Source: Synechococcus sp. HJ21-Hayes
GTDB lineage: Bacteria > Cyanobacteriota > Cyanobacteriia > PCC-6307 > Cyanobiaceae
Reading direction: 5' to 3'
DNA: 64,000 nucleotides
Assembly: GCF_024345835.1 (NCBI RefSeq)
Contig: NZ_JAGQBW010000008.1
Location: 1 to 64,000, forward strand
Part shown: positions 1 through 64,000 of the stretch, piece by piece
Layout: every line of letters starts with the position of its first letter
How positions within the stretch are numbered: position 1 is the first letter of the stretch
Program-made: the position numbers and the translations under genes
The notes under the pieces: model-generated
Databases searched by the model: none
The model's input: the letters and a program-made list of their open reading frames with translations, nothing else
Told to the model about the DNA's origin: nothing

Positions 1-235
<235 letters not shown>

Positions 236-264
236 CTAGGTGTGGTTGCCGAACAGGAGCTGCC

Positions 265-1164
265 GTGACACCGCCCCTCAGCATCTCGGGAACCACAGCC
301 ATCGCAGGCGTGCTGGGCCATCCCGTGCACCATTCCCTCTCACCGGTGATGCAGAACGCGGCCCTGCGGCAGATGGGCCTCAACTGGGTGTTCCTGGCCC
401 TGCCGGCCCCGGCCGAGCAGCTGGCCACGGTGGTGCAGGGCCTGGAGGCCATGGGCTGCCGCGGCCTGAACGTCACCATCCCCCACAAGCACAGCGTGGC
501 TGCGCTGACGCGGGAGCTCAGCCCCCTAGCGGAGCGGCTGGGAGCCGTGAATGTGCTGGTGCCCATGGCTGGGGGCGGCTGGTTCGGCACCAACACCGAT
601 GTGGAGGGCTTCATCGCTCCCCTGCGCGGCACCACCGCCCCAGGCCAGCGGGCGGTGGTGCTGGGCTGCGGCGGCAGTGCCCGGGCCGTGGTAGCGGGCC
701 TGGTGGAGCTGGGCTGCAGCTCCATTGCGCTGGCGGGCCGCAGGCCCGAGGCCCTGGCGGCCTTCCAGCAGGATTGCCAGGCCTGGGTCCCGCAGCTGCA
801 GCCACTGCCCTGGACCCATGACGGCACGGGCCTCGCGGAGGCCATTGCCGCCTGCGATCTGCTGGTGAACACCACGCCGGTGGGCATGGCCTCCGCCAGC
901 AACCCCGACGCCGCAGCGGCCTGCCCCCTAGACGCCGGGGAGCTGGATGCGCTCCAGGCCAACACCGTGGTGTACGACATTATTTACACGCCACGGCCCA
1001 CCCGGCTGCTCGCCCAGGCGAGCCAACGGGGCTGCCGCAGCATCGATGGCACGGAGATGCTGGTGCAGCAGGGCGCCGCAGCCCTGCGCCTGTGGAGCGG
1101 GCAGACGGACGTGCCCGTGGACGCGATGCGCAAGGCCCTGCTGCTGCACCTCGACGGCCAGTGA
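265..1164 (+). CDS. aroE: Shikimate dehydrogenase
   Basis: 299 aa, GTG start. It reduces 3-dehydroshikimate to shikimate with NADPH in the common aromatic amino acid pathway in the cytosol. Family signs in order: the substrate-binding SLSPVMQNAAL near residue 29, the NVTIPHK segment with the catalytic Lys near residue 75, NTD near residue 110, the dinucleotide-binding GCGGSARAV near residue 133, and a C-terminal DGTEMLVQQGAAAL. Length is normal for the family. It is followed 48 bp downstream by a Tic20-type gene on the same strand. Confidence 0.95.
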   Translation: MTPPLSISGTTAIAGVLGHPVHHSLSPVMQNAALRQMGLNWVFLALPAPAEQLATVVQGLEAMGCRGLNVTIPHKHSVAALTRELSPLAERLGAVNVLVPMAGGGWFGTNTDVEGFIAPLRGTTAPGQRAVVLGCGGSARAVVAGLVELGCSSIALAGRRPEALAAFQQDCQAWVPQLQPLPWTHDGTGLAEAIAACDLLVNTTPVGMASASNPDAAAACPLDAGELDALQANTVVYDIIYTPRPTRLLAQASQRGCRSIDGTEMLVQQGAAALRLWSGQTDVPVDAMRKALLLHLDGQ

Positions 1165-1212
1165 TCGGCAGCCCACAAGCCCCCTTAGCCTCGAGCCAAT
1201 TCCGGGCCCCCC

Positions 1213-1680
1213 ATGGCTGAGATCCCCTCCTGGCAACGCCTGATGGCCCTGCTGGCCTATCTGCTGCCCTGGAGCGATGGGCTGCCCTTCGGCCGCTCCC
1301 TCACCAACCTGTTTCCGGCCCTGCAATGGCTGAGCCTCCCGGCCCTGCCGCTGGTACTCCTGCAACAGGCGGTGCCCTTCGGCGGGTTCCTGCTCTTCCT
1401 GGTGCTGTTCCTGGCCGTGGTGCGCAACCAGCGGGTGCCCTATTTCCTGCGCTTCAACGTGCTGCAGGCGATCCTCCTGGACATCGTGCTGGTGGTGCTG
1501 TCCCTGGCCTTCAACATCGTGCTGGCCCCTCTGGGTGGCAACTTCGCCGTGCGCACCCTGGCCAACAGCGTGTTCCTGGGGGTACTGCTGCTGGTGGTGT
1601 TTGCCGTGGTGCAGTGCGTGCGGGGCAAGGAAGCGGACATTCCCAGCCTCTCGGAGGCCGTGCGGATGCAGCTCTACTGA
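1213..1680 (+). CDS. Tic20 family membrane protein
   Basis: 155 aa, ATG start. Four hydrophobic segments are evident (roughly residues 35-58, 55-75, 85-105 and 118-138). The N-terminus, with PSWQRLMALLAYLLPWSDGLPFG, and the RVPYFLRFNVLQAILLDI segment match the cyanobacterial Tic20/Ycf60 family, related to a subunit of the chloroplast inner-envelope protein translocon. The function in cyanobacteria is not settled. It sits between aroE and rpsF on the same strand, and the 117 bp before rpsF could hold a promoter. Confidence 0.85.
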   Translation: MAEIPSWQRLMALLAYLLPWSDGLPFGRSLTNLFPALQWLSLPALPLVLLQQAVPFGGFLLFLVLFLAVVRNQRVPYFLRFNVLQAILLDIVLVVLSLAFNIVLAPLGGNFAVRTLANSVFLGVLLLVVFAVVQCVRGKEADIPSLSEAVRMQLY

Positions 1681-1797
1681 GGGAGGGTGCCCCCCGCGCG
1701 ATAAGGTGGTTAATCCGCCGCTGGTCGGGCAGGTCTCCCGCAGACCGGTTCCGCCAGCCACCGTCCACTTCGGCGCCCACGTCGGATCGCGAAAGCC

Positions 1798-2169
1798 ATG
1801 TCGCAGCAGCCCTACTACGAAACGATGTACATCCTTCGTCCGGACATCCCGGAGGAAGAGGTGGAAACCCATGTCGCCAAGTACCGCGACCTGGTGACTG
1901 AAGCCGGCGCCGAGGTGCTCGACTGCCAGATGCGGGGCAAGCGCCGCCTGGCCTATCCCATTGCCAAGCACAAGGAGGGCATCTACGTGCAGCTGGTGCA
2001 CAACGGTGACGGCCAGCAGGTGGCCAGCCTCGAGCGCGCCATGCGCCTCAGCGAGGACGTGATCCGTTATCTCACCGTCAAGCAGGATGGCCCTGTGCCC
2101 GCTCCCCGCAGCGGTCCCGTGCCCAGCGCCACCAGCGACGCCGCTGCCCTGGAAACCGTCGAGGCCTGA
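1798..2169 (+). CDS. rpsF: 30S ribosomal protein S6
   Basis: 123 aa, ATG start. The start [18 protein letters not shown] and the [20 protein letters not shown] segment are diagnostic of bS6, which binds 16S rRNA together with S18 in the platform of the small subunit. The last 25 residues form a Pro/Ser/Ala-rich tail beyond the core fold, as in other picocyanobacteria. A clear intrinsic terminator begins 23 bp after the stop, so the transcript ends here. Confidence 0.97.
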
Positions 2170-2191
2170 GGCCAAAACGCCAACCCCATCC

Positions 2192-2233
2192 ACGCCAGAC
2201 GCCAATGCGAGCCATTGGTCCTGGCGTTTTTTT
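2192..2233 (+). terminator. Rho-independent terminator of rpsF
   Basis: ACGCCAG at 2192-2198 pairs with CTGGCGT at 2221-2227. An inner CCAAT (2202-2206) pairs with ATTGG (2214-2218), and the stem is followed by a T run to 2233. It lies 23 bp past the rpsF stop. Confidence 0.8.
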
Positions 2234-2260
2234 GTGGCTTGGCGATGATGGGGCTTCCCG

Positions 2261-2620
2261 TTGCCGTCCAGCCCGTTGAGCCCTGAGGGTCCTGCTGAAC
2301 ACCAGAGCCTGGAGGCCGCCCAGCGGGAACTGGCGGCTAGCCAACACCAGCTAGCGGAGCTGCAGGCCCTGCTCGATGAACTGCCGGAGATCTTCGAGCG
2401 CAAATTTGAGCAGCGGCTGCAGCCCTTCCTGGAACGGCAGCGGCTGTTAGCCGAGGAAAACATCGAGCTGCGGGATCGCCTTCAGCGGCAACTGCCCTCA
2501 CCCCCTACCGAGACAGGGGCCGCCAGCAGGGGTGAACCCTCGCTGCCGGCGGTGCAACCGCTCCACCGTCTCCAGGCGGCCACCCAGCGGTTGATGGGTC
2601 CCAACGACCGGGTGGCCTGA
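2261..2620 (+). CDS. Conserved coiled-coil protein of unknown function
   Basis: 119 aa, with a TTG start at 2261; no ATG gives a better start. Residues about 14-75 are rich in Glu, Gln, Leu and Arg in heptad-like spacing (LAELQALLDELPEIFERKF), which predicts a long helix or coiled coil. The tail is Pro/Ser rich. I do not recognise a named family. It ends 6 bp from the stop of the convergent argG gene. It is probably real because the frame is open, the codon pattern matches the neighbours and it starts just after the rpsF terminator. Confidence 0.6.
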   Translation: MPSSPLSPEGPAEHQSLEAAQRELAASQHQLAELQALLDELPEIFERKFEQRLQPFLERQRLLAEENIELRDRLQRQLPSPPTETGAASRGEPSLPAVQPLHRLQAATQRLMGPNDRVA

Positions 2621-2626
2621 CCCCTG

Positions 2627-3832
2627 TCAGCCGCGGCGTGCCGCCGCCCAGAGGCGGGTGGGCAGGCCCCACACGTAAATGAACCCCTCGGCCGCCTTGT
2701 GGTCGAACTGGTCCTCGGAGCCGTAGGTGGCCATATCAGGCACATACAGGCTGTTGGTGGCACTGCTGCGGCCCACCACGGTGGCGTTGCCCTTGTGCAG
2801 CTTCACCCGCACCGTGCCGTTCACGGTCTGCTGCGTGCGGTCGATGAAACCGTCGAGGGCCTCCTTGAGCGGGCCATACCAGAGGCCCTGATACACCAGA
2901 TCAGCCCAGCTGGCCTCGATCTGGCGCTTGTAGCGCTGCACGTCGGCGGCGAGGGTGAGGCTCTCCAGCTCCTGGTGGGCCTTGATCAGCAGCAGCAGCC
3001 CGGGGGTCTCGTAGATCTCGCGGCTCTTGATGCCCACGACCCGGTTTTCCACCATGTCGAGACGGCCGAAACCGTGGCCACCCGCCAGGGCATTGGCCTT
3101 GCGGATCAGGCTCACGGGATCGAGGCGCTCCCCATCGATGCTCACGGGATTGCCCTGCTCGAACCCGATCTCCACGATCTGGGGCGCCGCCGGAGCCGCA
3201 TCCACCGACACGGTCATGGCATAGATCTCCTCCGGGGGCTCCACGTTGGGATCCTCCAGGGGGCCGGCTTCGATCGAGCGGCCCAGCAGGTTGAGGTCAA
3301 TCGAATAGGGCGACTTCTTGCTCACGGGCGAGGGAATACCGCAGCGCTCGCCGTAGGCAATCGTTTCCTCGCGGCTCATGCCCCACTCCCGGGCCGGGGT
3401 GAGCACCTTGAGGTCAGGGGCCAGGGCGCCGATGGCCACATCGAAACGCACCTGGTCATTGCCTTTGCCGGTGCAGCCGTGGGCCACCGCATCGGCGCCC
3501 ACCTCGCGGGCGATCTCCACCAGGCGGCGGGCGATCAGGGGCCGGGCTAGGGCCGTGCTGAGCGGGTAGCGGCCCTCGTAGAGAGCGTTGGCACGGATTG
3601 CCGGGAAGGCGAATTCGGTGATGAAGGGCTCAATCAGATCACCCACGATCGACTGGCTGGCCCCTGAATCGAGCGCCTTCTGGCGGATCGGCTCCAATTC
3701 ATCGCCCTGGCCCAGATCGGCGGCGAAGGTGATCACCTCCTCCACGCCCCACTCCTGCATCAGGTAAGGGATGCAGACGCTGGTGTCCACACCGCCGGAA
3801 TAGGCCAGCACCGCCTTTTTCGCCCGACCCAT
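2627..3832 (-). CDS. argG: Argininosuccinate synthase
   Basis: 401 aa from the ATG at 3830-3832; a TTG one codon upstream is less likely. It joins citrulline and aspartate with ATP in arginine synthesis. The N-terminal [15 protein letters not shown] is the P-loop of N-type ATP pyrophosphatases. [14 protein letters not shown] near residue 118 and the [13 protein letters not shown] segment are the citrulline/aspartate-binding regions of ArgG. Length is normal. A small membrane-protein gene lies just upstream on the same strand (18 bp gap), so the two may be co-transcribed. Confidence 0.97.
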
Positions 3833-3850
3833 CAACGCGTCTCCATGCGC

Positions 3851-4123
3851 TCAGTCGGACGATTCTCCCCTGTCATGGTTTGCAGCCCCCAGGCCACGCA
3901 GCAGCACCAAGGCCATCCCCGCCGGTGGCAGGAACACCAGCGCCAGGGCCAACCAGCCGGGCGCTGCAGGATGCTCCAGGGCCCAGGCCTGGTACAGCAG
4001 GGGCTGGCTCCAATGGCGACCCGACCACACCAGCAGGCCACTCAGCCCCAGGGCGCCCCCCCACAGCAGGGCGAGCTGCAGCAGCTTGCGTGACACGGCA
4101 ACAGGCAAGGGACCCAGGGGCAA
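3851..4123 (-). CDS. Small two-TM membrane protein
   Basis: 90 aa, with a TTG start as drawn; a GTG at 4096 is an alternative. There are two hydrophobic segments: residues about 14-34 (LLQLALLWGGALGLSGLLVW) and 57-77 (LALALVFLPPAGMALVLL). A polar C-terminus carries several acidic residues. I recognise no family. It is immediately upstream of argG on the same strand and divergent from the DUF3134 gene. Confidence 0.55.
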   Translation of the reverse strand: MPLGPLPVAVSRKLLQLALLWGGALGLSGLLVWSGRHWSQPLLYQAWALEHPAAPGWLALALVFLPPAGMALVLLRGLGAANHDRGESSD

Positions 4124-4148
4124 TACAAGCCTCAGCTAAGGTGATGGA

Positions 4149-4175
4149 TTGACACCCTGCAGCGCCGGGTAGCCC
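4149..4175 (+). promoter_or_regulatory. Possible promoter for the DUF3134 gene
   Basis: A perfect TTGACA occurs at 4149-4154 in the 116-bp divergent gap before the gene at 4240. The matching -10 element is poor (GGTAGC near 4168), so this is only a candidate. Confidence 0.25.
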
Positions 4176-4239
4176 ACCAGTTTCCGACAGGGCCCTCCCA
4201 CAGGCGCTCTGCCCAAGGCCCGTCCGAACAGATCCATAC

Positions 4240-4512
4240 ATGAGCACCCTCAGCAACAGCCTCAGCAGCCTCGACGGCATCAACCCGTCGCTGACCCGCT
4301 ACGGCCGCAGCGAACCCGCACCGGTGCTGCCCCTGCGCGAAGAGCCCGACCTGCTGAGCTGGCTCGAAACCAGCGGCCGCCTGGTGGCCGATGAGGAAAC
4401 CGCCTCTGCCGACGTGAGCACCGTGGAAGAGGAAGAGCTCTCCGCGCTCATGGGCGAGAAGGAGGACTACAACGCCGCCGACGAGCAGACAGAAGAGGAC
4501 TGGGAAGACTGA
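4240..4512 (+). CDS. DUF3134 family protein
   Basis: 90 aa, ATG start. The central stretch NPSLTRYGRSEPAPVLPL followed by LLSWLETSGRLVADE is the hallmark of the cyanobacterial DUF3134 family. The C-terminal 35 residues are strongly acidic (EEEELSALMGEKEDY, then DEQTEEDWED). Soluble; function unknown. It lies upstream of mraY on the same strand with 109 bp to the chosen mraY start. Confidence 0.8.
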   Translation: MSTLSNSLSSLDGINPSLTRYGRSEPAPVLPLREEPDLLSWLETSGRLVADEETASADVSTVEEEELSALMGEKEDYNAADEQTEEDWED

Positions 4513-4621
4513 TCCGACCTAAGGTCCGGCCGAACGCGCGACCCATCGGCCGCTCCCCTTGGCTTCTCCCGCACCGGTCCAGACGTCCACCCATCGGCCT
4601 CCTGGGCGGATCACCACGCTG

Positions 4622-5704
4622 ATGGCCTCGATGCCCAGCAACAGTCGCCCCTTGGCGCTGCTGCTGGGCATCCTGCTGTTTGGCGTGGCCCTGGCCAGCG
4701 ATGTACTCAGCCAGGCCCCCCAGCTCAGCGTGCCCCTGCTGGTGGCCGCCCTGGTGAGTGCGGGCCTGGGCCGCTGGGGCTACCCCAAACTGCGCAACCT
4801 CAAGCTGGGCCAGGTGATCCGCGCCGAGGGGCCCCAGGCCCACCTGAGCAAGGCCGGCACCCCCACCATGGGCGGCCTGCTGGCGGTACCGGTTGGCGTG
4901 ATCGTGGGGGGACTGGTGAGCCCAAGCGACCCACGGCTCCTGGCCGTGGCGGCCATCACCTTGGCCACCATGGCCATCGGCGCCGTGGACGATTGGCGCA
5001 GCCTCACAAGGGGCCACAACACGGGCCTCAGCCCCCGTGGCAAGTTGCTGCTGCAAGCCCTGTCCGCCGGGATGTTCCTGGCCTGGGCGGCTTGGCAGCA
5101 GCTCCTGGGCGGCGCCCACCCCGGCGACATCGCGCTCCCCCTGGGCTGGGTGCTGCCCCTCGGCCTGTTGATCTGGCCCCTGGGCCTGTTCGTGTTCCTG
5201 GCGGAGAGCAACGCCACCAACCTCAGCGATGGCCTCGATGGCCTGGCGGCGGGCTGCGGCGCCATCGGGTTCAGCGGCCTGGGGCTGCAGCTGATGCTGC
5301 GCGGCCACGAGGGCGATCCCGCCATGGCCGGCTTCTGCGCAGCCATGGCCGGCACCTGGCTGGGCTTCCTGCTCTGGAACCGCCACAAGGCGCGGATGTT
5401 CATGGGCGACACGGGCTCGCTCGCCATGGGGGCCTCCCTGGCAGGCGTGAGCCTGCTCAGCAACAGCCTCTGGCCCCTGCTGCTCATGGGTGGAGTGTTC
5501 CTGGCCGAATCGCTCTCCGTGATCGTGCAGGTGTGGGTGTTCAAAGCCACCAAGGGCCCGGACGGCGTGGGCCGGCGCGTGCTGCGCATGGCCCCGCTAC
5601 ATCACCACTTCGAACTGGGGGGCGCGAGCGAACAGCAGGTGGTGGTGGGCTTCTGGGCCCTCAGCTTGCTACTGGTAGTGGTGGGACTGGTGCTGCTGCC
5701 CTGA
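4622..5704 (+). CDS. mraY: Phospho-N-acetylmuramoyl-pentapeptide transferase
   Basis: 360 aa from the ATG at 4622; an in-frame TTG at 4559 would add 21 residues with no family support. It is an integral membrane enzyme that moves phospho-MurNAc-pentapeptide from UDP to undecaprenyl phosphate, giving lipid I. About ten hydrophobic segments are present. Key motifs are KAGTPTMGG near residue 79, DDW with the acidic pair near residue 123, [15 protein letters not shown] near residue 200, GDTGSLAMG near residue 264, and [11 protein letters not shown] near residue 325. Length is normal for the family. Confidence 0.96.
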
Positions 5705-5705
5705 G

Positions 5706-5960
5706 ATGGCCTACTTCACCTGGAAGGAAACGGGCCTCACGGCCGACTGCGCCAGCCTCGAGGCCATGGCCGCGCGCTTTGAGGAGGCGGCAGCCCTGAT
5801 GCGGCGCATGGCGGCCGAGGGCTTCGCCCTGGAGCGCCACAGCGACGGCCAACACATCACCCACGGCGATGCCGAGGTGTTCGAGGCCTACGGGTTCATC
5901 GATGAGGAATCACCGGTGCGCCAACTCACCCTGATCGATCAACCCGGCTTACGCAGGTAA
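5706..5960 (+). CDS. Small conserved protein of unknown function
   Basis: 84 aa; the ATG lies 1 bp after the mraY stop, suggesting translational coupling. The sequence is soluble, with a helical Ala/Glu/Arg-rich middle (FEEAAALMRRMAAEGFALE) and a short acidic stretch before the end. I recognise no domain. The last 22 bp overlap the 3' end of a possible small membrane gene on the other strand. Confidence 0.65.
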   Translation: MAYFTWKETGLTADCASLEAMAARFEEAAALMRRMAAEGFALERHSDGQHITHGDAEVFEAYGFIDEESPVRQLTLIDQPGLRR

Positions 5961-6109
5961 CCCACCACCCACACCACCACGAAGGCCAGGGAGGAGAGGC
6001 CCAGATAGATCAACGACCACTTCTGCAAGGTGGCGATATCCCAGCCGTTGAGCAGCCCATTGGCGGCATCGCCCGCCGTGGAGAAGGCCAGCACTGAGGG
6101 AAACGGCAC
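5939..6109 (-). CDS. Possible small single-TM protein
   Basis: 56 aa from a GTG at 6107-6109; another GTG lies at 6092-6094. The C-terminal half, NGWDIATLQKWSLIYLGLSS followed by LAFVVVWVVGYLRKPG, looks like a genuine single-TM protein with a short basic tail. The frame extends upstream without an ATG, so the start is uncertain. It converges on the preceding gene with a 22-bp overlap and is divergent from purT. I do not recognise the family. Confidence 0.45.
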   Translation of the reverse strand: MPFPSVLAFSTAGDAANGLLNGWDIATLQKWSLIYLGLSSLAFVVVWVVGYLRKPG

Positions 6110-6163
6110 GGGGGTGATCGGCGGGGCAGGATCAGGGGAGTATCTCGCCTCCGCGCTCCGGCC

Positions 6164-7345
6164 ATGGCTCCACGCCCCTTCCCCTGCACCCTGATGCTCC
6201 TGGGCAGCGGCGAACTGGGCAAGGAAGTGGCCATCGCCGCCCAGCGGCTTGGCTGCCGCGTCATCGCGGTGGATCGCTATGCCGGGGCACCCGCCATGCA
6301 GGTGGCCGACGTGGCCGAGGTGATCGCCATGACGGATCCCGAAGCCCTCAAGGCGGTGGTGCGGCAGCACCGCCCCACTGTGGTGATCCCGGAGATTGAA
6401 GCCCTAGCCGTGGATGCCCTGGCAGATCTCGAGGGGGAGGGCCTCACCGTGATCCCCACCGCCCGGGCCACGGCGGTGACCATGAACCGCGACCGCATCC
6501 GCGACCTGGCCGCGAGCGAACTGGGCCTGCGCACGGCCCGCTACGCCTATGCCAGCAGCGCCGAGGAGCTAGCCGCCGCGGCCGTTCCCCTGGGCTGGCC
6601 CGTGGTGGTGAAACCAGTGATGAGCTCCTCGGGCAAGGGCCAATCCGTGGTGGAGGGCCCCGCTGAGATCAACGCCGCCTGGGAGGCAGCCATGGCCGGT
6701 GCCCGCGGCAGTGGCGCCCGGGTGATCGTGGAAGAATTCCTGCGCTTTGAGCAGGAGATCACCCTGCTCACGGTGAAGCAGTGGGCCGGAGCCACCCTCT
6801 TCTGTCCGCCCATCGGCCACATCCAGGAGCGGGGGGATTACCAGTGCAGCTGGCAGCCCGCCCACCTGGAGTGGGACCAGCTGGCAGCCGCCCAGGCCAT
6901 GGCCCGTGCCGTGACCGACAACCTGGGCGGTGCCGGCCTGTTCGGCGTGGAGTTCTTTGTGTGCGCCACCGCCGCTGGCGGCAGCGAGGTGGTGTTTTCC
7001 GAGCTATCGCCCAGGCCCCACGACACCGGGCTGGTGACCCTGGTGGGGCAGAACCTCAGCGAATTCGAGCTGCATCTGCGCGCGGTGCTGGGGCTGCCGA
7101 TTCCCGAAATCCGCTCCACGGGCCCTGCCGCCAGCCGCGTGATTCTGGCGGAGCACGCCAGTGAGAGCGTGCACTTCGAGGGCCTGGAGCAGGCCCTGGC
7201 CGAGGCCGATGTGGAAGTACTGCTCTTTGGCAAGCCCGATGCCCGCCCAAACCGGCGCATGGGTGTGGCCCTGGCCAGTGGCGCCGACCTGGATGACGCC
7301 CGCAGCCGGGCTGATCGTGCCGCCGCCGCGATCACAGTGCGCTGA
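6164..7345 (+). CDS. purT: Formate-dependent phosphoribosylglycinamide formyltransferase
   Basis: 393 aa, ATG start. It is an ATP-grasp enzyme that makes formyl-GAR from GAR, formate and ATP in purine synthesis, an alternative to the folate-dependent PurN. Seen in order: LMLLGSGELGKEVAIAAQRL, VIPEIEAL near residue 74, the ATP-grasp lid region VVVKPVMSSSGKGQS near residue 147, EEFLRFEQEITLLTV near residue 187, and VVFSELSPRPHDTGLVTL near residue 277. Length and order of motifs are normal for PurT. Confidence 0.96.
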   Translation: MAPRPFPCTLMLLGSGELGKEVAIAAQRLGCRVIAVDRYAGAPAMQVADVAEVIAMTDPEALKAVVRQHRPTVVIPEIEALAVDALADLEGEGLTVIPTARATAVTMNRDRIRDLAASELGLRTARYAYASSAEELAAAAVPLGWPVVVKPVMSSSGKGQSVVEGPAEINAAWEAAMAGARGSGARVIVEEFLRFEQEITLLTVKQWAGATLFCPPIGHIQERGDYQCSWQPAHLEWDQLAAAQAMARAVTDNLGGAGLFGVEFFVCATAAGGSEVVFSELSPRPHDTGLVTLVGQNLSEFELHLRAVLGLPIPEIRSTGPAASRVILAEHASESVHFEGLEQALAEADVEVLLFGKPDARPNRRMGVALASGADLDDARSRADRAAAAITVR

Positions 7346-7353
7346 ATCGGTTG

Positions 7354-7377
7354 CCAGAGAGGCCCAAACGCCTCTGG
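7354..7377 (+). terminator. Hairpin after purT, possible terminator
   Basis: CCAGAG-A-GGC pairs with GCCTCTGG around a short loop with one bulged A. There is no T run after it, so a terminator role is uncertain. Confidence 0.3.
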
Positions 7378-7422
7378 TGCTGATGGGTTTCGAACCGTAT
7401 GGTGCGCCCATAGAAACCAGCC

Positions 7423-8433
7423 ATGTCCCAAGCCCAGCCGAACCGCAGCCCCAGCCGCCCCCGCCGCGATCGGCGGCAGGGCCGCACCGCCGCGACGGTG
7501 ACGGATCTGGAAACCCGCCGCCAGAGGGAGCGCGCCAAGCCACGCAAGGCCCAGCGCCCCCCCAGACGCAGCGGCCTCGGCCGCCTGCCCCTATTCCTGG
7601 CCGGCATAGGGCTGGGCTATGGCCTGAGCGGCCCGCTACCCCAGCTGGCGAAGGTGGCCCTGGGGGCCCTGCCCCATCCCGGCGGCGTGCTCACCTCCCT
7701 GGTGACACCGGCCGGCATGGGCAATCGCCGGATCGTGGTGATGGGCACGGACAACGTGTCCACCAACACCGACGTGATGTTCACCGTGCAGCTCAAGGAC
7801 GGCCGCACCGAACTCACCCAGATTCCACGCGACACCTTCATCGAGTCCAACAAGTACGGCGTGATGAAGGCCAATGCGCTCTACAGCAGCGGCGATGTGG
7901 CGATGGTGAAGCAGGAGCTCACCAGGCTGATCGCGGCACCGGTTGATCGCTATCTGCTAGTGAATCTGCAGGCGGTGCAGCGGCTGGCCAATGCCCTGGG
8001 CGGGGTGGAGGTGGACGTGCCCAAGCGCATGTACTACGTGGACAACAGCCAGGGCCTCTACATCGACCTCTACCCCGGCCGCCAGCTGCTCAAAGGCCAG
8101 GAGCTCGAGGGCTTCCTGCGCTTCCGCCACGATGAACTGGGGGATATCGGCCGAATGGAACGCCAGAAGCTGGTGCTGGCGGAGGTCTTCCGCAAACTGG
8201 CGAACCCCGCCATGGTGACCCGCATCCCCGAGCTGCTGAAGATCGCCGGCAGCGACATCCGCACCGACCTCTCACCCGTGGACATGGGCACCCTGCTGAG
8301 CGCTATGGGCACCACCAAGCTCACCTCCAGCCGTCTCTCGGGAACGCCCTACTGGCACGACGACATCAGCTACTGGATGCCGGACCTGAACCCCAATCAC
8401 GCGTCCTACAAGAGCCAGGAACCGCCGATCTGA
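7423..8433 (+). CDS. LytR-CpsA-Psr (LCP) family protein
   Basis: 336 aa, ATG start. The N-terminal 45 residues are very basic, followed by a hydrophobic anchor near 49-66 (RLPLFLAGIGLGYGLSG). The remainder is an extracytoplasmic LCP domain: MGTDNVSTNTDVMFTVQL, QIPRDTFIES and LRFRHDELGDIGRMERQKL carry the conserved Asp and Arg residues that bind polyprenyl pyrophosphate. LCP enzymes attach polysaccharides or teichoic-like polymers to peptidoglycan. In cyanobacteria the substrate is not known; a cell-wall polysaccharide is inferred. Confidence 0.9.
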   Translation: MSQAQPNRSPSRPRRDRRQGRTAATVTDLETRRQRERAKPRKAQRPPRRSGLGRLPLFLAGIGLGYGLSGPLPQLAKVALGALPHPGGVLTSLVTPAGMGNRRIVVMGTDNVSTNTDVMFTVQLKDGRTELTQIPRDTFIESNKYGVMKANALYSSGDVAMVKQELTRLIAAPVDRYLLVNLQAVQRLANALGGVEVDVPKRMYYVDNSQGLYIDLYPGRQLLKGQELEGFLRFRHDELGDIGRMERQKLVLAEVFRKLANPAMVTRIPELLKIAGSDIRTDLSPVDMGTLLSAMGTTKLTSSRLSGTPYWHDDISYWMPDLNPNHASYKSQEPPI

Positions 8434-8435
8434 GC

Positions 8436-10574
8436 TCAGCCTCGAACGGCGCCGGAGCGCTGTAGAAATCGGAAGTGATCCAGCCCCTCCAGAACGCCCC
8501 AGGCCTGGGAACTGGACGAGACAAACAGTGTGCGGCGGCGGTGCAGCCCCCGCGGAGAGCGTTGGCGTTCACCGATCACCACACCCAGGGGCTGGCCCCG
8601 CAGCAGGGCCTCATCCCCCTGGGAGGCCACCACCAGAACGCGCTCCAGGGGCAGGGCCCAGCGCAGGGCCAGATGGCGGATGGCCTCCGCCCTTGAGGCC
8701 CGCAGCGGCAGCACATCCAGATACCAGTGGCGGAACAGATGGGGCCGCGCATCCAGGCGGCGATGGCGCAGCTTCTGGCGCACCATCTCCAGCACGCCCT
8801 CCGGCGGAGGCTGCAGCAGATAGCTCACTTTGTAGGGGCCCTGATTCGCCTCAGGCTGGAGGCAGAGCCGCGGCTCCAACTCCCGAAGCACCTGTTCCAC
8901 GCCCTGGCGACACCAGCCGCGGGCGATCTGCTCCTGCCAGGCGTAGTCCAGTTCACCGGCAGAGCCATAGCGAATTTCCGTACCGGCCTGCACGATCCAC
9001 ACCTGGGGGTCGCGCAGCTGCAGATCGGCATAGCGCAACTGGGCCGCCTTGAAACTGCGGCCACTGAGGATGCCAACCCCACTGGCGGGATCCGCCGATA
9101 AACGCTGGCGCAATTGCTCCAGGCCTGCGGCATCGGGGGTCTCCAGGCAGCCATCCAGATCCAGCATCACCAGCCGCTCGGCCCGTGGCAGCGTCAGCGG
9201 TTGGGCGCTCACCTGGGGCAACAGATGCTGCGTGGCCTCTCGGCAGCGGCGGGTGGCATGGCCCAGGTAGCGATACACATGGGCATCCCAGCTGAAGCTG
9301 CGGCTCACCGCCTCGATGCCGTTGTCACGCCAGCGGCGCCATTGCTGTGGATCGGACCCCGCCGTTTCCAGGGCCTCCTGCAGGTGATCGAGATCCGTGA
9401 CATCCACCAGCAAGCCATTGCCGCAGCGCTGAAGGATGTCGCGAGGGCCGCCGTCGTCGGTGGCCACCAGCGGCAGGCCACTGGCCGCGGCCTCCAGCAG
9501 CGTGAGTCCGAAAGGCTCGGTGAGGGCGGGATTCACGAACACACCCTGGCGACGGGCCGCCCAGCGGTACACCGCGGGAATCTGCTCACCGCGGTGCTGC
9601 TTCGGATAGGCCACCTGGCCGTAGAGATCGAAGCGATCCACCAGTTCAAACACCTGCTGGAACAGATCCCGCTGCTGCTTCTCCATCTGGCGCGGGTCGT
9701 GGCGGCAGCCCAGCACCAACACCAGGTTGTGGCGTTGCCGCAGCAGGGCCGAACGGCCATAGGCCTCCAACAGCGCAGGAATGTTCTTGCGGCGCTCGGC
9801 CCGGCAGATGGCCAGCAAAGGAGGCAGTGCGGGGTCCCGCAAGAAGGGCGCGATCAGCCCTTGCACCTCCCGGTCTTCGGCCTCCAGCCAGTGGGAGTGA
9901 AAGCGGCGGGCATCCACCCCAGGCGGCACCACCTCGGCTAGGTCCGGGCAGAAGTGGTCGTAGCGAGCATACTGATACTCCGCCTCTTGGCGGGTGCTGG
10001 TCACCACCAGAGAGCTCTGGGCCAGGGCCCGCTCCTCGGCCTCCATGCGCTGACCGATGGCGTACTGCTGCTCGATCTGATCGTGGGCCATGCCACCGGC
10101 CAGCAGGCGGCGCTGTTTCTCACGGCCGAGGGAATGGCCGGTAAACACCAGGGGAATCCCGAGCCGCTGACTCACCAGCGCCCCCACATAGCCGGCGTCG
10201 GCGTAGTGGGCATGGATCCAGTCGGGACACCGTGGCTGCGCGGTGATGTGGGCGGTGAGAGCATCGGCCAGCTCGTCGAGATGGGGCCAAAGCTGCTCCT
10301 TGCGGAGGTAGCGGCGGGGGCCGCAGGGGAAACGCAGGATGGCGGCGTTGGGGCCCAAAGACTCACGAGCCTGGCCATAGTCGGGCGCGACCCGCCTGTC
10401 GTGAATCTGGCGCGTCACCACCTCCACCCGATCCACCTCGGGGCGAGCCGCCAGGCTGCGCACCAGTTCATGCACGTAGGTGGTCTGACCGCCGGTATCG
10501 GCATCCCGGCCCAGTTCCAGGTCTTGGCTGCGAAACAGGCCGTGGAGATGCAGATGCAGCAGGTAAAGCCCCAC
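8436..10574 (-). CDS. sps: Sucrose-phosphate synthase with C-terminal phosphatase-like domain
   Basis: 712 aa, ATG start. The N-terminal two thirds form a GT-B glycosyltransferase: DADTGGQTTYVHELVRSL near residue 24, HAHYADAGYVGALVSQ near 121, and a C-terminal NPALTEPFGLTLLEAAASG near 341 with the E-x7-E signature. Residues about 465-700 form a HAD-type sucrose-6-phosphate phosphatase domain starting VMLDLDGCLETPDAAG. It makes sucrose-6-phosphate from UDP- or ADP-glucose and fructose-6-P; sucrose acts as a compatible solute. The canonical DxDxT of the HAD loop reads DLDGC here, so whether the phosphatase half is active is open. Confidence 0.94.
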   Translation of the reverse strand: MGLYLLHLHLHGLFRSQDLELGRDADTGGQTTYVHELVRSLAARPEVDRVEVVTRQIHDRRVAPDYGQARESLGPNAAILRFPCGPRRYLRKEQLWPHLDELADALTAHITAQPRCPDWIHAHYADAGYVGALVSQRLGIPLVFTGHSLGREKQRRLLAGGMAHDQIEQQYAIGQRMEAEERALAQSSLVVTSTRQEAEYQYARYDHFCPDLAEVVPPGVDARRFHSHWLEAEDREVQGLIAPFLRDPALPPLLAICRAERRKNIPALLEAYGRSALLRQRHNLVLVLGCRHDPRQMEKQQRDLFQQVFELVDRFDLYGQVAYPKQHRGEQIPAVYRWAARRQGVFVNPALTEPFGLTLLEAAASGLPLVATDDGGPRDILQRCGNGLLVDVTDLDHLQEALETAGSDPQQWRRWRDNGIEAVSRSFSWDAHVYRYLGHATRRCREATQHLLPQVSAQPLTLPRAERLVMLDLDGCLETPDAAGLEQLRQRLSADPASGVGILSGRSFKAAQLRYADLQLRDPQVWIVQAGTEIRYGSAGELDYAWQEQIARGWCRQGVEQVLRELEPRLCLQPEANQGPYKVSYLLQPPPEGVLEMVRQKLRHRRLDARPHLFRHWYLDVLPLRASRAEAIRHLALRWALPLERVLVVASQGDEALLRGQPLGVVIGERQRSPRGLHRRRTLFVSSSSQAWGVLEGLDHFRFLQRSGAVRG

Positions 10575-10666
10575 CAGTCGCCATCGGAGTTACCTCAGGC
10601 TTAGGCAGAGTTCAAGGGGCTGAAGGCAAATCCACAGAAAGACCTTCCAAAGTGGCGCCCCCCGCC

Positions 10667-12184
10667 CTAGCGGGACGTGGCCTGGGCGGAGGGCACATCC
10701 ACCAACACCATGTCGGCACTGCCCCAACCGCTGGGGGGGAGCAGGCTGGGGGCCCCCGCGGCCGGCGCCACCTGGGCACCGGCGGCATAGGCACCGTTCA
10801 CCCAGGCCAGGATCAGCGGCGAGAGTGGTGCAGCGGCCTGCTTGGCAGGGGCCCGCAGGTTGAAATGGTCGCCGCCCTTGGCCAGCACCAGCCGGTGGCC
10901 GGCCGGGGAGGTGGAGGCAAAGGGAACCAGCGCCTCGGGATCGGGGGGGACCACCCAATCGCGGCTGCCGCTCACCAACAGGGTGCGGGCCTGCAGAGCC
11001 GAAGCGGCCGCCGGATCGAATAACAAACCTATCGGCGGGCTGACCGCCACCACGGCCTTCACCCGAGGATCACTCACCGCGGCCTGATCCACGGACGATT
11101 CAAACGTGCACTGCAGCAGCCAGCTGAAGGTGCGATCGGGATCGTTCACGTCAGGACAGCGTTGCCGCAGCCTGGCCGCGGTGGCCCTGCCCCCCGCCAG
11201 CTGCAGGGCCGTGATCGCCCCCCAGGAATGGCCTACCACCACCACGGACTCAGCGCTGACCCCATTGAGGCCCTGCAGGCGATTGGCCTGAACGGCGTCC
11301 AACACTGCCGTGACATCCAGGGGGCGCAGGCGCAGCTCCGAAGGACTTGGCGGCGGCACCTCGCCACTCAACATGGCGTGCTGCTGGTCCTTGTCGCTGC
11401 CAGGGTGCAAGGGCAACGCCACTGTGTAACCGCGGCTGGCCAGGTGGTTGGCCCAGCCCTCAAAACTCTCGGGGCCATCCCAGAGCCCATGGGAAATCAC
11501 CACCAGGCGCCCATTGGCCTGGGTCGTGGGCTGGATCAACACCAGCTGCAGGGGCTCAGGGCGATGGGCCACGGGCAGGCTGAGCTGACCCCGCTGCACC
11601 GCCAGGGAGCCAACGCCGCTCAAGCCAGCATCACTGCTGGCAGCCGGCAGGCTGTTCACCAGCTGCTCGGTGCGCTGCCGCTGGCGGGCATTGCGATTCA
11701 TCAGAAACACAATCCGGGCCAGGTCCACCCGGGCGGTGTCACCGGGGAGGGCCTGCAGCAGGGACAACAGGGTCACCTGCCCGCCCACAGCCGATTTGTT
11801 GATGGCAGCCGACAACTGGGGCACCGTGAGGGTCTTGGTGGGCAATCCCTCCAGCGCACCCATGGAGGAGAGCACGATCAACGACTGATTGACCAGCGGA
11901 GAATCCGTGGCTTGATCGAAGACACCGCCGCTGATGGGCAGCGGGGTTTTGAACGCCTGGATCAGGCCCCGACCGATCACCCCATCCGTGGCCCGATCCA
12001 GTTCCGCCAGATCGCTGTTGCCATTGAGAAGGGCCTGGGGATCAGCCAGCTCACTCACCTTCAGGTTGAAGCTCTCGTCCACAAACGGGAAGCGGATCTG
12101 CACCTGCTCAACAGCTCCCACCGGCAGGGCACCAGCGGTGACAGCCATGGCGGTGGCGGTGCAAAACAGGGAACGGAAGGGCAT
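10667..12184 (-). CDS. Exported alpha/beta hydrolase (DUF1400 type)
   Basis: 505 aa from the ATG at 12182-12184; a TTG at 12220 would overlap the uvrB stop and bury the signal peptide. The start MPFRSLFCTATAMAVTAGAL followed by PVGAVEQ is a Sec signal peptide with an Ala-x-Ala-like site. Residues about 30-130 match the N-terminal DUF1400 region of cyanobacterial lipase-like proteins. The hydrolase part has the nucleophile elbow VVVGHSWGAITAL, an acid in SGSRDWVVPPDPE and the His in KGGDHFNL. Substrate unknown; a periplasmic or outer-envelope esterase is inferred. Downstream of uvrB on the same strand. Confidence 0.8.
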   Translation of the reverse strand: MPFRSLFCTATAMAVTAGALPVGAVEQVQIRFPFVDESFNLKVSELADPQALLNGNSDLAELDRATDGVIGRGLIQAFKTPLPISGGVFDQATDSPLVNQSLIVLSSMGALEGLPTKTLTVPQLSAAINKSAVGGQVTLLSLLQALPGDTARVDLARIVFLMNRNARQRQRTEQLVNSLPAASSDAGLSGVGSLAVQRGQLSLPVAHRPEPLQLVLIQPTTQANGRLVVISHGLWDGPESFEGWANHLASRGYTVALPLHPGSDKDQQHAMLSGEVPPPSPSELRLRPLDVTAVLDAVQANRLQGLNGVSAESVVVVGHSWGAITALQLAGGRATAARLRQRCPDVNDPDRTFSWLLQCTFESSVDQAAVSDPRVKAVVAVSPPIGLLFDPAAASALQARTLLVSGSRDWVVPPDPEALVPFASTSPAGHRLVLAKGGDHFNLRAPAKQAAAPLSPLILAWVNGAYAAGAQVAPAAGAPSLLPPSGWGSADMVLVDVPSAQATSR

Positions 12185-12216
12185 CAACACACCAGGGCGA
12201 TACGGCCCATGGTGGC

Positions 12217-14223
<2,007 letters not shown>

Positions 14224-14237
14224 GCCCCCATTCTCGG

Positions 14238-14270
14238 GGGCCGCCGGAGTCGCTGTGACTCCGGCGGCCC
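14238..14270 (-). terminator. Strong GC hairpin between the holin-like gene and uvrB
   Basis: A perfect 14-bp stem (14238-14251 with 14257-14270) closes a 5-nt loop. On the minus strand it follows the stop of the gene at 14275 and precedes uvrB. There is no T run, so it may be a GC-type terminator, an attenuator or an RNA-processing site. Confidence 0.5.
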
Positions 14271-14274
14271 GAAC

Positions 14275-14703
14275 TCAGGCCAGGGGGGCTGCCGTGACCA
14301 GCGCTGCCGCCCGCGTGAAGTCAACGTCGAGGCCGAGCAGCCGCAGGATGATCGCCGAGAGCACGGCATACACCACGCCGCCAAGAATCGCGCTCACCAC
14401 ACCGTTCTTGAGCCGGAACCCCTGGATCAGCCAGGCCGCCAGGCCAAACAGCACCACCGTGATGATCCAGTTGAACAGCAGGCTCACCGGGCTGATCAGG
14501 CCACCAAGACTGGTGATAGCCCACACAGGGCCCAGCACCAACTTCAACGGCCAGATCAGCACCGTACCCAGCAAGCCGATGACCACGGCAGACAGCAGGG
14601 CGATCGGGAAGCTGCTCACCTCAACACCGAGGGGGAGCCAGGCCACGATCAACAGCACAATGGCCCGAATCGGCCACTGCAGGAGCCACAGCAGAGAACC
14701 CAT
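14275..14703 (-). CDS. Phage-holin-like (superfamily IV) membrane protein
   Basis: 142 aa, ATG start. Four hydrophobic segments are present, with conserved-looking IALLSAVVIGLLGTVLIWPL and NGVVSAILGGVVYAVLSAI blocks. The pattern matches the four-TM 'phage holin family IV' proteins that are common in bacterial chromosomes outside phages. Despite the name, a lytic function is not implied. It is upstream of uvrB on the same strand, separated by a strong hairpin. Confidence 0.75.
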   Translation of the reverse strand: MGSLLWLLQWPIRAIVLLIVAWLPLGVEVSSFPIALLSAVVIGLLGTVLIWPLKLVLGPVWAITSLGGLISPVSLLFNWIITVVLFGLAAWLIQGFRLKNGVVSAILGGVVYAVLSAIILRLLGLDVDFTRAAALVTAAPLA

Positions 14704-14771
14704 GAGAGACGGGCAGGGATCAGCCCCCGCAACGTAGTCATGGGTTCACGCCGCTACCACGGCCAGTGGCG

Positions 14772-15527
14772 TCAAACGGCAATCGTTGCGCCGATCGGCA
14801 GGGCTTCCCGCAGGCTGCGCACCACCGCCAGCATGGCGAGCTCGTCGTTGAGACGATTGACGGCGGAACCCACCCCCACGCCGGCGGCACCGGCGGCGAT
14901 GGCCATGGGCAGGGTGACCGCCGACAGCCCCGAGGCGCACAACACAGGCAGGGCCACGGCGCGACTGATGACGTGGGCAGCGGCCAGGGTGGGCGCGGCC
15001 TTCTCGATCAGGCCCAGGCTGCCGGGGCTGAAGGGCTTGGCGCTGGTGCCACCTTCGGTCTGGATGATGTCAGCACCGGCGGCTTGGAGATCCACCGCCA
15101 GTTGCTCCTGCTGGTCGAGGGGCAGCACGTGGGGCACGGTGACGCTCAGCGCCACCTCGGGCAGCAGCTCGCGGGTGCGGCGGGTGAGCTCGAGCACTTC
15201 CGCGGCATCAAAGATGCGGCCGAGGGGGTAGAAGGCGTCGTAGTTGCCGATCTCCACCATGGCGGCGCCGGCGGCCACCGCTGCGGGGAACAGCTCAGGA
15301 TCCACCGCCGACACGCAGATGGGCAGGCCACTGACGGAGGCGGCCAGTGCCACCAAGACAGGATCACAGGCCACATCGATCACATCCGCGCCGCCAAGTC
15401 CTGCCGCGCGGCTGATGCGCTCCACCGAAGCGGCGTCAAAGTTGGTGAGGCCCGCGATCACCTTGAGCAGACGGCGCGACACCAGCGCCTGCTGCAGCTG
15501 GGTGGGCAGACGGTGGAGGCGGGACAT
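14772..15527 (-). CDS. ycf23: Ycf23 family protein (DUF561)
   Basis: 251 aa from the ATG at 15525-15527, which gives MSRLHRLPTQLQQALVSRRL; longer starts run into tilS. It is a TIM-barrel-type protein: KVIAGLTNFD, GGADVIDVACDP, IEIGNYDAFYPLG-like (here VEIGNYDAFYPLG) and VLCASGLSAVTLPMAIAAGA follow successive beta strands. The family is found in cyanobacteria and algal plastids and has no assigned reaction. The start lies 15 bp from the divergent tilS start. Confidence 0.85.
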   Translation of the reverse strand: MSRLHRLPTQLQQALVSRRLLKVIAGLTNFDAASVERISRAAGLGGADVIDVACDPVLVALAASVSGLPICVSAVDPELFPAAVAAGAAMVEIGNYDAFYPLGRIFDAAEVLELTRRTRELLPEVALSVTVPHVLPLDQQEQLAVDLQAAGADIIQTEGGTSAKPFSPGSLGLIEKAAPTLAAAHVISRAVALPVLCASGLSAVTLPMAIAAGAAGVGVGSAVNRLNDELAMLAVVRSLREALPIGATIAV

Positions 15528-15542
15528 CGGCTCATGACACAT

Positions 15543-16628
15543 ATGAACCCCATTCTCCCATCCGAGCCCCCGGCCGCCCATGCGCCCCGGCCACCCTGGA
15601 GCCCCCTGCATGCGCGGCTGCACCAGCTGCTGCTGCACAACCCCGCGCTGCTGCCTCCGAGCTGTCCGCTACTACTGGCCGTGTCCGGCGGCCAGGACTC
15701 CATGGCCATGGCCCGACTCCTCCTGGACCTGCAGCGACTCCATCACTGGCGCCTGCACCTGTGGCATGGCAACCACGGCTGGAGGCCGGAGGCCGGCAAG
15801 CAGGCCCGAGAGCTGCAGGCGTGGGCCCTTGAGCAGGGCCTGCCGATCAGCCTGGACCAGGCCGACCTCGCCATCCCTCAGACGGAAGCCGCTGGCCGCC
15901 ACTGGCGCTACGCCCGCCTAGAGGCCCTGGCCCTGCAGATCGGCTGCCGCCACGTGCTCACCGGCCACACCGCCAGCGACCGCAGCGAAACCCTGCTGTT
16001 GCAGCTGGCCCGCGGCAGCCACGCCGCCGGGCTGGGCAGCTTGCGGCGGCAACGGCCCCTGAGCGCAGACTCGACAATCACCCTGGTGCGGCCCCTGTTG
16101 GACCTCAGCCGGGCCGACACGCTGGCCATCTGCGAGCGCTGGGGCCTGCCCCTCTGGACAGATCCCAGCAATGCCAATCCGCGCTTCAGTCGCAACCGGG
16201 TGCGGGCGGAGGTGTTGCCGGTGCTGGAAGCCCTGCACCCCGGCGCCAGCCAACGCATCAGCGCCCTGAGCGAACGGCTGGCCGCGGAACAGGACGCCAG
16301 CGACGACCTCACGGACCTCGGCCTCCGGGCCTTGACCCCAACCAACCCAGGCACCGCAGACCGCCTCGACCGTCGCGCCCTGATGGCCCTGCATCCAGCC
16401 AACCAGCGCCGCTTGCTGCATCGCTGGCTGGAGCAGCACAGCGGGCACACCCTCGCCGCACGGCCACTGGAGGCCCTGCTGCTGCAGTTAGCCCCCACGC
16501 GGGGCTCAGGGTTCTGGGCCCTGCCCGAGGGCCAGACACTGCACTGGGACCGCCACCAGCTGTGGTTGAGCCATCCCAGCTCTAAACAGGGGCTGCAGAA
16601 CCACCAGCCACCCCAGCCGGCTCCATGA
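15543..16628 (+). CDS. tilS: tRNA(Ile)-lysidine synthetase
   Basis: 361 aa from the ATG at 15543; an in-frame ATG at 15534 would add three residues. It modifies C34 of tRNA-Ile(CAU) to lysidine so that AUA is read as isoleucine. The LLLAVSGGQDSMAMARLLL motif is the PP-loop, HGNHGWRPE and LTGHTASDRSETLLLQLARG follow the TilS pattern, and DPSNANPRFSRNRVR lies before the C-terminal part. Its last codons overlap the next gene (ATGA at 16625-16628). Confidence 0.95.
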   Translation: MNPILPSEPPAAHAPRPPWSPLHARLHQLLLHNPALLPPSCPLLLAVSGGQDSMAMARLLLDLQRLHHWRLHLWHGNHGWRPEAGKQARELQAWALEQGLPISLDQADLAIPQTEAAGRHWRYARLEALALQIGCRHVLTGHTASDRSETLLLQLARGSHAAGLGSLRRQRPLSADSTITLVRPLLDLSRADTLAICERWGLPLWTDPSNANPRFSRNRVRAEVLPVLEALHPGASQRISALSERLAAEQDASDDLTDLGLRALTPTNPGTADRLDRRALMALHPANQRRLLHRWLEQHSGHTLAARPLEALLLQLAPTRGSGFWALPEGQTLHWDRHQLWLSHPSSKQGLQNHQPPQPAP

Positions 16629-17257
16629 GTAGCCCCCAGGATCAGGCGTACATCAACATCGAGCGGGCCTACGGCGAAGGGAAGTTCAGCGAGGCCCTCC
16701 GCCAGGCCGAGGCCCTACTGCCCCTACTCCCCACCGACCGGGCGGACGGGCTGACCGAGCGGCTCCAGCTACTGATGGGCCACATCCATCTCTATGGGCT
16801 GGGGGCCCCTGAGCGGGCCGCCGACCACTACCAGACCGTTCACGCCGCCACTGCCGACCCGGCCTACCGCCAACTGGCCCAGCAGGGCCTGGTGCTCTGC
16901 CAGAACGCTCCAACTGCCGAGCCAGCAGCAATGGCCGAGCCCATACCGGCAGCCGCTGCCCCAGCCATGCCCTGGCTGGAGCAACTCCAAGCACCAGGTG
17001 CCACCGCAGAGCCCGTTCAGCCCCACAACCCGGATGCCGCGACTGCGGCCAGTCCATGGCTGGAGCAACCGCGCCAGGCACCGAAGGCCGCTGCACCGGA
17101 ACCCGTGGCTCCGCTCCCAGCCCCAAGCGCCGAGCCCTCTGAACCGTCTGAACCCAGTGAGCCGGCCGAGGAGCCGCCAGCAGAAAGCCCCCTGGCCTTC
17201 GATCCCGCCGAGGAGGCGGCACTGGCCAAGGGGCTCCTGAAGGTGGTGCTGCGCTAG
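16625..17257 (+). CDS. TPR-like protein with Pro/Ala-rich tail
   Basis: 210 aa, with the ATG overlapping the tilS stop. Residues 1-100 look helical and repeat-like (AYINIERAYGEGKFSEALRQ, then HIHLYGLGAPERAADHYQTV), consistent with tetratricopeptide-type helices. From about residue 100 the chain is low complexity, rich in Pro, Ala and Glu, with two PWLEQ copies and a tandem EPSEPSEPSEP run. I recognise no catalytic domain. A protein-protein interaction role is inferred. It converges on rnj with a 1-bp gap. Confidence 0.65.
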   Translation: MSSPQDQAYINIERAYGEGKFSEALRQAEALLPLLPTDRADGLTERLQLLMGHIHLYGLGAPERAADHYQTVHAATADPAYRQLAQQGLVLCQNAPTAEPAAMAEPIPAAAAPAMPWLEQLQAPGATAEPVQPHNPDAATAASPWLEQPRQAPKAAAPEPVAPLPAPSAEPSEPSEPSEPAEEPPAESPLAFDPAEEAALAKGLLKVVLR

Positions 17258-17258
17258 C

Positions 17259-19262
17259 TCAGCTTGCGGCCGTGGAGCGGCGGCGGCGGGTGCGGTTGGC
17301 GGGCATCTCCGGCTCTTCCAGCCGGGCAGGGGCTGCCTCCACCGGAGCGGCAACAGCCGCCGACGCTGGTGCCGGGGCACCCACCGCAGCCAGCTCCCGC
17401 TGGGGTTGCGGGGCACGCTCGGACCGCTCGCGGTTGCCATCACGGCGGCCGCGGGGAGCCGGACGGCTGTCGGGCTCCGCATCGGCACGGCCCTTGTAGG
17501 CGGGGGTGCCACCGGGGGCGGGCTGCACCAGGCAGATGATCAGGGGCTCCACCTGCAGTTCGCGGCGCAGGCGGCGTTGCAGGCCCACCTCGATCTCCCG
17601 CTGGACGCCCATCCAGTCCACATCGGGGGCCTTGCCGCCGCTGTTGCGCGACAGCTGCTGCCAGCGGTTTTCAAGCACCCAGGTGATCTCACGTTCAGCC
17701 CAGAGGCTCATCTTGCGCGGATCGGCGGCGGTGACAACACCGCGCAGGTTCACCCGAGGCGGCGCGGCCATCACACCATCGGTGCTCACCACTGCCAGCA
17801 GGGTGATCACGCCATCTTCCGCCAGCTGCTGGCGCTCCTTGAGCACCCGGGCATCCACGATGCCGTTGCGGGAAGCATCCAGCAGTTCGATGCCCGCCTT
17901 CACCGGATCGCCCTTGCTGATCGAATCGGCGGTCAGCTGCACAACGTCGCCGTTGTCGATGATCAGGGTGTTCTCCACGGGGATCCCCATGGAGTGGCCC
18001 GTCTTGGCGTGGGCCACAAGCATGCGGTGCTCACCGTGCACGGGCACGAAGAACTTGGGCCTGGTGAGGGCCAGCATCAGCTTCTGGTCTTCCTGGAAGC
18101 CGTGGCCGGACACGTGGATGCCCTCGCCCTTGCCGTACACCACCTTCGCCCCGAGCATCATCAGCCGGTCGATGGTGTTCACCACCGAGATGGTGTTACC
18201 GGGGATCGGGCTAGCCGAGAAAATGATGGTGTCGGTGCTCTTCACCTGCACCTGGGGGTGCTCGCCGCGGGAGATGCGGCTCAGGGCGGCCAGCGGCTCA
18301 CCCTGGCTGCCGGTCATCAGCAACAGGGTTTCACGGTCAGGCAGATCCCGGATCTGCTTGATCGGCACGAACAGATCATCGGGGGCGCGCATATAGCCCA
18401 ACTCTCGGGCCTTAGCGATCACGTTCAGCATGGAGCGGCCCAGCAGGCCCACCTTGCGGCCGTTCTTGAGGGCCAGCTCAAGAATCATCGCCACCCGGTG
18501 AATCGAGCTCGCGAAGGTGGTAATGATCACCCGGCCTTCCGCCTGGGAGATGTGGCGATCCAGGCAGGGGAACACCGAGCGCTCGGGGGGGCAGAAGCCC
18601 GGCACTTCAGCGTTGGTGGAATCGCTGAACAGACACAACACTCCCTTCTCGCCGTAGTGGGCCAGACGGGCCATGTCGAAGGTTTCGCCATCCACGGGCG
18701 TGTGGTCGAACTTGAAGTCGCCGGTGAAGATCACCGTGCCCACGGGGGTGGTGATGGCCAGCGAGAAGCTGTCGGCCATCGAGTGGGTGTTGCGGATGAA
18801 CTCCACCGAGAAGTGCTGGCCCACCTTCACCACGTCGCGGGGGGCGACAGTTTCGAGGATGGTGCGATCCATCACACCGGCCTCCTCCATCTTTCCGGTG
18901 AGCATGGCCAGCGCCAGGCGCGGGCCGTGAATCACGGGGATGTTGAAGTTCTTGAGGTGGTGGGCAATGCCACCGATGTGATCTTCGTGACCGTGGGTCA
19001 CGATCATCCCGCGGATGCGCTTCTGGTTTTCCTTGAGATAGCTGGTGTCCGGCATCACCACGTTGACGCCGTGCATGCCATCGCTGGGGAAAGCCAGGCC
19101 GGCATCCACCAGCATGATGTCGTCGCCGTACTCGAACACGCAGGTGTTCTTGCCGATCTCATGCAGACCGCCGAGGGGAATCACCCGCAGGTGGGGCTGC
19201 TTGGGAGCAGCGCCAGCCTGAGCTGCTGTGGAGCCGTTGCGGGTGATGGGGTGGGTTGTCAT
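17259..19262 (-). CDS. rnj: Ribonuclease J
   Basis: 667 aa, ATG start. It is a metallo-beta-lactamase/beta-CASP endo- and 5' exoribonuclease that matures and degrades RNA. Signs: RVIPLGGLHEIGKNTCVFEY near residue 25, the zinc motif THGHEDHIGG near residue 90, NTHSMADSF, FTGDFKFDHTP, and the beta-CASP TGSQGEPLAALSRI. The last 110 residues are an Arg/Pro/Ala-rich tail ending NRTRRRRSTAAS, an extension typical of cyanobacterial RNase J and likely to bind RNA or partner proteins. Lies downstream of dapA on the same strand. Confidence 0.96.
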   Translation of the reverse strand: MTTHPITRNGSTAAQAGAAPKQPHLRVIPLGGLHEIGKNTCVFEYGDDIMLVDAGLAFPSDGMHGVNVVMPDTSYLKENQKRIRGMIVTHGHEDHIGGIAHHLKNFNIPVIHGPRLALAMLTGKMEEAGVMDRTILETVAPRDVVKVGQHFSVEFIRNTHSMADSFSLAITTPVGTVIFTGDFKFDHTPVDGETFDMARLAHYGEKGVLCLFSDSTNAEVPGFCPPERSVFPCLDRHISQAEGRVIITTFASSIHRVAMILELALKNGRKVGLLGRSMLNVIAKARELGYMRAPDDLFVPIKQIRDLPDRETLLLMTGSQGEPLAALSRISRGEHPQVQVKSTDTIIFSASPIPGNTISVVNTIDRLMMLGAKVVYGKGEGIHVSGHGFQEDQKLMLALTRPKFFVPVHGEHRMLVAHAKTGHSMGIPVENTLIIDNGDVVQLTADSISKGDPVKAGIELLDASRNGIVDARVLKERQQLAEDGVITLLAVVSTDGVMAAPPRVNLRGVVTAADPRKMSLWAEREITWVLENRWQQLSRNSGGKAPDVDWMGVQREIEVGLQRRLRRELQVEPLIICLVQPAPGGTPAYKGRADAEPDSRPAPRGRRDGNRERSERAPQPQRELAAVGAPAPASAAVAAPVEAAPARLEEPEMPANRTRRRRSTAAS

Positions 19263-19359
19263 TCAGAAAAGAGGTGCCGGCCAGGCCGGCAAAACAACGG
19301 AGATGTGACTGAAACGAAGCCTCAGGGCCGCTCGGCGGCGGAGGCGGTGGGCCTTGGCG

Positions 19360-20280
19360 TCAGGTAGGACGCAGGGCTGCCAGGACGGAAGTGAGTCGGT
19401 CGCGCACGTCGTTTGAAGCGGGAACAAGGGGAAGTCGGGGGGCACCCACGGGCCAGCCGCTGAGCTCCAGGGCGGCTTTCACGGGGATGGGATTGGTGGT
19501 GCAGAACAGGGCCTTGCACAGCGGCAGCAACTGCTCGTGCACGGCCAGGGCGGAGGCCAGATCGCCGGCCAGGAAAGCCCGCACCATGGCCTGGATCTGA
19601 TCGCCGGCCACATGGCTGGCCACACTCACCACGCCCACGGCACCCACGGCCAGCATCGGCAGGGTGAGCCCATCGTCGCCGCTGTAAATGGCCAGGCGCT
19701 CACCGCAGGAAGCCCGCAGCTGGCTCACCTCCTCGGTGGTACCGCTGGCGGCCTTGAAGCTCACCACATTGGGCAGATCCATCAGCCGCGCGGTGGTGTC
19801 CGCCGACAGGCTGCAGCCGGTTCGGCCGGGAATGTTGTAGAGCATGAGCGGCAGCTGGGGCGCCGCGGCAGCCACGGCCCGGAAATGGGCCACCAAACCC
19901 TCCTGGGGAGGCTTGTTGTAGTAGGGCACCACCACCAAGGCCCCGTCGGCGCCGAGGGCGGCAGCCTCGGCAATGGCCTCCACCGCCTCTGCCGTGCAGT
20001 TACTGCCGGTTCCAGCCAGCAACTGCGCGCGGTTGCCCACCGCAGCCTTCACGGCCGAGAACAGCTGATGCTGTTCATGCCAGCTGAGGGTGGGCGATTC
20101 ACCGGTGGTGCCGCACAGCACCAGGCCATCGGAGCCGTGATCCACCAGATGGCTGGCCAACCGCGCGGCCAGGGGGAGGTCCACGGAGCCATCAGGGGCG
20201 AAGGGGGTCACCATGGCGGTGAGTACCCGGCCAAAGGGGGCTGGGGACAAAGACCCGGGGCTGAGGGGGCTGCTGGTCAT
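19360..20280 (-). CDS. dapA: 4-Hydroxy-tetrahydrodipicolinate synthase
   Basis: 306 aa, with the ATG overlapping the asd stop (ATGA, 20277-20280). It condenses pyruvate and aspartate semialdehyde, the first committed step of lysine and diaminopimelate synthesis. It is a TIM barrel with [16 protein letters not shown] near residue 57, YNIPGRTGC near residue 148 and the Schiff-base Lys in [10 protein letters not shown] near residue 176. Co-transcribed with asd, which makes its substrate. Confidence 0.97.
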
Positions 20281-21350
20281 GCGGTGATCCCCGAAACAGG
20301 TGTAGCCGGCACCTGGACTGGATCCAGAAGCAGTTCGGCAATCTGAATGGCGTTGAGGGCTGCGCCCTTCCGGATCTGATCACCGCAGAGCCAGAGCTCG
20401 AGGGCATTCGGCTCGCTCAGGTCCTGGCGGATCCGTCCCACCGCCACCGGATCCCGGCCGGTCACATCGGTGGGCATAGGGAAGCGATTGGCATCAAAGT
20501 CCTCGATCAACTCCACACCAGGGGCCCGGGCAAGCAAATCCCGGGCCTCATCCACGGGGAAGGGCTCCGTGAACTCGATGTTGAGGGCTTCGGAGTGGGC
20601 CCGCAGCACCGGCACTCGCACGCAGGTGGCCGACACGCGCAGATCGGGCAACCCCATGATCTTGCGGGTCTCATGCAGCATCTTCAGCTCCTCCTCGCAG
20701 TAGCCGCTGTCCTGCAGGGGGGAGTTGTGCAGGAACAGGTTGAAGGCCAGGGAGTGGGGCAACACGCTGCTTTGGGGGGTACCGCCATCCAGCACCGCCT
20801 GGCTGAGCTGACGTAGCTCCTCCATGGCCCGGGCACCGGCACCGCTGGCGCTCTGATACGTGCTCACCACCACCCGGCGCAGGGGGCGCCGAGCCGCCAG
20901 GGGCGCCAGGGCCAGGGTCATCAGGATGGTGGTGCAGTTGGGGTTGGCGATCACGCCGTTGTGGCTGAAGGCCGCCTCGGGATTCACCTCCGGCACCACG
21001 AGGGGCACCGAGGCATCCATGCGGAAGGCGCTGGAGTTGTCGATCACCACAGCCCCAGCGGACGCGGCCACGGGTGCCCACTGCTTCGACACCGAGCCGC
21101 CGGCGGACGCCAGCACCACATCCACGCCCGCAAAGGCCTCGGCGCTCACCGGCTGGATTGTGAGGGTCTGGCCGTTCCACTCCAGGGTCTGACCGGCGGA
21201 GCGGGGCGAGGCCAACAGCACCAGCTCACCCACTGGGAACTGACGCTCAGCCAGCAACGCCAGCAGTTCCTGGCCAACGGCGCCGGTGGCGCCGAGAACG
21301 GCCACCTTGAGGGGGCGCTGGGGCAGGGAATGGGGAGATGCGGTGGTCAA
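20277..21350 (-). CDS. asd: Aspartate-semialdehyde dehydrogenase
   Basis: 357 aa from a TTG at 21348-21350, which gives a short N-terminus before [19 protein letters not shown]. The frame is open upstream but the extra residues have no family match. It reduces aspartyl phosphate to the semialdehyde. The catalytic Cys is in [11 protein letters not shown], with [17 protein letters not shown] and the substrate-binding [12 protein letters not shown] following. Translationally coupled to dapA. Confidence 0.93.
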
Positions 21351-21789
21351 CGGGAGCAGGGAGAGATGAACGAAAGAGGGGAAAATCCGGAGAGTCCGGC
21401 TTAGATCAGGTGTGCTGCTGAAGAGCCTGGCTGGCAAAGGCCTGCCATCGAGACCATGACCGCAGAACCGTGAAGGCCAAAGCAGAGACCTGAGGGATCA
21501 GCAGAGAACTGACAGCAAACCGTTCAGAACGGTGAGGCGATGGAGAAAGGCTGTCCGGTGATCGTGAAAAGAGCTGGCGTGAATGGAAAAGCTGTAGGGG
21601 TCGACGAGAGGGAGAGCTATCGCGCGCTGACGCTTCGGGGAAACGCAGCTGGTCTCGTGGTTCTTGGTGACAACAATACGCACCCATCACGGTCCTGACG
21701 AGGGGCCGTTGGAGCTCGTCACAGGTGACTTCATAGGATCGTGGGCTGCCTCGCCGATTCGGTTCGGCCATACCCCGCCTTCCCGTTCC
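21351..21789. other. 439-bp divergent gap between asd and tig
   Basis: No convincing gene is seen. Short frames here do not resemble proteins and the base composition is less GC-rich than in the flanks. The region must hold the promoters for the asd-dapA-rnj and tig-clpP-clpX units. A weak -10-like TAGGAT occurs near 21736, about 50 bp before the tig start. A small RNA cannot be excluded, but I see no clear terminator for one. Confidence 0.5.
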
Positions 21790-23163
21790 ATGAGCCCTGC
21801 CGCCAGCCCTGCCGCACCGACCGCCAAGACCGGAGCCGACCTCAAGGTCAGCACCAGCCCCCGTCCCGGCAGCCGCATGGCGGTGGAGATCTCGGTGCCC
21901 GCCGGCCGCACCCAGACCAGCCATGACGCGGCAGTGGAGAAGCTGAGCCGCAGCATCAAGTTGCCCGGCTTCCGTAAGGGCAAGGTGCCCCGGGCGGTGC
22001 TGCTGCAACAGATCGGCCCGGTGCGCATCCGTGCAACCGCCCTCGAAGACCTGGTGGACAGCGTGTTCCGCGATGCCCTCAAGCAGGCCGAGATTCCCGC
22101 CATCGGCCAGCCCGCCCTGGATGGCGGCTTCGAATCCTTGCTGGAGCGCTTTGAACCCGGCCAAGAGCTGAACCTCACCCTGGAAATGGACGTGGAGCCC
22201 ACGCCCAGCCTCAAGAGCACCAAGGGGCTCAAGGCGGAGGCCGTGAAGGTGGAGTTCGATGCCGCCCGCGTGGATGAGCTGATCGACCAATCCCGTCGCC
22301 AGATGGCCACCCTCGTGCCCGTGGACGGCCGGGCCGCCGCAGAAGGCGACGTGGCAGTGATCGGCTTCCAGGGCACCTTTGTGGATACCGGCGAAGCCAT
22401 CAGCGGCGGCAGCGCCGACGCCATGGAAGTCGAACTGGAGGACGGCCGCATGATCCCCGGCTTCGTGGAAGGGATCCTCGGCATGAAGCCGGGTGACTCC
22501 AAAACCGTGGCCTGCCAGTTCCCCGAGGAGTACCCCCAGGAGGACGCTGCCGGCCGCAAGGCGAGCTTCGAAATCAGCCTGACGGAACTGAAAGCTCGCG
22601 AACTGCCTGCCCTGGATGACGCGTTTGCCCAGCAGGCCAGCGACAAGCAGACCCTGGCGGAGCTGCGGGACGATCTGGAGGCCCGACTGAAGGATGAGGC
22701 CGAGCGCCGCAACAGCTCCAACCGCCACGACGCCCTGCTGGCTGCCCTGGTGGAGCAACTGGAGGTGGAACTACCCGAAACCCTCGTACAGGAGGAAATC
22801 ATGTCGCTGCTGGAGCAGACCGCCGGCCAACTGGCGCAGCAAGGCATGGACGTGAAGAAACTGTTCACCCCCCAGCTGGTGCAAAGCCTGCGGGAAACCT
22901 CCCGCCCCGAGGCCGAGGAGCGCCTCAAGCGCAGCCTGGCCCTCAAGGCCCTGGCCGCCAGCGAGAAGCTCGAACTGAGCGATCAGGAGATCGACGACAA
23001 AGTGAAGGAGCTGAGCCGCGGCTTCAGCGACACCGCCAACATCGATCCCCAGCGCCTGCGGGCCGCCGTGCAGGAGGACCTGATGCGCGAGAAACTGCTG
23101 GTCTGGCTGGAAGCCAACAGCACCATCACCGAGAAGGCCGACGACGCCAAGGCCGACGACTGA
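21790..23163 (+). CDS. tig: Trigger factor
   Basis: 457 aa from the ATG at 21790; the frame is open further upstream without family support. It is a ribosome-associated chaperone and prolyl isomerase. The ribosome-binding signature is [15 protein letters not shown] near residue 58. A PPIase domain around residues 170-250 includes [18 protein letters not shown] and [16 protein letters not shown], and a long helical C-terminal domain follows. It heads the tig-clpP-clpX cluster, an order common in bacteria. Confidence 0.96.
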
Positions 23164-23171
23164 GCGGCTGA

Positions 23172-23220
23172 GGGGCTCGGACCAGGGCGGTGCTCACACC
23201 ACCGGCCTGGTCCGAGCCCC
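23172..23220 (+). other. Strong hairpin between tig and clpP
   Basis: A perfect 15-bp inverted repeat (23172-23186 with 23206-23220) begins 9 bp after the tig stop and ends 35 bp before clpP. No T run follows. It could be a GC-rich terminator, or a processing or stabilising element that separates tig from clpP-clpX expression. Confidence 0.6.
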
Positions 23221-23254
23221 ATAGATTGATCTCACTGCCAACAGCTCCGGCCGC

Positions 23255-23947
23255 GTGATCGACGCCAACCCCCTCCTCGCCCAGCGTCCCCACCCGATCC
23301 AGAACCACTGGCTGGGCCAACGCCCCGAGGCCACAATCGCCAGCCCTAGTGCGGCCCCAGGCGTGCTGCCCACGGTGGTGGAGCAATCTGGCCGGGGCGA
23401 ACGGGCCTTCGACATCTATTCGCGGCTGCTGCGCGAGCGAATCATCTTCCTCGGCACCGGCATCGACGACCAAGTGGCCGATGCCATGGTGGCCCAGCTG
23501 CTGTTCCTCGAAGCCGAGGATCCCGAGAAGGATATTCAGATCTACATCAACTCCCCAGGCGGCTCGGTGACCTCCGGCCTGGCGATCTACGACACCATGC
23601 AGCAGGTGGCTCCCGACGTGGTGACCATCTGCTACGGCCTGGCGGCTTCGATGGGCGCCTTCCTGCTCTCCGGCGGTACCAAGGGTAAGCGCTTAGCCCT
23701 GCCCAATGCCCGGATCATGATCCACCAACCCCTTGGCGGGGCCCAGGGCCAGGCCGTAGACATCGAGATTCAGGCCAAGGAGATCCTGTTCCTCAAGGAC
23801 ACTCTTAACGGGCTGATGGCCGAGCACACCGGCCAGCCCCTCGAGAAGATCGCCGAAGACACCGACCGCGACTACTTCCTTTCCCCGGCGGAAGCGGTTC
23901 AATACGGACTGATTGACCGGGTCGTCGAAGACGGATCACCGGTTTGA
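23255..23947 (+). CDS. clpP: ATP-dependent Clp protease proteolytic subunit
   Basis: 230 aa, GTG start. It is the serine peptidase of the barrel-shaped Clp protease, which degrades substrates unfolded by ClpX or ClpC. Signs: [36 protein letters not shown], the catalytic Ser in [14 protein letters not shown] near residue 130, and the His in [14 protein letters not shown] near residue 155. About 35 N-terminal residues before the core may be trimmed. Cyanobacteria have several clpP genes; this copy is paired with clpX. Confidence 0.96.
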
Positions 23948-24050
23948 TCGTTAAGGACGGCTGACGAAGCGCGGGATCCTGCCGATCCTTGAGTTTCGGG
24001 CCCACAGCCCCACCCTCGCCGGACGCCCCCTCGCCGCCCTTCTCCGCCCG

Positions 24051-25412
<1,362 letters not shown>

Positions 25413-25502
25413 CCGCTTGGGGTCCGGATTGCCGACCTGCAGCCGCCCTTGCCACCGCGACATCACCGGCGAGAGCCTCAATCCAACGCCTCTGCCTGGC
25501 CC

Positions 25503-26162
25503 ATGGCCGCCGCTGATCACCTGCAGGTCCCCCGCCAGCACGGGCTGTTCAATCACCACGGCATCGACCTGGGCGACGGCAGCGTGGCCCACTACCTCGA
25601 GGGCCGCGAGATCCTGCGCAGCTCCACCTCAGACTTCAGCCGCGGCGAGCCCGTGAGCGTGGTGACCTACGCCGAGCCCTGCTCAGCGCCAGGCCTCACC
25701 CTCAGGCGCGCCATGGGCCGGCTGGGGGAACAGAACTACAACCTGCTGTTCAACAACTGCGAGCACTTCGCCCACTGGTGCAAGACCGGCCGGCACCGCA
25801 GTGCCCAGGTGGAGGGCTGGCTCCACACCGGCAGCCTCGGTGCCCTCGCCTTGGGCCAGTTCGTGCCGGCGGCAGTGCTCACCGGCGCCCGCCTACTGCT
25901 GCGCAAGGGCATCAACCTCGATGGCCAACACCTGGAACAGGGCAAGGCACTAGCCCGCAAGAGCCTCAAACAGCTTGATGGCCTGCGCCTGCAGCTGCAG
26001 GAGAAGCTGGAACAGGCGCTGGCCAAGGCGGAGGCCCGCTGGGGCGACGACCAGTTCGAGGCCCTGCGGCTCGCCGCCCAGGCCATCGCCGACCAGCTCA
26101 GTGAAGTGGAGGACATGGAGCTGAAACTGGAGCGACTGCTCGCGGAGAGCCGGGGCCAGTAG
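25503..26162 (+). CDS. LRAT/NlpC-P60-like acyltransferase or protease family protein
   Basis: 219 aa from the ATG at 25503. The N-terminal half has the H-box NHHGIDLGDGSVAHYLEG and the catalytic Cys motif LFNNCEHFAHWCKTG, the two signatures of the lecithin-retinol acyltransferase (permuted NlpC/P60) superfamily. A hydrophobic segment follows (GALALGQFVPAAVLTGARLL), and residues about 150-215 form a charged helical coiled-coil-like tail. Members act on lipids or peptides; the substrate here is unknown. It lies between clpX and dnaX on the same strand. Confidence 0.8.
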   Translation: MAAADHLQVPRQHGLFNHHGIDLGDGSVAHYLEGREILRSSTSDFSRGEPVSVVTYAEPCSAPGLTLRRAMGRLGEQNYNLLFNNCEHFAHWCKTGRHRSAQVEGWLHTGSLGALALGQFVPAAVLTGARLLLRKGINLDGQHLEQGKALARKSLKQLDGLRLQLQEKLEQALAKAEARWGDDQFEALRLAAQAIADQLSEVEDMELKLERLLAESRGQ

Positions 26163-26186
26163 CCTCCTCATTCGGCGTAGCGAGCC

Positions 26187-28022
26187 ATGAGCCCAGCCAT
26201 GCGTTCCGCCTACCAGCCTCTCCATCACAAGTACCGGCCCCAGCGCTTCGATCAGCTGGTGGGCCAGGAGGCCATTGCCGCCACCCTCGGCAACGCCCTG
26301 CGCCAGAACCGAATTGCGCCGGCCTATCTCTTCAGTGGTCCGCGGGGCACTGGCAAAACCTCCAGCGCCCGGATCCTGGCCCGCTCGCTCAATTGCATCG
26401 CCAGCGAGGGGCCCACGCCGGAGCCCTGCGGCAGCTGCGAACTCTGCACCTCCATCGCCGCCGGCAATGCCCTCGACGTGATCGAGATCGACGCCGCCTC
26501 CAACACCGGCGTCGACAACATCCGCGAGCTGATCGAGCGGTCGCGCTTCGCGCCGGTGCAGGCCCGCTGGAAGGTGTACGTGGTGGACGAGTGCCACATG
26601 CTCTCCACGGCGGCCTTCAACGCCCTGCTCAAAACCCTGGAAGAGCCTCCGCCGCGAGTGGTGTTCGTGCTCGCCACCACCGACCCCCAGCGGGTGCTGC
26701 CCACCATCCTCAGCCGCTGCCAGCGGTTTGATTTCCGGCGGATTCCGCTCGACGCCCTCGAGCACCACCTCACCTGGATCGCCGAGCAGGAACAGATCGG
26801 CATCACCGCCGAAGCCCTGCACGTGGTGGCCCAGCGGGCCCAGGGGGGCCTGCGGGATGCCGAGAGCCTGTTAGATCAGCTCAGCCTGCTGCCGGCGCCG
26901 ATCGAGCCGCAGGCGGTATGGGACCTGGTGGGGGCCGTGCCGGAGCAGGAGCTGCTGCAGCTGGCGGAATCCCTGGCCAGCAGCGAGCCCATGGGGGTGA
27001 TTGAGGCCATCCGGACGCTGCTGGAGCGGGGCCGCGAACCCGGGGCCGTGCTTCAGGGCCTGGCCGGACTCCTGCGGGATCTGGTGTTGGCAGGGGTGGC
27101 CCCGGATCGACTGGAACTCACCAGGTTTTCGCCCCAGTTCCGGCCCCATCTACCGGCCCTAGCCCGCAAGATCGGCAAGGCGCGCCTGCTGCAGTGGCAG
27201 GCCCAGCTCAAGGGCAGCGAACAGCAGCTGCGCCAGAGCGTCCAGCCTCGGCTGTGGCTGGAGGTGCTGCTGCTGGGTCTGCTGGCCGAGGCCCAGGCAG
27301 CGGCCCCCCGCGTTACTGCGGTGCCTGCAGCGGTGCCAGCGCCAGTCGCAGCTGCAGTGGCAATACCCGTGCCGGAAACCAGGCCGAAGCCCCACCCAGA
27401 GCCGGAAGCGGAACCCACACCGAACACCACCGCAGCGGACACCAACGGGGAGACCAGCAGCCCCAACCTCCAGGAGCTCTGGCAACAGATCCTGGCGGGG
27501 CTGGAACTGCCCTCCACTCGGATGCTCCTGTCCCAGCAAGCGGTGCTGGCGCGGCTCGACCAACAGCGAGCCGTGGTGCAGGTGGCCGGCAACTGGATGG
27601 CCATGGTGCAGAGCCGGCTGCCGTTGCTGGAAAAGGCGGTCCAAATGGCCCTCGGCAGTCCTCGTCAGGTGGTGCTAGAGGGGTCGGGGGGGGCCGTGAT
27701 GGCAACCGCTCCCGCCCCGGCGGCCCCCAGCAAACCCGCGCCACTGCCACCCCCGGCGCCAGCAGCAACACCCAAACCGGTTCAGAGCACCCCGGTCGCC
27801 GCGGCTGCACCGATGCCAGCGCCAGCTGCCCAGGAGCCTGCTGCGCCTGCACCTGTCCCTGCCGGACCACCTGCACCAACGGCGGCCCCTCCCAGGTCAG
27901 GCCAACCGGAGCTGATCGACGACAAGGCCAAGCGACTGGCGGACTTCTTCAACGGCGAAGTAGTCCAACTGGATGGCCCCCTGCCCGACGCGGATGACGC
28001 CATGCAGGAAACGGCCGCCTGA
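26187..28022 (+). CDS. dnaX: DNA polymerase III subunits gamma/tau
   Basis: 611 aa, ATG start (an alternative ATG is 12 bp downstream). It is the clamp-loader ATPase of the replicative polymerase. Signs: HKYRPQRFDQLVGQEAIAAT, Walker A SGPRGTGKTSSARILARSL near residue 50, the zinc-binding CGSCELC, VYVVDECHMLS (Walker B), and the SRC motif in ILSRCQRFDF. From about residue 370 a long Pro/Ala/Thr-rich low-complexity tail follows, as in tau-type proteins. No intein is present, unlike some cyanobacterial dnaX or dnaE genes. Confidence 0.95.
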   Translation: MSPAMRSAYQPLHHKYRPQRFDQLVGQEAIAATLGNALRQNRIAPAYLFSGPRGTGKTSSARILARSLNCIASEGPTPEPCGSCELCTSIAAGNALDVIEIDAASNTGVDNIRELIERSRFAPVQARWKVYVVDECHMLSTAAFNALLKTLEEPPPRVVFVLATTDPQRVLPTILSRCQRFDFRRIPLDALEHHLTWIAEQEQIGITAEALHVVAQRAQGGLRDAESLLDQLSLLPAPIEPQAVWDLVGAVPEQELLQLAESLASSEPMGVIEAIRTLLERGREPGAVLQGLAGLLRDLVLAGVAPDRLELTRFSPQFRPHLPALARKIGKARLLQWQAQLKGSEQQLRQSVQPRLWLEVLLLGLLAEAQAAAPRVTAVPAAVPAPVAAAVAIPVPETRPKPHPEPEAEPTPNTTAADTNGETSSPNLQELWQQILAGLELPSTRMLLSQQAVLARLDQQRAVVQVAGNWMAMVQSRLPLLEKAVQMALGSPRQVVLEGSGGAVMATAPAPAAPSKPAPLPPPAPAATPKPVQSTPVAAAAPMPAPAAQEPAAPAPVPAGPPAPTAAPPRSGQPELIDDKAKRLADFFNGEVVQLDGPLPDADDAMQETAA

Positions 28023-28024
28023 GC

Positions 28025-29386
28025 TCAGGACACCTGGGTGGTGAGATCGGCGTCTGCAGAGGCGTCGAGCACACCATCGCCCACGTGGAGCGTCTTGGCC
28101 CACACCAGCCGCTTGGGCAGGAGCGCCATCCGCAGGGTGGTGTAGGGGATCACCACAAACCAGTGGCTGAGATACAGGATGCCCAGGGCCAGGTTGAAGG
28201 GATGCATGACCGGCAGGGCCGGGCCCTCTGCGCTGCGCCTGCAGCCGGCCAGGATGGCTCCCCCAGACAGGCCGAAGGCAACAATCGAGAGGGGCCACAT
28301 CGCCGGGGCCGTGCCGGTGATCGCGGCACCGATCAAATCCGCCAGCGCCATCACCGGCAGCACGTACTGGAGCAGAAAAAAGCAGAGCAGATCGAGCTTC
28401 TTGGTGGCCGTCAAACCAGACCCGGTCAGGCTGGGCCAGTAATCAAAGAAGCGCTGCAGCCCCCCTTCCGCCCAGCGCTGGCGCTGGCGCCAGAGGGCCG
28501 GCAACGCCGTGACGGCCTCCTCCTGCACCGGCGGATCCCAGAGCAGTCCCACCGGCTCCCCCTGCACCAGGAAACGAAAGCTGAGATCCAGGTCGTCGGT
28601 CACCGTGGCCTCGTTGAAGCCATCACAGGCGAGCAACACCTCCCGACGCAGTAACTGGCCATTGCCGCGCAGCTCGGTCACACCACCAGAGCTGAGGCGC
28701 CCCTGCTGAATCACGGCGTCGAGGGCCATTTCCATGGCCTGGGCCCGGGTCAGCAGGTTGCGATCGGCATTCACCACGGCCTTGCGCAGCTGCACAGCCC
28801 CCCAGGCCCCCTGCTCGGCAAAGGGCACCAACCGCTCCAGCACATCGCTCTGGAGTTCGGCATCGGCATCCAGCACCATCAACCAGCGGCCCTGCAACTG
28901 AGGCAGCACCGTGTTCAGGGCCCCGGATTTGCCGCCACCGGCCTGGCGGCTGCGGCGAACAACCTGCAACTGCGGATAGCGGGCCTGGTAGGCGGCGAGC
29001 ACTTCGGGAGTGCGATCTTCACTGCCGTCGTCCACCACCCAGAAACGCAGCTGGCCCTGGGGGTAGCGCACCTGGGCCAGCCGCTCCACCAACCGACCGA
29101 TCACGGCCTCCTCGTCGCGGGCGGCCACCACCAGATCCACCGCCGGCCACCCGTCCAAATCAACACTGCAGCCAGGTGCCGCAGCCTTGGGAGCGCTGCT
29201 GCGCAGCACGGGCACAAACACGGTACGCAGGGCGTAGAGGCCCAGCAGCAGGGTGAGCGCGGAGGCGGGAACCAGCCGCTGCCCGTCGGGCAGCCAATGG
29301 GGGGCCATCCCCGCTGCACCGCAGCCGAGCAGGAACAGGGCAGCCTTGAGACGGCGGGCTCCTGTGGCTGTGCCGCCGACGGTCAT
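28025..29386 (-). CDS. Membrane-bound family 2 glycosyltransferase
   Basis: 453 aa, ATG start. Two N-terminal hydrophobic stretches lead into a GT-A domain: VDLVVAARDEEAVIGRLVER, WVVDDGSEDRTPEVLAAY, LMVLDADAEL (D-x-D), TVTDDLDLSFRF (acceptor-side acid) and RQRQRWAEGGLQRFF (the Q/RxxRW motif of processive enzymes). Three or four TM segments follow. The architecture matches cellulose/hyaluronan-synthase-like enzymes that extrude a polysaccharide. The product is unknown. It converges on dnaX with a 2-bp gap. Confidence 0.85.
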   Translation of the reverse strand: MTVGGTATGARRLKAALFLLGCGAAGMAPHWLPDGQRLVPASALTLLLGLYALRTVFVPVLRSSAPKAAAPGCSVDLDGWPAVDLVVAARDEEAVIGRLVERLAQVRYPQGQLRFWVVDDGSEDRTPEVLAAYQARYPQLQVVRRSRQAGGGKSGALNTVLPQLQGRWLMVLDADAELQSDVLERLVPFAEQGAWGAVQLRKAVVNADRNLLTRAQAMEMALDAVIQQGRLSSGGVTELRGNGQLLRREVLLACDGFNEATVTDDLDLSFRFLVQGEPVGLLWDPPVQEEAVTALPALWRQRQRWAEGGLQRFFDYWPSLTGSGLTATKKLDLLCFFLLQYVLPVMALADLIGAAITGTAPAMWPLSIVAFGLSGGAILAGCRRSAEGPALPVMHPFNLALGILYLSHWFVVIPYTTLRMALLPKRLVWAKTLHVGDGVLDASADADLTTQVS

Positions 29387-29410
29387 GGCATCCCCGATGA
29401 TGACGAAACT

Positions 29411-30955
29411 CTAAAGGCCCTTGCTCAGACTTCCCCACGGCTCCAAGGTCGTGCCCGGGTAGTAGTGGCTGAGAATCCGCTGGAGGCTCCAGCCCCGGCG
29501 GGCCAGATCCATGGCCCCCGCCTGGGACAGGCCGGCGCCGTGGCCAAACCCTCCTCCCTCAAACCGCCACACCCCTGGCGCCGTTGGCACCACGCTGAAC
29601 AGGGTGCTGGGCAGTTGGCGCAGGCTGCGGCGGATGGCATCGCGGCGCAGGACCAGCTGGCCCTTGGTTCCCTGGAAGGCCAGGGCTAGGGCCCGGCCAC
29701 TGGGCCCGCGCTCGATCACCCGCACCTGGCTCAGCTCGCCCAGGCCTGCAGCGGAGGCCCCCAGGGCACGACTGATCTGGGCCCGATCCAGGGAACGTTG
29801 CCAGCGGAACCGGGGATGGTCGGCGCCATAGGCCTGGCCACCACTCCGGAGCAGGGAGGCGAGCCCGTTGGCCGACCGCAGCGGTACGGGATAAGCCGCC
29901 GCATAACTGGCAGGACCATCGGGGAAGGCCCTGAGGTAAGGCAGCGGAGCCCCGCCCCAGCTCTCCTGAAAACCCGCCGCCATGCCGCCATTGCTGGCGT
30001 GATAGACGGCGTGAATCGGCTGCCCCTGCCAGCTCAACACCCGGCCTTGGGTGACCTGAATCGCCTGCCGCACGGACGCACTGGCATGGCGTGGATCGCC
30101 ATACACCTGGCATTGCGTGTCCGCGCAGAGGTGATAGCCATCCACAGCAAAGCGGTGCTGGTTGCGCAGGGCCCAAGTGCGAGCCAGCACAGCCTGGGCC
30201 GCCAGAGCCGCCGCCGGCGCTCCCGCACCGATCTCGTGGGGCACCACCCCCTGGAGATACCGCTCCAAGGGCACCTGCTCCACCAAGGTCCAGCTGCCAT
30301 AGGCATCGCTCTGCAGCCGCAAGGGCCCGGCGTAGACGCCATCCCGCCAGCGCAGTCCCCCAGGGGCCTGGATCTGGATTGGCCCCTTGAGCAGCACGGC
30401 GGCCCGACCCGAGCCTGCCGGCAGCTGCAGGGCGATGCGGTGGGTGGCGGTGATGGTGACGCGGCGCAGCACCTGGCCGGATGGAGCTGGAGATCCCGCC
30501 GGACCCCACACCTCCCAGTCGCCGGGATGCGCGATCACGGGGGCCACACCCTGGAGCCGCCAGGCGGCGGCCACCTGGTCGGCACTTTCAAAACTGGGAA
30601 ACGGCCCGGCCACCAGCCGCTGCAGGCGCAGGGGCTCGGCCAGCGGCACGGCACGCCACTGCAGGGCCAGACGCTGGCCCGTGGCCCGCTGGCCGGCCGC
30701 GTCGAGCAACTGCAATGGGGCCGAGGCGCCCTCCAGCACTAGGGGCGCTGTGGTGGCCGCGGCAGCCGCCGTGCGGGGCCCCAGGTGCGCTGCCAGCGCC
30801 ACCCACAGCAGGGGCTGCCGGTCGGACGGCACTGGCGGGGCAGGCACAGGCCAGTGGGTCAGCCCATCGGCACGGCAGGCCGAGAGGCCCGAGCCCAGCG
30901 CCATCAAGCCCAGGCCCGCAGCGAAGCGAGCAAGGTGCGGCCAGGCAGGGCCCAT
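29411..30955 (-). CDS. SpoIID/LytB-domain lipoprotein
   Basis: 514 aa. The N-terminus has a hydrophobic stretch ending in a lipobox, GSGLSAC, so a lipid-anchored extracytoplasmic protein is likely. The C-terminal half has the SpoIID signature: VPLERYLQGVVPHEIGAGAP, the LAAQAVLARTWAL helix, YHASNGGMAAGFQESWGG and GGGFGHGAGLSQAGAMDLAR. SpoIID proteins are peptidoglycan lytic transglycosylases that act on denuded glycan. Cyanobacteria do not sporulate, so a wall-remodelling role is inferred. Divergent from rpmI. Confidence 0.88.
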   Translation of the reverse strand: MGPAWPHLARFAAGLGLMALGSGLSACRADGLTHWPVPAPPVPSDRQPLLWVALAAHLGPRTAAAAATTAPLVLEGASAPLQLLDAAGQRATGQRLALQWRAVPLAEPLRLQRLVAGPFPSFESADQVAAAWRLQGVAPVIAHPGDWEVWGPAGSPAPSGQVLRRVTITATHRIALQLPAGSGRAAVLLKGPIQIQAPGGLRWRDGVYAGPLRLQSDAYGSWTLVEQVPLERYLQGVVPHEIGAGAPAAALAAQAVLARTWALRNQHRFAVDGYHLCADTQCQVYGDPRHASASVRQAIQVTQGRVLSWQGQPIHAVYHASNGGMAAGFQESWGGAPLPYLRAFPDGPASYAAAYPVPLRSANGLASLLRSGGQAYGADHPRFRWQRSLDRAQISRALGASAAGLGELSQVRVIERGPSGRALALAFQGTKGQLVLRRDAIRRSLRQLPSTLFSVVPTAPGVWRFEGGGFGHGAGLSQAGAMDLARRGWSLQRILSHYYPGTTLEPWGSLSKGL

Positions 30956-31048
30956 GGGGACGCAGTCACAACTGAAATGACGCTAGGGGAGTTGGCGGAA
31001 GGCACTCCCGCGTCGTACCTTCCTTCTTTGTGCCCGAGCGCGTAGACA

Positions 31049-31246
31049 ATGCCGAAGCTCAAGACCCGCAAAGCAGCCGCCAAGCGGTTCAAAGCGACCG
31101 GCAGCGGAAAGTTCATGCGCCGCCACGCTTTCCGTAACCACCTGCTCGATCACAAGAGCCCCAAGCGCAAGCGCCACCTCGGCACCATGGCCGTCGTGGA
31201 CGAGCGCGATGCGGACAACGTGCGCGCCATGCTCCCCTACAGCTGA
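31049..31246 (+). CDS. rpmI: 50S ribosomal protein L35
   Basis: 65 aa, ATG start. The sequence [20 protein letters not shown] and [10 protein letters not shown] are characteristic of bL35, a small basic protein of the large subunit. It is followed 64 bp later by rplT; the two form the classic rpmI-rplT operon, which in other bacteria is repressed by L20 binding to the leader. No clear L20 binding structure was identified here. Confidence 0.97.
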
Positions 31247-31310
31247 TCACCTGATCGCTGCACCGGCCAGCTCCAGGCCCCGATTTTCCACCTTTTTCTG
31301 AGATCAACCC

Positions 31311-31658
31311 ATGGCCCGCGTCAAGAGGGGCAACGTCGCCCGTAAACGCCGCAACAAGATCCTTCGCCTGGCTCGCGGCTTCCGTGGCGGCAACGGCTCC
31401 CTGTTCCGCACCGCCAATCAGCGGGTCATGAAGGCCCTCTGCAACGCCTACCGCGACCGTCGCCGCCGCAAGCGCGACTTCCGTCGCCTGTGGATCGCCC
31501 GCATCAACGCTGCTGCCCGCCTGAACGGACTGAGCTATAGCCGTCTGATCGGTGGCCTCAAGAAGGCTGATGTGCAGCTCAACCGCAAGATGCTGGCCCA
31601 GCTCGCCGTGCTCGACCCCGCCAGCTTCACCAGCGTGGTGGGCGCCGCTAAGGGCTGA
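31311..31658 (+). CDS. rplT: 50S ribosomal protein L20
   Basis: 115 aa, ATG start. [20 protein letters not shown] and [20 protein letters not shown] are the N-terminal extension and core of bL20, which is needed for early assembly of the large subunit. Length is normal. The next gene starts 20 bp downstream. Confidence 0.98.
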
Positions 31659-31678
31659 AGGCTGGCAAGGTAGGCCCC

Positions 31679-32200
31679 ATGGATTTTTCCCTTCCCCAGG
31701 CCTACCTGATCGGTCTGATTGTGCTGCTGGGCACTGCGGCAGTGCTGGTAGCCCGACAGCTCCTATTGGTTCGCCGCGATGAAGCCGCCTTGGCCCGGCT
31801 CGAGGCCCCAGGCCAGGACGCCCCTCGCTCCGCGGCTGAGCTCTACGAGTTGGGCTCCGTGCAATTGCGCAAACGCCTCTATGGCCAAGCCGCTGAAAGC
31901 CTCAAGCTGGCTGCCAAACGTGCCGGCGACGAGCCCTCGGAGGCCCAAGCGCTGATTGAGAACGCCCTGGGCTTCTCCTTGGCGGCTCAGAACAATTACG
32001 CCGCAGCCATCAAGCACTACCGGGCAGCCCTCAAGGCCAAGGCCGACTACCCGGTAGCCCTCAACAACCTGGCCTTCGCCCTGGAAAAGCAGCAAAAGCC
32101 GGATGAGGCTCGCAGTACTTACCAACAAGTGCTTGAACTCGATAGTGCCAACCGCACGGCCCAAAAACGCCTGAAACGGCTCGAGCGCACCGCCGCTTAA
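31679..32200 (+). CDS. Membrane-anchored TPR protein
   Basis: 173 aa, ATG start. One N-terminal TM segment (AYLIGLIVLLGTAAVLVARQ) is followed by at least three TPR-type repeats, visible as YELGSVQLRKRLYGQAAESL, NALGFSLAAQNNYAAAIKHY and NLAFALEKQQKPDEARSTY. It probably acts as a scaffold at the cytoplasmic or thylakoid membrane. In cyanobacteria a TPR gene commonly follows rplT. The transcript ends at a strong terminator right at the stop codon. Confidence 0.85.
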   Translation: MDFSLPQAYLIGLIVLLGTAAVLVARQLLLVRRDEAALARLEAPGQDAPRSAAELYELGSVQLRKRLYGQAAESLKLAAKRAGDEPSEAQALIENALGFSLAAQNNYAAAIKHYRAALKAKADYPVALNNLAFALEKQQKPDEARSTYQQVLELDSANRTAQKRLKRLERTAA

Positions 32201-32227
32201 AAAAGCCGCCCGTTGGGGCGGCTTTTT
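32201..32227 (+). terminator. Rho-independent terminator
   Basis: AAAAGCCGCC (32201-32210) pairs with GGCGGCTTTT (32217-32226) around a 6-nt loop and ends in a T run. Because the stem has A and T flanks it could serve both the TPR gene and the convergent gene at 32265. Confidence 0.85.
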
Positions 32228-32264
32228 GCTGTCTATCCCAGGGGCTCTGCCGCTAGGGCTGTGC

Positions 32265-32798
32265 TCACCAGAGGCCGCGGATGACCTGGCCTGAGCTGGG
32301 GGTCGATGCCGCCACAGGGGTGAGCACCAGCTGACCGCCGGGATTGGTAAGCCTCGGCGCCACCCAGCCGCTAAGACCAAAACCCTGCAGGCCCAGGAAT
32401 CCACCACCGATCTCGAGGCCAGTCATCTCCAACTTGCCAAGTAGCAGCAGATCCAACTGATCGGACTTGGCATTGAGATTGCCCTGCACCGGCGCAGACG
32501 CAGAGCCCACGGTGATTTGCCCGCGTACATCCACCATTTGACCCAAGGCCGTGGCAGAGGCGAGCGTGAGCTCCACGGTGAGCGGCGCACCACCGGCAAA
32601 GGGCTGATACGTTCCGCTCCACTGGCGCGGCATCTGCTGGGCGAGCACACCCGCCCGGGCCACGGGATCGAAGGTTTCCACCGGAGCCATCTCCCCCAGG
32701 AAGGAAGCCTGGCCCGCCAGGGGCGAGGTAGCCGGAGGCGTGAACGGCACGTAACTCCCCACCGGCAGGGGATTGGCGGCGAGCAGCAGCGGAATCAC
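32265..32798 (-). CDS. Conserved protein of unknown function
   Basis: 177 aa, ATG start. It is rich in Gly, Pro, Leu and Val with predicted beta structure. Recurrent hydrophobic/polar alternation ([20 protein letters not shown]) suggests a beta-sandwich or barrel. A short hydrophobic N-terminus ([14 protein letters not shown]) may be a weak signal peptide. No catalytic motif is visible. It is divergent from thiG, with 75 bp between the starts. Confidence 0.65.
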
Positions 32799-32873
32799 GA
32801 TGGGGGTGGATTAGTGGAGGAAAGGCTAGAGGGCCTCGGGGCATCGAGCAGTGCCACGCGGTACGTTCGCTGC

Positions 32874-33734
32874 ATGGCCCCATCTCCCGATTTGTCCGCC
32901 ACCAGCCCCCTTGCCGGAATCCAGCCCTCCATGGCCCTGGCACCCGACCCCTTGGTGATCGGGGGCCGCAGCTTCGGCAGCCGCCTGATGACCGGCACCG
33001 GCAAATACCCCAGCCTGGCCGCCATGCAAGCCAGCCTGGACAGCAGCGCCTGCGACATCGTGACCGTGGCCGTTCGGCGGGTGCAGACCGTGGCCGCCGG
33101 CCATGAGGGACTCATGGAGGCCATCGACTGGCAGCGGATCTGGATGTTGCCGAACACCGCCGGCTGCGCCACCGCCGAGGAGGCCATCCGCGTGGCCCGG
33201 CTGGGGCGGGAGCTGGCGAAACTGGCGGGCCAGGAAGACAACGCCTTTGTGAAGCTGGAGGTGATTCCCGACTCGAAGCACCTGCTGCCCGACCCATTCG
33301 GCACCCTGGAGGCCGCCGAACAGTTGGTGAAGGAGGGCTTCACGGTGCTGCCCTACATCAATGCCGATCCGCTGCTGGCCAAACGGTTGGAAGAGGTGGG
33401 CTGCGCCACGGTGATGCCTCTGGGCTCACCGATCGGCTCCGGCCAGGGCATCCGCAACGCGGCCAACATCGCCCTGATCATTGAGAACGCCACGGTGCCG
33501 GTGGTGGTGGATGCCGGCATTGGCGTGCCGAGCGAGGCCGCCCAGGCCATGGAAATGGGAGCCGATGCCCTGTTGATCAACAGCGCCATCGCCCTGGCGG
33601 GGGATCCCGCCGCCATGGCCCAGGCCATGGCCCAGGCCTGCAGCGCCGGGCGCACCGCCTTCCGGGCCGGGCGCCTGCCGATCCGCGCCAGCGCCAGTGC
33701 CAGCTCGCCCACAGCGGGCCGCATCGGCACGTAA
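32874..33734 (+). CDS. thiG: Thiazole synthase
   Basis: 286 aa from the ATG at 32874; longer starts have no family support. It makes the thiazole phosphate of thiamine from deoxyxylulose phosphate, dehydroglycine and ThiS-thiocarboxylate. Signs: [38 protein letters not shown], the Schiff-base Lys in [16 protein letters not shown] near residue 125, and [15 protein letters not shown] near residue 181. About 20 N-terminal residues precede the core. No thiamine riboswitch was recognised upstream. Confidence 0.96.
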
Positions 33735-33804
33735 AGGTTCGCCGCCAGGGGGGAGCCAAAACCGGCGGAGCTCCGTAGCGTCGCGTCAACCACATCCCAG
33801 TGCC

Positions 33805-33972
33805 ATGCAGGTCACAGAAGAGGACGGCGGCAGGCTCAACGCCTTTGCCAAGGAACCCCGTATGGAGGTGATGGTCGCCGGTGAGAGTCCCAGCGGCAAC
33901 AGCCGTGTGCTGCTGATCGGTGGGGGCCTGCTGGTGCTGCTGATGCTGGCGGTGGCGGTGGGGATCAGCTGA
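33805..33972 (+). CDS. psb34: Psb34-like photosystem II assembly / HLIP-related small protein
   Basis: 55 aa, ATG start. The N-terminus TEEDGGRLNAFAKEPRMEV is the signature of the ssl1498/Psb34 family, a short soluble head before one TM helix (VLLIGGGLLVLLMLAVAVGI). Psb34 binds PSII assembly intermediates near CP47, where HLIPs also attach. The assignment rests on the N-terminal motif, overall size and single TM. It lies alone between thiG and sqdB. Confidence 0.8.
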   Translation: MQVTEEDGGRLNAFAKEPRMEVMVAGESPSGNSRVLLIGGGLLVLLMLAVAVGIS

Positions 33973-34028
33973 ATCCCTGTAGTAGCTTGCCCTGACGGAG
34001 CGATCGCTCGTTCAGCAGGAGTTCAGGG

Positions 34029-35222
34029 GTGAAGGTTCTCGTTCTCGGCGGCGACGGCTTCTGCGGTTGGCCCTGTGCCGTGAACCTTGCCGACGGCGGC
34101 CACGACGTGGTGATCGTTGACAACCTCAGCCGACGCAAGATCGACATCGACCTGGAGGTGGAGTCGCTCACGCCAATCGCCACCATGGGCGACCGGCTCA
34201 AGGCCTGGGAACAGGTGGGTGGCCTGCCGATGCGGTTTGTTCACCTCGACATTGCCAACGAATACGACCGGCTGCTGGAGCTGCTGCGGCAGGAGCGGCC
34301 TGATTCCGTGGTGCACTTCGCCGAGCAGCGGGCCGCGCCCTACTCGATGAAGAGCAGCGCCACCAAGCGCTACACCGTTGACAACAACGTCAACGGCACC
34401 CACAACCTTCTGGCCGCCATCGTGGAGAGCGGCCTCGACATCCACATCGTGCACCTGGGCACGATGGGTGTGTATGGCTACGGCTCCCACCGCGGCGCCA
34501 CCATCCCTGAGGGCTACCTCAAGGTGGAAGTGCCCCAGCCGGACGGCTCGCGCTTCGAGGAGGAGATCCTGCACCCGGCCAGCCCGGGCAGCGTCTATCA
34601 CATGACCAAGACGCTGGATCAGCTGCTGTTCCTCTACTACAACAAGAACGACCAAATCCGCATCACCGACCTGCACCAAGGGATCGTGTGGGGCACCAAC
34701 ACCGAGGCCACCGAGCGCGACCCACGCCTCACCAATCGCTTCGACTACGACGGTGACTACGGAACCGTGCTCAACCGCTTCCTGATGCAGGCGGCCATCG
34801 GCTATCCGCTCACCGTTCATGGCACCGGCGGCCAGACCCGCGCCTTCATCCACATCCGCGACTCGGTGAAGTGCGTGCAGCTGGCCCTGGAAAACCCCCC
34901 GGGCAGGGGTGAGCGGGTGAAGATCTTCAACCAGATGACCGAGAGCCACCAAGTGGGTGAACTGGCCCGCAAGGTGGCGAGTCTCACCGGAGCCGAGATC
35001 AACTACCTGCCCAACCCCCGCAACGAGGCCGTCGAGAACGACCTGATCGTGGACAACCGCTGTTTCATCGAGCTGGGGCTCAATCCCACCACCCTCGACG
35101 ACGGCCTTCTGGCAGAAGTGGTGGACGTGGCACGCCGCTGGGCCGACCGCTGCGACCGCAGTCGCATTCCCTGCGTCTCTGCCTGGACCCAGGCCCAGGC
35201 CCAGGCCATCCAGGTCACCTGA
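34029..35222 (+). CDS. sqdB: UDP-sulfoquinovose synthase
   Basis: 397 aa, GTG start. It is an extended SDR enzyme that makes UDP-sulfoquinovose from UDP-glucose and sulfite for the thylakoid sulfolipid SQDG. The NAD-binding VLVLGGDGFCGWPCAVNLAD, HFAEQRAAPYSMKS near residue 97, and the catalytic region VYHMTKTLDQLLF (YxxxK-like) are present, as is the SqdB-specific WGTNTEATERDPRLTNRFDY. The sqdX gene follows 14 bp later; the pair forms the sulfolipid operon. Confidence 0.97.
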   Translation: MKVLVLGGDGFCGWPCAVNLADGGHDVVIVDNLSRRKIDIDLEVESLTPIATMGDRLKAWEQVGGLPMRFVHLDIANEYDRLLELLRQERPDSVVHFAEQRAAPYSMKSSATKRYTVDNNVNGTHNLLAAIVESGLDIHIVHLGTMGVYGYGSHRGATIPEGYLKVEVPQPDGSRFEEEILHPASPGSVYHMTKTLDQLLFLYYNKNDQIRITDLHQGIVWGTNTEATERDPRLTNRFDYDGDYGTVLNRFLMQAAIGYPLTVHGTGGQTRAFIHIRDSVKCVQLALENPPGRGERVKIFNQMTESHQVGELARKVASLTGAEINYLPNPRNEAVENDLIVDNRCFIELGLNPTTLDDGLLAEVVDVARRWADRCDRSRIPCVSAWTQAQAQAIQVT

Positions 35223-35236
35223 GCCGGACACCCCCC

Positions 35237-36388
35237 TTGAAGATCGCCCTCTTCACCGAGACCTTCCTGCCGAAGGTTGACGGCATCGTGACCCGGCTCA
35301 CCAAGACGGTGCAGCATCTGGTGGCGGCCGGCGATGAGGTGCTGATCTTCTGCCCCGAGGGTGCGCCGGACACCTACATGGGGGCCCAAGTGGTTGGTGT
35401 GCCTGCCATGCCGCTACCCCTCTACCCCGAGCTGAAGCTGGCCCTGCCGCGCCCGATGGTGTCCGAGGCACTGGACGCATTTCAGCCGGATCTGGTGCAT
35501 GTGGTGAACCCAGCGGTGCTGGGCCTGGGGGGCATATGGCTGGCCAAGAGCAAGGGCTACCCCCTAGTGGCGAGCTACCACACCCACCTGCCCAAATACC
35601 TGGAGCACTACGGCCTAGGAATGCTGGAACCGGTGCTGTGGGAACTGCTCAAGGCGGCCCACAACCAGGCCCAGCTCAACCTCTGCACCTCCACGGCGAT
35701 GGTGGCCGAGCTGAGTGAGAAGGGCATCCAGCACACGGCCCTGTGGCAGCGGGGGGTGGACACGGAGATGTTCCGCCCCGAACTGCGCAGCCAAGCCATG
35801 CGCGAGCGGCTGCTGGGCGGCCGCAGTAACACCGGCAAGCTGCTGCTGTACATCGGTCGCCTCTCCGCGGAAAAGCAGATCGAACGCATCCGCCCGGTGC
35901 TGGATGCCCTGCCCGAGGCCCGCCTGGCCCTGGTGGGTGATGGCCCTTTCCGCCAGCAGCTGGAAACCCTGTTTGCTGGCAGCGCCGCCACATTCGTGGG
36001 CTACCTGGCGGGAGAGGAGCTGGCAAGCGCCTACGCCAGCGCCGATGCCTTCCTATTCCCCAGCAGCACCGAGACCCTGGGGTTGGTGCTGCTGGAAGCC
36101 ATGGCGGCCGGCTGCCCCGTAGTGGGCGCCAACCGCGGCGGCATCCCCGACATCGTGAGCGATGGGATCAACGGCTGCCTGTATGAGCCCGATGGCCCCG
36201 ACGGCGGTGCCGGCAGCCTCACGGCCGCCACCGAGCGACTACTGGGGGATGCCAGCCAGCGCCAACAACTGCGCCGCAACGCCCGGGACGAAGCGGAGCG
36301 CTGGGGCTGGGCCGGCGCCACCGAGCAACTGCGCGGCTATTACCGCCAAGTGCTCAGCCAGCGGGGGACCCCCGCCCTGGCGGGCTGA
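35237..36388 (+). CDS. sqdX: UDP-sulfoquinovose:diacylglycerol sulfoquinovosyltransferase
   Basis: 383 aa, TTG start close behind sqdB. It is a GT-B (family 4) enzyme that transfers sulfoquinovose to diacylglycerol. Signs: FTETFLPKVDGIVTRLTKTV, SYHTHLPKYLEHYGLG near residue 117, RGVDTEMFRPE, LYIGRLSAEKQIERI and FPSSTETLGLVLLEAMAAG with the E-x7-E donor motif. The 3' end overlaps the convergent PBP gene by 35 bp. Confidence 0.95.
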   Translation: MKIALFTETFLPKVDGIVTRLTKTVQHLVAAGDEVLIFCPEGAPDTYMGAQVVGVPAMPLPLYPELKLALPRPMVSEALDAFQPDLVHVVNPAVLGLGGIWLAKSKGYPLVASYHTHLPKYLEHYGLGMLEPVLWELLKAAHNQAQLNLCTSTAMVAELSEKGIQHTALWQRGVDTEMFRPELRSQAMRERLLGGRSNTGKLLLYIGRLSAEKQIERIRPVLDALPEARLALVGDGPFRQQLETLFAGSAATFVGYLAGEELASAYASADAFLFPSSTETLGLVLLEAMAAGCPVVGANRGGIPDIVSDGINGCLYEPDGPDGGAGSLTAATERLLGDASQRQQLRRNARDEAERWGWAGATEQLRGYYRQVLSQRGTPALAG

Positions 36389-38117
36389 CGCCGCGGAACC
36401 AGGTGGTCATCAGCGCCTTCACCATGGGGGCCGCAACGGTTCCGCCATAGCCGCCGCTGTTTTCGCCGAAGGCCACGATCACCAGGGTGGGTTTCTGGGC
36501 AGGGGCATAGCCCCCAAACCAGGCGTGGTCCGGCCGCGGCGGATCCTCGGCCGTGCCGGTCTTGCCAGCTACCGGAGGCAGGCTGGGATCGTTGAGGATC
36601 GTGGCGGTGCCGTTGGTCACCACCTGGCGCAAGCCATCGTGCAGCACTCTGAGGGTGGCGGGCTTGAGGCCGATCCAGGTGCGCTTGGTGGGACGCTCCA
36701 CCAGGTGAGGGGTCACCAACCAGCCGCCATTGGCCACCGCCGCGTAGAGCCGCGCCATCTGCAGGGGCGTCACCGTTACGGCGCCCTGGCCGATGGAGGA
36801 GGTGATGGTGTCCACGGGCGTCCAGGGCTCCCCGAGCACCTTCTTCTTCCAGGCCTGGTCCCCCAGCAACCCAGGGGTTTCCTCATCCGCCAGCTCAATG
36901 CCCGTGAGGCTGCCGTAGCCCAGGCGCCGGGCGGCCTTGAACAGGCCATCCGGTCCCACCTTGAGGCCGAGCTGGTAGTAGAAGCTGTTGCTGCTAACCG
37001 CCAGGGCCATGCGGTGGCCGATGGAACCGAAGGCGCCATGGTCGCCGTAGCACTGGCCGTAGTAGCAGAAGGAATTCATTGTGGGCAGCGTGCCGTCCGC
37101 CGGTAGCGCCCCCGATTCGATCCCGGCGATGGTGGTCACCAGCTTGAAGGTGCTGGCCGGCGGAAACCCCTGGAAGGCTCGGTTCAGCATCGGTGCCTCA
37201 GGCCGGCTGAGGGCATTCCACTGGGCCGTGGTGGGGCCCGTGGAGAACATGTTGGGGTCGAAATTGGGGCGGCTAGCCATGGCCCGGATCGCCCCGGTCT
37301 GGGGATCCATGGCGATGATCGCCCCCTTGCGCACCGTATCGAGAGCCCGCTCGGCGGCCTTCTGCAGCTCCAGATCCAGGGTGAGGCGCAGATCCTTGCC
37401 CGCCTTGGCCTGCTTATCCCCCAGCACCCGCTGCACCTGGCCGGCCGCATTCACCTCCAGCTGCTGGCCGCCCCATTCCCCACGCAGATGCGATTCAAAG
37501 GCGCTCTCGATGCCACTGCGACCGATCCGGTCCTGCACCCGATAGCCCTTCTCCTCAAGCTTGTCGTATTCCTCGGCCGTGATCGCGCTGGTGTAGCCGA
37601 GCACATGGGAGCCAAGGCTGCCGTAGGGGTAGGCGCGCAGGTAATCCACATCCACCTCCGCCCCCTTCAAGGTGGGGGCCTGTTCGCGGAAGCGCAGCAC
37701 CTGCTCCGGCTTAAGGCTGTGGGCCAGCTCAATGCGATAACCCTCGTCGTTGGCACCGGCCTGGCGCTTCTGATCCAGCAGCGGGGCGGGAATCCCGATA
37801 ACACTGGCGAGTTGGCCACGCAAGGCCGGCCACTGGGCGGCACTCACCTGGCGGGGCTGGATGTAGAGGTTGTAGGTGAGCTGGCTGGACACCAACACCT
37901 GGCCATGGCGATCCAGGATCCGGCCCCGCATCGGGTTGCGGGGCACCAGGCGGATGCGGTTTTCATCGGCGCGGGCACGGTTCTCGCTGCCGTGCACCAG
38001 TTGCAACCAGGCCAGGCGCAAGCCCATGGCACCGGCCAGGGCCACCACCAGAGCCAGCAGGATCGCCGGCTGTTGCTGCATGCCGGAATGGCGATGGGAG
38101 GTTGGCGCCAGACCCAC
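36354..38117 (-). CDS. mrdA: Class B penicillin-binding protein 2 (peptidoglycan transpeptidase)
   Basis: 587 aa; an internal ATG 36 bp downstream, just before the TM segment, may be the true start. The order is: an N-terminal TM (AILLALVVALAGAMGLRL), a dimerisation domain with NPMRGRILDRHGQVL, then the transpeptidase with the active-site Ser in PPASTFKLV, SSN in ALAVSSNSFYY and KTGTAE. It crosslinks peptidoglycan during elongation together with RodA. The C-terminus overlaps sqdX by 35 bp on the other strand. Confidence 0.94.
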   Translation of the reverse strand: MGLAPTSHRHSGMQQQPAILLALVVALAGAMGLRLAWLQLVHGSENRARADENRIRLVPRNPMRGRILDRHGQVLVSSQLTYNLYIQPRQVSAAQWPALRGQLASVIGIPAPLLDQKRQAGANDEGYRIELAHSLKPEQVLRFREQAPTLKGAEVDVDYLRAYPYGSLGSHVLGYTSAITAEEYDKLEEKGYRVQDRIGRSGIESAFESHLRGEWGGQQLEVNAAGQVQRVLGDKQAKAGKDLRLTLDLELQKAAERALDTVRKGAIIAMDPQTGAIRAMASRPNFDPNMFSTGPTTAQWNALSRPEAPMLNRAFQGFPPASTFKLVTTIAGIESGALPADGTLPTMNSFCYYGQCYGDHGAFGSIGHRMALAVSSNSFYYQLGLKVGPDGLFKAARRLGYGSLTGIELADEETPGLLGDQAWKKKVLGEPWTPVDTITSSIGQGAVTVTPLQMARLYAAVANGGWLVTPHLVERPTKRTWIGLKPATLRVLHDGLRQVVTNGTATILNDPSLPPVAGKTGTAEDPPRPDHAWFGGYAPAQKPTLVIVAFGENSGGYGGTVAAPMVKALMTTWFRGVSPPGRGSPAG

Positions 38118-38122
38118 GGGCC

Positions 38123-38506
38123 TCAGGCTCCCTCAGCGGCCAGGCGCTGCTCCAGCACCGCGAGCCGCTCGGCGATGCGGCCGAGGGTGCGCTGCAGCTC
38201 GCTGTGGTCGCTGGCGCCCAGCTCGGGGGATGCCGCGTCCGCAGGAGCATCGGGCACCGTTTCCACGCTGACCTTCATCACGGGATTGCCCAGGCCCGGC
38301 TGCAGGCGATCCAATCCATCCCGGACGCTGCGCGCCGCAGCATCACCCTCCTGCTTGAGCTGACCCAGGGGATCGGCGGTGGTGGTGAAGGCCTCCACCA
38401 CATCCTTGGCGCCGCCGCGGCGGGCCCGCTCCACCACGGCCATACCCACGGGGAGCACCTCCTGCATCAGAGCCAGGCGCAAGCTATCGAGGGGATCAGC
38501 CGCCAT
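38123..38506 (-). CDS. Conserved protein of unknown function
   Basis: 127 aa, ATG start. It is a soluble, helical-looking protein. The middle, GGAKDVVEAFTTTADPLGQL, and the helical C-terminus, ELQRTLGRIAERLAVLEQRL, suggest a short coiled coil. No family recognised. It is 5 bp upstream of the PBP2 gene on the same strand and likely co-transcribed with it. Confidence 0.65.
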   Translation of the reverse strand: MAADPLDSLRLALMQEVLPVGMAVVERARRGGAKDVVEAFTTTADPLGQLKQEGDAAARSVRDGLDRLQPGLGNPVMKVSVETVPDAPADAASPELGASDHSELQRTLGRIAERLAVLEQRLAAEGA

Positions 38507-38573
38507 GGTGAGCCGGTCGTGCCGGGAACCTCAAGGAGTCCCAGTCTGCAGTGCCCCGGAACCCGGCGGGCGC

Positions 38574-39221
38574 TCAGGGCTGGCGCTCGATGCCGGGCTG
38601 GACGATCTGCTGGCGGCAGAACTGCTGGCTCCCCAGCCACCAGCCACCAGCCCCAGCCAGCACCAGCAGGGCACTCATGGGCAGCAAGGCCTGGCGGGTC
38701 ACGGGCAGGATCAGCCACTCGCCCCAATCCCGCACCACCCGCTCACGGTCGAAACGGCGGCGTTCGTTGTCCAGCTGCTGCTGGCGGCGCTTGAGCGACT
38801 TGGCCACCCAGCGCTCAAACGAGCGCTTCTTAGTGACAGCCATCTTGCGCTCCACTTCGAGCAAATGCCCCGCACTGAGCTCGGGGTTGAAGGTGCTGAT
38901 CAGCTCCAGGCTCTTGAGGAACATCTCCACAGCGCCATCCTTGATGGCTGCGTCCTCCGGGGCGAGCAGATCCCAGGCCAGCTCGGGATAGAAGCGGGTG
39001 CGGTTGCTGCTGATCTGCTCCTCCGGCAGCTGGCCCGGCTCCCGCAACCAGCGGTCGGTGTTGGCGTCAAAACGCCGCCAGTAGAGGAAGGGATTGAGGT
39101 AAATAACCTTGCCAGCCAGCTCAATGCTGTCCTGCTGAAGACGGCGCTGCAGCTGGAGGTCCTGCTGAGGGGCGGCGGTCAAGGCACCAGGGCTGGGGGC
39201 CCCGAGGGTAACGGAGCCCAT
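38574..39221 (-). CDS. Conserved protein with one C-terminal TM segment
   Basis: 215 aa, ATG start. A soluble region of about 170 residues (VIYLNPFLYWRRFDANTDRW, TRFYPELAWDLLAPEDAAIK) is followed by a basic helical stretch (KKRSFERWVAKSLKRRQQQ) and a hydrophobic segment near residues 180-198 (LLPMSALLVLAGAGGWWLG). A tail-anchored topology is inferred. I do not recognise the family. Lies between guaA and the gene at 38506 on the same strand. Confidence 0.65.
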   Translation of the reverse strand: MGSVTLGAPSPGALTAAPQQDLQLQRRLQQDSIELAGKVIYLNPFLYWRRFDANTDRWLREPGQLPEEQISSNRTRFYPELAWDLLAPEDAAIKDGAVEMFLKSLELISTFNPELSAGHLLEVERKMAVTKKRSFERWVAKSLKRRQQQLDNERRRFDRERVVRDWGEWLILPVTRQALLPMSALLVLAGAGGWWLGSQQFCRQQIVQPGIERQP

Positions 39222-39240
39222 CGGGACCCGCCAGCTCAGC

Positions 39241-40836
39241 TCACTCCCATTCGATCGTGCCGGGGGGCTTGCTGGTGATGTCCAGCACCACCCGGTTCAC
39301 GCCCTTCACCTCGTTCACGATGCGGTTGGAGATCGTCTCGAGCAGGTCATAGGGCAGGCGCGACCAATCGGCCGTCATCCCGTCTTCCGACGAGACACAG
39401 CGCAGCACGATCGGGAAGGCATAGGTGCGCTTGTCGCCCATCACCCCCACGCTGCGCACCGGCAGCAGCACCGCAAAGGCCTGCCAGATCTCGTTGTAGA
39501 GACCGGCCTCCTTCACCTCCTCGCGCACGATCAGATCGGCATCGCGCAGGATGTTCAGCTTCTCGCTGGTCACTTCCCCGAGGATGCGGATCGCCAGGCC
39601 TGGGCCTGGGAAGGGGTGGCGACCCACAATCTCCTGGGGCAGCCCCAAGCTGCGGCCCACCTTGCGCACCTCGTCCTTGAACAGGCGGCGCAGGGGCTCC
39701 ACCAGCTTGAACTGCAGATCTTTGGGCAGGCCGCCCACGTTGTGGTGGCTCTTGATCTTCACCGCCACCCGCTCGCCGGTCTTGGGGTCCACGTTGGTGC
39801 CGGCGCTCTCGATCACATCGGGGTACAGGGTGCCCTGGGCGAGGTAGTCGAAGGGGCCGAGGCGCTTGCTCTCCTCCTCGAACACCCGGATGAACTCCGT
39901 GCCGATCAGCTTGCGCTTCTCTTCCGGATCTGTAACTCCATCGAGCTTGTTGATGAAGCGCTCGCGGGCATTGATGTATTCCACGTTGATGTGGAAGCGC
40001 TTGTCGAAGAACTCCACCAGGAACTCGGGCTCGCCTTTGCGCATGAAGCCCTGGTCGATGAACATGCAGGTGAGCTGATCCCCGATCGCCTTGTGCAACA
40101 GGAAGGCGAGGGTGGAGGAATCCACGCCGCCCGAGAGGGCCAGCAACACCCGCTTGTCGCCCACCTGCCGGCGCACGTCCTCGACGGCCTCATCGATGAA
40201 GGCGGCGGTGGTCCAATCGGCCTCACAACCACAGATGTGGTAAACGAAGTTGCGCAGCAGGGCCATACCGCAGCTGGAGTGCACCACCTCGGGGTGGAAC
40301 TGCACGCCGTATAGGCGGCGCTGGTGGTCGGCAACGGCCGCCTCGGGCGTGTTGTCGGTGTGGGCTAACCGCACGAACCCCTCGGGCAGGCGCTCCACGG
40401 AATCGCCGTGGCTCATCCACATCGTTGAGCCGTCCTCCACGTTGGTGAGCAGGTCGATCGGGTCGTCCACGTGGAGCGGTGCCTTGCCGTATTCAGCGCG
40501 GCCGGCGGCCACCACCGAGCCCCCCAGCTGCTGCACCATCAGTTGCATGCCGTAGCAAACGCCAAGCACGGGAATGCCGAGGTTCCAGATCTCCGGATCA
40601 CACACCGGCGCGTGCTCGGCGTACACGGAACTGGGGCCGCCGCTGAGGATGATGCCCCTGGGATTGATGGCCTTCAGCTCCTCGGCCGTGGTGCCGTACC
40701 CCATCACCAGGGAGAACACCTCGGTTTCCCGCACCCGCCGAGCAATCAGCTCCGAATACTGGGAACCGAAATCGAGGATCACGATCGCCGGATGGCGGTT
40801 CGTTTCACCGATGGCGGTGGGGGTCACGTCAGACAT
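39241..40836 (-). CDS. guaA: GMP synthase (glutamine-hydrolysing)
   Basis: 531 aa, ATG start. It aminates XMP to GMP. The N-terminal class I amidotransferase has the nucleophile in [15 protein letters not shown] near residue 97 and the His/Glu part in [11 protein letters not shown]. The ATP pyrophosphatase has [17 protein letters not shown] near residue 234, and the C-terminal dimerisation domain ends with the GMP-binding KPPGTIEWE. Length is normal. Confidence 0.98.
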
Positions 40837-40908
40837 GTGAGCGAATCTCTATCTGCGCTCGTGGGCGTGCCGGCGGCGGTCGCCCGAGCAATCTCTTCAC
40901 CCTAGATC

Positions 40909-42027
40909 TCAGGCCAGGAAGCCCCCCCAAAGCTGCTCAGCCACCGGCCCCCTGGCGCAGATGGAGCGGCGGCGGTCGAACAGGACGGCCCCTACCGCCA
41001 TCCGCTCCTGTCCGTAGCGGGCCAGGTAGGCCTGGCTGCGCTGCTCCACGGCAGCAGCGATCCGGGCCCGCAACTGCTCGGCCGCAACAGGGTCCTGGGC
41101 GGCCAATCCAGCCAGAGCGGCCTCCACCGTGGGGGCGCCATGCAGGGCCTGAAGGCGCTCGAGCGGCAGCCCCTGCAGGGCCGCCAGCGCCGTGAGCACT
41201 TCGGCGCGGCCATCGGCCAGGTGGTGGTGGGTGTGGAAAATGCCGCCGGCCAGCTTGATCAACTTGCCCTGGTAGCCCAACAGCAGCAGCCGCCGCACCC
41301 CCTGCTCAGCGGCAGCCACCAGCAGCGGACCCAGCCAGTTACCCGCCTTGAGCAACAGCTCCGGCGCGAGTCCCAGCTGGGGTGCTAAGTCGAGGCCGTT
41401 CTCGCCGATCACCAGCACCAGCTGGTGGCGAAAGCCAGGAAGGTTGGCCCGTCGCTCCAACTCGGCGCGGGCCGCCGCCAGTTGATCCGGGGCGGCACTG
41501 CGCTGCACCTCAGCCTGGGTGCCGATCAGAGCCAGCCCATCCACCACGCCAAAGGCGGCATTGCTGGTGCGCTCCGCCAGGCGGCGGCCGGCGGGAAAAA
41601 TCAGGCGCAGGTGCAGGGCGCGGCCCTCGGGCAGTAGGGGCCGCAGGTTGCACTCCAGCAGCTCCCGCGCGAAGGCGGAGAGGCAGAGGCTGCGGGATTC
41701 GGCATGGACCCCCACGCCCTCGCCGGCCTCGAGCTGCAGCCACGGCTCACCAGCCACCAGCGGGCACCAGGAGGCCTCCACCCACACCACCAGGCCCCGG
41801 GTGAGGTCGAGGCCATCCCCGGGCTCGCAGCGGGCCACCGCCAGGGCTCGGCCGCTGTCCAGCGGCGCCGCGGCCACCACCGGCACCAGCACCACGCGGG
41901 GCTGCCTGATCTGGGGATCGAGCCAGAGGGGCTGCTCAGCCTCAAAGGCCTCCCCCCGCAACTGGGCCACCGCCGCCCGGGCCGCCGCCGCCACCCACAC
42001 GGGCAGGGTGTAGCCCTGGTCAGCCAT
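40909..42027 (-). CDS. cbiD: Cobalt-precorrin-5B C(1)-methyltransferase
   Basis: 372 aa, ATG start. It methylates C1 of cobalt-precorrin in the anaerobic (early cobalt) route to the corrin ring of pseudocobalamin. Signs: an N-terminal YTLPVWVAAAARAAVAQL, EGVGVHAESRSLCLSAFARE, LALIGTQAEVQ and the conserved LLLLGYQGKLIKLAGGIFHT block with the HTHHHLADGRAE stretch. It is upstream of guaA with a 72-bp gap on the same strand. Confidence 0.92.
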   Translation of the reverse strand: MADQGYTLPVWVAAAARAAVAQLRGEAFEAEQPLWLDPQIRQPRVVLVPVVAAAPLDSGRALAVARCEPGDGLDLTRGLVVWVEASWCPLVAGEPWLQLEAGEGVGVHAESRSLCLSAFARELLECNLRPLLPEGRALHLRLIFPAGRRLAERTSNAAFGVVDGLALIGTQAEVQRSAAPDQLAAARAELERRANLPGFRHQLVLVIGENGLDLAPQLGLAPELLLKAGNWLGPLLVAAAEQGVRRLLLLGYQGKLIKLAGGIFHTHHHLADGRAEVLTALAALQGLPLERLQALHGAPTVEAALAGLAAQDPVAAEQLRARIAAAVEQRSQAYLARYGQERMAVGAVLFDRRRSICARGPVAEQLWGGFLA

Positions 42028-42122
42028 GGCTGTCGCCTCGAAGCACCGTCACAGCTGGGACCAGAACACCGTTTTTTATGTTGGTCGATTGCGCCGCAGC
42101 GGCGACCGCCCGCCCCCTACCC

Positions 42123-43274
42123 ATGCAGGACAAACTCACCCTGATGATCCCCGGCCCCACCCCGGTGCCGGAAAGCGTCCTGCTGGCGATGAGCCGCCAC
42201 CCAATTGGCCACCGCAGCGCCGACTTCCAGAAGATCGTCAAGCGGACCACCGAGCAGCTGCAGTGGCTGCATCAGACCAGCAACGACGTGCTGGTGATCA
42301 CCGGCAGCGGCACCGCCGCCATGGAAGCCGGAATCATCAACGTGCTCAGCAAAGGCGACACGGTGCTCTGCGGCGACAACGGCAAGTTCGGCGAGCGCTG
42401 GGTGAAGGTGGCCCAGGCCTATGGCCTGAACGTGCAGGTGATCAAGGCCGAGTGGGGCCAACCCCTGGATCCGGAGGCCTTCCGCGCCGCCCTAGAGGCC
42501 GACACGGCCAAGGCGATCAAGGCCGTGATCCTCACCCACTCGGAAACCTCCACGGGCGTGATCAACGACCTGGAAACCATCGCCAGGCACGTGAAGGCCC
42601 ACGGCACGGCCCTCACCATCGCCGACTGCGTCACCAGCCTGGGCGCCTGCAGCGTGCCCATGGATGCCTGGGGCATCGACGTGATTGGCTCCGGCTCCCA
42701 GAAGGGCTACATGATGCCGCCGGGCCTGGCCTTCGTGGCCATGAGCGACCGGGCCTGGGCCGCCGCTGAGCGCTCTGACCTGCCGAAGTTCTATCTAGAT
42801 CTGGCCAAATACCGGAAATCTGCGAAGGCCGACAGCAACCCCTTCACCCCGGCTATCAATCTCTATTTCGCCCTCGAGGCGGCCCTGGAGATGATGCAGG
42901 CCGAAGGCCTGGAGGCGATCTTCGCCCGCCATGCCCGCCACCGCGCTGCGGCCCAGGCCGGCATGAAGGCCATGGGTCTGCCCCTCTACGCCGCCGAGGG
43001 CCATGGCAGCCCCGCGATCACCGCCGTGGCGCCCGACGGCATCGATGCGGAGGCCCTGCGCAAGGCGGTGAAGGAGCGCTTCGACATCCTCTTGGCCGGC
43101 GGCCAGGACCACCTCAAGGGCAAGGTGTTCCGCATCGGCCACCTGGGCTTCGTGTGCGATCGCGACGTACTCACCGCCGTGGCCGCCATCGAGGCCACCC
43201 TGCAGAACCTGGGGTTGCATAAGGGCACCATGGGAGCCGGCGTGGCCGCCTGCGCTGCCGCGCTGACGGCCTGA
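42123..43274 (+). CDS. Alanine/serine-glyoxylate aminotransferase (class V)
   Basis: 383 aa from the ATG at 42123; an in-frame ATG at 42078 adds 15 residues without support. It is a PLP-dependent class V aminotransferase: MIPGPTPVPESVLLAMSRHP, the ITGSGTAAMEAGI phosphate-binding segment near residue 60, the Asp in TIADCVTSLGA near residue 163, and the PLP Lys in GSGSQKGYMMPPG near residue 193. It consumes glyoxylate from photorespiration. Alanine- and serine-using forms cannot be told apart by eye. It is the last clear host gene before the integrated element. Confidence 0.93.
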   Translation: MQDKLTLMIPGPTPVPESVLLAMSRHPIGHRSADFQKIVKRTTEQLQWLHQTSNDVLVITGSGTAAMEAGIINVLSKGDTVLCGDNGKFGERWVKVAQAYGLNVQVIKAEWGQPLDPEAFRAALEADTAKAIKAVILTHSETSTGVINDLETIARHVKAHGTALTIADCVTSLGACSVPMDAWGIDVIGSGSQKGYMMPPGLAFVAMSDRAWAAAERSDLPKFYLDLAKYRKSAKADSNPFTPAINLYFALEAALEMMQAEGLEAIFARHARHRAAAQAGMKAMGLPLYAAEGHGSPAITAVAPDGIDAEALRKAVKERFDILLAGGQDHLKGKVFRIGHLGFVCDRDVLTAVAAIEATLQNLGLHKGTMGAGVAACAAALTA

Positions 43275-43287
43275 CCCCAACGGCCAT

Positions 43288-43325
43288 GGGCGTCCACCCC
43301 GCCGAGAGGTAGATCATGGACGCCC
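43288..43325 (+). terminator. Hairpin after the aminotransferase gene
   Basis: GGGCGTCCA (43288-43296) pairs with TGGACGCCC (43317-43325). It lies 14 bp past the stop of the class V aminotransferase. There is no T run, so it is a weak terminator candidate. Confidence 0.35.
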
Positions 43326-43375
43326 TTCCCGAACGACCCCGGACCTCGGGGCCAACCCAGCCATCGCTTCCTTGC

Positions 43376-43381
43376 TAGAGT
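43376..43381 (+). promoter_or_regulatory. Possible -10 box of the tRNA-Gly gene
   Basis: TAGAGT lies 9 nt before the mature tRNA 5' end, a normal distance for a stable-RNA promoter. No good -35 element is seen. Confidence 0.3.
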
Positions 43382-43389
43382 GATGCAAT

Positions 43390-43461
43390 GCGGGTGTAAT
43401 TCAGCGGTAGAATGTCAGCTTCCCAAGCTGAACGTCGCCGGTTCGAGCCCGGTCACCCGCT
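43390..43461 (+). tRNA. tRNA-Gly (anticodon CCC)
   Basis: A complete 72-nt cloverleaf: acceptor GCGGGTG pairs with CACCCGC (43454-43460) plus discriminator T at 43461. The D loop has AGCGGTAGA, the anticodon stem TCAGC/GCTGA frames the loop TTCCCAA, and the T arm has GGTTCGAGCCC. CCA is not encoded. The tyrosine recombinase gene starts 126 bp after the 3' end in the same direction, which makes this tRNA the likely attachment site of the element. Confidence 0.97.
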
Positions 43462-43489
43462 TGTAGTCCAGGACTGAGAAATCCTCAGA

Positions 43490-43512
43490 AAAGCCAGTCT
43501 GGCACTGGCTTT
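43490..43512 (+). terminator. Hairpin downstream of tRNA-Gly
   Basis: AAAGCCAGT (43490-43498) pairs with ACTGGCTTT (43504-43512) around a 5-nt loop, with a short T run built into the stem end. It is a plausible end of the tRNA transcript, now supplied by the element's DNA. Confidence 0.45.
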
Positions 43513-43564
43513 AGGGCTGCCAGCGGCTGACTGCTCCTGACAGGCCGTGCCAGGCTGTAGGGCC

Positions 43565-43588
43565 GACCTTCTCACAGACCTTCTCACA
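43565..43588 (+). repeat. 12-bp tandem direct repeat at the integrase start
   Basis: GACCTTCTCACA occurs twice back to back (43565-43576 and 43577-43588); the final A is the first base of the integrase ATG. Its place between the tRNA and the integrase suits arm-type recombinase binding sites or an autoregulatory operator. Confidence 0.75.
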
Positions 43589-44832
43589 TGGCTGAGGCAG
43601 CCCCCTGGGAGATCGCCATCCGCGTCGAGACGGCTCATGCCCTGTCCCGCAAGGGATGTCCGAGGGGTTGGGCCCTCACAGAGCACCGAGGCTTCGCCAG
43701 GCTCAACATCACCGCCAAAGCGGGCGGCGGCAAGCGGCGTCAGTTACAACTTCCAATCCCCTGGCACTTCGATCACGCCAAGAAGATTGGCGAGGCGGTT
43801 TGCAAGATCTATGACGACTTCAACAGCGGAATAGAGCCAGAACTATCGGTAAAGACGATCACTAATACATCAGCAGAGGAGCTAGGTGCCGGGGCTACTA
43901 TCAACCAAAAGGCCAGTCTTGAGCATCAGATAGACTGGAATAGGTTGATCGGACGCTATCGCGAGTACAAAATCCGCAGCGGCGAAATCAAGGACTCGAC
44001 CTGGACCAGGGTGCATCGGCACCACATGAAGCTGGTTCTGGAAGCCTTCGCCACCCGTCAGCCACCCCGAAGCGCCACCCAGCTGCTGGATCGGCTCACC
44101 CTTCACTGGGCGGACAAGCCCGGTGGGCGGACCAGGCAGATTCAGATGCAGGCCACCTCGGCCCTGCTCCGCTGGGCGGTGGCCCAGGGCCAGCTCCCGG
44201 CAGCCAACTGGGAGCCACCAACCGACCTGAGCCCCTTCGTGGGGCGGTCACGCTCCGCGAAAGCAGTCACCACCCCCCTGGAGGTGGGTCACATCCTGGC
44301 TTTGGTGCGGGCTTTACCCGACCCGCGTTGGCGACTGGCCTTCCAGCTGATGGCCGCCTACGGACTACGCCCCGAGGAGCTCCAGCACCTGCAGCTACGC
44401 GATGGGCGCCTGTGGTGCACCTATGAAAAGGTGGCCTCCCGCGGCAAGACCAAACCTCGCACCCTGCGGCTGCTGCCCTGTGATGACTGGGCAGCCGACT
44501 GGAAGCTGGCCGAGCAGTTCTGCCCTGGCGATCTCCCACCGATGCGTTCTGGCTTCTGCGGCAATGACATCAGGCAGTACCTGCACCGACGCCCCCTCTG
44601 GAACAAGCTCCGGCAGGAGTACGAAGCCAAGGGCGAGAAGCTCGTGCCCTACTCCTGCCGGCACGGCTACGCCCACCGGGCCCACGTGATCTGCGACCTG
44701 CCGCCCAAGGTGGTGGCCGTGGCGATGGGCCACAGCGTGCAGACCCACCTCGCGGCCTACAGCCGCTGGTGCGGGGATGACGTGGTGGATGATGCTTTTG
44801 AAAAATCGGCCCTACGAATGAGAAGATCTTGA
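43588..44832 (+). CDS. Tyrosine recombinase / integrase of the element
   Basis: 414 aa, ATG start. An N-terminal arm/core-binding region of about 225 residues precedes a catalytic domain with the first Arg in AAYGLRPEELQHLQL (about residue 260), a Lys-bearing beta hairpin (YEKVASRGKTKPRTL), the His-x-x-Arg region in YSCRHGYAHRAHV (about 355-361) and the Tyr nucleophile in HLAAYSRWCG (about 391), preceded by AMGHS. It integrates and excises the element at the tRNA-Gly end. Codon use here is slightly less GC-biased than in host genes. It converges on the unknown gene at 44840. Confidence 0.9.
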   Translation: MAEAAPWEIAIRVETAHALSRKGCPRGWALTEHRGFARLNITAKAGGGKRRQLQLPIPWHFDHAKKIGEAVCKIYDDFNSGIEPELSVKTITNTSAEELGAGATINQKASLEHQIDWNRLIGRYREYKIRSGEIKDSTWTRVHRHHMKLVLEAFATRQPPRSATQLLDRLTLHWADKPGGRTRQIQMQATSALLRWAVAQGQLPAANWEPPTDLSPFVGRSRSAKAVTTPLEVGHILALVRALPDPRWRLAFQLMAAYGLRPEELQHLQLRDGRLWCTYEKVASRGKTKPRTLRLLPCDDWAADWKLAEQFCPGDLPPMRSGFCGNDIRQYLHRRPLWNKLRQEYEAKGEKLVPYSCRHGYAHRAHVICDLPPKVVAVAMGHSVQTHLAAYSRWCGDDVVDDAFEKSALRMRRS

Positions 44833-44839
44833 TCGGAGA

Positions 44840-45310
44840 TCAGAAGGCATTCTCTTGTGGCGCACGAGAAAAACGCCAATACCGTGACTTGCCCAATCGA
44901 ACACCTTCTAATCTGCCCGATCCCTGACCGAGGGGATCTACGTCTGAACAGCCATAATAGACATCATAGACATAGGAGTATTCTATAATGACCCGCCCGG
45001 ACTCAACTGCCAGATCCTCCAGTTGCAAGTCATCTGGATCTACATTGACGTCCTGCCCAGAGATATCCTCGTCGAATGACAGGTAGTCGAATAGCTCTCT
45101 TCTAAGTCGAAGTCTGAAGTAATGACTCAGTCCGTCCCCGCCAGGATTCTTGATTGTGCTCAAGCGTGGGATTTCAAGATCTAAATATGCCGGTTCCTGA
45201 CTTCCATCTAATGAATACATTTTGTGCCAGCCTGAGACGCAAGATTCCAGGTCCGGATTGTAGGTCTTACAGGTTTCTGCGGCTCCAGCCGGTGATGGTG
45301 GCCTCCACAT
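44840..45310 (-). CDS. Unknown A/T-richer gene beside the integrase
   Basis: 156 aa as drawn from the ATG at 45308-45310, which overlaps the upstream gene by 44 bp; an ATG at 45217 would avoid the overlap and give 125 aa. The DNA is clearly richer in A/T than the rest of the window. The protein is acidic, with a Tyr-rich segment (VIIEYSYVYDVYYGCSDVD) and three or more Cys. I recognise no domain. The position next to the integrase and the odd composition suggest cargo acquired by the element. Confidence 0.6.
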   Translation of the reverse strand: MWRPPSPAGAAETCKTYNPDLESCVSGWHKMYSLDGSQEPAYLDLEIPRLSTIKNPGGDGLSHYFRLRLRRELFDYLSFDEDISGQDVNVDPDDLQLEDLAVESGRVIIEYSYVYDVYYGCSDVDPLGQGSGRLEGVRLGKSRYWRFSRAPQENAF

Positions 45311-45506
45311 TCTCCAGGTGCCACTGAAGCGGCCCCCGGCCCTGGGTACAGCCCCAGCGGCGGTAGTGCTTGCCGGGCTGGAGCACCCCCCGCAGCCTTA
45401 GCTGGCGGAGGGTTTCACGGCTCATGCACAGCGCTGTGCAGGCTTCTGCAGTCGTCACCCAGACCCTCTGACGACCGGATGTTGCTGGTGCGGACTGACT
45501 CTCCAT
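45267..45506 (-). CDS. Small HTH protein, excisionase- or AlpA-like
   Basis: 79 aa; the ATG overlaps the stop of the Bro-N gene (TGATG at 45504-45508). Residues 14-45 (VTTAEACTALCMSRETLRQL, then RLRGVLQPGKHYRRW) look like a winged or MerR-type DNA-binding helix-turn-helix, as in phage excisionases and AlpA-like regulators of integrase genes. Its place at the end of the early operon, near the integrase, supports an excision role. This is an inference from size, motif and context. Confidence 0.6.
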   Translation of the reverse strand: MESQSAPATSGRQRVWVTTAEACTALCMSRETLRQLRLRGVLQPGKHYRRWGCTQGRGPLQWHLENVEATITGWSRRNL

Positions 45507-46276
45507 CAGCTCAGGTCCCGCAAGAGGTCAACCACGGCGGGATTCCAGAGAATCTGGTAACCGCTGTGTCCATGGCGGCAGTAGGGCATGGCTTCGGCCC
45601 ACTCGTGACCCCGCTTCGTCAGCTCCCACTCGTCGCGAGCATTGCGGGTCTGCAACCCGCATGCCGCCAGGTGCTGGTTCATCACCCGGGCCGACATGCC
45701 CACCTTCCGACCCAGCTGAGTGGCATTCAGCGAACAGATGGGCTCTTCTGCAGCCGGCAAGGCACGGCGCAGGGTCTCCACCGCCAGGCCGGTGTTTTCC
45801 TGGATGCAGTTGAGGGTGGCAGCCATGGCGATCCCTGCCTTCACGCCGGGGAGCCGTGCGATGGCTTGACCGATCAGGAGAAGAGCACCAACGCCGTCTT
45901 GCTTCTCTGAGGGCAACGGTGCCGGAGCAGGGACGGTACCCGGCACGGCGTAGCTCCCTGTTCGACGGATTGCCGGAAGCACTTCGTGAGTCACCCAGCG
46001 CTTGAACCGGTGTGCCTCCTTTTTGCGACTGCCCAGAACCAGGTTGTACATCCCTGGCTCATTCACGATCGTCATGACCTGTTCGCCACCAGGGGTGTGA
46101 ATTGAACTCACACCCTTCTCGTCGCCATCAAGCCGCTCCAAGGCCTTGCGGTCGAGGGCGAGTGAGGCAAGCAGATCAGCTGCCACGAACCAAGGATCAC
46201 CCAGCTCATCGCTGATGACCCGGATCTGGCGGCCCTCGTACTCAAAGGGCACTAGGGAAGACGTGTTGTTGTTCAT
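45506..46276 (-). CDS. Phage antirepressor-like protein (Bro-N domain)
   Basis: 256 aa from the ATG at 46274-46276. The first 110 residues follow the Bro-N pattern: VPFEYEGRQIRVISDELGDP, WFVAADLLASLAL, GVSSIHTPGGEQVMTIVNEP and GMYNLVLGSRKKEAHRFKRW followed by VTHEVLPAIRRTGSY. The C-terminal part (NATQLGRKVGMSARVMNQHL, TKRGHEWAEAMPYCRHGHSG) resembles the DNA-binding domain of phage antirepressors such as KilAC. Such proteins relieve repression when a phage is induced. The start overlaps the end of the upstream 97-aa gene (ATGA). Confidence 0.88.
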   Translation of the reverse strand: MNNNTSSLVPFEYEGRQIRVISDELGDPWFVAADLLASLALDRKALERLDGDEKGVSSIHTPGGEQVMTIVNEPGMYNLVLGSRKKEAHRFKRWVTHEVLPAIRRTGSYAVPGTVPAPAPLPSEKQDGVGALLLIGQAIARLPGVKAGIAMAATLNCIQENTGLAVETLRRALPAAEEPICSLNATQLGRKVGMSARVMNQHLAACGLQTRNARDEWELTKRGHEWAEAMPYCRHGHSGYQILWNPAVVDLLRDLS

Positions 46277-46566
46277 CGGTCTGAAATCGGTGAGGCGGTG
46301 ACAGGCCCGTTGATGGCCGAGCTGGGATCGGGTTCGGGGCGGAAGTGGTTGGTGACGGTGGCCGATGACAACCGCGGCGGCACGGGCCCAGCGATCACCA
46401 GCAGCAGGGTGCTGAGCTGAAACACCAACCCCAGCAAGACCAGCAGGCGCAAGTTGGCGATGCTGCTGGCCGTGACCGTGACGACTGGCCGGCGGCTCCG
46501 GCAGAAGGCAGGCAATTGGGGACGGGGCCCGGCGGCCCCGTTGCTGCGCACGTGTGGCGAGGCCAT
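46273..46566 (-). CDS. Small single-TM protein in the early operon
   Basis: 97 aa, ATG start sharing one base with the stop of the SSB-like gene (TGATG). A hydrophobic segment spans about residues 39-60 (NLRLLVLLGLVFQLSTLLLV), with polar Pro/Ser-rich flanks. Both ends overlap neighbouring genes, so it is translated as part of the block. I recognise no family. Confidence 0.55.
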   Translation of the reverse strand: MASPHVRSNGAAGPRPQLPAFCRSRRPVVTVTASSIANLRLLVLLGLVFQLSTLLLVIAGPVPPRLSSATVTNHFRPEPDPSSAINGPVTASPISDR

Positions 46567-47159
46567 CAGAAGGGGGCCTCGTCATCGTCATCAACGGCCC
46601 AACCTGTAGTGCTTGCGGTCTCCGTGGCACTACCGGTGGTGTAGCCATCGAGCTCATCGAAACCATCGGTGGGGTCGACCTGCTCGTAGGGCACGAACTC
46701 GACGACCTGAACGGCACGTGGCTGGAAGGTCATGCCGCAGCCGTTCTCCCCGTCCCAGTCGTAAATATCGAAGGCGACGATCACCTTGGAGCCGTTGCCG
46801 ATGGCGGCCCCATCCCAGGGCTGCTTTTTGGCATCGACGATGCGGGGACCCTCAGAGAGGGAGCCATCGCGCCTCTGGAACTGCGGCACCTTGAAGCGCA
46901 CCACCGTGATCTCGCTGGGCTTCTCCTTGTCGGGCTTCCAGGGGAAGCCCTTCTCGGCCCGTCGCTTGCGGCTGCCATGCAGGGCGATGAACTGGTCTTC
47001 CATCGCCAGCAGGAAGGACTGGGCCTTCTCATTGCTGTTGGGAAGCAGCAGATCGGCGGTCCAGGCCTTGGGTTTGCTCTTGTCGAGCTGGTGCCTTGGG
47101 GTGATCAGGTGGGCCCAGCGCACTTCGGCGAGGGGCGTGCGGAAGATGTCCTTAGCCAT
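46566..47159 (-). CDS. Phage single-stranded DNA-binding protein (gp2.5/DUF2815-like)
   Basis: 197 aa from the ATG at 47157-47159. The segments IFRTPLAEVRWAHLITPRHQ, AWTADLLLPNSNEKAQSFLL, GPRIVDAKKQPWDGAAIGNG and SKVIVAFDIYDWD resemble the OB-fold ssDNA-binding proteins of podoviruses. The very acidic C-terminus ending DDDDEAPF, with a terminal Phe, is the classic SSB tail used to recruit replication partners. Overlaps the RHH gene upstream by 8 bp. Confidence 0.8.
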   Translation of the reverse strand: MAKDIFRTPLAEVRWAHLITPRHQLDKSKPKAWTADLLLPNSNEKAQSFLLAMEDQFIALHGSRKRRAEKGFPWKPDKEKPSEITVVRFKVPQFQRRDGSLSEGPRIVDAKKQPWDGAAIGNGSKVIVAFDIYDWDGENGCGMTFQPRAVQVVEFVPYEQVDPTDGFDELDGYTTGSATETASTTGWAVDDDDEAPF

Positions 47160-47388
47160 GGGTTGAATCGGGGTAAACGGAGGAAATGGGCTGTTGATCG
47201 AACGGGGGAAGGGGCGGCAGGCCAAAGCGCTCGCGCAGCAGGTGATGCACCGCTCCGCTGGCCGAGAGGTTGTGGCGCTCCATCACTTCCCGGACTCGCA
47301 GGTAGACGTCGGTGCGCACCTGGGTCTGGATGAAGTGGCGGCCGGCCACCGAGCGGGGCTGCTCGCCGTAGCGACGAAGGCCTTTCAT
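47152..47388 (-). CDS. Ribbon-helix-helix-like small protein
   Basis: 78 aa from the ATG at 47386-47388, which overlaps the stop of the upstream gene (ATGA). The central part (QTQVRTDVYLRVREVMERHN, then LSASGAVHHLLRERFG) has the strand-helix-helix pattern of RHH DNA-binding proteins. A regulatory role in the early operon is inferred. Confidence 0.55.
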   Translation of the reverse strand: MKGLRRYGEQPRSVAGRHFIQTQVRTDVYLRVREVMERHNLSASGAVHHLLRERFGLPPLPPFDQQPISSVYPDSTHG

Positions 47389-48110
47389 GGCTCCACCGGC
47401 GCCGCGGCGCCATCGAGGCCTTGTTCTTCGCACTCCTCCAGGAAGTGATCGATGAAGGCGGCGTGCTGGTGCTGGGTGATGCGATCGCCGATGGAGCGGG
47501 CATTGCGTGGCACCTGGAAGTGCTCGCGGAAGGCCTTGGTCAACGCCTGACGCCCGGCCTGGGGCAGGGCGAGGATTCGCTGGTGGGTGGCCTCGATCTC
47601 CTGGGGCGTGAGCGGCTCCAGTGCGACATCAAGGTCCGCAGGATGACCCGGCTCCTCCTGCGGAGCAGGGGAGGGCTGAGCCGATTCGTCATTGACAACG
47701 TCATCCACGAGCTCGGCCTGCTCTTTCGTCTCAGCCTCTACAGGCCGAGCCTGTTTGGCCAAGGGGATGCCCAGCAGCATGGCCAACATCCAGCCGGCGG
47801 CCTGCGGCAAGTCGTCGACCTCGTCGGCCCACTCCTCGCTGGTGACCTCAGCACCGCCAGCGTGCATCACGGTGACCCGCAGCTTGTTGCGTCCGCGGAC
47901 GTCAACCAGCTGGGCGGAGAAAGCAATGCCGGAGGCGAAAGCCGGCCTGGCTGCTTCGACCACGGCAGCCAGATCAAGGGATGGAACGGCCTGCACCTGT
48001 TCCTGGAAGGAGGCCAGGGCGGCCGTGAGCGCGCGCTCAGCGCTGCCCTTTTCCTCGAGCAGTTCAAGAGCGTCGGTTGGCACGCCTGCGCGTGCGGGGG
48101 ATTGCGTCAT
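47385..48110 (-). CDS. Unknown protein of the element's replication operon
   Basis: 241 aa, ATG start. The first 105 residues look globular (SAQLVDVRGRNKLRVTVMHA, then SEEWADEVDDLPQAAGWMLA), followed by an acidic Pro-rich linker. The C-terminal helical region is DRITQHQHAAFIDHFLEECE. Its position before an SSB-like protein and near a VRR-NUC nuclease and helicase fits a recombination or annealing accessory factor, but no motif proves it. Its promoter region carries a GCTAGC-centred site at 48149-48163. Confidence 0.6.
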   Translation of the reverse strand: MTQSPARAGVPTDALELLEEKGSAERALTAALASFQEQVQAVPSLDLAAVVEAARPAFASGIAFSAQLVDVRGRNKLRVTVMHAGGAEVTSEEWADEVDDLPQAAGWMLAMLLGIPLAKQARPVEAETKEQAELVDDVVNDESAQPSPAPQEEPGHPADLDVALEPLTPQEIEATHQRILALPQAGRQALTKAFREHFQVPRNARSIGDRITQHQHAAFIDHFLEECEEQGLDGAAAPVEP

Positions 48111-48148
48111 GGCAACTGAGAGGCGGGCTTGTGCCCGCTGGCCTGAGC

Positions 48149-48163
48149 TTAGCGGCTAGCTAA
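48149..48163. promoter_or_regulatory. Candidate operator with GCTAGC core
   Basis: TTAGC (48149-48153) and GCTAA (48159-48163) form a small palindrome around GGCTA. The 10-mer AGCGGCTAGC (48151-48160) recurs in reverse complement at 51536-51545, upstream of the helicase operon. Confidence 0.35.
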
Positions 48164-48234
48164 CGCAAGGCGCAACCCTTGACCGCCCTCGGAATCGTCC
48201 GGGGTTGGCTTGGGCCTCTGCTGTGGCGGGTCCG

Positions 48235-48930
48235 CTAGGCGGCCAGGTCTCTCTGCTCCCAGGCGTTGATCCACTGTTCGGGCAGGAACTCCTCGCCATC
48301 CACCCAGAGTTGAGCCAGCTCTACCGAGCTGTAGTCGTCGATGGCCAGCACTTCCGAGAAACGCTTCTGGTGCTCCTTCGGTGCACTCTTGACCAGCTGC
48401 TCCAGGGTCTGGGTGACGTCGAGCCCGCCTTCCTTGATCACGCGGCGCACGTGCTGGCGCCATTTCTGACAGATCTCCTCGGCCCGCTTGGATGTCAGGG
48501 TCGGCGCGGGCGCTGCTTGAAAGGCCCTGGGCACCGGCACATAGCCGATGTAGCAGCTCCAGAAATCGACGGCATCCCAGAGCTTGTCGTCTTCGCCCCG
48601 CAGGGGCTCCGCATCCTTCAGCTGGTCCTTCAACCGCTGGGACTTGACCGGTCCCCAATCCTTCTCCGCCAGGCGACGGTTGAGCTCCTCGAGCTGGAAG
48701 AAGGCCTTCTGGCGCAGCTCACCGGCCTTGCCCTGCTCGATCACCGAGAGGTTGCCGTAGGAGATCACCTCAAACTCGGCCTCCGTGCCCCATTCGCAGG
48801 CGGTGTACTGGGTCCAGCCGTTACGGCGCCGCCAGTTGAGCAGCATCTTCCCGAAGGCTCTGCGGGACTCGTCCTGCCAGTCCAGGACGGCCTGGTAGGT
48901 GCGCTTGACGAGCTTCTTTGCTTGTGCCAT
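48235..48930 (-). CDS. Cro/CI-like transcriptional regulator of the element
   Basis: 231 aa, ATG start. The N-terminal 70 residues (FGKMLLNWRRRNGWTQYTAC, then ISYGNLSVIEQGKAGELRQK) fit an XRE-type HTH in which the WTQ and SVIEQGK segments flank the recognition helix. The rest is helical with no peptidase motif, so it is not a LexA-type self-cleaving repressor. It probably controls the lysogenic/induced switch. Upstream are two CAATCCT repeats spaced by one helical turn and a GCTAGC site, candidates for autoregulation. Confidence 0.7.
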   Translation of the reverse strand: MAQAKKLVKRTYQAVLDWQDESRRAFGKMLLNWRRRNGWTQYTACEWGTEAEFEVISYGNLSVIEQGKAGELRQKAFFQLEELNRRLAEKDWGPVKSQRLKDQLKDAEPLRGEDDKLWDAVDFWSCYIGYVPVPRAFQAAPAPTLTSKRAEEICQKWRQHVRRVIKEGGLDVTQTLEQLVKSAPKEHQKRFSEVLAIDDYSSVELAQLWVDGEEFLPEQWINAWEQRDLAA

Positions 48931-48934
48931 AGCC

Positions 48935-48967
48935 CAATCCTACGCAATCCTTGGCACTGCTAGCCAT
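48935..48967. promoter_or_regulatory. Candidate operator cluster before the regulator gene
   Basis: CAATCCT occurs at 48935-48941 and 48945-48951, exactly 10 bp apart, and TGCTAGCCAT follows at 48958-48967. The same two words recur together at 55515-55529 (ATGGCTAGCA, then CAATCCT). Confidence 0.4.
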
Positions 48968-48973
48968 AGCTTG

Positions 48974-49153
48974 TTACAGCTTGGTGGGCTGCTTTCGGTG
49001 GTTTCCTGGCTCGGCCAAGAGCTGTTTGACCTGTTGGCCGGTGAGAACCCGGCCCGTCTGGGCCTGGAAGCGCAGGGCCAGCGTGTAGGGATGGATGCCG
49101 GGATGGAGGTGGGCCAGGGCCTGCAGCTGCCTGCGGAGTTCGGGCCGGTTCAT
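48974..49153 (-). CDS. Small basic protein between the VRR-NUC and regulator genes
   Basis: 59 aa, from the ATG at 49151-49153, which overlaps the VRR-NUC stop (ATGA), to a TAA at 48974-48976. It begins MNRPELRRQLQALAHLHPGI, continues YTLALRFQAQTGRVLTGQQV and ends with a basic tail. It is predicted to be helical. No family recognised. The tight coupling to the nuclease gene supports it being translated. Confidence 0.5.
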   Translation of the reverse strand: MNRPELRRQLQALAHLHPGIHPYTLALRFQAQTGRVLTGQQVKQLLAEPGNHRKQPTKL

Positions 49154-49527
49154 TCGCTTGGCCCTCCTGCAGGATCGAGGTCCAGGAGCGCCTGGGCCTG
49201 CTCGATTGACCGGCAGACGGCTGCCACTCCGCCGAGCTGCTGCACGAGCTGCAGAAAGGCCCGCTGCTCAGGGCTGACGGTTCCGCTCTCCGTCTTGACC
49301 TCCAGGGCAACGAACTGGGCGACCCGCTGGCCGACCATCTCTGGAGTGATCTCCAGCGAGCGCAGGCCGATCAGGTCGCTGCTGCCCTTGCACAACCCAA
49401 AGCGCACAAAGCGCCCCTGCTGATCGACCAGGGCGCCGGTGTTGTTGCGCCAGAGCCGCACCGCGCCGCGACCGCAGGCCAGGCGGATGAGCTGCTGGAT
49501 CTCATGTTCGCTGGGGGAGGAGGCCAT
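49150..49527 (-). CDS. VRR-NUC domain nuclease
   Basis: 125 aa, ATG start. The whole protein is a stand-alone VRR-NUC fold: SEHEIQQLIRLACGRGAVRL, WRNNTGALVDQQGRFVRFGL, KGSSDLIGL (metal-binding Asp), FVALEVKTESGTVSPEQRAF (Glu-x-Lys) and LQQLGGVAAVCRSIEQAQAL. These PD-(D/E)XK-like nucleases are common in phages and cleave branched DNA such as Holliday junctions. Lies in the leftward replication operon. Confidence 0.88.
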   Translation of the reverse strand: MASSPSEHEIQQLIRLACGRGAVRLWRNNTGALVDQQGRFVRFGLCKGSSDLIGLRSLEITPEMVGQRVAQFVALEVKTESGTVSPEQRAFLQLVQQLGGVAAVCRSIEQAQALLDLDPAGGPSE

Positions 49528-49548
49528 GCCTCCTGTTGCCGGGCGGGG

Positions 49549-49818
49549 CTACTCGTAGTGGCTCCAGAGGCGCAGCACCTTCACGATCTGCTCTTCCTCC
49601 AGCACCTGATACACGAGGCGGTGCTGGATGTTGATGCGCCTTGAGCAGGCCCCTCGCAGATCGCCGACCAGGGACTCGTAGGGAGGGGGCTGCAGATAGG
49701 GGTCAACGGCCAGGATGTCCAGCAGGGCCTGAGCTTTCTGCTTGAGAGCAGGGGATGCGGAAGCGAGTTTGCGAGCGTCCTTCTGGGCCTGCTTGGTGAA
49801 GAGGACCGTCCAGCTCAC
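49549..49818 (-). CDS. YoeB/Txe-type toxin (mRNA interferase)
   Basis: 89 aa, with the ATG overlapping the antitoxin stop (ATGA at 49815-49818). LFTKQAQKDARKLASASPAL, the substrate-binding YESLVGDLRGACSRRINIQH, RLVYQVLEEEQIVKVLRLWS and the terminal HYE are signature features of YoeB toxins, ribosome-dependent RNases of the RelE superfamily. Paired with a YefM-like antitoxin, it should stabilise the element by post-segregational killing or act in phage exclusion. Confidence 0.92.
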   Translation of the reverse strand: MSWTVLFTKQAQKDARKLASASPALKQKAQALLDILAVDPYLQPPPYESLVGDLRGACSRRINIQHRLVYQVLEEEQIVKVLRLWSHYE

Positions 49819-50057
49819 CAGCCCGGTTCGCTGCTCAGTTCGCTCACCTCAGTGGCCATGCCTTCAAGGATCGACTCACGCATGCCAGGGATCGAGACCA
49901 GATGCAGGGTTTCCTGGATGGCGCGCCAGTCGTCCTGGGACAGCAGCACAGCGCTGCTCCGCTTGCCGGTGATCTGCACCGGCTCGTGGGACTGCCCCAC
50001 CTCATCGATCAGTGCATAGAGCCGCTTGCGGGCTTCTGTGGCTGACACGGTGGTCAT
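49815..50057 (-). CDS. YefM/Phd-type antitoxin
   Basis: 80 aa, ATG start. The N-terminal SATEARKRLYALIDEVGQSH and VQITGKRSSAVLLSQDDWRA are the Phd/YefM DNA-binding domain, and the C-terminal half should wrap the toxin. It is translated ahead of the toxin with a 4-bp overlap, the usual order. Lies 21 bp downstream of the helicase gene in the same operon. Confidence 0.93.
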   Translation of the reverse strand: MTTVSATEARKRLYALIDEVGQSHEPVQITGKRSSAVLLSQDDWRAIQETLHLVSIPGMRESILEGMATEVSELSSEPGW

Positions 50058-50078
50058 GGCATGGCTCTCACCCGTACG

Positions 50079-51509
50079 TCAAAGCGTACTGCCCTTGTCC
50101 TTGTTGTGCTGCCTGGCCGCCCACACGTGCCTGGCCCAGCCCGGCTTGTAGCCGCGCTCCTGCTCTCGCTGCAGCAGCTGCTCAAAGGTGCGGCAGCCGG
50201 CTGATGGCGACTTACGGCGTGGCCGAAGCTGCTGGGACTTCGGCCGGTGGCGGGCTGCGCCCGTGACTTCAACCAGCTCGCCCTCCAGCTGCTGCAAGCC
50301 GCGCCGCTGCTCATCGCGCTCGTCCGTGAGGAAGAGATGGCCGCAATCAGGGCAGAGCTGAGCGGCGCTGGGGCAGCTGCAGAAGCAGACCGGACAGTCC
50401 TTGATCGGGATCGAGACGCCCTCGCGCCGGCGGCGGCCGGCCAGGTTCCACTCGCGTTCATCGGTGGGCAGGCCATGGCGATGGGCGTTGCCGACGTGAT
50501 CGAGGATCACCGCTTCCTGCTTCCCCGGCGCGGGCCGCAGGGCGCGGCCCACCATCTGCAGGTAGAGCGACAAGGAAGCCGTGGGGCGCATCAGGATCGC
50601 GCCGCCGACCGAGGGGATGTCGGTGCCCTCGGAAATGATCATGCAGCTGCTGAGGACCTCCACCTCGCCGGTGGCGAGCCCGGCGATCAGGCGTTTGCGC
50701 TCCTCGGCTGGGGTGGCGCCGCTCACCGCCGCGGCCCGGATTCCCGCAGCGCGGAAGGCCGCGGCCAGCTGCTCGGCATGCTCGATCGTGCAGCAGAAGC
50801 AGATGGCCGTGCCCGGGTGGAGCCGGCGGTGGTAGTGCGACACCGCATCACCAATCGCGGCCCGGTCCCCGAAGGCGCGTGCCGCCTGCTCCAGGTCGAA
50901 CTCGCCCATGCGGCGTCGCAGTTTGCTGTTCCTGGCACCCGGCCAAGAGAAGACCCGCGGTCTGGCCAGCCAGCCTTGCTCGACCAGCCAGGCCGCTGAG
51001 GGCCCCAGCACCAGGGCCTCGAAATAGCCGCCGGCTTCCACTCCTAACCCTTTGCCGTCGAGGCGTTCGGGGGTGGCGGTTTTGCCGATCAGATGGGCCT
51101 CAGGCCAGGCGTGGATGATCCGGCCCCAACTGTTGCCGACCACTAGGTGGTGGGCCTCGTCCTGAATGATCAGATCCGGCGGCGGCAGCTGCTCCAGCCG
51201 CCGGACCACGGTCTGCACCGAGCCCACGGCGACCTGCCGGCCCTGTAGCCGGAGGCCCGGGGCGACCACATCTGGCTCCAGCCCCCAGGCCCACACGGTG
51301 CCTGTGAGCTGCTCGATCAGTTCGGCCCGGTGGGCCAGCACCAGAACCCGCCGGCCCTTGGCCGCTGCTCCCTGAACGATGGCGCCGATGGTCTGGCCCT
51401 TGCCCGCGCCGGTGGGCATGACGGCGCAGACCCGCCGGTGGACCTTGAGGGCGGCGCGGAGATCGGCCAGCAGCTGCTGCTGGTACTCGCGCAGGACGAT
51501 CGGGGCCAT
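50079..51509 (-). CDS. DEAH-box (SF2) helicase
   Basis: 476 aa from the ATG at 51507-51509; a GTG 9 bp upstream is possible. Motifs: REYQQQLLADLRAAL, Walker A MPTGAGKGQTIGAI near residue 34, DLIIQDEAHHLV (II), LIGKTATPERLDGKGLG (III), SEGTDIPSVGGAIL, and LYLQMVGRALRPAPGKQEAV (VI). A zinc-ribbon-like CPVCFCSCPSAAQLCPDCGH follows near residue 365. Similar helicases act in phage replication and recombination. It opens the leftward operon. Confidence 0.9.
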   Translation of the reverse strand: MAPIVLREYQQQLLADLRAALKVHRRVCAVMPTGAGKGQTIGAIVQGAAAKGRRVLVLAHRAELIEQLTGTVWAWGLEPDVVAPGLRLQGRQVAVGSVQTVVRRLEQLPPPDLIIQDEAHHLVVGNSWGRIIHAWPEAHLIGKTATPERLDGKGLGVEAGGYFEALVLGPSAAWLVEQGWLARPRVFSWPGARNSKLRRRMGEFDLEQAARAFGDRAAIGDAVSHYHRRLHPGTAICFCCTIEHAEQLAAAFRAAGIRAAAVSGATPAEERKRLIAGLATGEVEVLSSCMIISEGTDIPSVGGAILMRPTASLSLYLQMVGRALRPAPGKQEAVILDHVGNAHRHGLPTDEREWNLAGRRRREGVSIPIKDCPVCFCSCPSAAQLCPDCGHLFLTDERDEQRRGLQQLEGELVEVTGAARHRPKSQQLRPRRKSPSAGCRTFEQLLQREQERGYKPGWARHVWAARQHNKDKGSTL

Positions 51510-51535
51510 CAGGATCACAGGCGACCGGGACAGGG

Positions 51536-51545
51536 GCTAGCCGCT
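51536..51545. promoter_or_regulatory. GCTAGC-type candidate operator in the divergent region
   Basis: GCTAGCCGCT, the reverse complement of 48151-48160, lies in the 106-bp gap between the leftward helicase operon and the rightward RHH gene, where the element's main divergent promoters must be. Confidence 0.35.
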
Positions 51546-51615
51546 GGCCTTCTTTGGCTCAGCCTAGCGAGAGCTGGCCCAGGACATTAGGCTGTAGTTC
51601 ACGAGCAGAGTTCCC

Positions 51616-51819
51616 ATGTCCGACTACGCCCTGCCGGTGAGTGTCTCGATCACCCAAGAGCAACTGGCCTGGCTGGATGCACGCCGTCGGCACGGCTCCC
51701 TGAGTCGCTCAGCCGCACTGCGTCAGGTGCTCGACGCGGTGATCCACCGTGAGGCCCTGGTTGCCGTGCCGGACCGCGGGTCTACAGCGAGCGAGGCGGT
51801 GGCTGGCCAGGGTTGGTGA
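51616..51819 (+). CDS. RHH (CopG-like) DNA-binding protein
   Basis: 67 aa, ATG start. VSVSITQEQLAWLDARRRHG followed by SLSRSAALRQVLDAVI is a clear ribbon-helix-helix pattern. It is the first rightward gene and lies 10 bp before the primase-helicase start, opposite the leftward operon. A role as repressor or copy-number control of the rightward operon is inferred. Confidence 0.75.
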   Translation: MSDYALPVSVSITQEQLAWLDARRRHGSLSRSAALRQVLDAVIHREALVAVPDRGSTASEAVAGQGW

Positions 51820-51829
51820 GTTACGCCCC

Positions 51830-54502
51830 ATGGCTTCTGATGCCATTGCAGCGGCACGGGGCCGCTGGCCGGAGATCCTTGCTGCTCTGGCAGGACTGAG
51901 CGACGCGGAACTGAACGATCGCCATCAGCCCTGCCCGCTCTGTGCTGGCACGGATCGCTACCGCTTTGACGACAAGGACGGCAGCGGCTCCTGGTTCTGC
52001 AATCAGTGCGGCGGCAAGGACCAGCGCGGTGGTGCCGGTTCAGGCATGGACCTGCTGATGCGCCGGCAAGGCTGGAGCTTTGTGGAGGCCGCCCGGCAGG
52101 TGGAGGCCTTCCTCGGCCTGGTGCCGGATGGCCAGCACAGCCCAGCCAGCCAGAGCCCAGGCCGTAGCGGCAAACCCTGGCGGATGCCCGAGAAGCCGCC
52201 TGCCGATGCCCCGCCGCCGCCGTTGAACCGCGGGGCCACCGCCCAGTGGGCCTACCGCAACGCCAACGGTGAGGTGCTGTTCTGGATCCAGCGGATCCGG
52301 CTGCGCAGCGGCGGCAAGGCCTTCCTGCACCGCGTCTGGCTCGATGGGGACTGGCATCGCCCCAGCCGTCGCGACCCCTTCTCCTGCGACTGGCCCACCC
52401 CCAGGCCGCTCTACGGACTGCCGGATCTGCTGCAACGCCCCGAGGCACCGGTGTTGGTTGTGGAAGGGGAGGGCACCGCCGATGCAGCCGCCCGCCTGTT
52501 CCCTCAACACGTGGTGCTCACCTGGGCCAACGGTTCCAAGGCGATCGCCAAGGCGGACTGGACGCCACTGGCCGGCCGTTTGGTGACGCTCTGGCCCGAT
52601 GCCGATACCGCCGGCCAGGCAGCGATGCAGAGCCTGGCCGCCCTGCTGCAACCCCTCGAGTGCCAGCTGCAGCTGGTGGCGCTGCCCAAAGACCTGCCAC
52701 AGGGCTGGGACCTGGCAGATGCCGACTGGACACCACGGCAGGCCGCTCGGCAGTTGGCCAAAGCGGCCAAGCCGTGGGCTGCGCCGGAGGCTGGTGGCGA
52801 TGGCCCTGATGGGGAAGCCCAAGGCGACGACAACGGGGAGGTGACGGGTGGAGCAGAGGATCTCAGTCCAGCGGCACCCGTGCCAACGACTCCTCGCCCC
52901 CAGGCACCCTTTCTGTGCCTCGGCTACGACGCCGAGGCGAACTTCTACCAACCGGGCAGCACCGGTCAGGTAATCCGTCTGCCCCGCGGCTCACACACCG
53001 CCACCCACCTGGTAGCCCTGGCGCCGCTGGAGTACTGGGAGACCCTCTACCCCAGCCGCACCGGCGTGAACTGGCCGGCAGCGGCCAGCGACCTTCACAG
53101 GAGCTCCGCCTCCATGGGGATCTTCGCGGTGGAGCGCATCCGCGGGCGCGGGGCCTGGTGGGATGAGGGCCGCACCGTGCTGCACCTCGGCGATCGACTG
53201 ATCACCCCCGAGGGGGAGCAGCCGATCACCCGACCGTTCCGTTCGCGGCACATCTACCAGCGCCTCAAGCGCCTGGAGGGCCCCTGCGGCGTTGAGCCCC
53301 TGACCGTGGCGGAGGCCGCGGTGATCGTGGGCATCGCCAACCGCTTCCGCTGGGAGGTGCCTGCCTCCGGTACCCTGCTGCTCGGTTGGGTGGTGCTCGC
53401 TCCCATCTGCGGTGCCCTGCGCTGGCGCCCCCACCTCTGGCTCACCGCCGGCGCCGGCTCTGGGAAGAGCCAGATCCTCGATCGCTTCGTGGCGCCGCTG
53501 CTTGGTGATCTGAGCCTGGTGGTGGTGGGCGCCACCACGGAGGCGGGCCTGCGCCAGACCATCTGCTCGGACGCCGTGCCGGTGGTCTTCGATGAGGCGG
53601 AGAGCAACGAGAAGGGCGACCAGCAGCGGATGCAGGCGATCCTCTCGTTGGCGCGAGTGGCCAGTAGCGAGAGCAGCGCCGAGATGCTCAAGGGTTCCCC
53701 CAGCGGTGATGTCAGCCGCTACAGGGTGCGCTCGATGTTCCTGATGTCATCGATCGCCACCGCCCTCAGGCAGGGCGCCGACAAGAGCCGCTTCGCGCAG
53801 TTGACCCTGCGCAGCCCCACTGAGATGGCCAAGGAGGAGCGAGAGGCCCACTGGCAGAGCCTCGATCGCGACCTCGAACGCCACATCACCCCGGAGCTGG
53901 CTCAACGGCTGATCGCCCGCACCGTGTCGCTGATCCCAGTGATTCGGCAGTCGGTCGTGGTGTTCTCCTCTGCTGCGGCCCGCCACTTTGACTCCCAGCG
54001 CCTCGGCGATCAGTACGGCACCTTGATGGCCGGCGCCTGGTCGCTGCTCAGTGATGCGGTGCCCACCCAGCAGGAGGCGGAGGAGTGCATCAATTACCAC
54101 AACTGGGAGAGCTACAGCCAGAGCACTGAAGTTCCCGATGAGGCCCGCTGCATCCAGACGATCCTGCAGCGGCAGGTGCGGGTGGAGACCGATGACAAGC
54201 CCGTCACCCGCACCATCGGCGAACTGGTGGAGCTGGCCGCCTGCCACAGCAGCTGCATCGACGTAAGCCCTGGCCTGGCAGCCCAGACCCTGGGCCGCCA
54301 TGGCCTGCGGGTGGATCAGGAGCGCCTGTTGGTGAGCAACACCGCCAAGGCCATCGAGCAATTCCTCGCCGAGACCGCCTGGCAGAACAGCTGGCCGGTG
54401 GTGCTGCTGCGCTTGGCCGGCGCGCAGCGGGCTGGACCGGTGCGCTTCTGCGGCGCTGGCATGGTCAGCCGTGCGGTCGCCATTCCCCTGAGCGTGGTGT
54501 AA
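51830..54502 (+). CDS. Primase-helicase (Zn ribbon + Toprim + DUF927-like ATPase)
   Basis: 890 aa from the ATG at 51830; the longer frame upstream overlaps the RHH gene. A zinc ribbon has Cys at about 35, 38, 57 and 60 (CPLCAGTDRYRF, WFCNQC). A Toprim fold is marked by VLVVEGEGTADAAARL (Glu) near residue 210 and LWPDADTAGQAAM (D-x-D) near 257. An ATPase domain has Walker A TAGAGSGKSQILDRF near residue 545 and Walker B VVFDEAES near 586, resembling DUF927 helicases. It should prime and unwind DNA for autonomous replication. The stop codon lies inside the first of several TGTAAC repeats. Confidence 0.88.
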   Translation: MASDAIAAARGRWPEILAALAGLSDAELNDRHQPCPLCAGTDRYRFDDKDGSGSWFCNQCGGKDQRGGAGSGMDLLMRRQGWSFVEAARQVEAFLGLVPDGQHSPASQSPGRSGKPWRMPEKPPADAPPPPLNRGATAQWAYRNANGEVLFWIQRIRLRSGGKAFLHRVWLDGDWHRPSRRDPFSCDWPTPRPLYGLPDLLQRPEAPVLVVEGEGTADAAARLFPQHVVLTWANGSKAIAKADWTPLAGRLVTLWPDADTAGQAAMQSLAALLQPLECQLQLVALPKDLPQGWDLADADWTPRQAARQLAKAAKPWAAPEAGGDGPDGEAQGDDNGEVTGGAEDLSPAAPVPTTPRPQAPFLCLGYDAEANFYQPGSTGQVIRLPRGSHTATHLVALAPLEYWETLYPSRTGVNWPAAASDLHRSSASMGIFAVERIRGRGAWWDEGRTVLHLGDRLITPEGEQPITRPFRSRHIYQRLKRLEGPCGVEPLTVAEAAVIVGIANRFRWEVPASGTLLLGWVVLAPICGALRWRPHLWLTAGAGSGKSQILDRFVAPLLGDLSLVVVGATTEAGLRQTICSDAVPVVFDEAESNEKGDQQRMQAILSLARVASSESSAEMLKGSPSGDVSRYRVRSMFLMSSIATALRQGADKSRFAQLTLRSPTEMAKEEREAHWQSLDRDLERHITPELAQRLIARTVSLIPVIRQSVVVFSSAAARHFDSQRLGDQYGTLMAGAWSLLSDAVPTQQEAEECINYHNWESYSQSTEVPDEARCIQTILQRQVRVETDDKPVTRTIGELVELAACHSSCIDVSPGLAAQTLGRHGLRVDQERLLVSNTAKAIEQFLAETAWQNSWPVVLLRLAGAQRAGPVRFCGAGMVSRAVAIPLSVV

Positions 54503-54757
54503 CCAGCAGCCGTTACAAAACGGCCAGACATAACAGCAGCGGTCACGCCCAAATCCGCTGCCCCGCAGTCGCTTTTAGCCGCTGTAACGATGTAACGCTT
54601 TTTGGAGCACATAGAGCCTCTTAGATATTTACAGACGAATGCACACGCTCTTGGTTTGGTACTGCTGCTTGCTAATGCTTCTATATCTGAAAAAGGGTTA
54701 CATCGTTACAGGCACCCCCAGAAACCACTGCCGGCCGGCCATCTCGGCTGTTACGTC
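54498..54757. repeat. Iteron-like GTTAC/GTAAC repeat region, candidate origin
   Basis: TGTAAC (54498-54503), GTTACA (54512-54517), CTGTAACGATGTAAC (54582-54596), its perfect 15-bp inverted copy GTTACATCGTTACAG (54697-54711) and GTTAC (54750-54754) are spaced over 260 bp of A/T-richer non-coding DNA just after the primase-helicase gene. Each long copy is itself a direct repeat of TGTAAC spaced 2 bp. This is how replication origins recognised by element-encoded initiators look. The rest of the 287-bp gap holds no gene I can support. Confidence 0.6.
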
Positions 54758-54789
54758 CACCGTCACACCACGTCACAACTGAAACGGCC

Positions 54790-55482
54790 ATGCTCACCAC
54801 CACATCCACCTGGCTCGATCCCATCCCCGGCCTCTGGCGGGATGAGGAGGCCCATCGCTACTGGCTGGGGGATCACCTGTTCCCGGTGTCGATCACTGGA
54901 GTGCTGGCCCATGGCCTCAGCGAGACCGCCAAACGGGCGATCGAGGCCAAACGGCCGATCTGGGAGCCGCGTGGCACCACCGTGCACGCGGCCCTGGAGC
55001 ACTACAGCCAGGCCCGCTTCCTGGTGGGCCACAGCACCGGCGATGCCCTGCTGGCAGTGGAGGAGCTCCCCGGGCATCACCAGTACCGGGACTGGATCCT
55101 GCCGCTGCTGCAGCTGCCGCTCTGGGAGGAGGTGCAGGTGATCGCCAGCGAACGGCTCACCTGCTGCCTCACCCGCAACGTGGCCGGCGCCTTTGACGGC
55201 GCCTACATCTCGCCGGCCCTGAGCGAGCGCCATGGCCATCAGGTGCGGGTGCTCTATGACCTCAAGACCATCTCGGCCCACGGGCGGCCCTACTCCACCG
55301 CCGCCCAGCTCGGCGGCTACATGGTGCTGGAGGCAGCCCAGGGGAACCGCTACGACCTGGGCCAGACGATCTGGAGCAAGCCCGGCGAAGCGTTCACCAG
55401 CACCTTCTACAGCCGTGAGCAGTGCCTGGCCGCCTGGGCCGCGGCCTGGAGCCGCTACTGCCTCGCCCACAGACCCTTCTGA
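54790..55482 (+). CDS. PD-(D/E)XK superfamily nuclease
   Basis: 230 aa, ATG start. The order of elements is a His-bearing N-terminal helix (REPRGTTVHAAL-type, here WEPRGTTVHAALEHYSQARF), AGAFDGAYIS (metal Asp) near residue 137, VLYDLKTISAHGRPY (Asp-x-Lys) near 155, and a C-terminal AAQLGGYMVLEAAQGNRYD with the Gln/Tyr of RecB/Exo-type nucleases. Such enzymes in phages degrade DNA ends or process replication intermediates. Lies at the start of the second rightward block, after the repeat region. Confidence 0.82.
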   Translation: MLTTTSTWLDPIPGLWRDEEAHRYWLGDHLFPVSITGVLAHGLSETAKRAIEAKRPIWEPRGTTVHAALEHYSQARFLVGHSTGDALLAVEELPGHHQYRDWILPLLQLPLWEEVQVIASERLTCCLTRNVAGAFDGAYISPALSERHGHQVRVLYDLKTISAHGRPYSTAAQLGGYMVLEAAQGNRYDLGQTIWSKPGEAFTSTFYSREQCLAAWAAAWSRYCLAHRPF

Positions 55483-55514
55483 GAGCCCCGGCGCAAGCGA
55501 GGCAAGCGAGAGGA

Positions 55515-55529
55515 ATGGCTAGCAATCCT
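55515..55529. promoter_or_regulatory. Candidate operator with GCTAGC and CAATCCT
   Basis: ATGGCTAGCA (55515-55524) overlaps CAATCCT (55523-55529). The same pair occurs upstream of the regulator at 48935-48967. It lies in the 103-bp gap before the late-gene block. Confidence 0.35.
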
Positions 55530-55585
55530 GAGCCGCTAGATTGACCTGGCTCGGATTCATCCGGCTTCATCGCTTCTGTTTCCTG

Positions 55586-55963
55586 ATGGCGGACCTTCTT
55601 CTCGTTGCTGCGCCCCAGGAGCCGGCCATTGATGCTGCGGCCGATGTCGACGCCCTGCTCGATGCCATCACCGCGATCAAGGCCCAGCAGAAGCAGCTGG
55701 AGCAGCAGCTCGAACCGCTGCTCGACGTCCTCAGCGAGGCGATGGCCACCGGTGAGCTGGACCCGTCTTTCTCCCACAACGACTGGGCGTTCAGCCACAG
55801 CCTCGGCCGCTTGAGCTACGACTTCCCGCCGGCGGTGCAGCAGATCGAGCAGCAGCTCAAAGCCGCCCGCGATGCGGCGATCCAGCAAGGCAGCGCGACG
55901 GAGAAGCGCGGCAAGCCCTTCTGGACCATCCGAGCGCCCAAGGCACAGGAGCTGCCGTTCTGA
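55586..55963 (+). CDS. Small coiled-coil phage protein
   Basis: 125 aa from the ATG at 55586. Residues about 17-50 are a coiled coil (VDALLDAITAIKAQQKQLEQ), followed by an aromatic-rich section with SFSHNDWAFSHSLGRLSYD and a second helix. Function unknown. It is 4 bp upstream of the putative small terminase gene, so it may help packaging. Confidence 0.65.
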   Translation: MADLLLVAAPQEPAIDAAADVDALLDAITAIKAQQKQLEQQLEPLLDVLSEAMATGELDPSFSHNDWAFSHSLGRLSYDFPPAVQQIEQQLKAARDAAIQQGSATEKRGKPFWTIRAPKAQELPF

Positions 55964-55967
55964 GCTC

Positions 55968-56489
55968 ATGTCCCAGCGTTCCCAGGCACAGGCCCCGTCT
56001 GATCCGGTGGAGGAGCTGCGCTCCGCACCGGCGCAGCAGGATGACGACGGCCATGGCGTCTGGACGCCAGTGGCGGTGGATCCCACCCGCCCGATCAGCC
56101 AGACCAACCCACCCCGCCGGGCACCCCATCACGCCCAGACCCCCAGAGCCACCGCCGGAGAGGTGGAGCGCCGCATCGCCGAGGCCCAGCTCTGGATCGC
56201 CCAGCGGCTTCCCCTGCTGCAGATCAGGGCAAATGCAGGCGAGAGCTGGGGGGTGAGCAATATCAAGACGGTCAATCGCTACCTCGACCTGGCGCGGATG
56301 CGCATGGTTGAGGAACTGATCACCGACCGCCGCCGCCATCAGGCCGAGCAGATTTTTGCCCTCAATGAGTGCGCCCGTCGGGCGATGGATGCCGATCAGT
56401 TTTCAGCAGCTGTCGGTGCCTTCCGGGTGATCGCCGAAATCGGCGGGCTGCTGCGGGCCCCGATCAAGCCCCCGGAGCCACAGGCATGA
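55968..56489 (+). CDS. Putative small terminase subunit
   Basis: 173 aa from the ATG at 55968. A Pro/Gln-rich N-terminus is followed by a helical domain: VERRIAEAQLWIAQRLPLLQ, AGESWGVSNIKTVNRYLDLA, then ARMRMVEELITDRRRHQAEQ, which could form a DNA-binding HTH. The gene directly precedes and overlaps the large terminase (ATGA at 56486-56489), the normal place of terS. The identity rests on context more than on motif. Confidence 0.6.
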   Translation: MSQRSQAQAPSDPVEELRSAPAQQDDDGHGVWTPVAVDPTRPISQTNPPRRAPHHAQTPRATAGEVERRIAEAQLWIAQRLPLLQIRANAGESWGVSNIKTVNRYLDLARMRMVEELITDRRRHQAEQIFALNECARRAMDADQFSAAVGAFRVIAEIGGLLRAPIKPPEPQA

Positions 56490-58129
56490 CGGTGATGGCC
56501 ACGGCAGAGACCATGCCAGCGCACGTGCTCGATCCCGCAGCCAGCGATGGGGGCGGACTGCTGTTGCCTGAGCTCGACCCCTGGGGCGACGCCGGCCTGC
56601 TGCACCTCCCCAGGACCACCACAGCTGCGCCATCCGAACCCCAGACCCTGCGCAGCTTCATCGCCGAGGCCTACCCCCGCTATGGCTTCCACCGCTGGGC
56701 TGAGCTGCTGATCGAGCTGCTGCAGCAGGTGGCCGATGGCGAGCTGAGCCGGCTGATCGTGACCTGTCCGCCGCGGCTGGGCAAAAGCCTGCTGGTCTCG
56801 AAGCTGTTCCCGGCCTACTTCCTGCAGCGCTACCCGCATCTGTTCGCGGCGATTGCGTCGTACTCGGCGGAGCTGGCCTATGCCCACAGCCGCGAGGCGC
56901 GCCACTTCTATCGAGTGACCGGCCACCTGCTGGCCCGCGACTCAGCGGCGGTGGGCAACTGGCTGACCCGCCAGCGGGGTGGCTGCATTGCCGCCGGTGT
57001 GGATGGGCCGTTCACGGGCAAGGGCTACAGCCTGGGGATCATCGACGACCCCTACAAGGGGCCGGGCGATGCGGCGAGCCCGGCACTGCGGGAGAAGTTG
57101 ATCGACTGGCTGCGCTCGGTGTGGCTGACGCGGGCCGAACCCGCCTCGGTGCTCGGGTCTGACGGCCAGGAGCACCCAAACCTCTCGGCCCAGGTGGTGG
57201 TGCTCACCCGCTGGGATCACCAGGACGTGATCGCCTGGCTGCTGGAGCAGGAGCAGGGCGAGGCGCCGCAGGACTGGACCGTGCTCGACCTGCCCGCCAT
57301 CGCCGAGGAGCCGGCCGAGCGCCCCCGGGTGCCGCCCACCTGCACCTTGATCCCCGACTGGCGCGAGCCAGGGGAAGCACTGTGCCCGGAGCGGTTCCCC
57401 CTGCCGGAACTGCTCAAGATCCGGGCCCGTCTCGGTGCCTACTGGTGGGCGGCGCTCTATCAGCAGCGGCCCAGCCCAGCCTCGGGCTCAATCTTCCTGC
57501 GCCAGTGGATTAGGCCGCCCTTCCCCCGCGAACATGGCAGCCAGCGGCAGTACGCCCTGCTGGCACTGGCCTGTGACCTGAGCTTCAAGGGGGAGGCGGA
57601 GAGCGATTACTGCGGCTTCTGCCTGGCCGGGCTGCTGGCACCGCCGGCCCGCTCTGCCATCCCCCGATCGGGTGATTCTCAGGGCCCATCGGGGCCAAAG
57701 GAGCTGGAGATCGAGGTGCTCTGGGCCGCCCGGCACCGCTTTGGCCTGCCGGAGGTGATCCGCTTCCTGCTCGACTGCCTGCAGGCGCTGGAGCAGCAGG
57801 GCCTGCGCCCCAACGCCCTGCTGATCGAGGACGCCGCCAACGGCCCGGCCGTGCTGCAAACCCTCCGGCGGCGCGTACCGGGGATGCTGCCGATCACTGC
57901 GCGGGGATCCAAAGAAACCCGAGCCCATGCCGTCGCCCCCCTGGTGGAGGCCGGCCAGATCCGTTTCCACCACCGCGCCCAGCCCCTGGTGGAGGAAGCG
58001 ATCCGCTTTCCCAAGGGCAGCAAGGACCTGGTGGATGCCTTCTGCCACGGTGCCCTCTGGCTGGAGGGCCGCTACTGGAAGGCCCAGGGCATCCAGCCGG
58101 TGGTGACGCCACTGCTGGTGAGCCGGTGA
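56486..58129 (+). CDS. Phage terminase large subunit
   Basis: 547 aa from the ATG at 56486. The N-terminal ATPase has Walker A TCPPRLGKSLLVSKLFP near residue 95, AAIASYSAELAYAHSREARH near residue 115 and Walker B YSLGIIDDPYKGP near residue 183. The C-terminal nuclease has metal-binding acids in LALACDLSFKGEAESDYCG near 360, LIEDAANGPAVLQTLR near 447 and VDAFCHGALWLEGR near 515. It pumps and cuts DNA during packaging. Full length with no disruption, which argues for selection. Confidence 0.93.
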   Translation: MTVMATAETMPAHVLDPAASDGGGLLLPELDPWGDAGLLHLPRTTTAAPSEPQTLRSFIAEAYPRYGFHRWAELLIELLQQVADGELSRLIVTCPPRLGKSLLVSKLFPAYFLQRYPHLFAAIASYSAELAYAHSREARHFYRVTGHLLARDSAAVGNWLTRQRGGCIAAGVDGPFTGKGYSLGIIDDPYKGPGDAASPALREKLIDWLRSVWLTRAEPASVLGSDGQEHPNLSAQVVVLTRWDHQDVIAWLLEQEQGEAPQDWTVLDLPAIAEEPAERPRVPPTCTLIPDWREPGEALCPERFPLPELLKIRARLGAYWWAALYQQRPSPASGSIFLRQWIRPPFPREHGSQRQYALLALACDLSFKGEAESDYCGFCLAGLLAPPARSAIPRSGDSQGPSGPKELEIEVLWAARHRFGLPEVIRFLLDCLQALEQQGLRPNALLIEDAANGPAVLQTLRRRVPGMLPITARGSKETRAHAVAPLVEAGQIRFHHRAQPLVEEAIRFPKGSKDLVDAFCHGALWLEGRYWKAQGIQPVVTPLLVSR

Positions 58130-58824
58130 GCAAGCCGCTGGTGTCCGCGGTGCGGGAACGTTCAGCGCCATCGCTGCTCGAGAGCCCTGCACCAGAAGCG
58201 CTGGCGCCGGTGGTTGTGCAGCTCAGCCTGCCGCTCACGGTGGTGCTGGTGGGTGATGCCGCCGAGGCGGAGCGGATGCTGCGACAACGGCGCTACCGGC
58301 GGCCGGCATGCCATGTCCGAGCGCAGCAGCTGGAGATCAACCTGCACGCTCCAGTGCGTCACCACCCCAGAGCCCAGGTCCAGCATCCGCGCTGCAGATC
58401 CCGGCGGCAGCGGCCAGTGCGGCCCCACGCCGCTGCCGACGCACTGGCGCTGGAGCATATGGATCTGGCGGAGAAGATCGCAGGCAACTTCGCTCGGCGC
58501 ACTGTCCACCAGAAGGAGGACTTGTTGCAGCTGGCGATGATCGGCCTCATCAAAGCGGCACGTCGCTACGACCCTTCACGGGGGCCGTTTCGTCCCTACG
58601 GGCGCACCTATGCCAACGGGGAGATCACGCACTTTTTGCGGGACAATGGCTTCCTGCTCAAGGTGCCGCCCACGTGGCGAGAGTTACATGCGCGGGGGCA
58701 GCGATTGCTTACTTCGGGAGTTGGCGTGGGCGAGATGCTGGAGCGAATAGGGATCAACCGCGAGCAGTGGATTCAGATCGTCGATGCATGCACAGTACGA
58801 GTGGTTGCCTATCAGGCTGAGTGA
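58126..58824 (+). CDS. Sigma-70-like factor lacking region 4
   Basis: 232 aa, with a GTG start overlapping the terminase stop (GTGA). Residues about 108-170 are sigma region 2: LAEKIAGNFARRTVHQKEDL (2.1), LLQLAMIGLIKAARRYDPSR (2.2), FRPYGRTYANGEITHFLRDN (2.3-2.4) and GFLLKVPPTWRELHARGQRL (start of region 3). The closest look is to group 3 (SigF/SigB-type) factors of cyanobacteria. The protein ends about 40 residues later without the -35-binding region 4. The first 100 residues are unique and Arg/Pro-rich. It may redirect RNA polymerase to late genes or act as an anti-host decoy. Confidence 0.8.
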   Translation: MSKPLVSAVRERSAPSLLESPAPEALAPVVVQLSLPLTVVLVGDAAEAERMLRQRRYRRPACHVRAQQLEINLHAPVRHHPRAQVQHPRCRSRRQRPVRPHAAADALALEHMDLAEKIAGNFARRTVHQKEDLLQLAMIGLIKAARRYDPSRGPFRPYGRTYANGEITHFLRDNGFLLKVPPTWRELHARGQRLLTSGVGVGEMLERIGINREQWIQIVDACTVRVVAYQAE

Positions 58825-58834
58825 ATGATTGGGC

Positions 58835-59734
58835 CTAAACTGCAGGCTTACAAGAAGTAATACCATCGACTTGATTCCCTTGCTCGACGTCAAGACTCTC
58901 TTGCTCGACACCAGATTGCGAGTCTGACGGCCACTCGGTTTCACTCACGTCAAAACTGTCAGGATCAAAAGCAAGAAACCTATTTCTCTCATAAGCCAGT
59001 AATTGACGGCCACCAAACGCTATTTGGCCAGCCGCCCTTGACGGCCAGTAGACATTGTATGGAAGCGTATTCAAGTGCTTATAGATCTTGTATATCTGAG
59101 GCGATCCGCCAATGGACGGCCTCTTGTCGTCTCGAATGAACTCAACCAATACTTCAAATGGTTCCATTACAAGACCAGCACTTTTGATTCTCTTCCTTTC
59201 TCTAAGGATTTCGTATACGCGCTCATTGGCCAACCCGGAATCATCTCCAATAAACATAAAATACTTATTGCCGCCTCCCTTCTTTACTTGCGACGAAGCT
59301 TCTTTGAATCGAAATTCGTTTACCTGTTTTTGGAAGGAGATAGACCATATCTTAAAAGACTCACAGCGCCATGAGTACCCAGCAAGAATGAAGCGTGCCC
59401 CCGCGGGGTCAGGAACTTTCTGGCCCCGTGGAAGTGAGGAGATGCTCCGCCACATTGCATTGAAGATGCGAAGAACGTGCCCTTTTAAGTCAGTTAAGTC
59501 ATACGCTCTGGACGCAAGTTTGGGGTGCATTATTACGGCGGATTGAAGCTGTAGCATTAGAGGATATGCGTCGGCCGTAGCGCCTGCAAAGGCAATAACT
59601 GAATCACCCCGCCCAAGATCGAGAACCTTGGTTCCGATATCCCATGCGCGACCGCCATTTAGCCTTGAATCACTAGCAACATAAAGCTCCGACGTAGCCC
59701 TGTGATGCCTTACCCAGGCTGCGACCAAGGTCAT
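58835..59734 (-). CDS. HslV/proteasome-like N-terminal-nucleophile hydrolase
   Basis: 299 aa, ATG start, in clearly A/T-richer DNA than its surroundings. It begins MTLVAAWVRHH, so removal of Met would expose Thr as in HslV. LYVASDSRLNGG and DIGTKVLDLG supply the Asp and Lys of the Thr/Asp/Lys active site (residues T2, D22, K36). SVIAFAGATADAYPLMLQL matches the HslV FAGGTADAF region closely. The C-terminal 120 residues are an extension not found in HslV. It is antisense to the late genes and 10 bp from the sigma stop, so it is probably inserted cargo. No HslU-like ATPase is nearby. Role unknown. Confidence 0.75.
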   Translation of the reverse strand: MTLVAAWVRHHRATSELYVASDSRLNGGRAWDIGTKVLDLGRGDSVIAFAGATADAYPLMLQLQSAVIMHPKLASRAYDLTDLKGHVLRIFNAMWRSISSLPRGQKVPDPAGARFILAGYSWRCESFKIWSISFQKQVNEFRFKEASSQVKKGGGNKYFMFIGDDSGLANERVYEILRERKRIKSAGLVMEPFEVLVEFIRDDKRPSIGGSPQIYKIYKHLNTLPYNVYWPSRAAGQIAFGGRQLLAYERNRFLAFDPDSFDVSETEWPSDSQSGVEQESLDVEQGNQVDGITSCKPAV

Positions 59735-59963
59735 AGCAAAAGTTTATCCAGCATTGGTCAAGGTTAATTGGGCGAAGCCTCGCCACAAGGCAGCAAATCG
59801 GGAGAAAGAAGACCTTCTGCCCTGCATTTTCAGAGTGCCCTGACGAGGCCCGACATGTGTAGGGCCCGAAATCGTTATTAGATACCACGCTTTCACCAGG
59901 TCTTATGCAGGCTTTCGTACTGCATATGGTTGTCTCGTCACAATTCCTGGCCCCTGGCAACTG
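59735..59963. other. Gap between the Ntn-hydrolase and portal genes
   Basis: 229 bp of A/T-richer DNA that must hold the promoter of the leftward hydrolase gene and, near its right end, whatever drives the portal gene. No further gene or clear repeat is seen. Confidence 0.5.
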
Positions 59964-61574
59964 TTGGAACGCCACCAGCAGCCAGTGCCCACCAACCGCC
60001 GCCGCAGGACAACCACCCCCAGTGGACCCTTCTCCCCACCAGAGACGGAGCCTCAAGCTCCTGCCCAGTCCCCCTGGCTGGAACACCCCACCCTCTCTGG
60101 CCTGAGGGACCGCATGCAGCTGGTCTACGACTGCTGGACCCTGCTGGAGCTGCCTGACGGAACCAGCCGCCGGCCGGTGTATCTTCCCCGCGGCATCGAG
60201 GAACCCGAGACCTGCTACACCAAGCGGCTGGAAGCGGCTCGCCCCACGGGCTTCTACCGCGATGCCCTGCGCACCTACGCGGGGATGCTGTCGCGCTTGA
60301 GCTGGCAGGAGCTACCCGACTCCCTGACCCGGGTAGCCACCGATGTGGATAGCCAGGGCACCGACCTGGGGGTGTTCCTGTTCCTGGCCGATCTGCTCAC
60401 CCTGCGGGATGGCGGCTGCCTGATCCTGCAGCTACCGCCCCAGCACCGTTGGCCCTCAGAAGGCGACCGGCTGGAAGCCCTCGCCAAGGGGGACCGGCTC
60501 TCGCTGCCGCGGTTGCAGCTGGTCCCCCGAGGCGACCTGCTCAACTGGCGCCTGCCCACCGGTGCAAACAGCGCCGCGCCGGTATCGGGACCGGTGGAGA
60601 TCGTCTGGCGCGAACCGCGCCGCCAGGCCTTGCCGCCCCGGTTCGCCAGCGGCAACGCCGCGGTGCTCACCGTGGTGCTCGACGCCCACGGCGGCCTGGT
60701 GCCTGATCCACAGGCCTGGCTCTACCGCAGCCTCTCGGTGACGGATGACGGCCTGGTGCTGCGCAGCTGGCAGGCCAACCCCAACCCTGCTGCGGTTGAT
60801 GGTTACGACGTGGTGCCGGTTGGTGAGCCGGAGCGTATGGCGCAGCGCTTTGACCTGCCGGCCCTCTGGTACTCGGTGGATGGCACCGCCTTTGGCGAGG
60901 GCGATCTACCCCATCTGGGCCTGGCCCATCAGTACCTCAACCACTACCGCTGCCGCAGCGAATACGAAGACCTGCTCTCTCGCACCGCCCTGCCGGTGGG
61001 TGTGCGCACCGGCCTGGTGGATGCCTACGGCTTCCGCCGCAGTGATTGCGCCCTCGGTTCAGGTGCTGCCACCGGGGGGGCAGAAGGCCAGCGTCCGCAG
61101 CGGCTGGTGCTCTCGACCTCCTCCTTCATAGACTTGCCCGAGGGCGCCAAGTTCCAGTGGGTCGAGATCGAGGCCCGTTCGCTGGCGGAGCACCGTGCCT
61201 ACCTGCAGCAGCTGGAGGAAGCGATGCGCCGCGACGCCCTGATCCCTGCTGGTGGTCACGGTCCAGCCCGCACCGAGCTGGAGATTTCCCTGACTGCCGG
61301 CCAGAGCTTTGCGGTGCTGCAGTCGCTGGCAGGCCAGAAGAGCTCGATGCTCAACACCCTGCTGCGCCAGTGGACCCGCCTCACTGGCGAAAAGCTGGCG
61401 GATCTACCGGCCTGCAGCGTGGAGATCTGCCCGCTGGTGCCCCCGCAGCCACCACGCAAACCCCAGCCCTCGGTGCAGGAGTGGCTGGTGCTGCATGAGC
61501 GGGGGGTAATCGACGTGGCCGAGCTGCGCAAGCAGCTGGGGCTGGGCGAGGCCAACGGGACCAGTGGCGGCTGA
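59964..61574 (+). CDS. Phage portal-like protein (DUF4055)
   Basis: 536 aa, TTG start; no ATG lies in a better position. After a Pro/Arg/Gln-rich N-terminus, LRDRMQLVYDCWTLLELPDG, YLPRGIEEPETCYTKRLEAA, TGFYRDALRTYAGMLSRLSW and VDSQGTDLGVFLFLADLLTL follow the DUF4055 pattern, a family of portal proteins. PHLGLAHQYLNHYRCRSEYE near residue 315 and the C-terminal SVQEWLVLHERGVIDVAELR complete it. The portal is the ring through which terminase packages DNA. The inserted hydrolase gene separates it from terL. Confidence 0.82.
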   Translation: MERHQQPVPTNRRRRTTTPSGPFSPPETEPQAPAQSPWLEHPTLSGLRDRMQLVYDCWTLLELPDGTSRRPVYLPRGIEEPETCYTKRLEAARPTGFYRDALRTYAGMLSRLSWQELPDSLTRVATDVDSQGTDLGVFLFLADLLTLRDGGCLILQLPPQHRWPSEGDRLEALAKGDRLSLPRLQLVPRGDLLNWRLPTGANSAAPVSGPVEIVWREPRRQALPPRFASGNAAVLTVVLDAHGGLVPDPQAWLYRSLSVTDDGLVLRSWQANPNPAAVDGYDVVPVGEPERMAQRFDLPALWYSVDGTAFGEGDLPHLGLAHQYLNHYRCRSEYEDLLSRTALPVGVRTGLVDAYGFRRSDCALGSGAATGGAEGQRPQRLVLSTSSFIDLPEGAKFQWVEIEARSLAEHRAYLQQLEEAMRRDALIPAGGHGPARTELEISLTAGQSFAVLQSLAGQKSSMLNTLLRQWTRLTGEKLADLPACSVEICPLVPPQPPRKPQPSVQEWLVLHERGVIDVAELRKQLGLGEANGTSGG

Positions 61575-62088
61575 GCTGGCAAGGGATGGCATGCCCCAGC
61601 CCGCCCCACCCACCTGCACCTGGCGCCCCGATGATGCCGAGGCCCTACGCATCGCTCTTTCCATCCCGGTCACCGCTGCAGCCCTGGCGGCCCTGAACCG
61701 GGAGATGGCCCAGCTGCAGACCCACTACCCAACAGGGGTGTGCACGGCCCAGGGCCATCTCGATGCCATCGCGGCGCTGAATGAGCAGCTGGCCGCACTG
61801 ACGCCGGCAGAGGTGAACAGCCCGGTGCGCAGCCGGCGCAAAGGCGTGGCCGGTGGCGTGGTGCCGAACCCGCTGCCTTTGAGCAAGTTAGCGGTCGTGG
61901 AGTACGCCACCGAGCTGCTGGTCGAGGAAACCGAAAGCGAGTGGAATCCTGCGGGGCCGTCACCGGCGGTGGTGCTGAACAAGCAGAGGAGCCAGCACAT
62001 CGGCCAGCTGGCGCTGCTGCTGCCGCGGCTGCAGAACTGGCGCCAGTGCAACCCGGACCCCTTCCGCGGATCACTGGTTCGGAGTTGA
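61564..62088 (+). CDS. Unknown phage-associated protein downstream of portal
   Basis: 174 aa from a GTG at 61564 that overlaps the portal stop; an ATG at 61591 is an alternative. It is helical (ALAALNREMAQLQTHYPTGV, LDAIAALNEQLAALTPAEVN), with a basic turn (VRSRRKGVAGGV). It is in the place where head-completion or scaffold genes usually follow a portal. No family recognised. Confidence 0.65.
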   Translation: MAAELARDGMPQPAPPTCTWRPDDAEALRIALSIPVTAAALAALNREMAQLQTHYPTGVCTAQGHLDAIAALNEQLAALTPAEVNSPVRSRRKGVAGGVVPNPLPLSKLAVVEYATELLVEETESEWNPAGPSPAVVLNKQRSQHIGQLALLLPRLQNWRQCNPDPFRGSLVRS

Positions 62089-62091
62089 GCG

Positions 62092-63264
62092 GTGGAGCAG
62101 CCCCTCTCACCGCTCAACCAGGGCCTCAATCCCCTGCGCGCTGCGCCGCTTTGGGGTCAGCTGGTGTCTTTTCCTGCTGCAGCCCCTGCGATCGACAGCC
62201 GGGTGGCTCAGCCCGCGGTGGCCGCGCCTCTCTGGCTGGCGCTGCAGCCCTACGCCAATGCCCGCCTCTGCCTGTTCGAGGTGGACCGGCCCGAGAGCCG
62301 CAACCCCATTCTGATCCGCCGCCATGTGATCGACTGCTTCCTGGAGCAGAGCGGCATTGTCAGCGGCTACAACGACACCGCCCTCACCGACCCCGGCGAT
62401 GTGCTGCTGCGCGGCTACCTGTGCCGGGCAGCGATCCTGCCGGTGAGCCCCAGCAACACCTTCGACTGGCTGGCCGCCGAGCTCGATTGGGCCACCCCCG
62501 GCTTCCGCGATGAAGCGCCGCTGCCCTGGGACCCAACGCTGCTGGGCACAGTGCAGGCGCCCTGCCAGGGGGCGATGTGGCTGGGGGATCTGGCCCTGCT
62601 GTCGCCTCAGGGCGGTCTGCCATCAGGTGGGCGGGCCCAGTTCGCCGGTTGCCAGGTGCAGCATTTCGGGGCGGACTATGGCCCAGGCGGCATCGGGCTG
62701 CTGCTGCAGCCGCTGCTGGGGGAAGCGATCCAGCTGGTGCTCAGACCCCACAGCGTGCTGGTGCTCAGAGCTGGTGACACCTTGAACCTGATCGCCGAGC
62801 GCTACGGCACCACCGTGGCCACCTTGAGGCGGATCAACCCCCAGCTGGAGAGCACCCAGACCATCACCTCCATTGATGGGGATTCGCTGGCGGTGCTGGC
62901 TGGCCGCCATGGCACTACCGAAACCAAGCTGCGCAGCCTCAACCCGCTGCTGCAGCAGAGCGAGGCTTATGTCACCGGTGAGGGCGAGACCTTGAGCAGC
63001 GTGGCGGCTGGGCAGAACCTCAGCCTCTCCCTACTGCGCCAGTTCAACCCGGAGCTGAGCAGTTGGCCCAGCGAGGAACCGCTGCCGGCTGGCACCACCC
63101 TGCTGCTGCCCGCGTACCGGTCCACCACCCCGATTCCTGCAGGGTTGGAGCTGCTGGTTCCGGGTTATCTGCCATCGACGCCGCTGCCGGCAGGGGAGTG
63201 GATCTATCTGCCGTCCCGGCGCTCGGCGCCGTCGTTGGAAGAGGTGGTGGAGACCCTGGACTGA
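62092..63264 (+). CDS. LysM-repeat protein, last gene of the element block
   Basis: 390 aa, GTG start. The N-terminal 220 residues are a domain I do not recognise (WLALQPYANARLCLFEVDRP, SRNPILIRRHVIDCFLEQSG). From about residue 222 come LysM-type repeats: VLRAGDTLNLIAERYGTTVA, then SIDGDSLAVLAGRHGTTETK and GEGETLSSVAAGQNLSLSLL, each followed by an RxxNP or LNP motif. The C-terminus repeats PIPAGLELLVPGY and PLPAGEWIYLPS. LysM binds peptidoglycan; tail-associated LysM proteins are common in phages. No signal peptide or lytic domain is visible. Confidence 0.8.
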   Translation: MEQPLSPLNQGLNPLRAAPLWGQLVSFPAAAPAIDSRVAQPAVAAPLWLALQPYANARLCLFEVDRPESRNPILIRRHVIDCFLEQSGIVSGYNDTALTDPGDVLLRGYLCRAAILPVSPSNTFDWLAAELDWATPGFRDEAPLPWDPTLLGTVQAPCQGAMWLGDLALLSPQGGLPSGGRAQFAGCQVQHFGADYGPGGIGLLLQPLLGEAIQLVLRPHSVLVLRAGDTLNLIAERYGTTVATLRRINPQLESTQTITSIDGDSLAVLAGRHGTTETKLRSLNPLLQQSEAYVTGEGETLSSVAAGQNLSLSLLRQFNPELSSWPSEEPLPAGTTLLLPAYRSTTPIPAGLELLVPGYLPSTPLPAGEWIYLPSRRSAPSLEEVVETLD

Positions 63265-63334
63265 CGGCTGGTGCAGGGCCCCCGCCACTCAGGCACCCAT
63301 GCGGGAACCCGCCATGGCCCAGTCGCTTCACATG

Positions 63335-63355
63335 CCGTTACAGTTCTCGTAACGG
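63335..63355 (+). promoter_or_regulatory. Hairpin just upstream of the first HLIP gene
   Basis: CCGTTAC (63335-63341) pairs with GTAACGG (63349-63355) 12 bp before the HLIP ATG. It may be a terminator of the LysM gene or a 5'-UTR element of the HLIP gene. It shares the GTTAC word with the repeats near 54.6 kb. Confidence 0.4.
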
Positions 63356-63367
63356 ACTGAAACATTC

Positions 63368-63511
63368 ATGGCTGATCCCACTCCCCGCTTCGGGTTTGTT
63401 GAATTCGCCGAGACCTGGAACGGCCGTCTGGCCATGCTCGGCTTCGTGATCGGCCTCGCCACCGAGCTGCTCACCGGCCAGGGCATCCTTCAGCAGATCG
63501 GGCTCGGTTGA
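63368..63511 (+). CDS. High-light-inducible protein (HLIP)
   Basis: 47 aa, ATG start. FAETWNGRLAMLGFVIGLATE is trimmed to its core motif ExWNGRxAMxG, the chlorophyll-binding helix of one-helix LHC-like proteins. HLIPs bind chlorophyll and carotenoid in thylakoids and protect PSII under stress. They are carried by host genomes and by many cyanophages. The gene opens a cluster with two tiny membrane ORFs and a second HLIP gene. Confidence 0.92.
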   Translation: MADPTPRFGFVEFAETWNGRLAMLGFVIGLATELLTGQGILQQIGLG

Positions 63512-63515
63512 TCCC

Positions 63516-63635
63516 ATGAGCACCGACTACACCCCTGCCATCACAGCCGTCGTCGCCCTCGTGGTGCTGCTCACCGGCATGACCGTCTTCGTGCTGAGCC
63601 GCCCCAGCGACCTCGCCCCCACCACCAACCGATGA
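63516..63635 (+). CDS. Tiny single-TM protein in the HLIP cluster
   Basis: 39 aa. It starts 4 bp after the HLIP stop. A short polar head (MSTDYTP) precedes one hydrophobic helix (AITAVVALVVLLTGMTVFVL) and a Pro/Thr tail. The size and topology recall small photosystem subunits, but it matches none that I recognise. Its stop overlaps the next start (ATGA). Confidence 0.6.
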   Translation: MSTDYTPAITAVVALVVLLTGMTVFVLSRPSDLAPTTNR

Positions 63636-63709
63636 CCGGCCTTCTCGCCCTGATGCTGATCGGCGCCTGGATCACCGGCGCCCTGCTGCAGCCCCGACCG
63701 GCCGCCTGA
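63632..63709 (+). CDS. Possible 25-aa membrane peptide
   Basis: 25 aa. MTGLLALMLIGAWITGALLQ is a single hydrophobic helix with a short RPAA-type tail. The ATGA overlap with the previous ORF supports coupled translation. The very small size keeps confidence modest. Confidence 0.45.
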   Translation: MTGLLALMLIGAWITGALLQPRPAA

Positions 63710-63757
63710 ACCGTTCGCCCACGACCACGGCCCCATTCCCACCGCTCCGGAGCTTCC

Positions 63758-63994
63758 ATGACCAACACCCCCGCCAACGGCCAGTGGGTCCAGCACCGGG
63801 CTGAGCAGCTCATCCACATGGAGCAGCTCAAGCGCGTTGAACTGTTCAACGGCCGTGCCGCCATGCTCGGGATCGTGATCGGCATCGTTGTGGAAGGCCT
63901 CACTGGCGCCGGCATTGCTCACCAGATCGGTCTCGGCGCCCTGGTGGATGGCTATGCCGCCTGCCGCACCCAGTTCCTGCCTTTCTGCTTCTGA
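63758..63994 (+). CDS. High-light-inducible protein (HLIP)
   Basis: 78 aa, ATG start. A polar N-terminal 28 residues lead into the LHC-like helix with RVELFNGRAAMLGIVIGIV, which carries the ExxNGRxAMxG chlorophyll-binding motif. The following segment, GLTGAGIAHQIGLG, parallels the end of the first HLIP. An unusual C-terminal extension contains two Cys (ACRTQFLPFCF). It is the last gene in the window. Confidence 0.9.
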   Translation: MTNTPANGQWVQHRAEQLIHMEQLKRVELFNGRAAMLGIVIGIVVEGLTGAGIAHQIGLGALVDGYAACRTQFLPFCF

Positions 63995-64000
63995 GCCCCC

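Follow-up and report, generated by a model that had tools for sequence, protein, structure and literature searches.

A predicted proteasome/HslV-type hydrolase as variable cargo of a cyanobacterial prophage: a candidate mobile defence effector

The window analysed here is the whole stretch of 64,000 nucleotides at the start of contig NZ_JAGQBW010000008.1 of Synechococcus sp. HJ21-Hayes, and towards its right end lie late genes of a phage. On the plus strand, with gene identities taken from PHROGs, these are the large terminase gene that forms the left side of the backbone (56369–58129; phrog_38, E 5.3e-77; 85–93 per cent identity in 10 viral contigs), a sigma-factor-like gene (58126–58824; phrog_351, E 1.9e-17; 75–82 per cent identity in 10 viral contigs) and the portal gene (59964–61574, start codon uncertain; phrog_145, E 1.2e-18; 88–93 per cent identity in the related phages used). 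Between the last two, an interval at 58825–59963 with a GC content of 0.49 holds an uninterrupted open reading frame of 299 aa with an ATG start, which occupies exactly 58835–59734 on the minus strand. It begins at the portal side and reads towards the sigma-factor-like gene, leaving 10 bp from stop to stop, and we assign it to a proteasome/HslV-like Ntn hydrolase from the reading frame, a 19-member alignment, a profile match to HslV and the predicted fold.

The original prediction, made from the sequence of the window, had placed this gene between terminase and portal; it does split the sigma-factor-like and portal genes, and it is not directly flanked by the terminase gene. The antisense orientation relative to the late genes and the A/T-rich DNA that were described there are both plain, the gene having a GC content of 0.48 (GC3 0.47) and the surrounding phage backbone mostly 0.65–0.71. 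An ATPase partner had been reported as lacking, and indeed neither an AAA+ partner nor an hsd gene was recognised among the reading frames at 52–64 kb when these were inspected by eye and eight proteins were compared with PHROGs. Searches near the gene returned no promoter-like or terminator-like sites (1.3 of each expected by chance), and no direct repeats framing the insert were found.

The protein belongs to a family with members of 275–337 aa, of which 19 intact ones were aligned, with the broken copies L006, L009 and L011, the partial L081 and the duplicates L080 and L178 omitted. T2, D22, S23, K36 and G51 are invariant in all 19, as are M1, L25, G28, L40, R42 and D44 and, later in the chain, E191, P192, G210 and Q213. 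The catalytic positions of the proteasome are given as Thr1, Asp17 and Lys33 in the part of the published family survey available to us (Fuchs, Alva, and Lupas 2021, PMC8665760). On the minus strand of the window, the Thr2 codon (59729–59731) would specify the nucleophile, Asp22 (59669–59671) aligns with the HslV aspartate and is the predicted counterpart of Asp17, Lys36 (59627–59629) aligns with an HslV lysine and is the predicted counterpart of Lys33, and Gly51 (59582–59584), part of an FAG motif common with HslV, is predicted to be the oxyanion-hole glycine (Gly47 in the proteasome). An HslV-like set of threonine, aspartate and lysine had been proposed at HslV-like spacing; the residues are all present, and the spacing in the window protein (Thr-20-Asp-14-Lys) is close to that of the proteasome, not identical to it. 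The proposed near copy of an HslV segment is evident in FAGATADAY, which reads FAGATADAF in the HslVs met in this analysis. The conserved Met-Thr start suggests, given the known specificity of methionine aminopeptidase, that this enzyme exposes Thr2.

Judging by substitution patterns, the family appears to be under purifying selection. Nonsynonymous differences (pN) are well below synonymous ones (pS) in all 20 pairs listed, pS being saturated in most. The window gene and its Sinimarinibacterium relative give pN 0.12 and pS 0.81 (saturated), and two further pairs give dN 0.13 with dS 1.30 (L003 and L051) and dN 0.06 with dS 0.75 (L008 and L055).

The likeness to HslV emerges from profiles. Alignment of the 19-row family with eight HslVs in hhalign gave a probability of 93 and an E of 3.4e-7 over 67 columns that include the aspartate, the lysine and the FAG glycine, while the best of 40 column shuffles reached a probability of 1.5 and the reversed profile 0.3. 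The family profile also matches the HslV gene of a surveyed genome (L027, HslV by NCBIfam) at E 2.9e-7, and its top sequence match in the PDB is the HslV 4hnz (E 0.0078). The NCBIfam HslV models NF003964 and TIGR03692 score the window protein at 13.5 and 13.2 bits, under their cut-offs of 137 and 157.75. Pfam holds no family for it at E up to 5, PF00227 (Proteasome) included, and PF00227 has no match anywhere in the genome; single-sequence searches of PHROGs and PADLOC returned 0 families.

A structural model points the same way. AlphaFold2 with seven sequences gave a model of moderate confidence (mean pLDDT 58.5, pTM 0.55); a poorer one from five sequences (pLDDT 42.7) was set aside. Two short helices left aside, the modelled elements open with four strands, followed by two long helices, a further four strands, a second pair of helices, three strands and a last helix that ends at residue 253, and this order is, in the model, that of a proteasome subunit, a four-layer alpha-beta-beta-alpha sandwich. 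The best 50 PDB matches listed by Foldseek are all proteasome entries (top E 5.6e-6), with low query TM-scores of 0.26–0.36. Superposition on the proteasome subunit 9rm1_K gave Z 10.4 over 173 residues at 3.9 Å, and on the Anbu subunit 5nyw_N Z 10.0 over 190 residues at 4.0 Å, with sequence identities of 12 and 9 per cent, respectively. HslV is not among the 50 PDB matches listed in the second structure comparison, an absence that excludes nothing. No viral structure matched at an E of 0.001 or below; the closest, at E 1.4e-3, was a 181-aa phage protein labelled 'ancestral beta-subunit'. The comparison with proteasome and Anbu structures thus returned an Ntn sandwich, and together with the profile alignment and its shuffled controls it bears out the assignment to the proteasome/HslV type, which we regard as well supported for a prediction from sequence and model. 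The 120-residue C-terminal extension that had been described is, by the same model, mostly Ntn core: the PDB superpositions cover residues 1–239, the predicted sandwich takes up about 241 residues, and a low-confidence tail of about 58 is left over.

Among the closest known enzymes, HslV (ClpQ) shares the Thr/Asp/Lys set and the FAGATADA segment. It differs in being about 185 aa long against 275–337 aa for the present family, which moreover starts Met-Thr directly at the catalytic threonine with no longer lead, has no recognised HslU-like partner, and is mobile and rare. Anbu and the 20S proteasome have a similar predicted fold, yet the family is without a PF00227 match and has the low sequence identities given above. 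In the portions of their survey available to us, Fuchs, Alva, and Lupas (2021, PMC8665760) describe 22 proteasome-like clusters, among them PPH, RPC, DAH and AAH, of which PPH and AAH travel with phages. These are likewise uncharacterised proteins of prokaryotes and phages, and our comparison is with their published descriptions, DAH and RPC being the foremost candidates for identity with the present family. At about 140 residues, PPH is too small to accommodate members of 275–337 aa. RPC is described as lacking helix H2, confined to proteobacteria and provided with a C-terminal domain (PMC8665760); set against that description, the window protein has a predicted H2-like helix (residues 80–99), and its family has members in Cyanobacteria, Actinomycetota and Bacillota.

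The family is rare, patchy and spread across phyla. A scan of genomes found three close relatives, in Sinimarinibacterium (77 per cent), Comamonas (72 per cent) and Desulfatitalea (70 per cent), and members occur in Cyanobacteria, Actinomycetota and Bacillota besides proteobacterial and desulfobacterial genomes. It is absent from 98 relatives of the window's genome, the one match in 99 being the genome itself. Later surveys used a nine-member profile, the larger ones being samples of bigger groups. Among 292 cyanobacterial genomes, the window's own was the single one with a full-length member; elsewhere such members came from 1 of 369 genomes of the class of Sinimarinibacterium (that genome itself), 5 of 247 from the phylum of Desulfatitalea and 5 of 398 from that of Comamonas (query genomes included), and further surveys recovered the query genome alone (1/3, 1/250, 1/46 and 1/22). 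In the Comamonas phylum 101 of the 398 genomes gave a match of any kind; 96 of these are short (profile columns about 1–81) and, as HslV or distant kin, were left out of the family count. Twenty-five short-match loci (L026–L050) were laid out, and an HslV-type reading frame was seen by eye in 23; L041 holds a different relative and L043 was left unclassified. The L041 gene (967–1749), with 260 aa and the motifs ATDSRFS, K and FAGD, possibly represents a more distant sister family.

Most members found sit outside phages. A tblastn search of a plasmid collection gave eight records, one of which, with a length of 4.9 Mb, appears to be an E. coli chromosome filed under a wrong label, and two divergent members as queries gave the same eight. 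The window protein had no match among phage records and viral contigs, nor did later viral scans with other queries or a search of phage records with the L013 protein return any. Searching E. coli genomes with the DNA of the Comamonas and Klebsiella genes likewise gave none. Among 5426 E. coli genomes, 127 gave a match to a copy of the gene on the chromosome (in strain M7424 at L059 20001–21001); this copy is interrupted by an in-frame stop in the one record translated (L009), adjoins a tyrosine-recombinase gene near ypjA in the two annotated loci, and looks like the relic of an acquired gene. On a Lactiplantibacillus plasmid there are two copies of a divergent member (27 per cent identity; L012 10001–10918 and L178 3440–4357), both with IS21-type transposase genes alongside.

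Maximum-likelihood phylogeny pairs the window protein with that of Sinimarinibacterium as sisters (98/98), nested in a clade of proteobacterial and desulfobacterial members (100/100). The phage-borne members (the window, L013 and L082) fall into three separate groups, each with non-phage kin and supported at 100/100 in two cases and at 81/91 for L082 with L058, so phages have probably acquired the family more than once. A gained accessory gene had been proposed, and this is what the data indicate: neither the 98 relatives nor the other cyanobacteria sampled have it, related phages carry different cargo in its place, its nearest kin are proteobacterial, and the search for homologues and their neighbours gave no housekeeping distribution.

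Fifteen sigma-portal intervals were compared (the window, L062, L063, L065, L066 and L070–L079), with both borders present in 12 and the left border beyond the locus in L063, L065 and L066; a second copy from the genome of L063 (L067) stood outside the comparison. The distant portal relatives L064, L068 and L069 were excluded, the first having an interval with a GC content of 0.66 and without clear cargo and the others intervals at 0.49 and 0.52. Portals 88–93 per cent identical to that of the window come from contig 12 of the same genome, two sister genomes and 10 viral contigs, and those at 55–57 per cent from contigs 9 and 36 of the same genome and a third sister genome. The 12 complete intervals measure 1.06–4.24 kb, GC content is 0.43–0.50 in 14 of the 15 (0.63 in L077), and 20 of the 23 reading frames of at least 150 aa are antisense. 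The 14 other intervals all hold cargo different from that of the window, and no cargo protein is common to any two (blastp, E 1e-3), the sole matches between intervals being short plus-strand frames beside the portal. It is therefore well supported that the sigma-portal interval is a cargo hotspot with conserved flanks and variable contents, and different cargo at the same place in relatives marks the Ntn gene as gained accessory cargo. The window's genome has four related portals, on contigs 9, 12, 36 and 38 (identities, in descending order, 100, 90, 57 and 56 per cent), and it seems to harbour several coexisting prophages of a single type; hotspot cargo differs at least between contigs 12 and 38.

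Pfam was run on 20 cargo proteins. Nineteen were drawn from the 22 reading frames of at least 150 aa that the other 14 intervals contain, and the twentieth came from the more distant L068. Thirteen matched at E 0.01 or better, ten of them over the cut-off, and seven matched nothing. Over the cut-off are the N and C domains of GmrSD (L075), AAA_23 and ABC-3C CTD6 in two proteins of L077, Peptidase_U49 of the Lit family in the sister prophage L062 (E 4.1e-6), HNH (L074), DUF3800 (L076), DUF4365 (L066), DUF6338 (L068), a serine-esterase-like protein (L079) and a methyltransferase (L071); RiboL-PSP HEPN (L073), Bro-N (L070) and a zinc ribbon (L065) fall under it. We take the GmrSD, ABC-3C, Peptidase_U49 and HNH cargo to be defence families. 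The seven proteins without a Pfam family (from L072, L073, L074, L078 and L063) are candidates for new genes of phage conflict.

A Lit-family member in the very slot that the Ntn gene occupies in the window invites a comparison of how the two might work. Lit itself belongs to the zinc peptidases and acts in phage exclusion by cleaving EF-Tu; its fold and chemistry are unrelated to those of Ntn hydrolases. Hotspots of this kind have precedent: antiviral hotspots are described in P2-like phages and P4 satellites (Rousset et al. 2022, PMC9122126), and the one of P2, flanked by a replication gene and the portal gene, holds diverse anti-phage systems. The cyanophage slot resembles the P2 and P4 hotspots, as so described, in placing variable defence-type cargo at a fixed position of a temperate phage, and differs from them in belonging to another phage family and in lying between sigma-factor and portal genes.

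The gene also occurs among head genes of a second phage type. On the phage contigs L013, L081 and L082 it lies on the late-gene strand before a tail-completion gene. It follows a head–tail connector gene in both L013 and L082; L081 itself starts with the Ntn gene. Both gene labels and the alphaproteobacterial origin of these phages are presumptive assignments of ours that draw in part on position. Such a location in two phage families, on the late-gene strand in one of them, might be expected of a virion or morphogenesis protease that processes capsid or portal. The variability of both slots speaks strongly against this: 14 of the 15 cyanophage intervals hold other cargo, and of the connector relatives (at least 598 matches, the best 80 analysed) 73 loci had both borders, representing 72 distinct contigs (L082 and L083 are one), of which two carry the Ntn gene (L013 and L082/L083). 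The interval from connector to tail-completion gene spans 462–3241 bp, its contents vary among those listed, and most family members found lie outside phages. We consider a morphogenesis role very improbable and have rejected it. A functional tie to the phage sigma factor was rejected on the same variability, and no special link to the sigma or portal genes is supported. Loci L083–L162 describe a second phage family with a highly variable cargo slot among its head–tail genes.

Outside phages, several neighbours belong to families of the defence type. DUF6602 and AbiTii lie directly downstream of the Ntn gene in L004, AbiEii two genes upstream in L058, a Schlafen AlbA_2 protein two genes upstream in L003 and also at L054, and 8xMP directly upstream in L051. 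The Klebsiella plasmids L005 and L006, a near-identical pair, have a GTPase gene pair upstream, one gene of which is annotated as dynamin-like in L005, and in L006 the Ntn gene follows an IS5-like transposase gene and is broken into two frames in the annotation. The plasmids L008 and L011 have an ATPase and helicase pair in common, and L057 is a long run of short reading frames, nearly all on one strand, which from their layout looks like an integron cassette array. Other genes recur between loci: a chemotaxis-type protein in L002, L005 and L055, an intron reverse transcriptase in L005 and L012, and LysR-type proteins in L008 and L056. Some neighbours are ordinary: there are cobalamin-type genes in L002, an efflux gene in L052, SelA in L054 and, in L055, a gene for a periplasmic binding protein. 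No partner gene recurs at every locus.

PADLOC matched 302 families among 148 neighbouring proteins and 66 among 141 control proteins, a count that agrees with the defence-type company but is redundant, dominated by type I restriction models and weak, so that we gave it little weight. The scan took 148 of 176 neighbour and 141 of 190 control reading frames, those longer than 1300 aa and random others having been dropped; L178, which carries a copy of the gene, was excluded as a control, and L006, L009, L011 and L012 lay outside the test set. In the per-family matches, for which the best 25 families were listed, controls also matched models of type II methyltransferases, type II restriction enzymes and reverse transcriptases.

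A closer association is seen in three desulfobacterial type I restriction operons (L052 5989–13483, L053 468–5832 and L054 4947–14442), where the Ntn gene directly follows hsdS and precedes hsdR, with a Schlafen-domain gene intervening in L054. The hsdS–Ntn junction is a 4-nt overlap in L052 and L053 and a 1-nt gap in L054; hsdM comes first in both L052 and L054, a position not reached by the L053 contig. Pfam was run on three hsd genes of L052 (hsdM, hsdS and hsdR) and on the hsdM gene of L054, and blastp against these served to assign the remaining ones. The three Ntn proteins form one clade (100/99), in genomes from different classes of one phylum. The arrangement raises the idea of a restriction-control protease that trims or destroys a type I subunit such as HsdR and so alleviates restriction, guarding against self-restriction in the operons and, as prophage cargo, acting on type I systems of the host to ease entry of the phage or of later DNA; there is precedent in ClpXP, for which HsdR is reported as a target when restriction is alleviated (PMC4231737). 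However, the operon is seen only in this clade, no hsd gene was recognised at 52–64 kb of the window, and early action would be expected of an anti-restriction gene, an expectation to which the antisense cargo position lends nothing. We rate restriction control as unlikely.

We consider it on balance probable that the window gene encodes a stand-alone mobile Ntn hydrolase, an interchangeable passenger of the hotspot that protects the lysogen and its prophage from competing phages. The anti-phage reading follows from the hotspot position and the defence-type company, and the defence role is to this extent an inference from context. Protection of the lysogen against other phages had been suggested as a possibility from the outset; its support comes from neighbours and slot position. 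Set against it are the lack of a PADLOC match for the window protein, the ordinary nature of several neighbours, the methyltransferase cargo of L071, the 7 of 20 cargo proteins without a Pfam family, and the moderate pLDDT and low TM-scores of the model.

In such a mechanism Met1 would be removed and Thr2 would become a free N-terminal nucleophile, which with Asp22 and Lys36 and the oxyanion hole at Gly51 may hydrolyse an amide bond, presumably, once a phage infects, in one particular protein of phage or host. The enzyme would work without a dedicated AAA+ unfoldase, and by analogy with the Lit peptidase family its action could either abort the infection or block the invader. Since no AAA+ gene was recognised next to the window gene and no partner gene is constant elsewhere, a stand-alone specific enzyme is likelier than a bulk protease. 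The lack of a recognised AAA+ partner would also suit a non-protease Ntn enzyme, either a protein ligase or an amidase acting on small molecules or modified nucleotides; connectase, in the part of the survey available to us, is a monomeric ligase of proteasome-like type (PMC8665760). Nothing specific points to these activities, which sequence does not separate from proteolysis, and we rate them as improbable, while noting that they overlap with the defence reading.

It might also be that the gene is a fitness passenger with no part in defence, for example a proteostasis peptidase of the Anbu or BPH kind that helps a stressed lysogen. The closeness of the fold to Anbu would fit, each of the two phage slots has some occupants that do not look like defence genes, and the survey of Fuchs, Alva, and Lupas (2021, PMC8665760), in the portions available to us, reports no functional or otherwise informative gene context for its 22 clusters. 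A rare and patchy spread in recurrent defence-type company is unlike that of a housekeeping peptidase, and we hold a fitness passenger to be unlikely.

Extending the preferred reading of a defence effector to the whole clade is more tentative: it is conceivable, though short of probable, that the clade constitutes a mobile immune effector that acts alone as cargo of phages and plasmids and in one branch has been built into type I restriction systems as a fourth subunit, an arrangement in which a single operon would combine restriction of DNA with an enzyme of the proteasome type. A search of the literature found no relevant published report of a proteasome-type enzyme in phage defence, and to our knowledge this would be the first enzyme of the proteasome family with such a role. 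What is new is the gene context of a proteasome-like clade, in the form of phage slots, Abi-type neighbours and type I operons, which is absent from the survey of Fuchs, Alva, and Lupas as far as the text available to us extends. Proteasome-like proteins of unknown function are widespread in prokaryotes, and the context of this clade makes the role of one orphan homologue directly testable. The hotspot of these cyanobacterial temperate phages, several of whose occupants are uncharacterised, is likewise a place in which to seek new defence genes.
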